Assembly: GCA_021234155.1 (NCBI GenBank)
Contig: JAJEKV010000127.1
Span: 434,001 to 498,000 of the forward strand
Reading direction: 5' to 3'
Length of the DNA stretch: 64,000 bases
DNA from: Isoetes taiwanensis
Lineage: Eukaryota; Streptophyta; Lycopodiopsida; Isoetales; Isoetaceae
Positions 1 to 64,000 of the stretch are shown here, piece by piece (the stretch's first letter is position 1; every line of letters starts with the position of its first letter). The notes under the pieces are model-generated. The model did no database searches, was not told where the DNA came from, and was given only the letters and a program-made list of their open reading frames with translations. The translations under genes and the position numbers were made by a program.

Positions 1-2990
1 ATACTAGTCATATCTGTAATGCCTAGAACGTCCGGTGTTTCCCTCGCTCTAGAACTTGCATCTTCCTTCTCTTTTAAAGCTTGTAGGTACGTATCAGCCG
101 ACGGCCTCTTGTGACTGATTGCTCTTCTGCTGTACCGAGAGATCTTCTACATATTTTTTGCGTCAATAGATCACCACCCCACCAGCCAAATTTGAAGAGG
201 TTATCCCGGCCTCATCCGCTCTAGGCGCTTTTAAAGGAACTAGCACTGGCAGTAATTTAACTTCTTCAATACTTTTTATTTTTCTCTCGACCGCCTGAAG
301 TAATACCTTAATGTAAAGAAGAGTCGCCCCGTTTCTTCGTGATGTGATCGGGGAATACCTTTGTTTCTTCATTTGATCTCGCTTTCTTTAACTCTAGACA
401 TGAAAACGACTGTCATTAGTCTTGAAGATCTCCACATACCATTCGTGAGCTCCTCTCGTAGATCTTCTTCGACATGGAGGCTCTACCGAGCCTCTTATTA
501 TTCTTGGCCGATTGGCCAATGGTCACAACGTAGCTAAATCCTCAAGAATCGATACATCTCATCCGCTCTTGGTTTTTTTCCTCTGCGGCATGTCCTCGAC
601 CCTCGTAAGTGCATGTTCTTGCTTTTCACATTTTTAGAAGATCCCCGAAGTTAAGCAATCATGTGGTGAGTAATGAATCGGCCGCAGCGCTGCTTTCATA
701 GACGTTTTACTTTCAAAAAACATAAATTGTACACAGGAAAGTAGCGTATTACCAAATCCAAAACCACTCATACTATAGTAAATCGCTACCAGCCAGTTTC
801 TAAGAGGGACCTAAGGCATACCTCTTTATAAGAGAGACATACTAGGCTACAAAAAGACTTGTCAAAAGAATCGAGAATGTAAGTAAAGACTCTACCGTCT
901 ACATTATACAAATGGATAATCGCTCCAACAAAAACACATATCTGAGTAAAGGAGAAGATTATAAATAAAAACACACAAAACAAGGTAGTAGAAGCAAAGA
1001 GAAATGATACTTAAAATATGAAAGGTATGATAACAATACGAGACACGCGATACCAGAAAAATACAATCGGGTTTGAAAACATCCTAGAAACCTAAATAAA
1101 TAAAAGAGACACAGAATCAATTACAAAACAAAAATGCATCGACTACCGAGGCGCTGTTGGATCAAAAACTTTCTCTCGCTTTGTTCGTAAATAGCCTCCG
1201 TGCTTGATTTGTGCTTTGGGTCGTCAGCTTCACCTCTACCAAATGCTTTCCTACTGCCAGCATCCTCTAGACGCCATAGAACTCTAAGTGCGAGTAGTAA
1301 GAGACTGGGTTTTGGTTTAAACTTATATGTATGCGCTCATAATCTAGGCCGATTTACAAACCGTGAAATTCAATTGGCCCTTTAAATTTATACCGCCTTT
1401 AATTAACCGCCTCGGATTCCGCCATATTTACAAATTTAAATTGTGTTTTTTCTTTTTAGTGCAATTTCAAGATAACAATTAATTATTAATTCTTAAGAAA
1501 CGATATGTGGCACTCCATTACCACCTAATTCCGGGCCACCTACTATCGAGTTTCAAGATCATTCCTAGTATCGTGAGTTTCAAGAACAATCGACTATCGA
1601 GCCAAGATCCTGCCAATCCCATTCGACCGATCGAGCCGCCTTCTCAATCCATTTCTCCGACGAGTCACTTTCAATTCCCATTCGATGTCTCAAGGAACTA
1701 TGGTGAATTCAATGCATTCTCTTGTTCTCAATTTTTCGGCCCCTATTTTTACAATGCATTCGTTCTTTATCGCTCTGAGAAGAATGCTATCTTTTAACAA
1801 AGAAATCGAAGCCGAGTAGGATTGTGTAAAATCTAAGATTTGAATCCAAGTTCTATGTGTCATGGTGGTGTTCCTCTGGAACAAGTTCGTAAGATTTCTA
1901 TTCTAAATCGCAATTATGAAGCAAGATGAGGCTCTTCCAAGAAGACATCCCTGGGCGTATACAGCCAGGAAAGCGTAAGTACATTTGTAGCATGGCCAAA
2001 AGAACGCCCTCAAAAGGTATGTATATTTGGATATTCAAAAAAAAGAATATATCATATCATCTCAAGGATGTTGTGAATCCTTTGAATTCGGTGATGTTCG
2101 TCCCCGCGCCATTAACGTCAGTTCGTGCCGCCCACCACCAGTGCACAGACCCACCGCTTCATATTGCATATAAAAAAAATAAACTAATGACGTAAAAGTA
2201 TAGTGCAAATTAAGCGCCAGCGAAGCTTGTATTCATATTCCAAAAAAGTTATGTACATTTCTTCTTTCTCCAAAAATGCCAGCTAATTCTTTCTATCTCT
2301 ACAATATGTCAATACCCCACTTCATCCGGCCCCAATCCCCAAGAAGTCCCACCTCGAATCCACTCCTCGATATGACAGATCCTCATCTTTCCTGAGGATG
2401 TCGAAGCCTAAACCAGAAAGTGTTGTATCGATCCCCATACTATAAATCAAATCCTTGTACTTATTTGCTGGCATGAGCCTTACTAAGAGCATGAGGAGTC
2501 CTCTCTGACATGTCCATAGATGATGGAAGTGTGTACCCATGGCCCTCGAGCATACAGTTTCTAATGGATTTCTCCAACTCTCTTTGAACGCTTTGGAACA
2601 AAGACACTCAAGTAATATCTTGTACGTGGTCCGGGTGAGTTGATGGTCGCCCGTGAACTAGAACCAAATGCGCTGTATTTGAAATCCGTACCAAAGGTCC
2701 ATGCATAAGGAAAAATCCATGGCACTAGAACGAGAGAAAGTACTAGTACGTATCTATTTACACGCCACCGGGCGCCATTTGTATAGAGCCATGAAATTGA
2801 AATGCCAACTAAAACGCTACCGCGCCATTTGATAACCTAGTGGAAAACGTGAATTCCAAAAATAGAAATGCTGCCGCATTTCTATTATTCCAACATATTA
2901 TTCTAACAAAATGCATAATGCGTAATGCACGTAATTCAAAATATAAAAGCTTCTGATAGTTCATTGTTTAGTTCATCAGTTTTAGTTCAA
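1..2990. other. No recognisable gene
   Basis: Mixed-composition sequence with only short open frames on either strand. I see no recognisable protein motif, RNA gene or structured repeat that I would defend. Short frames around 163-372 (minus) and 1926-2195 (plus) have no recognisable domain. It may be old transposon debris. Confidence 0.5.
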
Positions 2991-3081
2991 TATTTTAGAG
3001 CGTATAGAGGAAGAGCTAGTGAAGATCTAAGATCTATGATCATATAGATCATAGAGCAAGATCATAGAGCGTATATGATCT

Positions 3082-3127
3082 ATGATCATTATTTACTCGT
3101 AATTATGATCATTATTTACTCGTAATT
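3082..3127. repeat. 23-bp tandem duplication in GATC-rich DNA
   Basis: A 23-bp unit beginning ATGATCATTATTTACTCGTA occurs twice head to tail. The surrounding 3000-3300 bp is full of short variants of GATCATAGA and TATGATC. This is simple local duplication with no coding content. Confidence 0.8.
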
Positions 3128-3720
3128 ATGATCAGCTAATTAGAACGTGATAGAGGAAGAGCTCGCGGAAATAGAATAACTTCATTATTTTAGATCATTA
3201 ATTAGAAATGTATAGAGTGAAGAGCTAGTGAAATAGAATAAGAGCAGATCATATAGGCAAGATCACGTAAGATCATAGAGCAGGATATTCCGATTCATGT
3301 AAAAATCATTAACTCATTAAATTAACTGTAAATATACTGATGCATGTAAAATACCTTTCTCAGAAAATAACTAAAAAGAATGAGAGATACTAACCTATTT
3401 GTGTTCTCGTACTCATTTATGTAAAGAATGAGATACTAACCTATTTGTGGTAAAGAATTGAGCCTGACTTCGAAATAAACTGGGTAAAAGATCGAAAACC
3501 AATAGCGTGATGATTTGATTCAGATGATTTGAGCCTTAAGAAGTTTGGTGAAAAATCTTTAACACAAAAAGGATGATTTGGAGACCTAGAAGCTTTTAAC
3601 ACAAAACCAAAGTCAAAGAGCCTAAAACCAAAACCAAAAAGCCTACAAACCTTTGAGCCGAAAACACCTTGAGCCGAAAACCCTAAAGGTGATGATTGTA
3701 GAATAAAAAGCCTCGAAAAA

Positions 3721-3764
3721 GCCGAGTTTAAAGCATATAGAAGCCGAGTTTAAAGCATATAGAA
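3721..3764. repeat. 22-bp tandem duplication
   Basis: The 22-bp unit starting GCCGAGTTTAAAGCATATAG is present twice in perfect tandem. It lies in a low-complexity stretch (3600-3900) built from AAACC, GAGCC and GAAGC words. No gene is visible. Confidence 0.85.
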
Positions 3765-4069
3765 GTTTAAAAAGAGTACCGATGCAGCATTGAAGCGTGA
3801 TTGAGCCACGAGATTGAAGCGATTGTAATGCGCATTGAAGCGCCACAGATTGAAGCAGATTGCGATAGTTCGAAGTTGCAGCGATAGTTCGAAGCGTAGC
3901 AGATAGGATCGAAGTTTAGCAAATGAAAAGCTTGTGTCTCTGCCGCACTGCAGTTCAAGTTCAATGAGAGACGTAGTGCCGGAAAAAAAGTTGGAAAGGG
4001 ATTGTGAATCGGAAATAATAATCATGGTGTTTCTCACAGACTGCCATAATAATCACATGAATATTTATT

Positions 4070-4470
4070 GCAAGGGTTATATATATAAGATTTAAGGTTA
4101 ATGAATTTGAAGATTTAAGGTTAAGGTTAATATAAGATTTAGGTTTATATAAGATTTAAGATTTAAGGTTTATATAAGATTTAAGATTAAGGTTAATATA
4201 AGATTTAAGATTTAAGGTTTGGTGAATTTGAATTTGTAGTTTTAAGTTTTAAAAGTTTTAGGCTAAGGTTATATTTATCAAGGTTAGAAGTTTTGGACCT
4301 TATAACTTAACCTTAAAAGTGCTAACCTAAAGCCTTAAAGTTGTTTTTAAGGTTACAACATTAAAGGTTATTAGTTACTATATTATAGGTTAACTTATTA
4401 TTATTATAGATTGCTATTATAGGTTATTAAGGTTATTATTAAGGTTAATCTCTTTCATTTAAGAACATGT
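4070..4470. repeat. AT-rich degenerate tandem array
   Basis: About 400 bp made of irregular repeats of ATATAAGATTTAAGGTTA and of TTAAGGTT or TTATAGG words. The unit varies in length and is not the plant telomere heptamer TTTAGGG, so I read it as a decayed local minisatellite. Confidence 0.7.
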
Positions 4471-4532
4471 TAGGAGATGTTATTTGATATGCTAACTTTT
4501 ACTATAGGTTTTATTCATTTTAGGTCAATGGC

Positions 4533-7500
4533 ATGCAAAATGCTAAATCCCCCAAGGCCCCCAACAATGATGGTGATCAAAGAAAGAAAAATCCTCTAAC
4601 CAATGAAGATGACAAAGATGATGGGAAAGGAAAGGAAAAGACCAGAAATGAAAAAAGGATGAAGATGACAAAGATGATGGCAAAGGAAAGGAAAAGACCT
4701 CAAACAGTGCTGATGATGCCACAGAAAGGAAATTGCACTTATACCAGGGCTTCCATCGAAAACAAAAAAGGTCAAGATCCCCGCATGCACGCAACAGAGG
4801 CAGGGTATGGATTATTGTTCTAGCGCATCCTATCAATGCAGCTGAATGATGAAAGATTAGGAGGACAAAAGTTAGGTGTGGCAATCTCAAAAATTATATG
4901 ACAATTGGAAGGAAAAGGGTTCAGCAAAACAAGAATGCCTAAATTGTGAAGCAACTAGAGGTTCCAACTATTGTTGCATGGCCTAGGACAAAGATTCAAC
5001 CGAGGGGAACTACACGCTTCCTATAGATGTAGAACCATTGTCGTGGTCAATGTTTACACAAAGGTAGCAAGAGGCCATCAACTTTCAAACATTATCCCAC
5101 CAAAAGATGCAAGTCGATATGATTGTTCTCCCTATGATGAAGGTTAGAGGAGTGTGAATGTTGTTGGGCTTCTTGTGTTAGAATGTTCACACAGAGGAGT
5201 TGGTGGGAGCAAGAGCTACATATCGTGAACATATGTGATAGCAGAGGAATTTCATGTACACCATATTTGGCTATGCAATCTGTGATGAAAGATCAAAAGA
5301 AGAAAAAGATTCCCATTGAATGGAAAGTGATATGTTCAAAAGCATGGATGGCTATACATGGAATTCCAACCCTTTCTTGGCAATAACCGCAAAAGAGACA
5401 TGAAAATGGTAGTAAAATCTGCATTGCATAGAAACACCGGCCCGTAAGGCCCACCTCAAGAACACTAGCCGCAAAGGAAATATTTGAAAGATATGTGGAT
5501 TTCAATGCGTAAAACATGCCATAAGAGTAAGCAAGAAGATGAACAGGTAGAGTTATTGTTGAAAAGAGATTGCCATCCCATTGTACCCGTAAGAGCATAT
5601 TAGAGGAAATAAATGCATTGCTTCTCGAACTGAGGGCCTCTCTATATCCCAAACCTCAGCTTTTAGTAGGCTATGGAATAAGCATTTCAAGCATGTGACC
5701 ATAGCAACTTCAAAACAACTTTGCCAAGTGCAATTTATGTGCTGTCAAGGAGACACTAGGATAAGATCAGGCAACCAAGTCTAAGGGCAAAGATAAGGGA
5801 ACATCATGAAGGACTATATGACAGATCAACTATCATGTAGATCAACTTATTGGATGTGGAGGACCTTATCTCTAATGGAACCTAATAACTATCTATGTAT
5901 TATACATGATAAAATGGACCAATGTAAGACTTGTCTTCCACAATTCAAGTACATTCCTAAGTCATGTGGAAGATCATACCTTAAGTGCATTTCCAATGAT
6001 CAAGTAATATTGTGCTGGCAAATTTTACCTATTATGGCCATTTCAGCTTTAGAGTTGTGGAGTGATGGTCCAGATTTTCACATTGGGGAGTATCATGAGG
6101 TGTTTAAGAAACTATGAGAAGGGCTACAATGGTCACCTACAGATCCCATAGCCTAGCCGTGCACTACAGTGCATTGTTGATGGAACCCCTAATAGTATTG
6201 AAAAGTTTAGCAAGGCAAGATTTAGGAGGAATGGACCTAATGAACATGTTGGAGCTTCAAATATCTCGTATAAACTCCTCGAGATCTCGTAAAGCTCCTC
6301 TTGCAACTAGATAATTGTGTCAGGTCAAAATAAGAATAGGTGGATGTTTTCTTTTCTATCCTACTTAATGTACCGTGGGTATTTTTGAAAGAGTCAATTT
6401 GGGGTTCCTAATGCCCTATTATTACTCAAGGAGGATGTGGATGCATTGTTTGGAAAAATATAGTCATGTATTGAGACAAGCAGATGGGCTACTCAACTTT
6501 CCTGTGCTATTGGAAATATTTCATGGATGTACAAATCCATCTCCTATAGGATCTATCATGTAAGAAGTGCCTCGATGGAAGAGTTTTGTGGATGGTTATA
6601 AGTTTCCTCGACATGGAAGGTCATTCTAGACCTCTTCAATTCACTTTTTGGGTGAGAGAAGGATTCCAATCATGCAATGGAAAATGAGACCTTCAGAGAG
6701 AAGTGGAGAGGTGGGCAGAAATTTGGCTACAGGATGCAAATGGCAAGCCTATGATACCTCCCCGTCAACCAAAAGCTCTAAAACTAATCAAGAAGTCACA
6801 ATTGGGCTTGATCAAGGATGGCATCAATGACTACATCAAGCATTGGCAAAACTAATCTGCATGAGACTAATCGCATTGATAGATTATTGAAGAAGGTGAT
6901 CAACTTGTTGATGAGGTAGACACATCCTCGTAATACCGGGCCGGAAGGGTGGTTCCCTAAAAAAAAAGTAAGTGGAAAACATTAGCCGGTACGACGGCGA
7001 TGATGGTACCATTACTAGCATTGTGAAGGCATATGCTCCTCCCTCAACTGAGCAAACACTATGTTGGTCCTAAGAAGGATAGGCCAAAATATCTAGGCAT
7101 GGATTGTTATGAACCTTCTTAATGACGGAGTGCCACCTCAATTTGTAGTAGTAAAACCAAAGCATCTAGAGACCTATCCAAAGGTGGTTGGGATGGACTA
7201 TCTCGCATATTTGCAAAGAAGAAGGTGATGTTAACTTCAATAAGGTGTACAGTGGAATGGTGGTGTCCAAAGAGCATCAGCTTGAGTAATGTCACCCATA
7301 AAGAAAGATATTCCATTGTTGACAAAGAGGTGGAGGAGAAATCCTAGTGATCCCGGATTCATTAGATATTGAAACCGTGATTGTACCTCATGGACTCCAA
7401 AACTATTCCTAGTAAAACAAATGAGAGTTACAATACTCCTCAGATGTAAGGAATAAGGTTCTCATATCCTGGGGATGTTGCGGAAAAATGATAAACAGCT
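4533..7500 (+). other. Degenerate, unidentified formerly coding region
   Basis: The plus strand shows several short open stretches broken by stops. The first (4533-4823) is Lys/Asp/Glu-rich and contains a 39-bp unit repeated at 4605-4643 and 4661-4699 (period 56). In another frame, just downstream, lies an SR-like run. Later pieces (5806-6117, 6114-6314, 6375-6563) read like fragments of one long protein in shifting frames, but I recognise no domain. A dead transposon ORF is likely. I assign no function. Confidence 0.3.
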
Positions 7501-7619
7501 ACTATGTATCAATCACTTTTTAATAAAAGTTGTGTACTACTTGAGTTTCATGATATATGATTTTGTAATTTGAAGTTAAGGTGTGAATTTATATTCCCGT
7601 GTGTGATTATATGTTAACG

Positions 7620-10050
7620 CCTATTCTAGTCTAAGGGCAACAAAGTTACTAAAAGTGAATTTAACAAAGTTACTAAAAAGTGCAATATAAAATTTATCCT
7701 GTAAATTAAGACATAACCTAATTTAATTGAATGATGGTTTGGTGGAATGCCTGGGACAAAGCTCCCCGCCAGGTGAGAGCTCGCATATTCGCCGCCGCCT
7801 ATATTGTCACCGCCGCCAAGGATGCCACCAACGCCTTTAAAGAGAGAGCCGACCATAATAGTACGATAGTTGGCCGCATTGGGTGATCCCGCCTTTGTAT
7901 ATATAAGCACACAACTCTACTAGTGGTCCATCATGAGGGAAGCCTTCTTGGTAATGCTTTATTGAATAATGTCGAGGACAAAAATTTAGGAGTGCCCAAA
8001 CCATTTCAAAAGTTCTCGCCGCGATGCCATCTAAATCATTTTCCCATTAGCTAGACGCCAGGGCCCATGATGGCATCCCTCCGGTGGATGACCGTGAGCT
8101 ATGCCTATCTCGCGGGAGGGACTGCGTCCTACTCGAACGCCGCGAAAGCCGCTGCAAGTACCGCACTCCATTACTCCAGGTGATGTTCCCCGTGGGCGGC
8201 AGCCTTTTGCCTGCGACCCTTCTCCACGTCTTGAGTGCCGATCCGTGAGACCAAACATCTCTGCTGTTGATGCTCATGAGGTATCCGCTTTTGTTCTGAG
8301 GAAGGAGCGGTATTGACCGATGGTCTCAGGGATGGGAGGTGGGATCGCTGACTTGTCAGAGTGTTTATTTGAGCTCTCGACACTCATCTAACCATCCTGC
8401 TATGGGGAAGGTGGTAGCTCAGGTTCACCGTGAGCTTCTCCCAGCATCTCAAAGAATCGCCGTAAGGTGTGAGTCACCCTATGCATCGGCCGCTGAAGTG
8501 TGGGGAGCAGGAATAAAATTACTAATCGCGATATTTTATTAGCCGTAATGACTTTTGTAGCTAAACTTGCCTCGATATTAATCCCAAAACTTTCGTAGGG
8601 TTTTCCTAGCTAAACTCTAAAATATTTTTCCTCTCATACTTTCTAGCATTTAGCCAAACTAACTCAAACATCATCCCAAAACTTTCTATGGTGTGGTCAA
8701 CAGAAATATTAAATCAAATTACTAAACCTTTTTCAATATATTCCACTTATTTTAGTCATTTTCTTTGTGAAAACATTCTAAAATAAATGCAAACTAGCAA
8801 AGTCTAGGACTCCAAATTAATTCATAATGCTAAAAAAACTAAACTACTAATCATATATATTTCCATATAAACTAGAATGATGTTAGCTAAACTAGCCTGA
8901 AATTCATTCTCTAAAAGTTTCTATGGTTTAGCTAAACAATACAAATTTCTACCTCTTTACTTTCTAGCATTTGGCTAAAGAGCTTTAGGTTGGTGCACTC
9001 AAAAAGTTAAGCTAAAATTATTATTTTTTCTCCCAATATTTTCCATTTACTTTAGCCAAAAGTTTTTGAAAATATGCTAAAAACCGCCAACAAATAAGTT
9101 TAGCCCTCAAATTATTCCATGGTGGGGAGTTGCGTAGCCCCCGCCAGTCATGCTCACAACCGGGCATAGGTCCCTCAGATCGCTGTGAGTCCAGCGTACC
9201 GGGGCACTGGGTGCGTTGAGGCGATGCACTGGGAGCCGAAGCAATGGAGATGCACAACAAAATGGTGGTCCGAGTCCACTTCCTCGCCCGAATGTCTGCT
9301 CCACGGAAAATGGGCACCAAAAGTGCATCCTATTCTCAACCAGCAGAGCAATCCACCACACCGAGCGCCCCTTGGTTCCTCTGCCTACAAGGCAACAAGT
9401 CGGAAGATGGGCCATTCCGCCAACCCATTACAAATAACCAGTCAAAGATACTACCCAAGAATAACAACCTACCGCCATAGCGCCAAATATGGTTGTCGCC
9501 TAACATCCTTGACCAAGCCACCTCTCAAGGGGTTCAATCAAGATTCTCCGCCAGGGCTCACTTGGGACTTGCTCGGGCCCCGCGTATGCATTAAAGTCGC
9601 CAAGCAACATAACCTGCCCAACTGCTGCTGCCGGGCCAGTATGTCATCATAGGATCGACATAGGGCTCCAAATCTATCCACATCCGAATGAATGTTATAA
9701 AAGTTGTTTCCTGCATGTGGAAAGTGGCATGCCGCTATGAAGAGAATGTCGACTGCCATGCCGCACGCACACCCACAAGTAGCGATTGTAATTGGCCTGC
9801 TTAGGCAATAGACCGAAAAGTTCCCCAAGGTTGCACGAGATGCGAGTGTGCAACCCCGCGCCCTCGCTGGCTCGTGCACCTGCTGAACACCGAGAAATGC
9901 AGAGTAGCTCGAGGTTCGGGTACCAGGTTTTGTATGTCTTGCCATGTTTTGCTGAGGAAATGAGATCCATATTTGGTGAGTTGACTGGTACAAGGAAGCC
10001 CCGATACCCAAGATACCATCCGAGGCACACTTATTTGTTTGCATTTGATG
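7620..10050 (-). mobile_element. LINE-C, decayed non-LTR retrotransposon
   Basis: Minus-strand remains of a LINE. Between about 10044 and 9540 one frame contains IAACHFPHAGNNFY followed by DVDRFGALC and DDILARQQ, the pattern of an apurinic endonuclease domain ahead of the GDFN motif; that motif is shifted out of frame here. Between 9415 and 9107 the end of the endonuclease is visible in several frames (TKGRSV, then HHF after an SD). At about 7868-7836 the frame contains NYRTIMVGSLF, a reverse transcriptase block. The two parts are separated by about 1.2 kb of other sequence. No frame is intact, so the element is dead. It resembles LINE-B in this window, inferred from shared endonuclease wording. 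Confidence 0.65.
8545..9110. repeat. AT-rich internally repeated block between LINE-C parts
   Basis: An AT-rich stretch with recurring phrases (TAGCTAAACT, CTTTCTAGCATTT, CCAAAACTTTCT and variants) spaced roughly 300 bp apart. This suggests a decayed tandem repeat or a small inserted element separating the LINE-C endonuclease and reverse transcriptase remains. I could not find clean terminal repeats. Confidence 0.4.
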
Positions 10051-10649
10051 ACGCCTGATGATCCGTCTTGGCCAGGTGGGGGTAGCAAAGGGCGTCGAGC
10101 AGCAGCCAGGATAGCTTGAGCACGTGGAGCGTGAGGTGTAGTAGGAGTACTAATGGCAATAGCAGGAGTGGCAAAGCACCGACGATTGTACCCAGGATCT
10201 CAAGAAAGCGCTCGCCTAAAATGCGGCTTGCTCTACCAAAGCCCTCGGCAAAGACCCTCGACAACGGGACGTCTCGACTTGAGCCACCATCACGGCTGGG
10301 ACTCCTATTGCATCGTGAGTAAGATCCTGGCTCTACATACGTAGTCCTCAATTGCCTACCCGACGGCAGCACTGCTCCCCACGCATCAGCATGTCCGCCA
10401 GCACCGTGAAGGTGACAACGCTGGGCGACATCTGCAAGTGCTGAGCTCCCAAGGTGGCTTGCTCAATAATGTGCACTATAGTCTCAAATGCTGCGTAGAT
10501 AGGATCTGATCCTCGATGCACGGTGAGATCCCTCTCGCCTCCTCCGAGTCCAGACCACCAACAGACATGACATCGCATGCCTCGCCTCCGCTTACATCGA
10601 GTCGCAGTGGCAACATTAGCCGGCCCCTGCCAGGAGATGCTCAACTGAG

Positions 10650-13190
10650 TGTGTGAGCCGTTTTACGCAAGGGCAAAGTGTGGTGTGCGAAAGGTGGTGT
10701 CTGTCATTGCTTATGCATTTGTAAGGGCAAGTAGTTCTTAATTTCAATGGTGATTAAAGAGATTTATAATCATTTAAGTAGATCTCATCTTAAAGTTCAT
10801 TCCATTATGCATCATTATGCAAATTAATTTATATGATGACTCAAGTCGATGTTGTAAAATTCATCTTATATTGTTTCACAAACTCAGAAGCTAATTTAGT
10901 GTAGCTACTAAGTCAAGGTATATTTGAAAGCAATTGCTTACACTATCAAAATGTCAAAGAATTAACCCGATAGCTTTGAACTTTGGATCGCCTTTTATGC
11001 TCCATTTGTTTGTTGGAATTTGCATTATCATATTCATTGTTTTATTGATTAGCATTTTCTCTTCATGTCTCAAAGCCATTATCAAGATTATCAGCAATCG
11101 ATCAAAATACCGCCATGAACAACTATTTTATGTCGTTAAGATCTCAGAATAATTTATGTTTCACTTTGCTATAAAGCAGGCTTATTGCCGATCTTCATTT
11201 TTTAGCGTAACCCAAAGCTTGGAAATAGTAAACTTAGCTATAACATCGCAAGGCCTGAGAATGCATATTCGAATGCAAATGCAGCCCCGCTTTGCTCGGC
11301 AACCTATGTCACCGGATCACGCTTTGTCTTCCACACTTGGGGAGCAAGGTTTCTTATACGCTCGCTACCCATACTGCTCAGGTTACTTACACAAAAGCAA
11401 AGACTTGCGTATATTATCTCTCAAACCCTAACAAAACTGCCATCCATATGGGCCTGGGTTATAAGAAACTTACCCGCATGGCAACCCGAAGGCAAAATGT
11501 CTATAGCAAGGCTGGCTTTGCTTTAGCTCGAGTTACGGCCATTCATTTCGTCAAAAAGGTAACTCAAATGGCAACAGCTCAATATTTTCCATACTTCCAT
11601 AGTTTGTAGTCACAACACGAGAGCAATCTCCAATAGCCCATAGGAAAAGCAACTTTTGGAATTTACTATTATCATTAAAAGGGGAGGGGGGGATCAGTAT
11701 GATGTCTGCTTTTTCAAGAATCGAAATGCTCAACATATCAAAACGAAAAAGCATGTTGCATTACAAAGTTCTAGATTAATCTCGAACTATATTTTGACCC
11801 TAAATCATTAAGAAAAACCTTGACAAACTAAAACTCTTAAAACAACAAATGTCTTAAACCTGAGATATCATTTCTTCACGATTCTTAAACCTAGAACAAA
11901 AGCATTTTTGGAAAAGAAAAAATGATTATAATGGCTACTTCCCTTGCGTTGCACAACAAGCTTGAGAAGATGAAAGGTGGAGACGTGCTCCCAGATCATT
12001 CTTGCAAACAAAGCCATTGGACAGTAAACGCTACGCGAGATGCCCATTTGCATAAGCATGGATGCAAAATGATCAGAGAAACAGATCACAACACGTGGAC
12101 TCTTTGGGGAAGTTTAATTCGTCCACCTGGACTTGTCATGGACTTTTGAAGACAAGAATTTTATATATGTTAGGGATATGAAGTTATATAGGTTCTACTT
12201 ATGGATACGCACGTAAAATCTAGCATATTAATATAGAGAAAATCTAGAGCTTAAATTTGCTTTCACATATCATTTCCAAGGCACTAGTTGTGTGGAGAAT
12301 GTGCAACATAAATGGCTATAACTAAATGCTTTATCCTTGCCCCATAGAAAGTGAGCTGTATAAAGTGGGTTGCCAACTTGTATAGCTCAGTCATTAAATA
12401 TGCAAGAGTACAAAACATTGCGGCTGAAAGCCAACACATTTTTCAAGCAGAAAACAACCAGCTGAAGAAAGAAAAAAACAAAGTAACGGAGAAAGGAAGG
12501 AGAAGAAGCAAACATTGAACAACAGCACTATGAGGGAAAAAAAACGTAAGGGAGAAGGGAAGGAAAGAAGCAAACATTGAATAGCAGAACTGTGAGCAAC
12601 AGAGAAGATACATTTGTCCAGAGCTAATTGAGGCCACGTAGGAAGCAGTGTTTATGTGCCTAGCACGTAAGAGGAGACTTAGTGGGAGAGCGGGGGGAGG
12701 ACATTTATAACCCAACAAATGAATGTTGTTAAATGGGAAAAACTTACTGGCAACCCACTCCTCAAGTGGAGGTTCTCACATGGAGGGGAAGGGGCATATA
12801 GCCACAACGTGCAAGTGTGCAATATATATATATAGTAATGCTCTCGTGAGTGTGAAGGATACGCATAGGCCTTCAAAAAAAAAAAAAAAAATTGACATGA
12901 GGGATTTAAGTGGCCACATAAATGGGCCACATGGCCTGATAAATGGGCCAATGGGCCCAAGGAAGGCCTTTTTCCGCAACATAGAACACTACGTAGGGAC
13001 ACGGAAGTGGGGATAAGGTTCGTTATAAAGACTGCCGGACGTTTGGGATACCGGCAGACAAAAATGTTCCCGGCAACCGGAACCGTGGGCCCGACCATAT
13101 GCGGCCCTGACAATTCCATCTGTCTTCCATTAGGACGTCCCAGATTACAGCCTCCTCGAAACATCACTGTCCTACGTGGCATCAAATTTA
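10650..13190. other. No gene seen; low-complexity patches
   Basis: No recognisable coding sequence. 12450-12600 contains two imperfect copies of a purine-rich block ending AAGAAGCAAACATTGAA. A poly(A) run lies at about 12876-12891. The stretch ends in the upstream region of the bZIP gene. Confidence 0.5.
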
Positions 13191-13204
13191 CATTTTACCG
13201 CGCT

Positions 13205-13260
13205 CTAACCCACTATAAACTCGCCACGTGTCCGTTCCCTCCTTACAGAACAGGTCCGCC
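13205..13260 (+). promoter_or_regulatory. Candidate core promoter of the bZIP gene
   Basis: A TATA-like CTATAAAC at 13213-13220 is followed by a palindromic G-box core CACGTG at 13225-13230. It lies about 1.1 kb upstream of the bZIP start codon, which leaves room for a 5' untranslated region with an intron. An acceptor-like TGAATACACAG ends near 14297. G-boxes bind bZIP and bHLH factors, so autoregulation is possible but speculative. The G-box sits downstream of the TATA box, which is unusual and weakens the call. Confidence 0.4.
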
Positions 13261-14336
13261 GTAACGATCTCGTTATTGCGCCAAGAGCTCGATCGTCGCT
13301 GTTATATTACGAGCTTCCTTTGTACCCCGGCGCTTCTTAGATCTCTGTCAATTAGGGTTCTTGGATCAAATGCTTTGTATCTCAACTCTTACTCAGCGAT
13401 CACAGGTTTTTATCAGTCGATCTGCATTTCTTTAGCCTTCGTAGATCTGCCTTGATCTTGTTTCTCGCCCAAGAACTTGCGCAACATGGATAAAAATCGG
13501 TTATCTTGAAAACATTCCTCGATATCAGCTGCGGAAATTTATCCTTCAGTAGTTTTTTGGATGCCGTGCAGGATTTTGTAGCCCCTAGGACCAAAAAGCG
13601 GAGGCAGATCTGGTTTCCAGAGCAGCAGTTTGATCTTGGCAATCTTTTTGATGAATTGTAAATTTAGGAGAAGCTACATTTCTGAGTAGACATTCCTGGC
13701 AGAGATCTGTAAAGATTTTATAGGGTACCGAGAAATGTGGTGATCGTATTGTGGAAAAATGCTGGTAATTGCTTCTTCTAGCTCAATGTTTGATACTTAA
13801 TCAATATAGAAAACAAGCATGAAATCCAAATCTCCAAAGTGCAATTCTCTTTTCTGACATGCATTAGTGAGTATTTTGAGGCATCGGAGTTCGTGTAGTA
13901 GGCACTCCGGCCAAGCAGAAGTACATGCATAGCAGACTGTGCTTGAAATTGAAATTTATGTTCTTCCTTTCCGACATTCTGAGGCATGCTTGCCATAGTA
14001 GTAGTATTAGTCATCATTTGAGCCAGAAAGGTAAAGGATTATGCCTTCGAACTGAAAAGAGCTTAAGTTATTTCTTCATATGATCATATTCATCTTCAGC
14101 TGATCTTTTATTAGTTCCGAGGCAGCACTACTCATGTCCGTTTTTATGGTTGCAACAGTAAGCTGCCTTTATTTTTCATGTCTCTGCATTCTAGAACGAA
14201 AACTAGCACTGACTTCGATTTCTGTAGGATCCTGAACAATTAAGTGTACAATAAGCTTGTTTCTGAAGATTGCCCTTTTGTTTACTGAATACACAGAGCC
14301 AGGGGAGGGTATTATGATCTGCAAAGCTTTGAAAAT

Positions 14337-16821
14337 ATGGCGAATCAGAGCGACGGGAACACTATAAACTGGTCGCATTCATCAAATTCAACACATCTTC
14401 CACCTAAGAGCCCAACTCTTACATCTATTCCATATGATTCAACTAACAACGGAAGCTGGGGAGGCTTCCCTACACAAGGGAGCGCATATAACAAACAGCA
14501 GCATCAACGTACAACATCAGCAAGCTTTGCTCATATGCAGGCACCATGGTTAGATCATGATATGGCCGAAACTCCGGCAAAAAAATCCATCCACCATCGC
14601 CGGGCAGCCAGTGATTCTGTGGCATTTCTTGAACCAGCAGGCCAAGGTTCTAATTGCAAGGCTATGTCCCAACATGCAGAAGGCATGGAGTTTGACCGCC
14701 TAGATGATGATCAGCTCATGTCTATGTTTGGGGACATGGGTTCTGTTCATAAGCAGCAAAATCAGAGGTGTGCAAATGGTAATGGGGTTTCTAGCTCAGG
14801 TGCTGACGCCTGCCCATCAGAGAAAAAAACTCCTGGTTCAACTCCTGAAACTCTGTCTACTCCTTCTGATAGTAACAGCGGCAATGAGATGTCTAATGAA
14901 GATGCAAGAGCTGGGGAATTAAATCCTCCTAAGAGTGAACCAGAAGTCCAGAGTACAAATCAAAGTGAAGGCCCTGTTACCAATGTGGTTCCGAAAGCAC
15001 AACCGACTCCCTTTTCAAACCAACTTGATCCCAGTATGGACCCCAAACGAGCAAAACGGTAAGTACATTGCTATATTCTTACAGTGAGGGTAGGGCAAGT
15101 CCTATGAAATAAAATCTCTTAGAAGTAGATAGGGCTTAAAATGTGTTAATGTTGTTGTTTCTGCTTCGGTTTTTGCATAATGCCTAGCATTCTGCAGCTA
15201 ATTTATTATCGTAACAGCGCAATTCTATACTTGGGAAAACTGGAGATCAATCCATTTGCTTACGTCAGGTTGTTACAGGATACTTGCAAATCGGCAATCT
15301 GCACAACGTTCTCGTGTAAGGAAATTGCAATACATAGCTGAACTTGAAAGAAGTGTCAATGCCCTTCAGGTATAAGCACTAGTTTTTGTTATTTATGTAG
15401 GTTTTCTTTAAATCATAGCTATGAACTGCTAACTATGCAACTTTGAAGAGGGAGAACAATCAGAAGAGGAAAATACTCTAATAGGTTCAGTGGTTTTGTA
15501 ATGTAGTTGCTGTATGGAACCAAACCAATTCCTTTTCTGAACCGGTAAAGATGAATTTTCAGAGCTAAACAAGCTTTTTTGAGCACATGTCTGTTGTCAT
15601 GACAGCTCAATGGAGGACATAACTGCGGTCTTCCTGCTGACCAATTAGGAATAGCATTAGCCCACACTCTATTTAGCATTTCTAAGCCGTGACATGATTG
15701 GCTAAAGTTTGCACATTCCACCATTTTGCTGCTGATATGAATATAGAACTCAAGTTGCCATCAATGATGTGCCCCACATGATAGAATTATGACAGTTGCA
15801 CTCCTCACATCATGTGGCCAGGCCAATGTTTAAAGACCTCTTTTCCTCTGCTTATTTTGTTTGTATCCCGCTTGCATCATTTTCTCTATTCCCATCTACA
15901 CAAAACTATTTCTAACTACACCCTGTACTTACAAGTGAGTATAGCCTGAAAGGTACTTGTCAAAGATACTACAGAAAAATTACTGTTTAGTTAGTTTTCT
16001 GGTGGAAGGACCGCAGGCGGATTAACTTTTTTTATGCAGTTCGTGAAACAAGGAACTCAATATTTTATACATTTTTTAACATGGGTATGGATGGGTCCGC
16101 CCCTAGCAGTCTGGAATCACATTCCTAAACAAAAAAAAAGGGGGGGAGAGAAAGGGCTCTCGAAGAAATATCTTCTGTTGAACGCTTACATGTGCCCAAG
16201 TTGGCAGGCATGGTGCTTGAGGGATTAAATAATATTATTTATGCTTTGTTGAAACTGTCTAACTATAAAGGTGAGTTTGCTCCAGCGGTATTTACAGCTG
16301 TTTCCATGGTGAATGATTGCAGGCGGAAGTATCCGCTCTTACACCTCAAGTGGCTTTTCTTGACCACCAGAGAATACTTTTAAATGTGGATAACAACACA
16401 ATGAAGCAAAGAATAGCGTCCCTGATGCAAGATAAAAGATTCAAGGATGGTAAGGAAAGCACAGGCCAGGTTTTGCTTTCAGTCAGAGAAAAAATTTGTT
16501 GGCATTAAGTTATTGTCTTGACATGCAGTCCATAATGAAGCTCTAAGCAAAGAGGTGCAGAGGCTAAGGTTGGTTTATCAGAACCAACAGGAGCATTTAA
16601 GGTCACAACAAATGCAGGTCTCATCTGGGCATTCTGGATTTGATGGGACTCATGTAGATTCTGATAACTTTGGCGTCTTCGTAAAAATGGACTCTTCAAA
16701 TGGTGGATCAAATGGTGCTCTTGAAGATCAGTCTCCTAACATGATAAGTTGCTTAATCACCCCTAATAGCTCCCATACTTCCAACCAAGATGCCCCTTTG
16801 CCATCTGATTTCTATGATTGA
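14337..16821 (+). CDS. Group E bZIP transcription factor (bZIP34/61-like)
   Basis: Nuclear DNA-binding protein of 410 codons in four coding exons: 14337-15058, 15279-15369, 16323-16449 and 16529-16821 (stop 16819-16821). All introns are GT-AG and phases match; the exon lengths sum to a multiple of three. The N-terminal part carries family signatures HHRRAASDSVAFLEP and FDRLDDDQLMSMFGDM and a Ser/Asn-rich acidic stretch. The basic region NRQSAQRSRVRKLQY spans exon 2 (residues about 245-260), with the invariant N-x7-R spacing. The zipper follows across exons 2-4. It contains a proline in SALTPQVAFLDHQ, the residue known in Arabidopsis bZIP34 and bZIP61 to disfavour homodimers. The start is chosen because MANQ opens the conserved N-terminus. 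The 3' end is Ser/Asn-rich. No frameshift is visible, so this is probably a live gene. Relatives act in pollen and lipid-related programmes; the role here is inferred only. Confidence 0.93.
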
Positions 16822-17565
16822 AAAAATATATATATATTTTATGTAAAAAAAAAATATAGATTCCATACATAAAAGCCTACACATCGTGGGCTTGTGGGCT
16901 TGTTAGAAAATTTTGAGTATGCCCTTCAATAGGGGAACTCAAAGGTTATTCTTTGACGATTCATTATATTTTTATAAATTTTCTTTTGTTTTTCTTTTTT
17001 AACTTTTCGGAAGTCTCACCGTGATGATTGTCTCATATGCAAAGATATTCCATCTAGCTTCATCCATAAGTTTTTGTAAATATATAAAACAATTCTCTCC
17101 AATCCTGGATAATTGGAATTGGCAACCCAACGCAAAAAAAACTAGTAAAGTAATACATTATAAAACAATGAAGAAATCCATGGTTGTGTTGTCCCATCAT
17201 CAAGTTGGAAGTTGCTGAATGTTTCTTATATATTAAGGAACTCATGGAGGCCAATCATGATGCACAAACAATACTACCAATCACGATATGCATGGACCCT
17301 GTTTTGTCTGGGATACGAGGGGTGCCTTCAGGATTGAAAGCTGTTAGATTGACATATTGACAAGTTAAACCTCAAATTGAACCGTAGATAACAATCGTCC
17401 TTTGTGGTGTATGCCCCACAATTTGGGGCATATCATATAGTGAGTTTGGCAAAATACTACAAGATTTGAATTAAATGTACTATATTATGTTAATTATATA
17501 TATATTACGTCCTATAGTGTATTGTTCCAGTTTTAGTATGCTCTTCGGTGCAAGTTCCTATCGTG
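16822..17565. other. bZIP 3' flank, no further gene seen
   Basis: AT-rich sequence downstream of the bZIP stop, beginning with an A- and TA-rich run. It should hold the 3' untranslated region and the polyadenylation site, but I cannot place these precisely. Short open frames on both strands have no recognisable content. Confidence 0.5.
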
Positions 17566-17569
17566 CCCT

Positions 17570-17855
17570 AGATTCCCAAAAAATCTCTTGAGATTCCTCT
17601 AGATTCATATATTACCTAAGATTCTACCAAGGTTCTCTTAGATTTTCAAAGGATTCGCAAAGATTCCTCTAAATTTTATAGATTCCCTTAGATTTTATAA
17701 GGTTCCTTACATTCTATGAAGATTCCCTTCAGATTTCATTAGATTCCCCTGATTCCCTTAAATTTTATGGGATTCTCTCGGATTCTATAAAGATTCTATG
17801 AAGGTTCCATCAAGATTCCCCAAGATTTTCCAAGATTTTATGAAGATTGCCTTAG
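17570..17855. repeat. Degenerate AGATTCC tandem array
   Basis: About 285 bp built from irregular units of 10-20 bp around AGATTCCCTTAGATTTTAT. The units vary and no period is exact. It directly precedes a foldback sequence. Confidence 0.75.
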
Positions 17856-17862
17856 ATCCATA

Positions 17863-17970
17863 GCTACCGGGAATCAAGTTTCGAACTTGGTTCCCGTTCC
17901 CAACTCCGTTCCCGAGCGTCCTGAGTTCTGGACGAAGTTCCCATAAATGGGAACTTGAGTTCCCGGTAGC
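17863..17970. repeat. 108-bp foldback with GCTACCGGGAA arms
   Basis: The sequence starts GCTACCGGGAATCAAGTT and ends with the near inverse complement (ACTTGAGTTCCCGGTAGC), so it can fold into a hairpin. The interior also repeats GTTCCC and GGGAAC words. It may be a tiny foldback element or one end of a larger one. I see no clear target duplication. Confidence 0.65.
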
Positions 17971-17979
17971 AATTTTTTT

Positions 17980-19690
17980 TGGGAACTAAATTTACAAAGG
18001 AATGGAAAAGAAAGTGTCAAATATGATTTAAAACAATGCTAATTTTTTTCCTCAGATTTTTAAATCAATGAAGCACCAAGACTGCTATTCGATGATTCGG
18101 GGCCGAGCTTGCACTCTGTTGCCTACTCCTATTGAATCGAAGTAAGAACTAAGAAGGAGTCTATTTTCTCACTAGAGCGGAGAGCCTGCTATCAAATTCT
18201 GAAGTCTACTGACTCAAAGATTTGGTGAGTCCACTATTTAGCAATCCAGCATTTCGTCCATTTGCTCCCAGAGTCCAGACTATTTTTTGCTCGGTTTATT
18301 GTAGGAGAGACCAAGGCCATGAATTTGTAAGAGAAACAAGTTATATTATTCTTATTTATTTATTTATTTTTGCAAGAGCCTGTCTGCCCTTTATTGGAAA
18401 CTTGAGCCTACCTGGCGCTATCAAAGTTTTAGGAGAGAGAGCAAGAAGAATGAAATCAGAAGTAATCCCAGACACGCTTCACAGATCCGTGCATCGAGAA
18501 ATGCGGGTATCCGATTAAAAGGTGTATGATTACATTACATTATCTTAACATATATAACTCTCATGGGCAAGATGCCTTGGGCATATTCTGGTTGATTCTC
18601 GCCACGTATTTCCGGGGGGGAGGGATAGGGAAACAAAAAAAAAATGCCAGAGAAAATGGTCGAAAAAAAAATGGTGGCATGTGTCGAAGATTCCAAATGC
18701 TATGTGTCTGTTTTGAAGAGACAGAAAAGAAGGGATGATTTCGGCCCGGATTCGATTTGAATGGAACAGATGTGGAGTGGATTTGAGTGCCGTGTAGTAG
18801 AAGAGGTGTCGTTTTTGTGTTTCTTTTTCTGGTTATGTTATTGTATTATAGATAAGCATGATAGTTAATGCTTGATTTGATTTCTGGATTGCATTAATAA
18901 AGATTGCTGGGTGACGGATCTGTGAATCTGTATATAAAGAGTGCTTTGAATCCTTTGTTTGCATTACGTATGAATCGTGCTAACTAAGAAGCGGAAGCAT
19001 GTGGAGATTGTGTTGGATGAAGAAGACGAACCGGTCAATCCAAGAGGCAGAGGATGTGACGATTGGTTTTTGTTTGAGGTGATGAGAATGCTCTTTTGTT
19101 TCAAGCAGAGAGAAAGGAAAAAGCACTGCTGATTTCTATGAGTATGATGGAAATGTGCCATCGAGAACCTTTCGGATTGCGTAGTAATGCCGAGATCCGA
19201 CTTTATCTTTGGAGGATATTGGTGTTGCAAAGAATACATGAGTTTTGACATCAGAATTATCCTAGTTTTTGATATGTCCGGGGAGATTAGGATTTGCTAT
19301 GTTTTTTTTGTGTCCTATTGGACAAGTTGGTTAAGAATTGGTTCGCTGATGAACATTGTTGAGATGTGTTCGTTTGATGTGTGTATGTTATGTGTATACA
19401 TGAGAGACTTTGTTTGTAGTTGGATGTATATATATTGTATATGAATATAGTGAGTTTTTTGTGTATGTAATATATAGGTGTTAAATTCATGGCTGAGAAT
19501 AGTTTAGCATTAGTTTTAACAGTACAATCAGCTGCCCAGTGGACAATCTTTGTAAATATCTCAAACTCTGTAAAGATCATGTTTGTTTTCACATAGTATT
19601 TTCTGTCACACTAAGAAACAGTAGGAGATGGTCAGGGATAACAATGATCTCCGCATGGACAAGGTATTTTCTGCCTTTTGCTTAAGGCAC
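17980..19690. other. No gene recognised
   Basis: Open frames up to 98 codons (18222-18518, plus) lack any recognisable domain. A TATA-like TATATAAAG occurs near 18932 without a convincing downstream ORF. It could be intergenic DNA or part of the degraded gypsy neighbourhood. Confidence 0.4.
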
Positions 19691-19693
19691 AAT

Positions 19694-19762
19694 TGTGACG
19701 ACCATACGGATATTCGTATCATACGAACATTATACTCCTATATACAAAAGATGGTCGTCACA
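19694..19762. repeat. Inverted repeat TGTGACGACCAT
   Basis: TGTGACGACCAT at 19694-19705 is exactly inverse-complementary to ATGGTCGTCACA at 19751-19762, with a 45-nt spacer. It could be a small hairpin element or a long terminal repeat start (TGTGACGACC). No partner copy was found in the window. Confidence 0.6.
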
Positions 19763-19789
19763 CGGATGCAAAAGGGTAGTTGCACAAGA

Positions 19790-19852
19790 CAGGGTTTGAA
19801 CTCGCAACCTTCCAGCTTAGTCACACACCTTGCCATGGGCGCTACCAATATC
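19790..19852 (-). mobile_element. tRNA-derived SINE fragment
   Basis: Read on the minus strand, this shows an A-box-like TAGCGCCCATGGCAAGG. About 35 nt on comes a B-box-like GAGTTCAAACCC, in tRNA order and spacing. That is the head of a Pol III-driven plant SINE rather than a tRNA gene, because stems do not close. The body and tail are not delimited. Confidence 0.45.
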
Positions 19853-19859
19853 TCAAGGC

Positions 19860-22025
19860 ATTCCTTCACGCCTCATATGTGGATTTCCAAGGTTCTAGAA
19901 TGTTCTAGAACCTAAATGCATGCGCGACACTTGGCGTGATCTCATCCATTGGAGTGGCGCGATCCCGACTGCTGGTCTAGATATAGGCGAGGCATTCCTT
20001 CTTCACAAACCATTCCGACCAACGCCGCCTTGAGCCTTCTAGGCATCCGTCTCTATATTCCCCGTTCGGGCTATTGTATTCTTGATTCCTATTCATATAT
20101 CGATTCTTTTGCCGATCTTGGCGTGATTTCTTCCGTATTTCTTGATTTCCATTTATTTCTTTTGTTTTCGAGTAGGTTCATGACAGCTTGAACCGGAATC
20201 CTCATCGGTTCTTGTCTCCGGGATCCTAAACATTTTTGCTCATAGTTGCGATTTTATATATCCATGGAGGAGGTTCCGGATTTATTACAACAGTCCAGCA
20301 GCCTTGTCTGGCATGCTGCTAGCTTGCGCTGGACAATAAAGAGCTTAAGGAACGATTGTTTCACATGAATCGCTTCTAGTTTCCTGGATTGAGGCTACGA
20401 GCTCAAGATCACCGCTGTAGAAGTTTGACGCATCATCTAAGTCTGTTTTTTAATAATCAGATCAGCTTGTGATTCCACCATCTCATAGATATCCCATGTA
20501 CCAAGAACAAGTGGGCTGATTGGTTCTCTTCTCACAGGCCACTTATGTTGGTTTGCTCCTTTATTGGAGAAAGGAGCCCCGTAGTTGCAAGATTTTGATG
20601 GCCGCTTTCACCGGCAGTAACTCAAGCATGCTTTGGCACGATCACAACAAGACAAAGAAATACAAAACGGTAACTTAAGGCAAGGCTCGCCAAATTTCAA
20701 GGAGATATATGAATGATTCACAACTGCGTGTGAGATACCGCCCGGGATGATATTGCACCTCCGCATTGCTCCGGAAGGGGGTTACGAGAGGCTGCCAAAG
20801 ATATGTTGTTGACTATGGAGGATCCCTGTGCAGTTTGGAAGAAGCCACTGACGAGTCGATGTGATAATCGGCTCTTCTAATGTGAGGGCAAGAGAGATTT
20901 TAGTCGTGTCTTCCTTCCAACACACAAGCGCCTATAGCTACGCCTTCTCACCCATCTCAGAATCAGGCGACCGACCCGAGCCCATGCAGATTGATCGGCA
21001 GCTCGAGGGATCTCATTCCGCCGAGTAGCGGCTTGACAGAGGCCACCTTTCCCCACTGTGGAGGAGGAGCTGGCCATATCGCCGTGGGATGTCCTGTGAA
21101 GTGCCTAAATCACCGAAAAACTGGGGCTTGGCCTGTAGTAGTAGGAGTCTCTCGTCACCTACTTTTCTAATTCTTCCACATTTCTCGACATGTTTATTCC
21201 ACGACAAGGTCGCCACATTCTTCATCCTCATATCATTGAAACCGGTTGAGAATTGCAAGTGTTACGCACTTGATTGTGGTGCAATGCTTGCTTTATGGAT
21301 AATGCGCTCAAGCAGGTTAACGCCATCCTTTGAAGCAAGGTTGAGCATCCCGGGGTCATTTAAATGATTGATGGACGGAGATCTCTCGTGCGCTGTATCG
21401 TACTGCTACCAGTTTTGTTTGAGGGAGTTTTTGTAGTATTTCCTTCAATCTCATTACTATCCTCATGCGCCAATAGTCTTGGGGCCCCGCCTCGCTCGAA
21501 GCTACATAACCTGCAGATTGATTGGCGATGATCATTTCCGATTTGGCCGGTTCTAGCTCTAGTTCCACCATCCGCAGATCAGGTCTCACACCAACATCGA
21601 CTTTGGATCCGCAAGATCGCGGTGGGCCCCCGACTCCGGGCCCTTGTTGTTCCATGTTCGATCCGCCGCTTGCCTTCCGCCTCCAGTTCATGTCCCGCAT
21701 TCTGACCACAATTTTTGATGATGTCCCAGCCCACCTAGTTCCTGCCTTGCTCCGGGCCTGGGCCGCCTCCCGCCTGGGCCTGCCTCGCTCAGCCTGATCC
21801 AGCCTGCTCCAACTGTCTCGGCCATGTTCATGTTCCCGCTCATGCTTAGGAGGTTTCTTCATGCCCTCGGGCCAGATCTCAAGATTTCTTCATGAAGTTT
21901 GATAAACGAAGGCAAGATCCAAGTTCGCTGTTTGGTAATCCGTGTTCACCCATCTATTAGCCTCAAGATTCAAGTTCCGCCCAATGCTCCGTATAAATAT
22001 GGCGACTTCTCCCGATGTTTTTGAC
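19860..22025. other. Degenerate sequence upstream of gypsy pol
   Basis: GC-richer than its surroundings and rich in short open frames on both strands (for example 21356-21862 minus), but none contains a motif I recognise. Its position directly before the gypsy reverse transcriptase suggests LTR and gag-region debris. This is an inference. Confidence 0.35.
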
Positions 22026-22029
22026 AGTC

Positions 22030-24145
22030 AAGGCCAAGAAACTCCCGAAAGGTCAGTCCATATGATTGTCCTATTGATTGGCAAAAAATGGGACCACGCC
22101 ATATGGTCCGATATATGGTATATCTCCACGAGTTGAAGGTTTTGTGATTATATTGAAGAGAATTAGCCACCGCTTCATTCGACATCCTGGGCCTATCGAG
22201 CGCCTATTCTTCGGCAAAAGAAGGATAGTTCGCTATTCGGTCACCGCCAACATTATCGTGGCCTCAATAAAATCACAAAGGCAACCCAGATCCGCCTCCT
22301 CTGATCCTGTGAGTTGTTGAAACGACCCAAGGTGCGCACTATTTTACTTAAGATTGATCTTCTGGGTGCCTATAATCTTATTCGGATCCCGGAGGGTGAT
22401 GAGTGGAAACAGCCTTCGCATTACTTGATGGCTATTTTGAGGCAATACGCTATGTCGCTTTGACTACCAATGCTCGGGCAAGATTCCAAAGATATGGCTA
22501 ATGATGTTTTCCAAGAGTTCTAGACACTTTGTTATCATCTATTTGGATGATATCCTTATTTATTCTAAGACTCTCAAGAACAAGAAGACATGTTCGGATG
22601 TCCCTTCAAAAGTTTCGTGAGCATGGATTATATGCCAAACTGGAGAAGTGCCACCGAACAGGATAATGTGGAGTTCCTTGGCTAACGCGATCACAACATA
22701 TGGAGTCTCCCCAGGATCCCGAAGGTCGTTGATCGTTTCCTGGAGTGGCAAACACCTTCATCCGCTCGAGATGTTCAGTGTTTTCTTGCCTAAGCAATTT
22801 CTATCGGGCAAGCCATCCTGGATTATTCTGAGATTGCTTCTTCCTTTGACACGCCTCATCGTCAAGGACGTGCCATTCGAATGGACTCCTGGAAGGAATC
22901 AGCTTTTTTGTTACCCTCAAGCATGCCACCACTTGCCAGCTCTGCTCATGTGCATCTTGCGCCCATATGTTGTTGGAAGCTGCATGCTTCTCGATTTTGC
23001 GCTGGTGGATCCCACAGAGGGGATGACCATGAATTGCATCCAACGCCTATCATTCACGAAGTTTCAGGTCAACAAATCAACTATCCCATTTATGACAAGG
23101 AGTTGGCGAGGTGGATTCTTTCAGAGTGAGACGCTTCCGAGGATCTCCTTATAAGGTCAATACCACACAGCATCAACAAATCCGAATATTTTCACCGCCG
23201 AAAGTGCTCAACCGCCGCCTGTGCCCTGGCACATACCACTATCCTGCATTGATCGTGATCAAGTACCGCCCCGGATCCTCCAAGAAAAGCCTGATGCCTT
23301 GTCTCGACGCCTCCTACCTTGAGCCCAAAACTAGGTGATCCCATATGATCAAAGAATCACAAAGGTTTTAGGGCCGATCGGTTCCACTTATGGCCTCACT
23401 TTGTTCGAGAGGCCCGTGATACAGCCTCGTTGGTCTCTGCCCGAGCATCTCTGCCCTCCGATCCATTGCCCAAGATGTATTCTACACATTGCGCCGCATC
23501 ATCTTCTCAGCAGATGGGATCGATTTCAAGGGATCTGAGGTCTCGGGAGATGGACTCGCCTGGGTGGATGGCTTCTAAGATGCGCGATGGTGCTTCTAGG
23601 TTTGTGTCTTTCAGTTTGCCATGATTCACCTCTGGCCTGGACACTTTGGAGTAGCCAAGACTTGAACTTATTAGTCGCAGAGTATTGTGGCTGTGTCTTC
23701 ATCGCCTGGTCAAGCTTTATCTCATCCCAGGACATCTCGCCGCCGAGCCAAGGTTCCAAGGCATCTTCCTCATGGCCCCGCTCAGCCTTTTACCAGCCCA
23801 CCATCTTGGAAGAGTATTTCAAAGGATTTGGCTGTCGAGCCCATCTCCCAGGACATGACGCCATCCTTGTTGGGTTAAGCACGCTTTTCTCAAGATGGCA
23901 CATTTCATTCCTTGCAGCACTTTTATCTTAGTGAAGCCACAACGGCTCTCTTGCTTCAGAGGTGGTTCACCCATGGCTTACCGTGATAACATTGAAATGC
24001 GACTGCTGCCCTCAATTTGTTGCCGCTTTGTCATAGCTGGCCCTGTGAGTCCTTCTGAAAATATGGGCCATGCATTGCAAGGCCTTACTCAGACTTGTGA
24101 GAGGTATGCTCAAGACACTATTGTCGCGGCTCGTACGAATTAATT
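22030..24145 (+). pseudogene. Ty3/gypsy retrotransposon pol remnant
   Basis: Plus-strand fragments, in all three frames, follow the order of a gypsy polyprotein. A reverse transcriptase block (GAYNLIRIPEGDEW) lies near 22360-22405. The catalytic YLDD with ILIYS lies near 22540-22565. RNase H words (LNYP-type INYPIYDKEL near 23085, RPGSS near 23270) follow. Integrase words (KMAHFIPCS-type, near 23890-23930, with TRF before) close the order. Many stops and one-base shifts break every domain, so it is dead. I could not delimit its LTRs; TGTGACGACC at 19694 is only a candidate left end. RT before integrase places it in gypsy, not copia. Confidence 0.75.
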
Positions 24146-24246
24146 GACGTGACTCCAGTGCTAGCCTGCTTGAACCACACTATCAACCCGAGGCGCTTTT
24201 ATGTCGATAAACTTGATTCCCTTGAGCATTTAAAAATTGGCCTTAT

Positions 24247-24249
24247 TTA

Positions 24250-24329
<80 letters not shown>

Positions 24330-24330
24330 G
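24247..24330. repeat. (ATT)n microsatellite
   Basis: Nearly perfect ATT trinucleotide run of about 84 bp, interrupted only near its right end by an AGT. Confidence 0.97.
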
Positions 24331-24334
24331 TATT

Positions 24335-24900
24335 ATTTTGATCATAAGTATGTTCATATTGTTCAGAACTTGGTTGTTAGGATGCACTTAGGGCTTTAAT
24401 AAACCTCCTAATGGATCTCGTAGTGTATAGAAATGTGACCATGGTTCCAAGTGTAAACTTGAGAGTTGGGAGCAGTTAAGGGCCTGTATATTATGGAGAC
24501 TTGGTGTTGAGTCCAGATCCAAGCTTATATGGAAAGGCAAAATGGTTAGGTACAATCAAGCATTCGAATTTTTAGTTAGGGACTACTTGTGATGCTGGGT
24601 TGTTAGAATGTACTTAAGACTTTATTAAGTTTATTTACCGTCATTTGAAACTTAATGCATTTACGAAAAAATCTTAGGAATATCATAGTCTCAGACCGAT
24701 GTAATGATAATGAGAGTTAATCCATCTCATTATCTAGGGTGAGTTTTGTTAATCTAGACCGACTCACGCTTACGTATCTTGAATGGATCATGGTAACACG
24801 TGGTGGTTTGATGAGCATTGTGTTTGGGTGCCACGAAGTTCTTACTGTGGTACTCATTGGTTCTGGTGCGAGAAGAAGAAGTAGAGAAGTTGTTGGGTTT
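24335..24900. other. No gene; weak internal duplication
   Basis: Two imperfect copies of a phrase around GGTTGTTAGGATGCACTTAG (about 24370 and 24598) suggest an old duplication. No coding content is recognised. Confidence 0.35.
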
Positions 24901-24905
24901 GTTAG

Positions 24906-25178
24906 GGGGTCAAAGCATGAGTTGGGGGCATTTTTGCGCCACCAGCACCCCTAAGCACCTAATGTTGAAAACTTTACTTATTTTTATCTTTTTTCTATAA
25001 CTGATGAAGCTGAAATTTGTATTCCAAGGCGTAATATGAATGCGTTTTAGGGAAAAATATCAAAAAAATAAAAGAAAAATATTTTTCAAAAATACAAAGA
25101 AAATAGCCCTAGAAAGCACCCACTAAGCACCATGTGTCGCTGACACAAAAAGTGTCCCCCACCTCCATGCTTTTACCC
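24906..25178. mobile_element. MITE copy A, TSD TTAG
   Basis: 273-bp element flanked by TTAG at 24902-24905 and 25179-25182. The left end reads GGGGTCAAAGCATG and the right end, inverted, GGGTAAAAGCATG. The left end has one extra G. Subterminal GGTGGGGGACA and GTTGGGGGCA also match in inverse orientation. It has no ORF and is non-autonomous. The ends match the two other copies at 33036 and 34321. Confidence 0.8.
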
Positions 25179-25184
25179 TTAGAG

Positions 25185-25870
25185 CTGTTGGAGATATTCG
25201 TTTATTTTCAATCGTCTCGTTTGAAATTCAAGATATGAATAATATTGCAATTATAAATTCTAGTGACTTATTTGAGGAGGTTATAACGAATGGGAATATG
25301 CACCCTCGCCGCTTATTGCTATTGAGGTTCTGGTGGAGAGCCAACCCATGTTGAGGCATATAAATAAACTGATCTTGAACTAAGGGGGGCTTTGATCTTG
25401 GGAAACAATGTGACAATTCAAGTTTTCCATAGAAGAGATTATCATAGGCGATGAACTTTGCATATATTTATAGGTGTATTTGGTGTAGATGTTATGTATG
25501 TAGTATATATGTGGATTTGGTTGATGGTCAATCATTTATTATCGAGACTATGACCAAGGCATATATTGACAACGTTAAGTTCTAGATGGGGTTGCCAATG
25601 TCATTCCTAAGTCTCAGTTTTCTATGGTGGGGACGATATAGCATTTCCAACTGCAACGTTGTGGCTGAAAACATAGTCAGTAGAGTGAAGGGAGAACTTG
25701 AGATATATAATTGTCCTTTATCGCAAGCATAGTGTGTCCATAAGTCGAATATCCATACGATTGAGAGCTTATGTATATAGAGATATTATAAAGGATGAGT
25801 TTCATGAATATATGCTATAAAATTGTGCACACATATCTGTTGCAGTTTGAGTGTCCTAAAGATATCATTT
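25185..25870. other. No gene recognised
   Basis: AT-rich sequence with only short frames and no repeats I could delimit. Confidence 0.4.
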
Positions 25871-25889
25871 TCTATTGCTTTGTAGTATA

Positions 25890-26288
25890 ATGGAAGAACA
25901 GCTTGTGCAGGAAGATAAAAGTACACCATTACGTGCTAGTCAAGAGGTAGGTGAATGTTCAAACAATCAGGCAATGCGAGCGTTATTGGATAAAGTTGCA
26001 ATGAAGAGGGAGCTAACGAGAAAGTGCGGAGTTGATAATGGAAAGATTAGAAAGAAGAAACGAAATCAATTTGCGTTGCACATAGCATCGTATAGGTTGC
26101 GTGCAAAGCCAAACGCATCAAGAAAATTCGATATGCAAATAGAGAGGTTATCGACGGAATTAGATAAAATGTCTAGTGAAGTGCTTAAGTTATCTTTGAG
26201 CATTAACAAAATGTGTGGACAACTTACTCGATTACATCGTCTTCTGCAAATAGTCGAATGCACCAAATTGCGAGAAACATGTGGGTAA
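25890..26288 (+). CDS. Hypothetical protein, about 132 codons
   Basis: A single open frame that can begin at MEEQLVQEDK. It is basic in the middle (KIRKKKRNQF). A likely coiled-coil part follows, rich in Leu, Met and Ser (KMSSEVLKLSLSINKM). I recognise no family. Codon use is not obviously gene-like and no introns are suggested. It may be a leftover of a transposon accessory ORF or a chance ORF. No function is proposed. Confidence 0.3.
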   Translation: MEEQLVQEDKSTPLRASQEVGECSNNQAMRALLDKVAMKRELTRKCGVDNGKIRKKKRNQFALHIASYRLRAKPNASRKFDMQIERLSTELDKMSSEVLKLSLSINKMCGQLTRLHRLLQIVECTKLRETCG

Positions 26289-26299
26289 AGCAAATGTAG

Positions 26300-27480
26300 A
26301 GATAAAAAATAAAAGACTTTAACTCCTTAATATACTTATTGTTATACAATAGGATGTATGTTTAAATGATATGTATCTGGACAAGTATAAAAGCATAATT
26401 TCTTATTTGATTTTTTGTTCGGTATGAATTTATGTTGGTTTCTATTAAACAATATAAAACGGAATCTTTCTCAATCATATTGTCTTATTGCTTAGATATA
26501 TCGCTTATTTTATCTTATCGCTTATTGTGGGCCATTGATCTCATGAATATTCCATTTCTTATTCCAAATGGAGAAACCATGGCCCTCTGTTGACCCCTTG
26601 ATGGGGTCAAATTGCCATTTCCATGTCAAGATATGATTTGGTACCACGGTTTCCAAAGTCAAGATACCGCTCCGCTTCCACCGCCAATAACAGATGTGCC
26701 GCCTAGCAACCCCTCAAAGAACTAATTCCAAGTGAATCCAATTGTGAAGTTTTCCAAGCAAAATCCTTCACCCAAAGACAATATGTTCCCGAGCTCAGAT
26801 TTCGCCGCACAAACAAAGAATACATTTCAAATTATAAACAAGAAAAGGACATCACAGAAAATTCAGGAATCTTCAAAGTTCGATCCCGCACATTTTGCTT
26901 CAAATCACAAAATATGGCGGACGCTCGCAAACCGGAAGCACTTCCAAGTTTTCATCCCGCTTGCCCCTTTCATACCGCATGAAACGTGTGTGATCTCACA
27001 GCGGCGCATCCGCTTTATCCTCTCACACCCTTCCACACCGGATTTGAAAATATGGCTCCTCACAACTCCCCGTATGCATGTGAACAACAGATGATATGCA
27101 AATCCTAAACAAAACTCGGACCTCCACGCCTCCGCAAGAAAAACAAGCTATTAATAGGTTCTATGTAAGAGGTTATGTCAACAAACGACCACAAATCACA
27201 AAGATCAAGTATTATCTATCCTCCATCGCTACCTTCACCCGCCCATATTAGAAAACCCTATCTACTAGAAACATCTATCCTACATCCTTCATTCCTTTGA
27301 TCAATATCCGGCCTGCCCCACTTTCTCCCAAAACTGCTTTATCTCCTCCCTCAGAACCTTCGATGTCTTGAAACCCATTTTCCACCACAAGAATTCAATA
27401 ATTTATCTACCATCACAACCCAATACCATTAGGAATCTTATGTAAGACAATATATTTTCTACATTTTACACTTTATAACA
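26300..27480. other. No gene recognised; LINE-A left flank
   Basis: AT-rich sequence with a short basic frame at 26732-27094 lacking recognisable motifs. It ends at the 12-bp target duplication of LINE-A. Confidence 0.4.
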
Positions 27481-27493
27481 CAATATAACACAT

Positions 27494-27737
27494 GCGAGAT
27501 GGACATGGTTGATGCCGGCCTACCTGCATGGAGGTGGAACATAATATTTTGGGCACATGAACTCTGGGTCAATTTCTGTGACGAGGTGGGCTGATCTCCT
27601 TCCAAATCCGTCAAAGCGAGATGGACATGGTTGATGCCGGCCTATTGGTATGGAGGGGAACATAATATTTGGCCACGTGAACCCGTTGTCTTCGAATGTG
27701 AGGGGAGTGGCTTCTTCCCCAAGTAAAAGAAGCAAGT
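27494..27737. repeat. 122-bp tandem duplication at LINE-A 5' end
   Basis: GCGAGATGGACATGGTTGAT recurs at 27494 and 27616. The two copies share most of the following 75 bp with small differences. It covers the truncated 5' end of the LINE, before the endonuclease. Confidence 0.8.
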
Positions 27738-28234
27738 TGTCTTTACACTGCTTAAGTTTTCATTTACCTTTTGTTGCCTTCAGAGCATAACCGCCACGAG
27801 GTGATGTATAATGTCTTTGGTGTCGGCTGGTTGATGCATCTAAGGCGTGTGTGCTTATCTGTGAAGTTTCGGATGTCACTTTTACTCAAAAGAGTATAGG
27901 TTCTAAGGGTGATAATAATCAAATTAAAAGATAAGGGCCAAGAATGGGGTTTGATAAATGTATATGCTCATAATAGACCCCTGCCAGGAAGCCAGGGCAA
28001 TCGAGAGTAAAGTTCTTCACTTGGGCAGAATCGTTGCATGGTTGCTCGTTAGCGACTTTTAATATGGTCGATTGGAAAAGAGATAGAAGTGGTCGCAGCT
28101 CAAGTAGTGCAAGGATTCGAAAGGAGAACAATGGCTATGCCTTTTACATGATGGCTCCTTATAGAGATTGATGGTGACAGTCCTTTACGTGGTGTAATGG
28201 TTGGGACAGGAGCGGGTAGAGCTTTTATGCAAAG
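27685..28234 (+). pseudogene. LINE-A endonuclease domain, first part
   Basis: Frame-shifting plus-strand reading. It begins with a SSNVRGVASSPSKR-like start (the usual SWNVRG opening of plant L1 endonucleases). It continues through INVYA, a GDFN-like CGDFNMVDWKRDRSG in shifted frames and PFTWCNGWDRSG. It is then cut by the LTR element at 28235. The missing end of the domain resumes at 31693. Confidence 0.7.
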
Positions 28235-29073
28235 TGTTTGGCCCAGCCTGGTTCTGGACCAACACACTATTTAAAGTTCTAGGACAATGGTCGACCTTAA
28301 TTGTTTAAGGCACAATTCAAGCCCTTGTGCAAATTAATGAAAATGCAAACGTAGAATGAGATTCACGACAAAAAGTTGTGTATATGAAAATTGGCACAAA
28401 GTAAATTATTCTTTTCTTTTTGTCCCAAAGCAAGCTGCCTCTCGACCACTAGCCCGCTTTTGTTTCAAGACGATTTTGATATAGAAGCACATGATATTTT
28501 TAGTATATATAATAGCGAATTTGATGAACCAAAGAATCCAACTATTACGCATATTTAATAGACACAACAAAGGTTTGAGACAATCGCAACTTAATATAAC
28601 AAGAGCAAATAAATCCTCACTCAACTCAATATTCAAGAATTATAAGAGATACAATAGGAATTTCTCGCATCATGACAAAGTTTTTATGCGTAAGCCGCAT
28701 CGCCTTGCAAACGGCCTGTGGTTTTCCCTGCCAAATCTCCCTTTATGCTTGCTATGCATCGATATTTTCCTCCGCGATTCCATCCGCACTTTGTAAAAAC
28801 AAGACTTAATCTCCACCATTTGTCTAATTTTTTCCAATCGAACACTTCCTTCCTAAAACGCTGTCAAAGATTCTTTTATGCATGCCTTCCTCACAAATGA
28901 AAATAGGTGAAATAGGCCAATGGTTCGAAAAGGAAGTGGCTAAAAAAATTAAGAAGTGGCTTTCGATAATAAGCATAGGAATTTTTATGGAAAATCCAAA
29001 TATTATGAAAGAAAAGGTTTTTCTTTTGAAGCTGAAACGCAAAAGGGTAAAAATGTTGGCCAGCGGGCCAACA
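28235..29073 (-). repeat. 3' LTR of gag-only element
   Basis: 839-bp copy matching 30881-31692 along its length, with small gaps throughout. In element orientation this is the downstream LTR. The ends in plus orientation are TGTTTGGCC and GGGCCAACA. Confidence 0.85.
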
Positions 29074-29125
29074 TAGGCCCAAACGAAATAGGCTGATCCC
29101 CTCAGCCAAAATTAGGGTTTGCAGG

Positions 29126-30118
29126 TCATCCAATTCCGGTTTTAGGGAGTATGTTTAGGGCATACAGAAGCAAAAACGGAGCTTCAAAACAAGAGGTTGA
29201 TGATAAGCATGTAGGCAGATATATGCAAAGCTGGTTTTCTTTATTTTTCTGAATGAAGAGTTTAACAGGCAGCTCAGGAATGGGGAAATCAGCTATTGTA
29301 AAATGAGCAGGGCTTTTCTTAACAGTAGACAATGCCTCAAATGTAAAAATACAGAAAATGGATTTGGTAGGATATTGATTTGTACTGGCAATGTGTAGGA
29401 CAACATTAGTACAATGTGTAGCAGTAGGCTCAAAGCTTGCTATAGCAGTAAATAATGGTTGTGGCAATGGCAAGGTATGATCAAACGAAATGGTTTTGGT
29501 CGGGCAATTATTTTCACTGATAGCAGGCAATAGAGGATAGAGTGTTTGCTCAAAGTGAATGTTATAAACGGAAAAATTCGTACTAGCTGTAGTAGGTAGC
29601 AATTCTTTGGGGACAACTGAGGGTTTGTGAACAAAGGCAGTTGTACTGGAAGGAGTAGCAGTAAGGCTTATGGCATCATTATATGCAGTATACATAGGCC
29701 TGAGATGGCAAGCTGATGCTTGTGATATGTCGCCTTCTTCATGTACTGGTTCTTCAAAAAGATCTGCAATATCAAAACTTACCTTGTCATCTCCATCACA
29801 TTCTTTTGGTGCAGGATTGTTCACTTGTGGATCAACTTCACTATCTTGACCAATATTTACTATCTTGAGCATACAGTTTAAACCCTTTTGGCATTCAGAA
29901 TGCCATGGATCTTCAAAACAAGACAAATGCTCTGACATGTCAAAAAATTCCTGCATGTCCTCAGAACCTTCTTTATTTGACACTTCCTTTGAATCGTATT
30001 TCTGAATGATGTAAGCTGCATCAGACTTCTGAATCACTAAGCCATCTGCTAAACAAGAGCCACGATATGCATTTAAGTTATCTACTTCATCTGAAACACT
30101 AGTAGAGGATTCCGGCAA
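29126..30118 (-). CDS. ORF2 of gag-only element, unknown function
   Basis: A 330-codon open frame downstream of the zinc-knuckle ORF. It opens with LPESSTSVSDEV, lacking a clear ATG, so it may be expressed by readthrough or shift, or be the 3' part of a broken ORF. It is acidic in the first third (DDKVSFDIADLFEEPVHEEG) and Ser/Thr/Pro-rich later. No aspartic protease DTG/DSG, YxDD or zinc-binding pattern is visible. It may be an accessory protein of a large non-autonomous LTR element. I do not recognise it. Confidence 0.5.
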   Translation of the reverse strand: MPESSTSVSDEVDNLNAYRGSCLADGLVIQKSDAAYIIQKYDSKEVSNKEGSEDMQEFFDMSEHLSCFEDPWHSECQKGLNCMLKIVNIGQDSEVDPQVNNPAPKECDGDDKVSFDIADLFEEPVHEEGDISQASACHLRPMYTAYNDAISLTATPSSTTAFVHKPSVVPKELLPTTASTNFSVYNIHFEQTLYPLLPAISENNCPTKTISFDHTLPLPQPLFTAIASFEPTATHCTNVVLHIASTNQYPTKSIFCIFTFEALSTVKKSPAHFTIADFPIPELPVKLFIQKNKENQLCIYLPTCLSSTSCFEAPFLLLYALNILPKTGIG

Positions 30119-30181
30119 ATAAAAAAGGTTTGATAATACATGTTCCTGTGCATATGAAAGATCATATGAAAAATCTGGCCT

Positions 30182-30804
30182 TCACACTTCACATTCAAAG
30201 TTGATATTTGAAGCTAATTTCTGTCTTTGATGCTCATGAAAATCCCTGTGAAAATCACTGGCCTGCTGACACTCTTGTATTGAATGACCTTGCCTCTTGC
30301 AGTAGGTGCATAGATTATGCAATTTATAGTATTCTAATACTTGGCACTCACTAACTTTGTGCCCTTTCAAATTGCAATAGCTGCAAGCTTCAACCTCAGC
30401 TGCTTTCAAATTATGGAATTCTAATACTTGGCATTCATTAACAATGTGGCCTAACAAATCACAATAAGCACATACCTCAGATTCTTCACTTGCAATAGAT
30501 TGCAAATCAAGCATATCATCATCATCGTGTTCATCACATGCATAAGCTCCAACAAGTTCAAGATCTGATATGGGCTGTGAATGGTTTATCTTGCCTGCAA
30601 TATCCTTGACCATATGAAAGACCTGCATCCAATTGTTGAAGGCTCCTTGTTGGAAATAAAAATCCATCTGCAAGTATACTTAGGCCAGTATTGCAAGCCA
30701 CGTATAAAGCATCCAAGCAAATGATGAAATGGAATGTCATCGTGAATTTGCATCAAGATTTCTCGAAACTGGCAACAATAGCAACGCAAATCTTCATCTC
30801 CCAT
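30182..30804 (-). pseudogene. Gag with three CCHC zinc knuckles (frameshifted)
   Basis: It starts MGDEDLR at 30804, about 50 nt after the primer-binding site. The first frame contains a capsid-like FREILMQIHDDIPFHHLLG and FIRGL. After a shift near 30670 the frame continues to 30182. That second part holds three knuckles of the pattern CX2CX4HX4C: CAYCDLLGHIVNEC, CSYCNLKGHKVSEC and CTYCKRQGHSIQEC. Gag normally packages the element RNA, and the knuckles bind nucleic acid. Three knuckles in a row is more than the usual one or two of plant elements. One frameshift makes this copy defective. Confidence 0.8.
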
Positions 30805-30856
30805 GGCTGCTCAAATGTACATCTAAAAAATGAGCCCAAATTTTAGATCCAGGTAA

Positions 30857-30876
30857 GAATCTCGGTAGGACCTCCA
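30857..30876 (-). promoter_or_regulatory. Primer-binding site for tRNA-Gln
   Basis: On the minus strand, four bases inside the 5' LTR end, the sequence is TGGAGGTCCTACCGAGATTC. It pairs with the 3' end of plant tRNA-Gln as I recall it, with two mismatches in the last six positions. Reverse transcription of the element would start here. Confidence 0.75.
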
Positions 30877-30880
30877 AATA

Positions 30881-31692
30881 TGTTTGGCCTCAGCCTGGTT
30901 CTAGACCAACACACTATTTAATGTTCTAGACAATGGTCAGGACCTCCAGAATTGTTTAAGGGCACAATTCAAGCCCTTGTGCAAATTAATGAAAAATGCA
31001 AACGTAATGAGATTCACGGCAAAAGTTGTGTATGCTGAAAATTTGCACAGCCAAATCATTCTTTTCTTTTCTCTGGCAAAGCAAGCTGTCTCTCGACCAC
31101 TAGCCTGCTTGTTTCAAGACGATTTTGATATAGAAGCACATGATATTTTTTGGCATATATAATAGCGAATTTGATGAACCAGCAAATCCAACTGTTACAG
31201 ACATTTAATAGACACAACAAAGGTTTGAGACAACTGCAACCAGAATATAACAAGAGCAAATAAACTCTCACTCATTCAAGAATTAGGAATTTCTGGCATC
31301 ATGACAAAGCTGTGCAAGCGATTGTCTTGCAAACGGCCTGTGTTTTTTTCCTTGCCAAAGCTCCCTTTCATGCTTGCCATGCATCGATATTTTCCTCCAG
31401 ATTCCATCTAGACCCTTTGCCAAAAAACAAGACTCAATCTCCACCATTTGTCGACTTCTTTCCACCGACTTCCTTCCTAAAACGTTGCCGCATTCTTATG
31501 CATGCCTTCTGCCAAAGGAAAACAGGTGAAATAGGCCAATGATTCGAAAAGGAAGTGGCTAAAAAAATTAAGAAGTGGCTTTCGATAATAAGCATAGGAA
31601 TTTTTATGGAAAATCCAAATATTATGAAAGAAAAGGTTTTTCTTTTGAAGCTGAAACGCAAAACGGTAAAAATGTTGGCCAGCGGACCAACA
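30881..31692 (-). repeat. 5' LTR of gag-only element
   Basis: 812-bp upstream LTR in element orientation. It shares termini with the other copy and directly adjoins the primer-binding site. Confidence 0.85.
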
Positions 31693-32251
31693 GTAAGGCA
31701 TGATAGAGGATACTTTAATACTTGTGCAGCTGCTCGGCTAGCGGATTTTCGTCGCTCAAATCTTCTAGATAGCTCCGTGTCTGATCATAATCCACAATTC
31801 CTAACTAATGATGTGGCTAATTGTCATCGACGTACCAGGACCTACTTTAAGTTTAATTGCAAGTACTTGGAGGATGATGAGTTCAAACTTGGCTGTAGTC
31901 GGGCTTGGTCTCGGGCCTTCTCACCTCATAGGGGCATGTCTGGTGTTGTCGCAGCGTTGTCTGCAGTGAAGTCATTTGCAAAAGAATATTGGAGAGTTAG
32001 AGCTGCTGAAGCTAGAGGACTATTGACTGCATTGTACCAGGAATTAGAAGTACTCCGCTACTGCGGGCCATACTAATGGAGTCGGGAGAAAAGGAGTTAT
32101 TATCTCGAATCAAGGCTATAGAACCGCCAAAGCTTACTTAAAGCCAAGGTGAAGGCAGGGGGTTGCGATGGTTCAGGGCGGAGATAGATGTGCTCCGGTT
32201 CTTTTTCTTTGTTGCAAGAAGAAGGAAACTCGCCACTTCTATACATTCTTT
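31693..32251 (+). pseudogene. LINE-A endonuclease end and linker
   Basis: It resumes after the LTR element with ARLADFRRSNLLDSSVSDHN, containing the SDH near the endonuclease C-terminus. It then reads RRTRTYFKFNCKYLEDDEFK and AAEARGLLTALYQELE, typical of the region between endonuclease and reverse transcriptase. The frame runs to FFFVARRRKLATSIHS and is cut at TCTTT by the TRIM. It continues directly at 33425. Confidence 0.8.
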
Positions 32252-32428
32252 TGTTGGAATGTTGGAGCATGTGTAATGGGCATACATGAAGAATGACTCA
32301 GTGGAAGAGTGCCGAAAGCCCATCAAAGGGCCGGTAGCTCAGTGGTAGAGTGCTTGGCTTGCAAGCAAGTGGTCCTGGGTTCGATTCCCAGCCTGTCCAC
32401 CCAATCATAAAAGGCTCATTTCTCAACA
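32252..32428 (+). repeat. TRIM 5' LTR
   Basis: 177 bp, TG...CA. It contains an extra D-arm-like piece GACTCAGTGGAAGAGTGC at about 32295-32312 ahead of the full tRNA-like sequence. Confidence 0.95.
32328..32399 (+). other. tRNA-Ala(TGC)-like sequence with A and B boxes inside LTR
   Basis: 72 nt that fold as a tRNA. The D arm is TAGCTCAGTGGTAGAG at 32335-32350, overlapping a canonical A box. The anticodon loop is CTTGCAA with anticodon TGC at 32360-32362. The T arm holds GGTTCGATTCC at 32378-32388, a perfect B box. Acceptor and anticodon stems each have a mismatch (C-U and G-G), so a working tRNA is unlikely. An internal Pol III promoter is plausible. The copy in the 3' LTR is split by a MITE between anticodon-loop and T-arm sequence. 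Confidence 0.85.
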
Positions 32429-32440
32429 TGGTATCAGAGC
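32429..32440 (+). promoter_or_regulatory. TRIM primer-binding site (initiator tRNA-Met)
   Basis: TGGTATCAGAGC directly abuts the 5' LTR. It is the standard plant copia/TRIM primer-binding site, complementary to the 3' end of initiator tRNA-Met. Confidence 0.95.
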
Positions 32441-32476
32441 CATGGTCCCAAGTAAAGGGTGCTTAACCGCACCGGG

Positions 32477-32912
32477 ATAGTCCCCAGTGGTGTAGGGGTG
32501 AGAATGAGCAAAGGGATAGTCCCCAGTGGTGTAGGGGTGAGAATGAGCAAAGCTTGGCGGTGGAAAGCCCAACTCCCTTGATGGTGGGGTGCTTAACCGC
32601 ACCGGGATAGTCCCCAATGGTGTAGGGGTGAGAATGAGCAAAGGGATAGTCCCCAGTGGTGTAGGGGTGAGAATGAGCAAAGCTTGGCCAGTGGAAAGCC
32701 CAACTCCCGCAGTGGTGGAGTTGCCCGAGGAGGGGAGCTTGTGGATTGTGGTAGGCTGGAATGGATTGGTGAGCAAAGGGATAGTCCCCAGTGGTGTAGG
32801 GGTGAGAATGAGCAAAGCTTGGCCAGTGGAAAGCCCAACTCCCGCAGTGGTGGAGTTGCCCGAGGAGGGGAGCTTGTGGATTGTGGTAGGCTGGAATGGA
32901 TTGGTGTGCCCA
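32477..32912 (+). repeat. TRIM interior: five copies of a 39-bp unit
   Basis: A unit beginning GGGATAGTCCCCAGTGGTGT and ending GAATGAGCAAA occurs five times. The last two sit in a larger tandem copy of about 136 bp that also includes CTTGGCCAGTGGAAAGCCCA. The repeats make apparent ORFs on both strands, which I regard as artefacts. Confidence 0.9.
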
Positions 32913-32923
32913 TTAAGGGGGAA
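32913..32923 (+). promoter_or_regulatory. TRIM polypurine tract
   Basis: AAGGGGGAA directly before the 3' LTR, where plus-strand priming is expected. Confidence 0.75.
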
Positions 32924-33424
32924 TGTTGGAATGTTGGAGCATGTGTAATGGGCATACATGAAGAATGACTCAGTGGAAGAGTGCCGAAAGCCCATCAAAA
33001 GGCCGGTATCTCAGTGGTAGAGTACTTGCCTTGCAGGGTAAAAGCATGTTAGGGTGTCCCTTAAAAAGTATTATTTAGTGACTAAAAAAGTACCTAAAAG
33101 GTACCAGGATTTGGAGTCTTTGGGTAATTGTAATATCTCAATAAAAGTTACATTTTAGAACTTTTATATATATTTTGGTCTCCGGTAGCATTATCTTTAT
33201 CTTAACTTTGAATATTAATGTGTCCTTGACTTTTATTTTGGACCTTTGTACTAGTTTTAAGGAAAATAAAAATGAGAAAGTACCCAGTTCTGAAGTACCT
33301 AGTGTATGTACTTTTGCAGGTTCCAAAAGTGGTACACCCTAACATGCTTTTACCCTGCAAGCAAGTGGTCCTGGGTTCGATTCCCAACCTGTCCACCTAA
33401 TCATAGAAGGCTCATTTCTCAACA
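32924..33424 (+). repeat. TRIM 3' LTR, split by a MITE
   Basis: Matches the 5' LTR over 177 bp in two blocks either side of 33036-33355. The tRNA-like part is interrupted at TGCA. It ends CAACA followed by the TCTTT duplication. Confidence 0.93.
33036..33355. mobile_element. MITE copy B, TSD TGCA
   Basis: 320-bp element with perfect 22-bp inverted ends starting GGGTAAAAGCATGTTAGGGT. It is flanked by TGCA at 33032-33035 and 33356-33359. Removing it together with one TGCA restores the 177-bp LTR. AT-rich interior, no transposase. Confidence 0.93.
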
Positions 33425-36258
33425 TCTTTGGTGTTGCCAGATGGCGCTCTTATCTCCGATCCGGTGAATCTTAAGCAGTATCTTCATCATCACTTTTCTT
33501 CATTCTTTGCACGACACCCATTGCCCTTTCAGAAGGACATGCAATTGGCCGTGTTGATCAAGGTGCGTCGCATTGTTTCTGAAGAGCAGAGGTTGCTTCT
33601 TGAGTCCAATATCATGAAGGAGGACTTAAAAACAGCTGTGGCTCTCTTGAAAAGGGATAAATGCCCTGGTCTTGATGGCTTTCCTATTGAATTCTTTTAG
33701 AAGTGTTGGGACTGGTTGGAGGATAACATATATGATGCCTTTTGTGAGTTTCAGAGATTTAGGAGCCTTGATAAGATTTTGAATATAGGTTGTATCTCTC
33801 TCATTCCAAAGAGCAAGGAACCCAAGACGATTTCTGACTGGCGACCTATTACATTGCTTTCCTCTGTGTACAAGATCTTTGTTAAGACATTGGCAGAAAG
33901 AGTCTGAGACATCTTGGCTGATGCTATCTCGTCAACACAATCTGGTTTTCTCCCTCGTCGTTGTATTCTCAACAATGTGGCTGCTGCATATGAAGGAATA
34001 TATTGGGCCCGGTTACAGGGTCATAGAGCAGTGTATCTTAAGCTTGATTTTGCTAAAGCTTACGATAGTGTTGATTGGGGTTTCTTGGAGAAGTGTCTTC
34101 TTGCACTTGGATTTGGGGAATCATTCACAAGGAATGTCATGAAGCTCCATACATCAGCCAGATCTACTGTCCTTTTCCAGGGCGAGCCATCTGATATTTT
34201 TGTAGCGGGTAGAGGAATTCGGCAAGGCTGTCCCTTAGCACCCTTGCTTTTCACAATTGTTGCAGAAGTATTATCCCAGCTCTTCTCCGTGGCTACCCAA
34301 GATGGCATTATTCAAGGCCTGGGCAAAAGTATGCTAGTGGGTATCAAAAAAACGCGGCCCCAGCACTTAGATCAGCACCCTGGATGTACTATTCTATCAT
34401 AGTATTCCACTTGTTATTAGTTGGAGTTGTTACATATTTCTATTGATTACCTAATTACCATCTGCTAGTACCAGTAACACCTTAAACAAGCTGCCATATG
34501 GGGTGCTATATCTTTGTCACAAGATGTGGGCCTTTGCTTTTGATACCCACCAGCATACTTTTGCCCGCCTCCCAATGGACGATGGTTCTCAAGAGGTATG
34601 TAACCAATATGCCGATGACACTTTTTTGTTCCTAATTGCCGAGGCTGAGAATCTTCGTAATGCTAAGCTGTTATTAGACACATTCTCCTTAGCATCAGGA
34701 GTTCTTGTAGGGTGGCAAAAATGTACAGCTTTGTGGACGTTGGACAGTCCCATCCCTCCCTGTATTTTGGACTATCCATAGAAGATTCTTCTGCATGGCA
34801 ATACCACAAAGTTGCTTGGTATCCCGCTTGGAATTCACGTCTCGCTCGAGATGCTTGGGATGAAATCATTAGTGGGTTGCAAAAGCATTTGTTTTGGTGG
34901 AATCTGACTAAACCGGTCCATGCCCTAGAGAATCACGTGGCTAAATGTGTTCTTAGTAATACTCATGTCTACATGGCGTCGCTCTATTGGCTCATGATGT
35001 AAGATGGAGGAGATTGTGCGTATCGTCAGAAATTTTATTTGGGGTGGAAATGAGTTAGGAGCGGTGGTCAAGGTAGCTTGGGCGAAATGCATTAGATCTA
35101 AGGCAGCTGGTGGTCTTGGTATGTTGGATTTTCACCTCCAAAGCAAGGTGATGATATCAAAGTTTATTTGGAGGATTTTCATTGGTAAGGATGATTCTCC
35201 TAGCCTGAAGTTGTTGGTGCAGTCGATTCAGCGTTGTCTCCCATTTCATAAGGCCACCATTAACCCCCCCTCCTTCCTTGGGCTTTGCTTTATCATATGC
35301 ATCCGTATTATTGGGACATTGTCAGGTCTCTTTTCCATATTAATCCCGAGGCATGTCTTCAGTTATCCACTCCATGCTGGTGGATTCCTTTGCAGGACAC
35401 TCCAGAGAATGTGCCTCTAAGTGTGGTTGTTCATCCAAAGACACAATGATGATGGATAGCAGCTGGTATAAGCACTATTGCAGCTTGGTATAAGTCTGGT
35501 CATCTCATGTCATGGGAAGCATTTAGAACAAAGTTCTTGTTATACAGATGGGACAGAGTAATCTGGAATCATATTGCTGCATTGTTGCCACAGGATTCTG
35601 GTCCACATCGTATGGGGTTGCCATCAGGATATCCAGCCAGGGCGGTTTGTGTCTTCTGTGTATAAACTGCTTGTGCATTCTGAAATCCTGCCTCCATCCA
35701 ATAGGTGGCATCTTCAGGTCCCTCAGCCACAATGGAAAAGTGTTTGGATATCGATATGGGATAAGCTGCTTCATCCCAAAGTAGTAGTTTTGTGGTGGCA
35801 AGTGATCCATAGATGCCTCAAAGTCAACAGGTTGGTCCATAAAATGGATAATCGGATTTCAGAGCTCTATCCTTTATGCCTGCAAAGGGTTGAGAGTATT
35901 GAGCATTGTTTTTTCTTGTGTGAGCGGCTTCGGCAGGCATGGTCTTGGTTGTTGACCCTATTTGGCACGTCTCGATCTAGCCAGCAAATTTTGCTTGCTA
36001 TCTATCCTGATGCTTGGCCCAATCTTTAAGGGCGTAGATACTGCAGATGAGATTGTTCTTCAGTGGGCGCAAAATAAAATTGTTATGGCTTACAATTGTT
36101 CTTCTCTTGATCAAGAGAAGAAAGTACTGATCTGGCATACTTACCTTCAGATTCATTCTTTTGCATATGCAGGTGGTTATGCTCAGTTGGATCGGTTTGT
36201 CCACTGGGGTTATAATCCTGTCTTTGCATTTTATGTTGCTCTAGTTCTTACTTGGTGA
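33425..36258 (+). pseudogene. LINE-A reverse transcriptase and zinc-finger region
   Basis: It continues from 32251. A linker (KQYLHHHFSSFFA) leads to thumb-side motifs (CPGLDGFPIEFF; SDWRPITLL). The catalytic LDFAKAYDSVDWG lies near 34045-34080 and GIRQGCPLAPLLF near 34215-34250. The YADD box (QYADDTFLFL) lies at about 34610, after a MITE at 34321-34566. The C-terminal zinc finger CLQRVESIEHCFFLC lies near 35880-35925. Stops (for example near 33700 and 33906) and several shifts break the ORF. Reverse transcriptase normally copies the LINE RNA at the nicked target. The pattern is that of the plant L1 clade. Confidence 0.88.
34321..34566. mobile_element. MITE copy C, TSD GCCT
   Basis: 246 bp, starting GGGCAAAAGTATGCTAGTGG and ending in its near-perfect inverse complement over 29 bp. 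It is flanked by GCCT at 34317-34320 and 34567-34570. Removing it restores the LINE-A protein frame across IIQGLPMDDGSQEV, just ahead of YADD. No ORF. Confidence 0.92.
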
Positions 36259-36263
36259 ATAAA

Positions 36264-36304
36264 GCTTGTCGTCCTTCCTTCCTTCCTTCCTTCCTTCCTT
36301 CCTT

Positions 36305-36337
<33 letters not shown>
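36264..36337. repeat. LINE-A tail: (CTTC)n and poly(A)
   Basis: Seven or so CTTC/CCTT units followed by 32 A residues (36306-36337), the 3' end of the LINE. Confidence 0.95.
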
Positions 36338-36338
<1 letters not shown>

Positions 36339-36346
36339 ACGCAATA

Positions 36347-36434
36347 TAACACAGACGTTATTCCTAATTGTAGATTTCAATGGGCCTATATAACACAGAC
36401 GTTATTCCTAATTGTAGATTTCGATGGGTGTACC
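36347..36434. repeat. 44-bp tandem duplication
   Basis: TAACACAGACGTTATTCCTA begins a unit at 36347 and again at 36391. It overlaps the right copy of the LINE-A target duplication. Confidence 0.85.
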
Positions 36435-36516
36435 ATTGTCTGATGACATCCTTATTCAAACGCACGGCACTAAACGCTTCTTTGTGTAACTATCCGAGAG
36501 TTGCAATATATGATGG

Positions 36517-36789
36517 ATGAACCTTATTACATTAATTGTGGTTGGCCTCGAGGGATCTGGACCAGCAATCTATAGTGCAGTTGCAGAGACGAAGTATTTT
36601 CCTGATTCGCTATACACACAAATCGAGGTATTAGATACACATAAACCATGTGCCGCATTATCATACCTTTTGCGCAAATATGATAATCCGAGATTCTCTC
36701 AGCCATTCACTACTTTTCGAGTGGAAGCAAAATGGGTTGAAGAAACATTGAAAGTTCTACTTTACAAAGTTTTCGATGACATGTCATGA
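36517..36789 (+). CDS. Hypothetical short ORF before Helitron
   Basis: 90-codon frame (possible alternative start). It contains EGSGPAIYSAVAETKYFPDS and KWVEETLKVLLYKVFDDMS. No known family is recognised. It lies between the LINE-A end and the first Helitron ORF and might belong to the Helitron 5' region or be a captured exon. Low confidence. Confidence 0.25.
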   Translation: MNLITLIVVGLEGSGPAIYSAVAETKYFPDSLYTQIEVLDTHKPCAALSYLLRKYDNPRFSQPFTTFRVEAKWVEETLKVLLYKVFDDMS

Positions 36790-37171
36790 TATACTGTTTC
36801 TGACAGTTTTTATTTCATCTATACTGGATCGTATGTAAATATTGATTTCGGTGAAGTTTCAGTTGTTTATGCATTTTCACACATTATATAGATATATATG
36901 TAAATGTAAATAATAAATATATAAATATGTATGAGTTTTTATCGTTGTATTTGTTTCATATTAATTATTGGTGGTTTCTATATATTATCAACGAGATATG
37001 TTTTTTTCAAGCTTGTGTTTATATGAATGCAGGAAGTTATCACTCGTTGTGGTATAAGCTGTGCATGGCTTGAATGAGTTGATACACGCATCAAAACGAT
37101 AAAAAATAAGTAGGTATTTTTGTATTGCTACAGAGTCACACTAGACTATACTGCAATTTATTGTCGCCGCG

Positions 37172-37916
37172 ATGCCTCGTCAAGATTGGTTGGCAAGAAT
37201 AAGTGAGGAAGATACAAAAAAAATCCGAGAGAAAGAGAAGGAATTAAAGAGACAACGGTTTGTAACTGAGGACTCTAGAAACAAAATCCGTGAAAGGGAT
37301 AGAGAGAGGAAAAGAGCATTATTTGCAAATCAAAATTCTATTGAAGTAAAAGCACCTATAGATGCCAATATTGAAAAAAAAAAAAAGAGAACGTGAGAGA
37401 CTCGTAAATGTTGCACCTGAGTCAGTTGATCATACTGCAGATTATGAAGATGTAAATGCATGTGCACCTGCATCGACTGGCTGCTCTACTGAGGCAGCAG
37501 CACAAACTTTCTCAGTGGAACAACCCAGAATACTGTGTATGGCCCCGGTAAGACATGAGAGATTAGTAGATGTTGCAAGGAAACATCAACGTATAAGGGA
37601 GTCAGAGAATAGAGTTGAGAACTCAGATCAACGAGATAGGCTCATAAATGTTGAAAGGAAATGTCAGACCAAGGACGTAAATGAGGAACATCCTTCAGAG
37701 AGTTGTTTTGTTGAAATAAGTACATGTGCACCTGAGTCAGTTGATCATACAACAGATTATACAGATATAAGTGCATGTGCACCTGCATCGACTGGGTGCT
37801 CTACTGAGGCGGTAGCACAAACTGTCTCAGTGGAGCAGCCCACAGTACTGTGTATTGCCCCGGTGAGACGTGAAAGATTAGTGGATGTTGCAACTTGCAA
37901 GGAAACATCGACATAG
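37172..37916 (+). pseudogene. Helitron N-terminal basic region with 105-residue duplication
   Basis: It starts MPRQDWLARISEED and has a Lys/Arg/Glu-rich helix-forming stretch (KIREKEKELKRQRF; RNKIRERDRERKRALF) typical of Helitron N-termini. A poly(A) run near 37374 shifts the frame. A segment around ACAPASTGCSTEA is present twice, 315 bp apart (for example GTCAGTTGATCATAC at 37421 and 37736), an in-frame duplication. Confidence 0.7.
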
Positions 37917-38832
37917 CTTATGTTCTACCACATCCATGGTAGACGTGTGCTCAGTTGATCAAACGACTGCAGGCACAAGTAGTTTACCTATTGCACAACT
38001 CAAATATAATGATATTCTTGGTTCCGTAACAGAGTCAGATGATAGAATTGAGAACTCAGATCAACGAGATCTAGCACACTGGCGTGCATGTGCACGACGT
38101 ATGAACTTGGCGATGAATAGAACTTATGTAATGTGCACATGGAATAAGAGATGCACATATTGTCAAACCGTGCTGCTCAACATTGAGCAAAATGGTTTTT
38201 GTTGTAATAATGGAAGATGGTTACTTCCATCGTTATTGCCTTTGCCTACAGTATTAATCAATTTGTACAACACACCTGGTTTCGCTGCAGAAGCTAGAAG
38301 AATAAACAAGTTGTTTTGTTTCAGTGTACTTGGAGTTGATGGCAGCTTTGTGAACTTAGATTTTCCGTCTTCTATTGCGATCAAGGGTCGCACACATCAT
38401 AGATTATTCCCTACAACAGATATTGGGAATCCTATACATTGGTATGTCTACGATGAGCCGCAGCGTTACATACATGCACGTAGTCAAAGAGTGCCATTCC
38501 AATGGATTGCGACAGTTGGATCAGCTCTTAACCAATTAAACCCATTCATACGACACCTTCGAACTATGGGAAGTATGGATATGCCATCGTCGTACATAAC
38601 AATAGAAGGAGCTGTTGCTATTAATGAAATTGCATCTATTGCCGAGGTCAACAATACAGCAGACATTCGACCTCGCATTGCTGGATTCTGGGTGCGGAAC
38701 CAAGGAGAACCGACCTTCATAAATATCCTTGATCCCATGTATGAACCACTTCAATACCCTTTGTTCTTTCCCCATGGCACATTAGGATGGGGACCTAAAA
38801 ATGAGTACAATTTGACGCAATTGCAATGGTAA
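37885..38832 (+). pseudogene. Helitron-like N domain
   Basis: 315-codon frame. It has a zinc-binding CTYCQTVLLNIEQNGFCC region, GRTHHRLFPTTDIGNPIHWY and FWVRNQGEPTFINILDPMYE, and ends in QYPLFFPHGTLGWGP. This is the region preceding the Rep nickase in Helitron transposases. It is open throughout, then a TAA at 38830 separates it from the next part, where normally the ORF continues. Confidence 0.85.
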
Positions 38833-38862
38833 AGGACAAGGTTATTACATGAAGATCGGTTC

Positions 38863-39952
38863 TTGCAGTTACGTCGACTCTGCGGAGAATACCTAGTAGA
38901 TAGAAATTCAAGAGTTGAGGATGCCCACCTAAATTATTTTAAAACAACGGCATTCTGCAATAGAAGAATACAGTATGACGAGGACTATTCCGAACACGAT
39001 AACGATGATGAAAATGACATTATCTTATCTGCATCGTTCTTGGGTTGTAAAAGATGGTGTTCGGTACAAGTAGCAGACGCATTAGCACTCTCAAGGGCAA
39101 AAGGTCGTCCTACCCTATTTATTACGATGACGACAAACACAGATTGGCCCGAGATACGAACTGCACTTAGGCCAGGACAAAATGCATCTAATGCTTCCAT
39201 GATCGTAGTTCGGTGTTTCCACAATAGACTACAACGACTAAAAGACTTGCTACAAAAATTCTTTCAATGTATATCATATATGATACATGTTGTAGAGTTC
39301 CAAAAATGAGGATTGCCCCACGCTCACCTTGTGCTGTGCACAAAACCTGATATACGGATCGATTGTATCGATGAGATCATTTCTGCTGAGCTGCCATCGG
39401 ATCCAGTCCTTCGAGCCCAAGTACAAAAGTTCATGATTCATAGGCACACAGAGAGATGTTCTTCTAACAACTCTTCCTATTGTTACAACTTCCCAAAGCC
39501 CGTGAATCCCACGACATATCTCGATTCGAGAGATTATGTACAATATAGAAGAAGAAATGCAGATGAGATGTGGGTAGTCCCGTACAATGCGTTCTTGCTC
39601 CATGAGCTAGATTGCCATATCACCATATCAACGTTGGTTCGATAGTGCCAACTTTCGAGTAACACAAGATAATGAGTCTGCAGGTCAATCTTCATCAAGA
39701 AATAGTCAATCAACTCAATACATGTCATGTACTTCGTTAGCAAATGAAGGGCTAGGAATAGAAACGTCTAGAGATTCTTTCAAAAATATATCACCGGATA
39801 AACCTACAAGACCAAATGCTAGGAATGAAATACGGGACTACGTGAATGGATGGTATCTGTCTGCCATGGAGGCATCGTGGAGAATAATGTCCTATCATAT
39901 AACAGATAAATCGCCATCCGTCAGATGTCTCCCACTACACCTACGGTTATAA
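38863..39952 (+). pseudogene. Helitron Rep (HUH nickase), tyrosine motif deleted
   Basis: It contains GRPTLFITMTTNTDWPEI (Rep motif 1 region), then after a stop PHAHLVLCT, where the HxH of the HUH nickase is seen. WVVPYNAFLLHELDCHITI follows. The expected segment with the two catalytic tyrosines (the KYxxKYxYKG block) is absent. The sequence jumps near 39640 to FRVTQDNESAG and on to EIRDYVNGWYLSAMEASWRI. Without the tyrosines no nicking is possible. Confidence 0.82.
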
Positions 39953-40095
39953 AATACAAATTCACTCTTGGACTACTATTTTTCACGGCCACTAGATTCT
40001 GAGTTTGATTCTCTCACGTACATCCAATATCACGAACAATACACGCTGCGTCCATATAATGGGACATCTATCTTGCAACATGTGAGTATCTATAC

Positions 40096-41917
40096 ATGAG
40101 AAACATTGTCAAGAAGAGATCTATGCAACCGATTATATGTAGCATACGTTTATTATTACCTCGGGTTGGTGAAGCATTTTATTTAAGACAAATCCTAATA
40201 CATCGGCCTGTAAGAACATGGGATGAAATCAAAATCGTAAATAATTTGGAACATGAAACTTATCGACAAGCTGAAGAAGCACATGGACTACTTGCAGCAT
40301 GTAACGAGGCAACGCTGATTATGGAAGAAGCAACATCGTTGTCTCTAAGTCCCACACAACTACGATTTTTATTTGCAATAGTATTACTTGATCAAGCACC
40401 AGCACTCGAGATATGGAGTAGATTCCGAATACCGATGAGCATTGACTTGCTAGACCATGAATACTCAAATGATGAAACAGTTGCATTTAACGAATCACTC
40501 CACCTAATCAATAATATATTGATTTAGCATGGCACTAACATCGTAGCCTTCGGATTACAATTGCACGCTCGTCTCGTAAGAGATGTAATGCATGAGTTAT
40601 CTACGTTTGCCGATCATGGAGCTTATTTAGAATCTGTAGCAGAGATGTCAAGCGCAATGAATGCTAATCAATTAGAAGTATATACTTATATACGAGACGA
40701 GATAAAACAGATACAGAGCAAGCAACCAATATTTGTAAATGGCAAGGCTGGTATAGGAAAAATGTATGTTCTTAATTGTATATGTTTATTGATACGCGGG
40801 AACAAGGATATAGTGCTTCCATGGGGAACAACAGCACTTGCAGCTCTTCAATACCCAGGAGGTCGAACTGCTCACTCGCTTTTTTTAATACCAGTTGTAG
40901 AATAGGCCTACATTCATTATTAGAACGGGATCCAGGAGCCGCTGAACTTCTTATTGTAGCAAAAACGATAATTTGGGATGAATTCCCAATGGCTAGTAAA
41001 GCAGTTATAGAGAGTCTACACAACCTCTTGCAACAGTTGTGAAAAAATAGTTCTCCCTTTGGAGCAAAACACTTCATAGCTTCTGGAGATTTTAGGCAAG
41101 TAGCACCTGTCGTTAAGGGCAGCACGAAATGCGGGTGATCCTGAGCTGATGCAGTATGTCGATAATATAGGAGAAAACTGGCAGGAATCGACAGTTTCAT
41201 TAGACATGTTTAACACAACTACCAAAATTGCAGACGCAGAAGACTTTCTGTATCCGTCTAACATCTTGAAGAATCCAAGCCAATGTGAGAAACGAGCATT
41301 CCTGTCTCCTATCAACAAGCACGTCAAAGATTTCAACGAGCATACGCTAGACAAAGTGTGCAACAGAAGTAAGAAATATTATAGCCACGATCACATCAGT
41401 GAACAAGATGAAATCATGTACGACCACCCTTATGCAACGTCAGATTTTTTGAACAATTTCACGCATTCTGGCATCCCCGAACACGAACTGAATCTTAAAG
41501 TAGGAGCAATATGCCACGTTATGAAACGACTTGACACAGAAAAAGGTCTAGTAAAGAATGCAAGAGTCATGATCACATCAATGCATGATAAGTTCGTAAT
41601 GGTAAAAGTACTAGGGTCAACAATGCACATATCCTATTTCGAGAATTGACTTCTTTTACCAACCAGAAAATAGACCATAGACCATCCACAGACGCCAGCT
41701 ACCATTGCGACTAGCATATTCCACCACCTTCAATAGCTGCCAAGGATTAACGTTGGACCGTGTTGTCCTTGATTTACGTACAAATATCTTTGCACACGGT
41801 CAATTATACACAGCCCTCACACGCATACGAAAGAGGGAAGATGTACTCATCCTCCTATCTTCGGATGACACAGCAAAACATACCGCAAATGGCGTCTACA
41901 AAGAACTACTTTGCTAA
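40096..41917 (+). pseudogene. Helitron Pif1-type helicase
   Basis: Frames at 40096-40527, 40561-40905, 40905-41042, 41149-41649 and 41705-41917 follow a Pif1 helicase. The order is QLEVYTYIRDEI, Walker A as NGKAGIGKMYVL, DEFPMASKAVIESL (motif II), a middle domain, and FNSCQGLTLDRVVLDL with YTALTRIRKREDVLIL (motifs V-VI). In Walker A the Thr/Ser after the Lys is Met and GTGK reads GIGK, so ATP binding is probably lost. Confidence 0.88.
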
Positions 41918-42440
41918 CTAGCCAAGTTTTTTCTTATTATTACATCGTATATCCAGGTGCTTGCAACTTCTTCAATTCTCTTTTACAATGATATTGCCTA
42001 AATCCTTTTCTATGTTAATGTGCATTTTCTTTTCTTTAACCATTAATTAGGTAGGTACAGATGACTTCTTCAGCGTTATTCGAATATGAGATACATCAAG
42101 AAAAGAAAAGGAAAAAAAAATCTCCCTTTACGCACAAATGTCTTTGTAAACAGTCAATTACACAGCCTTCACACATATATGCAAGAGGTAAGATACCTCT
42201 TATACACCCGAATAACATAACAAAATAAACCACGAACTTTGTCTACAAAGGACTCCTTTGCTAACAAGCTAGTTTTTCCGTAACCATCATATATGCAGAT
42301 GCTTGCAACTTCTTCATGTCTCTTATACAGAGGTATGCTTTTCTCAATCCTTTTCTCTACTAACGTCTGTTTTCTTCAACCATTAATCAAACAGGTACAG
42401 ACGACTTCTTCAGCGTTATTCGGATAAGGTATGGCCCCCC
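41771..42440. repeat. Tandem duplication of Helitron 3' part
   Basis: The last helicase stretch plus about 200 bp downstream (41771-42100) recurs in diverged form at 42122-42440, with an offset of 340-354 bp. Shared phrases include ACAAATATCTTTG or ACAAATGTCTTTG, and GACTTCTTCAGCGTTATTCG at both right ends. The second copy is not coding. Confidence 0.8.
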
Positions 42441-42527
42441 AAAAAAAAAAACTCCATTCTCTGCCCATATGATAGATAATGTGCTATCTAATTACCATTG
42501 GATTCACGTCATTCATTTTTTAATAAA

Positions 42528-42712
42528 TAACATCGCCATGCCAGCCTAATGGTCAAGCTATTGGTAATGGGTGACCCCCATCTGTCATTGGATGTAAAAA
42601 ATAAGATCAGATAAATGAAAAGAACATCTATCGCGATGACAGTCTAGTGGTCAAGCTATTGGTAATGGTTGACCCCATCCAATGCCCAAAACCCGCTTGA
42701 ATCTCTTGCAAG
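42528..42712 (+). mobile_element. tRNA-derived SINE, one head repeated
   Basis: The phrase GTCAAGCTATTGGTAATGG occurs near 42552 and 42650 with similar flanks. The second copy has an A-box-like TCTAGTGGTCAAGC and, about 45 nt on, a B-box-like GCTTGAATCTC. This is the layout of a Pol III SINE head. The first copy lacks the B-box half. End points are uncertain. Confidence 0.5.
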
Positions 42713-42812
42713 CATCTTAGCTTGTTGAGATTGCCAATTTACTTGACTCTATCAGACAAGCATTTTGTAGTTGATGAAGGCTTTACACAAAAAAATGTTT
42801 TTGTGTCGGCAG

Positions 42813-43165
42813 ATATTTGATCATTTCCACAGATTTTGGGAAAATAATCTGGATAAAATGCGCCCATATGATACTCGCACACATCAGGGTTTTTAAGGCA
42901 TCTTATGATTCGAACTAGACGGTAATATATCATTGTATGTTGTGGTTGAAGTATAGTTTTTAAGTTTCATGAGCTTAACTAATATTTTCTTTTATTGATG
43001 ATGTACTGCTCTTATATTGCTTTTAAGCTTTCAAACTTTCTTTCTAGCCATGCAAAGACGAGGGATCTACAACTCATAGTCAATTTTGTGACTTCAGAGT
43101 ACAAGGCTCATCTATTGCAACCTATTGTTGATGACCTTGTGGCTAGGTATCCTGAAGTGGCAAGT
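42813..43165 (+). pseudogene. TrmA/RumA-type RNA methyltransferase, two internal exons
   Basis: Exon 42813-42921 follows a GGCAG acceptor and reads IFDHFHRFWENNLDKMRPYD, then THQG and, after a one-base deletion, LRHLMIRT, ending at ACG/GTAATA. Exon 43048 to about 43165 follows TTTCTAG and reads HAKTRDLQLIVNFVTSEYKA, then LLQPIVDDLVARYPEV. Phases fit (CG then C). These are the segments that directly follow ANQ of the exon at 63103-63279 in this protein family, but they lie on the opposite strand 20 kb away. The enzyme family makes 5-methyluridine in RNA with SAM. The SAM-binding domain is not seen here. The deletion and the orientation suggest a broken gene. Confidence 0.8.
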
Positions 43166-43169
43166 TCCT

Positions 43170-44420
43170 TCCCCTGTTCGTAATTTTCGTTCTTAATGTA
43201 TTTTCTGGCTATATCTATGGTGGCAGTTTTTATAGATGATAACAGGAGACAAGTATTTCTCCCTGGCCCAGCATGTTGCTGCATTTGCCTTTCACCAATA
43301 AAATGTTTGTCCTTTCTGATTACTTCAACTCCCAATTTCTCTACGTCTTCATGCATTTTTATAAAAAAAACAAGCTGATCTGAAAATCGTTTATAAGTTA
43401 GGGCACGCATGCACTATCATCATGTAGCAACTTTCATATCCCAAGCTTCCAGATGGACTTTCATATCCCAAGCTTCTGTTTATAAATTTAACACCGGAGC
43501 ACTAAACAAAATGTAGCCAGCTTGGAAGGTAATATTTGGAATTGTGACTTATCATATATTTGTTGTCAATGGTTAAAAACAGAATCTCATTTCCTACAGA
43601 TATTACATTAGGCACACATGCAATACATATATTCAAATCCATTAAGTCCATCTTTATTCAAGAAAATTCATTAAGCCCACATTTCGTCTTTTGCAATGTT
43701 TCGTTTCTAAACGGCAAGAGCCATGAACACAGGTTTAATATTTAATTGCACACACAATTAGAATCATCTAAGTACTTTTAAAGGAAGCTCTAATTAATGG
43801 TGCAAAGTACTTTTCAAGATAGCTACAAAGGTGCAACACACAATGAACAAGTTGTCTTTTAAAGGTAGCTCGAATTAAAGGTGCAAAGTACTTTTCAAGA
43901 TAGCTACAAAGGTGCAACACACAATGAATAAGTTGTCTACAATCACATTAGAAAACACAATAAATGCAATAAATACAATGCCTTCAAAAGTTACATGATG
44001 TTGTTAACATATCCATAGCCACAACACATTCACGTTCATATACAAGCAACAAAAGAGAGTGATAATATGAGATTTAGCACACAACATCAAGAACTCACAG
44101 ACATCGATATTTGCAATGTAGAGGTTTCCAAAATGATTCAACGGCCCAAAAATTACTGTAAGCAAATGCATATACTTCCAATATTTGCACAGGTTGGCAA
44201 TATTTACAGGTTCCCAAATCCCCAACAGTGCTGGACATAGATTATGTTAGTGTGCCCATTTTATGGTATAGTGTAAGGCATAACCTAATAAATATATTTT
44301 CCAATTTATATGCAATAATCCCCAAAACAGGGGGGGGATATAATTACACAGATGCGTACAATTTTAGAGTTGCATGTGCTAGAATTGTACTTATGACTCA
44401 CAATACCTATCAATCATGAA
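43170..44420. other. No further exon recognised; flank of region R
   Basis: I searched this stretch for the next exons of the methyltransferase (SIVNNVN and the SAM domain) without success. Short frames on both strands have no recognisable motifs. Confidence 0.45.
43776..43938. repeat. 81-bp tandem duplication
   Basis: A unit beginning TTTTAAAGGWAGCTC and ending AAGTTGTCT occurs at 43776 and 43857 with few differences. Confidence 0.9.
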
Positions 44421-44434
44421 ATTCTAGAATGGGA
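44421..44434. repeat. Palindrome A, half copy
   Basis: ATTCTAGAATGGGA followed by CTCGCATGAAACC; only the right arm remains, at the left boundary of region R. Confidence 0.8.
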
Positions 44435-44560
44435 CTCGCATGAAACCAACAAACCGCCCTGTATACAATGTTTGGAAGAATAGAGAGGGTAGCCGACCAT
44501 AGGAACAATATCGGACTACCCCGTAAAAAGAAATGTGCACAGGCAATATAAAAGGGTAAT

Positions 44561-44637
44561 GGCGACAACTTCTCATCGGGATAAAAAACCCCGCCCTTTC
44601 GGGTTTTCGAGGAAAACCCTAATGAGAAATGGTCGCC
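44561..44637. repeat. Hairpin B, copy 1
   Basis: Left arm GGCGACAACTTCTCAT and right arm ATGAGAAATGGTCGCC pair at 13 of 16 positions. They enclose a core containing CCCCGCCCTTTCGGGTTTTC that forms its own stem (GGGTTTTC with GAAAACCC). The core is nearly identical to copy 2, while the arms are different. Confidence 0.85.
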
Positions 44638-44901
44638 AACAACCTTGAATGTGTTGCCTGGAAAACCGAAAGAGATGAGTGGATGGCGAACACAAAATAT
44701 AGCAGACCCCGTAAGAGGGCTAAGCCCTGCAAGCAACACAAAAACCCCCAAAAAATACCCGTGAATGGTTAGAGAAAAGCAAACTCATGCCCTCACGCAG
44801 CTAGGCGCAGAAGGAGGGAAGCAATGAGAATAGAAGAAAAGTCCGGGCCGTGGAGAAGACGCCGATAACCGGCGAAAAGAGGAAATAGCCTTATATGTTC
44901 G

Positions 44902-44955
44902 CCCTTTCCAGAATGGCGCATCCGATGGCTCGGATCGATGCTATTCTCGGAAAGG
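44902..44955. repeat. Palindrome A, type 2 copy
   Basis: Arms CCCTTTCCAGAAT and ATTCTCGGAAAGGA around a core with GCATCCGATGGCTCGGATCG. A TATA-like stretch on the minus strand (from CTTATATG at 44890-44897) lies just beside it. Confidence 0.8.
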
Positions 44956-45097
44956 ACTCGCAAGAAGACACAAAACCGCCGACTACCAAAGAACTTCCTT
45001 AACTATAAGCCGAGGGCGTAAAACCTGCAAGCAACACAAAGAACTCGAAAAAACACCCGTGAATGGTTAGAGAAAATTCAACATGTAGCAGAAAAAG

Positions 45098-45240
45098 AGA
45101 GCACCACCCCAATAGGGTGGAGGACAGCAGCATCCAACGGGTGGAAAACAATTACGTAGAAAGAAATATGCGTCACCCTCGAGGTGGAAATAAACAGCAT
45201 CACCCGCAGGTGGAGATAGCATCACCCAACGGGTGGAAAA
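45098..45240. repeat. Array of CACC-GGTG micro-hairpins, array 1
   Basis: Successive short units such as CACCCCAATAGGGTGG, CACCCTCGAGGTGG, CACCCGCAGGTGG and CACCCAACGGGTGG. Each is a small palindrome with a different 3-5 nt loop, spaced by A-rich linkers. Confidence 0.75.
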
Positions 45241-46361
45241 CAATTATTATTATTATTATTTTTTTTTGAAAGAACGGGGTGTTTTTTATATTTATCAGAA
45301 TAAAAAGTACATTGTTTCAAACATATAAAGGATTACTACAGGAGAAGCCTCAACATCTTCATCCTTTATGCGCAGAAACTTATTCTCTGCTCTGTAAGCT
45401 AATATACATGAAGCTCATGATGATCTCCCATATGGTGACCAGAAAAGACAAGAAGATACTGGAAAAAAGCTCCCGAAGCTTTCTTTTACACATTGAAGAT
45501 CCAAAGCAGATACTCTAGAAACATTGAAGATAGAAGGAAGTACCATAATATGAGACCAAATTAGTTGCTGCATTGTTGGGATGCAAAACAGTCAGCCTAA
45601 GTAGGCTACACACACTTGCCCAGCCGCCAAGACTACTCCCAAAAGTCTGGTTCATGATATATAAGCTTCTTCCTGCTCACATGATATCCCTAGCTCGGCC
45701 CCTAAATTGATCTCATTTCTTGCACTACTTAATCCATTCAAATAATTCCCAAATTCCACCAAAACCCCTCATGATAAAAGATGATTTCGATCAATTCTTG
45801 AAAATTTCGTGACCTTTCTCGCTAGAAAGAAAGAACGGAGAAGGAAACCGCCGCCCGACGTAATAAACCCCGGGGAAAATTAAAGTTTTAATGCTCAACC
45901 TGAAGACTGCTTCTCTTACCAGATCTGCACCCATCTACTCCACCTTATAGGCACTTTTGCCATTTCAGTGCGCATCCGCATGAAAAGAATGGAACCTGTA
46001 CTCAAGCTGCCGGAATCCTTTCTGTTTACAATGCAGATAGCATTATGCTTTAAAGAAGCAAAGAGCAGAAGCCACGTTAGTGGCATGAAGCAAAATCGTG
46101 GAAAGATCCACCCCAAAGCTGCTCCAGGACGAAACATCTCAAAAAGCCAGGAAAAACTCTACAAGAATTGTTGAATCCTCTGCTAGCATCTGGAAAAACA
46201 TACCTGGTGACCTCAGATTGAAGCAGCAGTGCTGGAAGCAAGGAGAGAGGGGCGGTCCCTCTCTCACGACCGCCCTAGCCGCAGGCGGGAAAGTTAGCGC
46301 CAAGAAGCATTTTTGGCCGGTCCTTCACTCTGTATGCTTGGTTTTAATTTGGAAAACAATT

Positions 46362-46620
46362 ATGCATCACCCAACGGGTGGAAAACAATTACGTAAAAAG
46401 AAATATGCGTCACCCTGGAGGTAGAAATAAACAGCATCACCCGCAGGTGGAAATAGCATCACCACCATGGTGGAAAAAAGCGTCACCCAACGGGGGATAA
46501 CAATCATGTAAAAAGAAATATGCATTGCAAAATAATGCTAGACAATGTGATTTACAACATCAAGATGATAAATAGACATGAATGTCACCATCACGGTGGA
46601 AATAAACAGCACCACCCAAC
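46362..46620. repeat. Array of CACC-GGTG micro-hairpins, array 2
   Basis: Further units, including CACCCAACGGGTGG, CACCCGCAGGTGG, CACCACCATGGTGG and CACCATCACGGTGG, with linkers similar to array 1 (for example AAAACAATTACGTA). Confidence 0.75.
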
Positions 46621-46804
46621 AAAAAACGGTCCATAAAAAAAACGCGACATCTAGAGAAAGATAAGCATCAACGCGACATCTAGAGAAAGATAAGCATCAA
46701 TGTAAAACCATAAAAAAGAACATCAAGAACACGAAACAAACTAAAAGTGGCCATCAAAATGTGCCCAATATAACAGCTTGTATATAACAACGTAAGACAC
46801 GCCA

Positions 46805-47105
46805 TGTCTAGATAAAAAGAAGCATAAAAAGGAAAAAATGATCCAATAGAAACCCATGTCGCAAAATCTCAATGTGGTGCCAAACGCAATATACATCATA
46901 TCCAGATAAAGTTAAATAGCAACACCATGCACAAATTAGATTGTACCCAATACAATACCTTGTGGACAACAACGTAGGACACCCCATATCTAAATAAAGA
47001 GAAGCATAAAAATGAAAGATAATCCAATATAAACCCATGTCGGAAGATCTCAATGCAGTGCCAAATGCAATATGCATCCTATCTAGATAAAGCCAAATAG
47101 CAAAT
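46805..47105. repeat. 181-bp tandem duplication in region R
   Basis: The phrase AAACCCATGTCG, followed by about 50 matching bases up to CCAGATAAAG or CTAGATAAAG, recurs 181 bp later with scattered substitutions. Confidence 0.85.
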
Positions 47106-47109
47106 ATGC

Positions 47110-48540
47110 CAAAGATATGTAATGAGCATACCAAATAGAAAAAGATCCACTACAAGTGCAAAAACCCCTAATAGACAACTAGAACCGCCAGGTGTGGAGT
47201 TGGGTCGCAAAGCACATAGCGGGAGGAGAAGAAGAGGAGCGCCACCACCACCCAAGCAATCGGATAGGATAAAGGACGTAGAGAGGAAGGAGAGGAGCGA
47301 AAAAGAGAGCCGCCGGAGGCGCTGAAGGATAGTGACGGGCCAGGCATGCGAACGAAGGCAAGCGAGCTAAAGAAATCATATGAGCACGGGCAAGTGGGTC
47401 TCGTTTGGAGTGGCAGGGGGAGAAAGGGAACTAGGGTCCGAAGAGTCTGGTTCAAGCGCGAGGGAAGCTTTGCGTTGACGACGAGAACCAGCAGCGCGAG
47501 CGAGCCGTGGAGAAAAAAGCGAAGTTGAAGAAGAAGAGCCGAAAACGCCTGCTATGGACGGCATCAGCTCAATGACCTGAAAAAGGGAGGAACATTAGAG
47601 AACAAAAACAATGAAAAGAAAAGGACGCCACCACGATGATGAATCGAAGGAAGGGCCCGGCATAGGTGACTGATTTGAATACAAATGCCGGACCGAAGTC
47701 CGTGAATGGGGCTACGGACCGAAGTCCAAAAATGTGGCTATTATCCCTTCCGAACCTGTGGCCAATATCTAGAGGAAGATAAGTCAACAAAGGAACCCTT
47801 CATCGTGGATCCCCAAAAAGAATAAACAATAACGATAAACAAGAAGGAAGAATAACAAGTAACCGAGATAATAAGGCAAAGAGGAAAAACTTACGCATAG
47901 GAATGCAAAAATGCATAGACATAAAGATCGAACGAGAAACATGGAGATGTTGAGTAGAGTCGCACACCACGTAGCGAGCGCGAGAGGACGATGAGTACGA
48001 ACCTCAACATGTGGACCCTGCATATCGAGCAAAAAAACAGAGGAAACGAGGAAGAATGATAAAAACTAGGGGCTAAAAGAACATGAAAAGTCAATCATGT
48101 CTAATAAAGCAACGTCTCGAAACTTACACAATGAGTATGTAATATCATATATAGGGAGCAAAGCTATGCACGAAAAATCAGCCTACTGCGAACATGACAA
48201 AGTGGAGCTAACGAAAACAAAGAAGCTCCCAAATCCATAAAATTGGTACACCGAACAATATCACCCGTCACCCATGTTCAAGAATAGAAAATATAACTTC
48301 ATGAAGCAACAAATAAGTGCGCTAATAAAGTGAACAAAGGAACCAACAAACACTAGAGCTCCCCGATGATCATGCCAAAAAAAGAAGAAAAAAATCTTAA
48401 ACACAACCCCCAAATATTCAAAACCCAGTATCGGACCAAACCAAATATAGAATATACATATAAGAAATTTAGCCACAAAGGAGAAACATGTCACAAAAAA
48501 CTTGAATGGAACAAAAAAAGTTGCAAAAAAATTGTAATAG
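47110..48540. other. Region R interior, no gene recognised
   Basis: A-rich plus strand; all longer frames on both strands lack domains. One Arg/Lys/Ser-rich plus-strand frame (47122-47325) looks like chance translation. Confidence 0.4.
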
Positions 48541-48544
48541 AACG

Positions 48545-48695
<151 letters not shown>

Positions 48696-48763
48696 GAAAT
48701 GAAATGAAATGAAATGAAATGTTGTATTTATTACGTCTGTAGACCACCAGGTCTATGAGACGA

Positions 48764-49546
48764 TCAATGTACATATTCAACGTTATAAAAGATATCCTCT
48801 AATGTATCTTCTGACAAGAATGCATTAGACTCTTCCCATCTCTCATCATGTATAACATTACAATCTTTAATACTCATTAACTGTTCTCTCTGTATCAATA
48901 TTTCCTTCAAGTATTTCCCAATGTGATGTCCAGGCATATCAAAGAATTCCAGCAAAGAGTTTGAATGGATACTGTACTTATCTCGAATCCCTGAGTATGA
49001 CGGGCACCTTACGATGACATGTAATTCATCTTCTACTTCTCCCATATTGCATACTTTGCAAAATCTCAATTCATGGGGAATATTACTCCAACGTCTTACT
49101 TCAACCCCAAGCCTATGGGAGCTAAGCCGCATCCTGCTTATCATCTGTCTGGCGCCAAAAGACACACCTTCCTTGAGGTATTTGGCCTCTTGGAGGGTGG
49201 GATTTATATACTGTCTATAGAAATGCTTTTTTGTCTCCGGGACTCTCCAGCTTCTTCTAATGAGGTGCTCATGCACCCACTCTCTTAGATTGCCCTTATT
49301 CTCACGCACACCATGAATGTCCATCCCCCATTTCCTCATCCATTCCCTAATATCTGAGTACCATCCCTTATCTCTTGTTTCTTCTAATGCTAGCCTTGGT
49401 AAGCTATCTTCTGGCATATCAAATAGCAACTTAGAGAGATATGTAAGCGTTCTGCATAGGGCTTCAGCCTCTAGTGGCATCATGCCACACTCTACAAGCA
49501 GCATATCATATGGAGTTTGAGCTTTAGTACCCAATTCTGTTCTCAA
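48764..49546 (-). pseudogene. LINE-B C-terminal region with zinc finger
   Basis: 260-codon open frame. SFGARQMISRMRLSSHRLGV precedes CKVCNMGEVEDELHVIVRCP, a CX2C...HX4C finger of the kind that follows LINE reverse transcriptases (zf-RVT). It ends NVEYVH shortly before the pentamer tail. It belongs to the same ORF as the reverse transcriptase upstream but is separated by stops. Confidence 0.85.
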
Positions 49547-49899
49547 GAACTTCTTCTACACTTTCTCAACCTTTTTCCAGGATTCTACAGATAATCCCGG
49601 CCCCCATACTTCACACCCATAGAGCAAAACTGTTTGGACCAGCACTCGATATAATGTACGCTTCAGGCTAAAGTCCCATATTTACGCTTTTCCACTTTTA
49701 CTGTGCATGCTATATAGTGCTTTCAGCCTCCATTTACTCTATGCTCAACAAATGAGTTCCAGCTATGCCCCTTGTCCACATGTATCCCTAGATACTTATA
49801 TGAGGTGACAATTTCCACGGTGTTCTCCATGATAGAGGAATTTAAGATGATCTACTTTATTTATCCCAAATACCATCATCTTAGTCTTTGACATATTTA

Positions 49900-51173
49900 C
49901 CCTCATACTTTTTGTTTCACGTAAATGTGCCAACAAGATCTAAATGCTTACGCATGCCTTCCAATCGAATCCGGAAAGAAGAACAACATCATCAGCATAT
50001 AAGAGCAAATGTAGAACCATGCATCTAAACAATGGGGTCCCCTCCCCGCCATATTAGGACATCCAAGCCCGCAATTGGTCTATGAATAGGCCAAATAGTG
50101 TGGGCGACAATGGGCACCCTTGCTTCACTCCAATATTACTTTCTACCACATCTGCGCATTTCGATTGTAGGGGGGATGATAGCTGTACCAAAACTTTATC
50201 ATAAAGTATCTTCACCGCATGTCTAAGCTCAATTGGTACCCCTAGGGCCTCCATCCTCTCCCACAAATTACTACGAGATACCGCGGTCAAATGCCTTAGC
50301 ATAATCAACAAAAAGCGCATAAAGGGTTTTTTCTTACCCTTAACCGAATCAACCATAGTTAGCAAAGTAACCAAATGATCAACTGTAGATCTTTTTTGGT
50401 CTAAAGCCCCCTACCTGTCGATTGGCTTTAACATTATGTTTTCAGCCCAGTGCTCAATTTACAATTCAAAGATAGCAAACAAATAATTTGGCATATAAAC
50501 TACTAACCGGAATCATTCGGTAATTTCGGGATCATTCTCATCTCCAGCTTTATGCAAGGGGATAACTCGTTCACCGCCAAGTGCGAGAGGAAACCCTTGC
50601 GCAAAACATTGTTAAATAATGACAACAATGCAAAGCATGTATTGAGTTACCCGCCCATTTGAACATTTCAGCTACCAGCCCAATTGAATCGGCCGCTTTC
50701 CGTTGGCAAGATGACTTAACCCTTCTTCTAAGTCTTCCAAATCAAAGCACCGGCCTACATCCCGTAAGTCAATATTACCGACATTGGCCTCAGGCATGTG
50801 ATCTGACTTACGACTTGGCTTAATAAAGCCATGGTTTTCAGTGGGTCTCTGCTTCATCTTAGGCTTAAGCTCATTCCAATTTTTGGGATCGCTATAGTGT
50901 CGCGGATCAGCTCCTCGCCGTCTCGATATACATACTTTTTCTTTTTTGATTTCGTGAGTGCAAAATATTCTTTCTTTAATCTCTGTCTATCTTCCCCCCT
51001 TGCCTGCTTAAATGCCTCTCTTTTTGCTCTACAAGACGCATCAAACCAACTATTGCATGGCAATCCCTTCATCTTTCTGCGTGAGACAAAACAATCAGTG
51101 GCAACATCTAGAACTAACTCTGCAATCTTGTCACTTAATTTATCAGTGTCGCTGGGCCAATTTGTTGTGGAGG
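49900..51173 (-). pseudogene. LINE-B linker and reverse transcriptase
   Basis: In transcription order: a basic linker (SWFDASCRAKREAFKQARGE at about 51050), ENYRMIPVSSLYAKLF, a VDYAKAFDR catalytic block near 50300 in a shifted frame, GVKQGCPLSPTLFGLFIDQL near 50120-50060, and YADDVVLL near 50004-49981. Stops and shifts separate these blocks. The motif set identifies a LINE polymerase. It is a different lineage from LINE-A. Confidence 0.85.
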
Positions 51174-52017
51174 CTCCACAAGGCACCCAACATTAAAACC
51201 AATATGGGTTTTTACCCTAGTTATATATATATAACCGCTTAATAAAACCAATACATCTTTGTGGGTTGATATCATTAAAAACCTTATATGAATTTTATAT
51301 GGTGTTCACCAAGGTGGTTTTCTAACATGTTTAAAAGCAATAATTAAATATAATGCTTTATATGCATGGTTTGTGAATGTGGTGTGGTATGGTGGTAATA
51401 AGACGTGGTTTAATATATTGTTATATATACGTGGTTTTTAGAATGCTAAAATAGCATGACTTATTGATGTGGTAAATTTATATGGTTCTCCTTGTGTTTA
51501 CATGCCATAGGTCATGATTGTTTAATGGTCTAAAGCCTTGCATGTTTATGCATCAAACCTGTAATGCTTTTAGTATGGGACGATGGTTTAGTAAGTTTTT
51601 TATGGAGTGGTTAAAGGTCATAAATCACTAGTGTTTTGTTTTCGAAAGCAGATTAAGATACCTTATAACACCATATAATTTTATTTTCTTAACTTGTAGT
51701 GGTTTCTTTGTTCAAACCCTTCATAATTGGTGTGTTATCTGAAGACTATCATCTTGTTTTCCAAAGCCTAGGTGTATATGACTAGTGGTTTCTAAAAGAT
51801 AGTCCCAAATTCCATAAGCTTGCAAGATCAAAAAATAATAAAAACAAATAAATCAAAGCTATGAGGATTTGAACCCCATTTTAACCATATATTGTGCATT
51901 ATACCCAAAGTGGATACTTTAATCATGCACTAAATCACTTTCTTCATATCTGACTTATCCTCTGCACATTTTATTCAAAAAAAATGACCTACGATAATTT
52001 ATTAAATAAAAAACTAC

Positions 52018-52549
52018 TTGCATATGTATACAAGGTAAGCATGCTGAAACTTGCCATCAATTGCTCCCGAAACATTTTGCCCAATAGCTGCCAGCTGCCG
52101 CAAAATCAACTGACAGTCGACAAACTCAATTTAACAGACGAGAAGGAGCTGCTGCATAAAACCTAACAAAATAGAGACCCTCAGTTCAAATAAATTCCAA
52201 ATACAGATTACCTTCAGCGCTGCCTCTTGTCCTCTTTTTGCTTGATAGATCTTCCACTACCGATGGAGCTGTAACACCATTATCAACTGGCTGAGATTTG
52301 GAGATGGTGCTTGGGTAAAGGACACGCTTAAAAAGAATATCATAAATGTGAACTAGAGCACAAATCACTTTTAAGGTACCACATACCCGGTGGTGGAACA
52401 AGTAACCCCCGAACCACGAAAAAATAAACTTGCTCATAATGGTGGAGCAAAAAGTATAATAATACTTGTGACACAAAGGATGCATTTGTAGCAGTTGGGG
52501 GAAATTTCAATGCTTCCTTCACATCTTTCCACATTCTCTCTTTGATAAC
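52018..52549 (-). pseudogene. ARID-HMG DNA-binding protein fragment (captured exons)
   Basis: Exon 52549-52387 (TTCTTCAG acceptor, GTATGT donor) encodes the second half of an ARID domain: MWKDVKEALKFPPTATNASF, then after two compensating shifts LLHHYEQVYFF. Exon 52290-52212 encodes a linker with SSKKRTRGSAEG. Exon 52094-52018 encodes VSGAIDGKFQHAYLVYI, matching the segment between ARID and HMG box in plant ARID-HMG proteins. The first half of ARID and the HMG box are not found. The exon 1-2 phases do not join cleanly. Such proteins are nuclear and bind AT-rich DNA. Inside the CACTA ends this looks like a captured, decaying copy. Confidence 0.75.
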
Positions 52550-52739
52550 CTGAAGAACAAGAAATTATATCTTTGTATTGCAAATACATACTTAGCAAAA
52601 ACTAGGGAGTGTTCAATTCATGCCAACAATCTATTGCTATGGGATGAGCATTGCAATAACTAAATCTTACTAAATACCCATGTATCGCAACATCATATGA
52701 TTATGATCCCCTTGAAAATCATCTAATAGTCTAAAATAA

Positions 52740-53130
52740 TTTAATTTTCACTCCATCATCATTACCCACCTCACAGCATTCACGTCACTGCCAATAATAG
52801 GCAACGAAAACTCCACATTACTTATCTGTGGTTTCTCAATTTTCTCTTGACTTTCTAAAACTTCAGGCACAACATTAAGTTGCCCTTGGAAAGTGGTGCG
52901 ATTTCTCCTTTGTGTCAATAGAAGGCTCCAACTGCAAATTCAATGCAAGCGGAGGAATGTGGGATGGAGGCACATTAAAGAAGAGAACTGGAAAGAGCCT
53001 TCTTCAGCAGAACCTTTCACGGTAATGGTTGTAGAATTCGGCATGTCTGTTATGCCAGGCATAAGAGAGTGAAATTGCAAACAAGGGGCAGGTCCTGGAC
53101 ATGTTGAGCACCGTATTACAAACAGGTTAC
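52740..53130 (-). pseudogene. Unidentified exon-like open stretch in CACTA
   Basis: Minus-strand reading in shifting frames gives MPNSTTITVKGSAEEGSFQ, then PPSHIPPLALNLQLEPSI, then EKIEKPQISNVEFSLPIIGS. It looks like formerly coding sequence, just upstream of the ARID exon in transcription order. I do not recognise the family. It may be another exon of the captured gene. Confidence 0.35.
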
Positions 53131-53239
53131 AGGGCAAACAACTCCTCAAGCCATATCTTTGTCACATCGAGTGGGTCAAAGCATGGTTACATGGTTTGCA
53201 TCATATAGATTCTTAGTTGCATGACTGTGATTAGAACCT

Positions 53240-54160
53240 CCAACAACAACTGCTTCATATGCAGCACTAGCATTTTAACAAGAATAATGCCAACCAATAT
53301 ACAGATGACTTACAATGATCCAGCTACAGCATTTCAAGGAAAAAACACAAGCTGATGCTCACATCAACCCTTGGACCAACTGCTCTGCCAATGAGATAAT
53401 ATTAACCACCACCCCGCAAAGAAAAAGCAGTGAGCATATGAGTAAATATAAATAACAAAAGAATGCAGCCATGCAAAGGGCTGGTAAATAAAACCCAACT
53501 GCTAAAGCGGGAAGTTTAAATAAGAAAATGAATCATCAAAGGAATCTCGAGTTTATATATGCCCATACAAAGTAACGTTCCAATATGAGCACAACAGCAT
53601 ACTTATAAGCATTAAGTCACAATAGTGTAGAAGTTTCAAGTGCAAGAATCCTCATGAATGTCCATAAAATAAGTAATGGAGCAAATAAAGCAACAAATTA
53701 CCGCAAATCCAAATGGCTCTATATATTGGGACTGTTATATAATCGGCGTAGTGCAAAATTTGAAGGAGGATCGCAGCAGCAACAATGCATGAAAGTCTAG
53801 CAAAAATGAAGTTGAACAAACCCATCTTCTTGCAACACCATTAACTGGTAGTAGCGCCCACCACCAGTATGCAAAAGTAGAATGAATGGTGGTGGTGGGC
53901 AATGCTGCTCCATAGCTCCAGCCTCGAAAGTTCAATCTCTGCAGCATAAACAGGCCTATATACATTCTTTCCTCTGCCTATATATATTCTTTCATCTGCT
54001 TGCAAAGGCAGCTAACAGGCATCAGGAAGGAAGCCTTGCAGTCAGAAAATGGAAAAAAGAATGGAAGGAGGAAGCTCCTGCTGCATTTCTGATGGAATGG
54101 GGGCGCTGGAATGAGGGCGCCGCATTCGTTTGGCCCATTTAGGTTTAGGTCACCAGAGGA
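53240..54160. other. CACTA interior, no gene recognised
   Basis: A-rich sequence with short frames only. It may be intron of the captured gene. Confidence 0.4.
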
Positions 54161-54168
54161 AAAAATTA

Positions 54169-55020
54169 GGGAAAAATTTAAAAATACCCCTCTATTTTGA
54201 GGTATTTATTAAAATACCCCTGTATTTTGACATATTGTCAAAATGCCCCTTGATCTGTAGCTTTCAGACGATCCCTGCAGCGCTAGCTCTGAATCTAACA
54301 AACAATCTACCAGCAGCAACTCAAATTTGGCGATTTTCACAAAAATCGATTAGTATTGTGTCCACTGGTGCAATGCCAGACCTTTCTGCCCTATGAATTT
54401 GCAGTCTATGCTTTAAAATAAGAGCAGAGTGATCCAAAACTAGACAAAGATATGCCCAGAGCCGCAGAGCCTTCCTCCAGAGTTTTTTTGAAGATAATTG
54501 TGGCAGGCCCACAGAGCTTTCCTTCAGTGTTTTCTCGAAGGTAATTGTGGCATGCATGCGAGTTGCTTCTAGGTTGCATATATCCGGCAATCAATAGGAA
54601 GTTCAAAGCACTATTGGAGCCATTGCTCAAAACCTACAACAAAAAAACAAAAGAGAAACTTATTCTACCCCAAGAAAAATTACAGTGGGCTCAAGATCTT
54701 ATGGGCTTTCTCAACCTGTTGCTTCTGGCCCTGCTCGAAACTGAAATATTTGCAAGCTCCATAATCGGATCATCGTCGTTTTCCATATCCGATCAAAAGC
54801 CAAAATTATCAGCTCCAATTTATCACTCCATAGTGGTTTTGTTTTCGATAGTGGGTAGTGATCTCGCCCTGTGCCAAAGCCATCCGTTGCTTGAAACTCA
54901 TTCCAGTCATTCTTCTTATCTCTAGTAGTTTTGTAGCCATATCAGGGGCATTTCTCAAAATATAAGGGCATTTTCACAAATAACATAAAATAAATAGAGG
55001 GGTATTTTTAGAATTTTCCC
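54169..55020. mobile_element. Mutator-like non-autonomous element, 9-bp TSD
   Basis: 852 bp flanked by perfect AAAAAATTA duplications (54160-54168 and 55021-55029). The left end begins GGGAAAAATTTAAAAATACC and the right end, inverted, GGGAAAATTCTAAAAATACC. Both ends carry further ACCCCT- or GCCCC-containing repeats. A 9-bp duplication and long terminal inverted repeats fit the Mutator superfamily. The interior has a 126-codon frame without recognisable domain (54545-54925), so no transposase. Confidence 0.9.
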
Positions 55021-55029
55021 AAAAAATTA

Positions 55030-56550
55030 TTTGGATATTTTACGATTAAGAGCATTTTTTAACATAATTATAAAAATAAGAGTTGATACCTACAAGGCAT
55101 AATCAACTGAACTGACACCTACAAGGCATAATCAACTGAACGGGTTCTTCATTATCTGATAATTTCTTGATGCGGGGATGCTTGCGGATTATGGTGATAT
55201 GCTGCATACGGATTATGGTGATATGCTGCAATGCCCGACAAATAAAAAATAACAGTAAAACCTGGACACCACAATCAACATTTCTTGCCGCGAAGCAAGG
55301 TTTATCAAGTGGTCAATACCATAAGATGTTCCAACATAATAGAGTATTCCATTATGGTCGCCATCACAAATATACATCAATTTCTTCAAAAACGATGATC
55401 TCCTAGAAAGTTGCAGAAAACTCTTATGAGGAGTCACAAGTCTTCCCTGAGTCCTCATGTGAAATCTTTCTATGTATGTATATCGCTAAATGTTAACAAA
55501 ATGAGCTGCCACTTGCATTATGAAAAGCCTTTCACCCCTTCCACAATATGATACCATGTCTCTAAGATGTTACGAAGCTCCTGAACATCCCCAAAACCGA
55601 GCATGCCAAAGCCGTTCCGGAAGATAAAGCATTTTGCGGGGATCTCCCCTATCTACGAACCCTCAGGCATTCGGGTTTTGCAAACCTAGCCGCATGATGC
55701 ACGCCGGATCGGAACTAGGGTTAGGGCACCCTGATCGAGAAAAATTTCTTTGGTTCTCTAATAAAATTTTCAATAAAATGTTAACATGTTCCTTAAATAA
55801 AATTTCAGCTATGGCTCTAGTAAACCACCGGCTAAGATTGATCTCAACCGTTGGATCACTATAAACTTGAGGGGTTGTGCGTTAAGGTAATTTCGATGGA
55901 AAGACGAGAGGGACGTACAAATCCCTAGCAGTTGAGTTAATGGCCAAATTCCACATGCGACAACGGTACCTCTCTCTTAACTAAACTTCTGGCTCCTTTT
56001 TTTTAGGGCTACAACTCTGTGATTCCATTGCGGCAGTTACATTATGAAGCCAATTCAAAGTGGTTTAAGATCATATTATTGAGCAAATCTACGGCAAAAT
56101 TTGTCTGGCACTTTATTCAATTTTTAAAGATCAAGGATCAACCCTGACCAATTAATTGAGTGTTTGGGAGTTAAAGCGGTAGCGTTTTTTGTTTTAGGGG
56201 GAGTATTTTGGTAATTGCGTCTTCTACATTTAAATCAGATATATGGTGTCTTTTGAGCTTTAATTTTTGCAAAAAAAAAAAGTTCTATGGTCATAAAAGC
56301 GGGGATTCTAGCCAACGCTGGAGCTCCATAAGATTTGGGTGATCCCCATTAACAACTCAACATGAATTGGGAATCAAGAGAATGTTCTTAGCTCCCCCAC
56401 ACAATACCATCAAACAAGGGTTTGCCCTTTCGAGCAACCCAAAAATAATTATACCTATAGTGGTCTGGTAACGATTAGTTATAATAGCTATTTCCTTTGC
56501 TCTTGTGTTAATAGCCATCATGAAATGACGGCCCTTTTGAGTGAAACTTA
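55030..56550. other. CACTA interior, no gene recognised
   Basis: Contains a short duplication, CGGATTATGGTGATATGCTG at about 55185 and 55210, but no domain-bearing frame. Confidence 0.4.
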
Positions 56551-56992
56551 TGAGTAACCACTAAATTGACCATAATCCAATTTTTAATAAATCAATGTTG
56601 TAATAGAAAAACCAACATGAATAATCACTATGAAATTTAAAATAGTATTAAAAACTCCCACAATTGAAACCAATGTGAATAACCATCATCACATTGAAAA
56701 CAATATTGAAAAACTCTTACGACAAGCCACTACCAATTCGATAAACCATGGTATATTAAAAAACCATAATGAATTACCACTGTTGCATTAAAAACCATAT
56801 CAAAAACCATTATCAACTTAAATAAACCATGCTTCAACAAAAAACCAATATAATTAACTATGTACTAATTATAAAAACCACAATAATATGTGGTTTTTAT
56901 TAAGGATAAAAAAAATGTGCATAGAAAACCACACCAATAGTGGTTTTTTAGTGGTAAATTATAGTAGTTAATTTTTTGGGTGCTTTGTGCTC

Positions 56993-57290
56993 TTGCCTCA
57001 CACTTCTTCATATAGCTTTCCACTTTATGATATTTCATACGTATGCGAGGCTTAGAGACACAACGTGCCTGGTGGCATGTGTAATTCTTGGTGCTTAACA
57101 CAACTGTTATCAGTGTATGATCTGAGATCTTTTCCATCTCTTCCCCTATAGACATATGTAACACCTGTTCTGCAAACTGGGATAGATCAACAACACTTGC
57201 ATTTCTGCATGTGCACTTACCTGTACCTGGAAACCTCTGTGTGCCATTATAAACCAATAAATCAAGCCCGCTGCACATATTAAGCACATG
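56993..57290 (-). pseudogene. LINE-B endonuclease C-terminal half
   Basis: Open minus-strand frame reading GLDLLVYNGTQRFPGTGKCT, then CRNASVVD and KISDHTLITVVLST. In LINE endonucleases the SDH and the following hydrophobic strand close the active site. It continues across the CACTA excision point into the linker at 51173. The upstream half of the domain is missing. Confidence 0.8.
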
Positions 57291-57311
57291 GTTGCTTAAT
57301 AATATATGGGG

Positions 57312-57451
<140 letters not shown>

Positions 57452-57775
57452 CCGCGAAACCACCAAGCATTGAGTTGGATCACGGCTAACGAGCTTAATG
57501 GAGCGCAACAATAAAATGAGGCTTAACCGCATAAACTATAAGCCCGGCCCGCCACGAAAAACTCCGTGGGTCGAAGGGGCACGGCTAACGAGCGAGGGTG
57601 AGACGAAAAGGAGCGCCAACGACCAAGCGCGAGAAGAAATGGAACATGTAGAAGGCACCCATGAGCGATTTAAGGAGAACAAGAACGTGCATAATAGCGA
57701 AGCGGCAAACTGCAGAACGACAAGCACTCAAAAGGAGGTGAGCGATTAGAAACGATTCCGGAAAAAAGAGAGGAC

Positions 57776-58072
57776 AGCATCACCCAGGGGGTGGAGAAAA
57801 GCATCACCCAGCGGGTGGAAGAAAAAACCATGACAAACAGAAAATTGTGTGCAAATATAGCTAAATATCAAATATGATGTGCAGGGGTAGCACAATGCCT
57901 AAGGATACCCGGGGGATGGAGAAAAGCATCACCCAGCGGGTGGAAGAAAAACATGATAAACAGAAAATTGTGTGCAAATATAGCTAAATATCAAATATGA
58001 TGTGCAGGGGTAGCACAATGCATAAGGATACCCGGGAGATGGAGAAAAGCATCACCCAGCGGGTGGAAGAAA
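57776..58072. repeat. Micro-hairpin array 3 with 121-bp tandem unit
   Basis: CACCCAGCGGGTGG or CACCCAGGGGGTGG units occur repeatedly. A 121-bp unit (from about 57823, including GAAAATTGTGTGCAAATATA) is repeated once at 57944. Confidence 0.85.
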
Positions 58073-58079
58073 AAGACAA

Positions 58080-61000
58080 TAAAGTTATGTTTTAAGCCCA
58101 AGGATAAATAGAGAAAAGAGGAATGCAAGCCAATGAACAAATGAACAAGAAAAAACCACAGACAAGATTGTAAAACACGATCGCCTTAAGAACAACATGA
58201 ACAATGCTATAATCCCCAAACATATGGAATATTCGAAACACAAGCCATGTAGCAATATTGAAAATAACTAAGATGGCATACACAAGTCAGGTAACAATAC
58301 GTAAACAACTGGCAACAGACATAAAAAGACAAAGTGCAACCTGGCAAACGTGGTGAATAAATCTCGGGCAATCAAAAGAATGAAACCATGAGAATGCAGC
58401 ATATAAAATAGAAAAACAACAGCACAGCCCGAGGAACAACGCATAGGCCACAGAAAGAAACTAAAATAAAAATGTGGGCCAGAGCATAAACAAGAAAATC
58501 AACCGGAATAACCCAGACAACTGTTGAAGAGTGCGGTGCATCAAAAAACAAGATAAACCACAAGTGCAAAAAAATAAACCCCAACAACTATGGGAAACCT
58601 AGAATGTAGAAGATAATACCACCGGAATAACGTATACCACCTGAGCCAAGTGTAGTGCATCACACATAAGATACAAACACAAGTGCAAAAGATAAAACCC
58701 AAACCACCATGGGGAAATCCTAAACACAGAAAAGAATGCCACATATAACCACATGGGAACCACCATAAAATGAATGCAAGTCATAACACATATTCACCCC
58801 TTATGTTTCAAAATAAAATACACGTTCAAAATGCCCTCAGGAAGAAACACGCCAATGATCAAGGTGGAATCATGCGAAGGCACACCATATGTTAGAAACT
58901 GCGTCCCTAGCATCCGAAAAAGATTCAAATCCAACTGACCGAAAACACTCCAACCACGAATGTAGAACCATGCCCAGACACCAGATAAACTCCAAGCTAC
59001 ACATATGACCATCACTCATCCCTCTATCAAAAATGGAAAAGACCCACGTTCATGTAGCTAGATAAAATTGAGTGGGCCACCACATGATGAAAAGGTGGCA
59101 GAAATATCGGTCTATCAACCTAGAGCCAGGAGGCAGGTTCGTCACGTGAACATCTCCGCTAGAAGAAAGTTAGAAAAACACCAAACATATGGCATATCCG
59201 TAGGCAAGAAAAGCCAAACCAATAAAAATCATTGAACATATAGAAAAGATGCATGTATCGAGGCAAAATGGAGTAGGCACCATATGATGCAAAAAATGTT
59301 GCAATTGATCTCATTCTAAGACAAGAACCTCCAAAAGTAGGTCCCATTACTCCCAGCAATGTCAACGCAGCTCTAGACGCATAAATGATAAGGCAATTAA
59401 ATTGATGGTGTTGTGAAAACAAGAAGAGAACCCCTGGTATCACTTATAAGAACAACCATTAAAAATCAATAGTTGTAAAAGAATGCTACAAAGGGACTTA
59501 CCATAGTAAATGTGTGAACAACAACCATCTACCTGACCCCAGCAAAAAACCCCCAACATATAGAATACTTGGAACACGAGCCATGTAGCAAGATCGATAT
59601 GGAGCATGCAGGGGGGAGTGGTCCACCTGAATGGATGTGACAAGGATCGAGAGCGCCCTGTAAAGAAAAATTATGACCACTACATCCTCTGTGGGCAAGG
59701 ATAAGCCGGGTAGAATAAGGCAAGACCCGACCATCAATGGAGAATGCGACAACCAATAACCGGGTTCCAGGTAGATGTTGGCGTAGAAGCAACCCCGAAA
59801 AACTAAGGTAGAACGTGGCGGGGTTACTTGGGTTGGAAATAATTGTATGGGTTAAGATCGATTACCCGCCAAAGAATTAACAAGGCAATGGTAGCAAATT
59901 ATGCAATGGTTCATAAAACCATAAAACCATGGAGATGTAAAAGGTGAGCACCCCTTAAATCGGGGATGCCACCTATCTGCTCCCACGGGAGTGTGGACGC
60001 CGGCGGGGGTGCGACCTGGGCACCGGATCTATTCCGGCAGGATGGCCCTGCTGCCACATGGCCCTGCCATATAGGCAGGGGGTTCCAACAAGAGAGAGGT
60101 GACGGTTTGTTCCAGGAGGCAGACCGGAAGGCAGAAAAGATGAAGCCGGATCAGTGACAGGAAGCAGGGCGCTGCAGCTACGGGAGGTAGGAGGCAGGCA
60201 GGATCTGGCACAGGAGGCAGGCCGGAAGGCAAAAAAGAGGAAGCCGGTGATGGATAAGATCGATGATGGGCATGCACAGGCAGAGACAGAAGGACAAGAA
60301 TCGGCAAAAAAGAGCAATGGAAGGCTGAGATCGGATAGGTAGGAAAAGTGTCTAAGGGAATCCATGGAAATCCAAAAGGTCTCCAAGCTAGAAGAAAACA
60401 AAATGGTGGACCTGCACAATCGTGATGGGCAGCGAGATGGCAAGAAAATGCCTGATTAAACCGGATGCCATACCTGGAGGAATATGGATGCCATGCCGTG
60501 AGCATACCTAGATGTGATGAGGAGTCCATTGCCGCAGGAAGAGGCGAAAATAATCTGTGGATAAAATAACCTGTGGATACTGAATCTGTGAAAATAACCG
60601 GCGGAGTGTGGATGGGTAGAAGGGTCGTTTGGAGCAGACCCGAATCACAGCGGTGTTCACAACGAAGAGATCAAACCATCAAGTAAAAGGAAAATGCGAC
60701 ATTAAAAGAGAAGAATGATAAGCTAGAATCTGAAAACAGACCGCCGAATCCAATCCAATCATAAACAAGTATCACCCAACCCCGCATAATGGAAAGAGGA
60801 ATTTAATCCGGCTCCTGAATGTTGTACAGTGCCATAGCATGCATATGCCTTCCGCAAGATGGTGCCCTACCTAACTTAACCATGCATGCTGATGCTGTAG
60901 AGGACATGAGTACATGCAAGCAGCGAGATCATCACAGATAGCATAGGAAAGACAAGAATTAGAGTAGAAAATGCAGAAATCCAGAGACAATAGCTCAATT

Positions 61001-61080
61001 CATAATACCGAAAGAATCACACCGCAAAAATCACAGTTTAGAGAGGCGCACCTGCCAAAAAACGAACCACAAAAAGACTT
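58080..61080. other. Region R interior, diffuse internal repeats
   Basis: Weak tandem copies (period about 117 bp near 58540 and 58655) and dispersed ones (CATATRGAATAYTYGGAACAC-like near 58220 and 59560). Minus-strand frames of up to 166 codons are hydrophobic or Ser/Pro-rich without domains. I see no gene. Confidence 0.45.
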
Positions 61081-61085
61081 GCCAT

Positions 61086-61378
61086 GAAGATTGCTGGGCG
61101 ACGATGTTGAGAAGAGATCCGGTAGTGAAGCATGAAGATTGCTGGGCGATGATGTTGAGAAGAGATCCGATAGTGAAGCATGAAGATTGCTGGGCGATGA
61201 TGTTGAGAAGAGATCCGGTAGTGAAGCTGGACAAGAGATCCAGTGAGAAAAACATTCGGGACAACGGCATCCTGGACAGGAGAAGCAATGGCAAGGAAAG
61301 AGGAGAAGCCACGAGAGGAGAAGAAGAGCTGGACAGGAGAAGCAATGGCAAGGAAAGAGAGGAAGCAATGAGAATAGA
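61086..61378. repeat. 48-bp triple and 57-bp double tandem repeats
   Basis: A 48-bp unit starting GAAGATTGCTGGGCGA occurs three times from 61086. A 57-bp unit starting CTGGACAGGAGAAGCAATGG occurs at about 61263 and 61329. Both periods are multiples of three, so long frames stay open on both strands (for example 61104-61394 plus). Confidence 0.88.
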
Positions 61379-61430
61379 AGAAGAGCTGCTGTGAGAAGAC
61401 GCCGATAACCGATGCGAAAGAGGAAATAGC

Positions 61431-61438
61431 CTTATATA
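61431..61438 (-). promoter_or_regulatory. Candidate TATA box beside palindrome A
   Basis: On the minus strand, TATATAAG starts about 9 nt after palindrome A (61447-61501) and is followed by GCTATTTCCTC. The equivalent position near 44890 has CATATAAG. Copies beside the type 1 palindromes read CTATTTTAGGC. A promoter is inferred, not shown. Confidence 0.45.
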
Positions 61439-61446
61439 GCAGCTCG

Positions 61447-61501
61447 TCCTTTCCCAGAATGGCGATCCGATGGCTCGGATCGATGCTATTCTGGGAAAGG
61501 A
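61447..61501. repeat. Palindrome A, type 2 copy (complete)
   Basis: Arms TCCTTTCCCAGAAT (61447-61460) and ATTCTGGGAAAGGA (61488-61501) are perfectly complementary. The inner core CGATCCGATGGCTCGGATCG is itself palindromic. Confidence 0.95.
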
Positions 61502-61710
61502 CTCGCAAGAGACACAAAACTCGCATGAAACCAACAAAACTGGCAAGGACTTAGACTTGCTTCTCATTCATCTCAGCAGATTTTCTACAATGGTGGATAG
61601 TGGGTAGCCGCACACATGCGAACTACCCATAAAAAATAAAGGGAAAATCCAATTATATCATTTGGACCCCAACAAATTACAATGCTAATAGAGACTGGGC
61701 TAGTGTACCT

Positions 61711-61789
61711 GCTGAAAGCTTATCACCGGGATTAAAAAACCCCGCCCTTTCGGGTTTTCGAGGAAAAACCCTAGTGATAAGCCTTCGGC
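61711..61789. repeat. Hairpin B, copy 2
   Basis: Left arm GCTGAAAGCTTATCAC and right arm GTGATAAGCCTTCGGC match at 14 of 16 positions. One of the two others can form a G-U pair. The core is almost the same as in copy 1. Confidence 0.9.
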
Positions 61790-62128
61790 AAGGGGCTTGG
61801 ACAAACGTAAGGCATAAAAATCGCTCCCAAAACCCACGAATGGAAAAGTCGAAACAGATGCCGCTTGCTAACCTGTACCTGCACATCACCAACAAAATAA
61901 CAAGACAAAACAAACCTCCCAAAGTGGAGGGGCTGATTACGCGCGTGCCACGCGTTAAAAATACAATAACAAAGAAGGGGGGGAGGGTGGGTTCAAAGAG
62001 AATAAGGTACTGGCGAGAGAGAGAAGAGGAAGTGCCGATGAGAAGTCGGCGTAAACGCCTAAAATAGCGAACTCCCCAACTGTAAACGGGCATGCGCCGC
62101 CCGCATGCATGCAAAACATGCATGCTCG

Positions 62129-62183
62129 TCCCATTCTAGAATGGCGATCCGATGTCTCGGATCGATGGGATTCTAGAATGGGA
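62129..62183. repeat. Palindrome A, type 1 copy (complete)
   Basis: Arms TCCCATTCTAGAAT (62129-62142) and ATTCTAGAATGGGA (62170-62183) are perfectly complementary around CGATCCGATGTCTCGGATCG. A second palindrome, CATGCATGCAAAACATGCATG, lies just to the left. Confidence 0.95.
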
Positions 62184-62533
62184 CTCGCATGAAACCAACA
62201 AACCGCCCGAATACCAAAGGACTTCCTTAACAAACTAGGATCGAGGACGAAGGTCACAGGATGAAGGCTAAAGGCCGAGAAAGAACAGCATGAAAGAAAC
62301 GCCAAATTGGCCAAACCAGGCAGGAAGAAGCCCCTCCCCTGCCTGGAAACAATTCAAAGAGAATAAGGTACTGCTGAGAGAGAGGAGGAAGCGCCGATGA
62401 GAAGTCGAAGCAGAAACGCGCCTAAAATAGCGAACTCCCAACCAGAACGGGCATGCGCCGCCCGCATGCATGCAAAACATGCATGCTCGTCCCATTCTAG
62501 AATGGCGATCCGATGTCTCGGATCGATGGGATT
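62172..62533. repeat. 361-bp offset duplication at right end of region R
   Basis: The palindrome A neighbourhood (GGGCATGCGCCGCCCGCATG and following) at about 62088-62172 recurs at 62450-62533. The second palindrome is truncated after GGGATT, marking the right boundary of region R. Confidence 0.85.
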
Positions 62534-62539
62534 ATTTAA

Positions 62540-63060
62540 GATGTGCGTTGCCAATTGAGTTCTACTTATGCTTGGATTTGATTTTGATACCATGTTTGGT
62601 TTATTTGGTCCTCTATATTAATACTTCCAAACAGTTGATCTTAATAAGTCTTTACTATAAATCGGCTCATCTACCCTTAGGGAACAGAGGGAACTTAGGT
62701 CAAACTTTGATCCCTCAAAATTGTCCTGGGATTTCTGAAAGTTTTGATGCAATTTTGAAGTCCGATCCTGCTCATGGTCACATAAAATTACACTAAAGGC
62801 GATCGATAGAATACCAACACCATTAAACAAATGCAAGTCAAAAGACAACTCAATCAGCAGAATTTCAGTAGCAAGAAGATTCCCATTTGGCCTCCAATTT
62901 TGGCAAGCACATGCCATCATTGTGAATAATCTTATATTGTGCCCACATTAACCGTTCTATTTTTACTTGTGTTTATTATCTCTAGTTGCTTTCGTGCACT
63001 CCCTAAGCCACATGAAAGGTCAATTATCATTGACTTAATAACTTCCACATAATCCAATAA
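62540..63060. other. Methyltransferase intron, no exon seen
   Basis: AT-rich sequence between region R and the methyltransferase exon at 63103. No further exon of that gene is visible on the minus strand. Confidence 0.5.
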
Positions 63061-63102
63061 TAGATGCATGCAAAATTAAACGCATTAAGCACAAATCTTT
63101 AC

Positions 63103-63741
63103 CTGGTTGGCTATACCATCCTGAAGCAAACATTGTTTTATGTTTAATATCTTGTCATATCGACCTGGTGCATGGAGACCAAATGCAAATTCTGCATAAG
63201 GCCGTAATTCACCCTGCTTTTCCACCTTTACATAGTCATCTGATGGTGTCCATCTTTGTGTGCCAAATGAAAACTCCATCTGTTTGTCACCTTGAAGAGG
63301 GCAAAGTCAAACACAGTCAAAATTCACTATGAGAGATGCAGAATTGCTACTGAGCTCCCCACCTTCTTCCTGTGGTTATGCCCATGTTAGTCTACTTTGC
63401 CACCAAAGAGCTCAGCATCTGGCCATTCCAAACTTGTAAGCTTAACATTCCCTTGACAAAGTCCAAAAAGCAGAAATGTATCTTAAATGCATACCTTGTT
63501 GCGGTAATGATATTTTTGTGCAGGCCACGATTAGTTTGAAGTATGTTGTACCACTACTTTCGACAGGCTTGAATTCAAAATGTCCCACACGTGAAATGAG
63601 CTGATTTACCTGATCTTCCCTTGCAGCAAGCTGAGCCTCGTATGCCAAGGCCTGGGTCTTGCAACCCCCACAATCCTTGGCATATTGACATGGGGGGACC
63701 ACGGCATTATCATGGGGTTCAATTGTCTTCAATTTTTGAGC
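63103..63741 (-). pseudogene. TrmA/RumA-type RNA (uracil-5-)methyltransferase, 5' exons
   Basis: Exon 63741-63495 starts after TTTTAG and reads AQKLKTIEPHDNAVVPPC. It then has YAKDCGGCKTQ, completing the CX5CX2C iron-sulfur pattern of RumA-like enzymes. Next come EDQVNQLISRVGHFEFKPV and LIVACTKI. Then the frame shifts to YHYRNK before a GTATGC donor. Exon 63279-63103 (acceptor CAAACAG, donor GTAAAG) reads MEFSFGTQRWTPSDD, then YAEFAFGLHAPGRYDKILNI and LLQDGIANQ. Together they form the N-terminal half of a SAM-dependent enzyme making 5-methyluridine in RNA. The frameshift inside the first exon and the missing continuation on this strand indicate a damaged gene. An upstream CAG/GTCAGT donor at 63815 may mark a previous exon, but its frame has a stop. 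Confidence 0.82.
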
Positions 63742-64000
63742 CTAAAAGAATATGAAAAATTCGACAACACTGGAATGAAGAAGGTAGAAGGAAAACCACA
63801 GAACTTGCACTGACCTGAGTCGGATGGTTGCAACGGAGCCGATTTCAAGATGCAGAAGCTGTAAACATCCGTCGAAAAACAGCAACTGCGGAAGATGTAA
63901 TTGCAAGAATAACTCAGAGAATATAAGACTTCAAGATATACCGAGATCCGGCGCCCATAGCAACACCCAATAACCCCTCTTTTTTTTTAAGGGTAAAAAA

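Follow-up and report, generated by a model that had tools for sequence, protein, structure and literature searches.

The closest described counterparts of the element reported here are TRIMs bearing a tRNA-derived sequence in their LTRs, which were named Helenus by Kojima in 2024 (PMC10886601). In the available part of that account, Helenus elements range from 311 to 1263 bp, fungal and plant Helenus have a 5-bp target site duplication (TSD), and the only plant listed is Selaginella moellendorffii, with an LTR of 120 bp and an interior of 85 bp. Most fungal Helenus elements are described there as priming at tRNA anticodon loops, Helenus-derived tRNA-Ala-TGC predictions are recorded for a rust fungus, and Pol III transcription is unproven for published Helenus too (PMC10886601). 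Two other groups carry LTR promoters derived from small RNAs, as far as the accessible text goes: Cassandra, whose LTRs contain 5S rRNA sequence as well as Pol III terminators (PMC7215508), and the 5S-derived Ajax TRIMs, given for nemerteans only (PMC10886601). The main text of a 2016 survey of plant TRIMs contained zero occurrences of ‘tRNA’ (PMC4717578), and the matches listed in the open-access literature included no further description of a plant TRIM that bears a tRNA.

The window, i.e. the whole stretch of Isoetes taiwanensis DNA that was analysed, is 64,000 nucleotides long. Positions 32252–33424 of it are a TRIM, a non-coding miniature LTR retrotransposon, inserted in a LINE, with the following features:

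32247–32251, no strand: left copy of the TSD TCTTT, a perfect pair with the right copy
32252–32428, plus strand: 5′ LTR, TGTTG...CAACA, 177 bp, multi-copy in the genome
32294–32312, plus strand: degenerate second D-arm/A-box-like piece, 16/19 identical to 32335–32353
32324–32326, plus strand: CAA triplet, a possible start site, at −4 to −2 of the tRNA-like part
32328–32399, plus strand: tRNA-Ala(TGC)-like sequence (Rfam RF00005, 63.4 bits; ARAGORN span 32328–32401)
32335–32345, plus strand: A box TAGCTCAGTGG of the 5′ LTR
32378–32388, plus strand: B box GGTTCGATTCC of the 5′ LTR
32429–32440, plus strand: primer-binding site (PBS) TGGTATCAGAGC, directly after the 5′ LTR, its string identical to the Cassandra PBS as printed (PMC7215508)
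32474–32906, plus strand: expanded internal domain with tandem repeats of 39 bp and 135 bp
32915–32923, plus strand: polypurine tract (PPT) AAGGGGGAA, just before the 3′ LTR
32924–33424, plus strand: 3′ LTR, 177 bp plus a 324-bp insertion, 501 bp in all; A box mutated, B box intact
33032–33355, no strand: AT-rich 324-bp insertion with a TGCA duplication at its edges
33425–33429, no strand: right copy of the TSD TCTTT
33908–34402, plus strand: downstream reverse transcriptase (Pfam RVT_1, E = 2e-14) of the LINE that was the insertion target of the TRIM

The perfect TCTTT duplication, the PBS, the purine tract and the extra D-arm-like piece upstream, all part of the original prediction for this locus, were each located. 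We take the PBS to be of the initiator-Met type, of the standard 3′-end class. Two 177-bp LTRs had also been claimed, which held for the 5′ LTR and not for the 3′ LTR, whose length is 501 bp because the 324-bp insertion interrupts its tRNA-like part. Likewise, of the A and B boxes ascribed to each LTR, both were found in the 5′ LTR, whereas the A box of the 3′ LTR (TATCTCAGTGG) fails the consensus through one change, leaving only the B box intact in a tRNA-like part that the insertion splits in the anticodon loop. The insertion has 31-nt inverted arms (97% complementary) and is MITE-like. The LTR pair differed at 7 of 177 positions, all inside 32328–32410; five of these lay in the tRNA-like part (p = 0.098 in a clustering test) and the first 76 bases were free of them (p = 0.018). 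When the LINE flanks were joined through a single TSD, one frame ran through the junction uninterrupted by a stop. The interior of this copy is unusually long, enlarged by its tandem repeats, over which one 195-aa minus-strand frame extends; a 20-mer of the internal repeat had 0 matches in viral contigs and 0 in a collection of other genome contigs, as expected for a plant element. The element in the window belongs to a Helenus-type TRIM family, of which it is an older and damaged copy.

Several further features were observed elsewhere in the window. Direct repeats at 28235–29073 and 30881–31692 (85% identity) surround an ORF on the minus strand that matches a CCHC zinc knuckle, an arrangement that looks like another degraded LTR element. 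A degraded Helitron at 38833–39309 and 41104–41649 comprises a Helitron helicase-like N-terminal domain (E = 2e-21) and a Pif1 2B domain. Beside the TRIM, exons of a plant-type bZIP transcription factor occupy 14289–16821 (bZIP_1, E = 2.7e-07), presumably of the land-plant group E type, and long CT/GA microsatellites lie at 48548–48692 and 57314–57448.

The assembly searched comprised 1.658 Gb in 1110 contigs. A genome search with the LTR, the check proposed alongside the original prediction, gave 500 candidates, of which 40 were scored, a sample biased towards the window copy; 31 loci fetched from places other than the window yielded 50 near-complete LTRs, those most like the window's. These loci consisted of 17 with two LTRs, 13 with a single LTR and one tandem array (L019) in which three LTRs alternate with internal domains, as known for Cassandra. 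Perfect 5-bp TSDs were present in all 17 two-LTR loci; because L009 and L025 have their flanks in common, these loci represent 16 independent insertions. The two-LTR copies were short, with TG...CA ends (531–557 bp in 15 of 17, and 696–697 bp in L009 and L025; coding content was examined in the window copy only), the exact PBS was found in 15 of 17, and AAGGGGGAA or a similar purine stretch preceded their 3′ LTR. Differences between paired LTRs ranged from 0 to 6 of 177 positions, with zero in six of the 15 measurable two-LTR loci; the six copies with identical LTRs indicate that the family moved recently. A perfect TSD marked 6 of the 13 single-LTR loci as solo LTRs, while the seven others, cut or partial elements among them, had none. 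Altogether, the family has hundreds of LTR copies in the 1.66-Gb assembly.

The Isoetes family thus agrees with the structural definition of Helenus: it is a short non-coding LTR element with tRNA-derived A- and B-box sequence in the LTRs, a PBS and a PPT, solo LTRs and a 5-bp TSD, and its length falls inside the published range. It differs in its LTR of 177 bp and usual interior of ~193 bp, compared with 120 and 85 bp in Selaginella moellendorffii, and in a PBS that we take to be of the standard 3′-end initiator-Met class, unlike the anticodon-loop priming of most fungal Helenus. The Selaginella moellendorffii genome is far smaller than 1.66 Gb. On the grounds of LTR length and genome size, we therefore consider the Isoetes elements a different family, set apart by the available descriptions. 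With Cassandra, as far as it is described in the accessible text, the family has in common a Pol III-type promoter inside the LTR, the PBS TGGTATCAGAGC and tandem arrays, yet it carries a tRNA-like sequence and two-LTR copies free of T4 runs where Cassandra has 5S rRNA sequence and Pol III terminators (PMC7215508). Ajax resembles it in its small-RNA-derived LTR promoter, which there is 5S-derived, and tRNA-derived SINEs resemble it in their tRNA-like Pol III head, whereas in the present elements LTRs, PBS, PPT and 5-bp TSDs demonstrate movement of integrase type. In reading the locus as a TRIM with a tRNA-like promoter in its LTR, parallel to Cassandra, the original prediction was structurally right; its presumption of novelty did not survive, the same design having already been published as Helenus (PMC10886601).

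The similarity of positions 32328–32399 to tRNA is far beyond chance (Rfam tRNA, E = 2.1e-11 in the window), and the score of 63.4 bits lies within the range of 43.7–72.6 bits spanned by 63 scored tRNA matches in the genome, family copies among them. ARAGORN called the window sequence a tRNA-Ala with anticodon TGC and a good cloverleaf. The acceptor stem contains a G3-U70 pair, an alanine identity element, together with a C5-U68 mismatch, and the anticodon stem contains a G-G mismatch. The best-ranked phage matches were to tRNA-Ala and tRNA-Lys (73–77%) and the best-ranked E. coli matches to tRNA-Lys and tRNA-Thr (77–79%, ~80% of the query covered), which show tRNA likeness only and no origin. 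The string CATCAA was present in 48 of the 50 LTRs most like the window's. CAA triplets no more than 10 bases upstream of plant tRNA genes are given as start sites, found in about 36–45% of these genes, in the available text of PMC11700998, and because of this proportion we count the CAA upstream of the tRNA-like part as weak evidence. CCCATCAAA and CCCAATCATAAA, beside the tRNA-like part, were not significant as an old duplication (p = 0.14 in shuffles, 0.055 in a window control), and on these values the idea that a tRNA or SINE had entered the LTR and left a duplication behind was rejected. Three copies (L072, L099 and L069) had altered D-loop or acceptor regions (e.g. AGCTCGAGCTGGTAGAG) with the remaining LTR well kept, possibly through rearrangement or conversion within the tRNA-like part. 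Many tRNA matches were also seen on one contig of the assembly (C1101, 1–178 kb), which may derive from an organelle or represent a tRNA cluster.

Preservation of the promoter boxes was assessed in three samples. Among the 50 LTRs most like the window's, ARAGORN called tRNA-Ala(TGC) in 47, and the A box was intact in 48, the B box in 46 and both in 44. The strict B-box pattern GGTTCGANTCC matched 0 of these 50 other LTRs, and the window's GGTTCGATTCC was thus not seen elsewhere in the sample; GGTTCGATCCC was present in 45 of them. A U3-only query, independent of the tRNA-like part, gave 433 candidates, of which 40 were scored and 30 loci cut; it produced 22 distinct LTRs, counting the split 3′ LTR of the window, with the A box in 19 and the B box in 16 cases, and one LTR of this sample ended inside the tRNA-like part, replaced by unrelated sequence. 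Finally, a pattern for the junction of LTR end and PBS, likewise independent of the tRNA-like part, with up to two mismatches occurred at 293 places genome-wide (control 0), with 71 exact junctions among the 100 matches listed. From these, a junction sample of 50 was drawn (40 exact, as 30 loci returned and 10 picked, and 10 with one mismatch; none with two), one of which, L116 (one mismatch), proved to be a different LTR element. ARAGORN called a tRNA in 35 of the 50 junction loci, and at the expected place the A box was found in 35, the B box in 37 and both in 26 (38 for the A box counted anywhere, and 29 for both on that count). The boxes are therefore not decayed in most copies, a possibility that the original prediction had raised against itself: both remain in place in almost every young LTR of the samples and at roughly half of the loci in the wider sample, many older copies having lost one.

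The alternative that survives best is a Pol II-transcribed TRIM with a captured tRNA or SINE head, mobilised by Copia from Pol II RNA, in which the tRNA-like part is a functionless passenger. We regard this as possible, though rather doubtful. It agrees with the conservation tests, which gave no support for selection on the boxes or the tRNA-like part, neither of which surpassed the remaining LTR in conservation. Across 52 distinct LTRs (61 copies), changes per site were 0.81 in the tRNA-like part, 0.80 in U3 and 1.64 in the A box (p = 0.19); in 39 junction copies with well-matching 5′ ends they were 1.57, 1.39 and 1.91, respectively, and 1.64 in the B box (p = 0.59). All 50 junction copies gave p = 0.010, an effect that disappeared after dropping 11 copies with poor 5′ ends and the first 14 columns, and shared variants were not rarer in the tRNA-like part (p = 0.64 in Fisher's test). 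Against a passenger stand the 44 LTRs with both boxes intact in the sample of 50 closest to the window's, and the window copy, which outside the 324-bp insertion has neither a TATA[AT]A nor an AATAAA signal.

The terminator data also bear on this alternative. T4 terminators were absent from the sample of 50 LTRs closest to the window's and from all 17 two-LTR copies, in whose flanks T4 density was 6.3 per kb, and a promoter of Pol III type with no terminator is in keeping with a passenger. As these copies are close relatives, their lack of T4 is in effect one observation, and for the window copy minus its insertion the absence was unremarkable against shuffles (fraction with zero, 0.49). T4 occurred within the last 177 bases in 6 of 50 junction-sample stretches, one of the six being the non-member L116. 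Avoidance of T4 was rejected in view of the kinship of the copies, the shuffles and these six stretches. The T4-free two-LTR copies mean that Pol III could read the whole element, with no standard stop in the 3′ LTR, and Pol III transcription from the LTR is no more than plausible.

The best overall explanation, and in our view probably the correct one, is a Helenus-type TRIM family with a Pol III-started RNA, initiator-Met priming and Copia enzymes acting in trans. TFIIIC and Pol III would use the boxes of the 5′ LTR, starting the RNA near the CAA at 32324, and Pol III would traverse the body of the element, where T is scarce and no T4 run occurs, and continue into the 3′ LTR and beyond it. 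Initiator-Met tRNA at the PBS would prime minus-strand synthesis, and strong-stop DNA would be transferred to the matching sequence of the 3′ LTR. Because strand transfer needs only repeated sequence in the 3′ LTR, run-on RNA at the 3′ end would be harmless and read-through RNA usable as a template. Reverse transcriptase and integrase would be supplied in trans by a Ty1/Copia element, as the LTR, PBS, PPT and a TSD of 5 bp suggest. A Copia element of the same genome (L116/L120) has an LTR ending in CAACA followed by the same PBS (CAACA, then TGGTATCAGAGCC), with ~13–23 bases in common with the TRIM, and behind its PBS are matches to the domains Copia gag, GAG-pre-integrase, retroviral polymerase SH3-like and integrase core (the last with E = 1.9e-05, below its curated cut-off). 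No longer homology was found between this element and the TRIM interior, and we consider it a candidate for the partner class, not a proven partner.

A genuine tRNA-Ala gene flanked by a retrotransposon by chance is highly improbable: the good cloverleaf with its TGC anticodon speaks for it, but the sequence lies inside the mobile unit, with the TSDs outside the LTRs, and recurs hundreds of times, by which it is refuted as a general explanation. Even less credence can be given to a private event in which a tRNA or SINE entered a single LTR of a single copy. Copies free of the tRNA-like part, which the original prediction had named as the observation that would overturn it, were not found among the junction-selected loci: the tRNA-like part was matched at 49 of 50 (at three of the 49 only partly), the fiftieth being the different element L116, and a private insertion is thereby refuted. 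A 25-mer of the tRNA-like part occurred at 349 places and one of U3 at 350 (controls 0), totals for places not paired one to one, which fit a tRNA-like part that is confined to the LTR and not abundant on its own elsewhere. A retrozyme or Cassandra relative, with which the size class and, for Cassandra as printed, the PBS string are common, is equally far-fetched, as in the Rfam scan of the window tRNA alone reached its gathering score, other matches staying below theirs and no hammerhead or 5S family attaining it.

Returning to the Pol III-started, Copia-mobilised TRIM family, a bolder extension can be offered only tentatively, and we would not expect it to hold in full: Pol III may make the genomic RNA of this plant TRIM lineage from an internal tRNA-Ala-type promoter, and the lineage, unlike Cassandra, may itself carry no terminator. 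It would then depend on transcripts that run on into the neighbouring DNA and on strand transfer within the 3′ LTR, while it scatters TFIIIC sites and tRNA-Ala-like genes by the hundred across a genome of 1.66 Gb.

These results add a second plant to the hosts of Helenus-type TRIMs; its family comprises hundreds of LTR copies, solo LTRs and a tandem array among them, and has moved recently. Predictions of tRNA-Ala(TGC) in the Isoetes taiwanensis genome will be too numerous, since copies of the transposon score as real tRNA genes do, and the family offers a system for direct measurement of Pol III use by an LTR retrotransposon.
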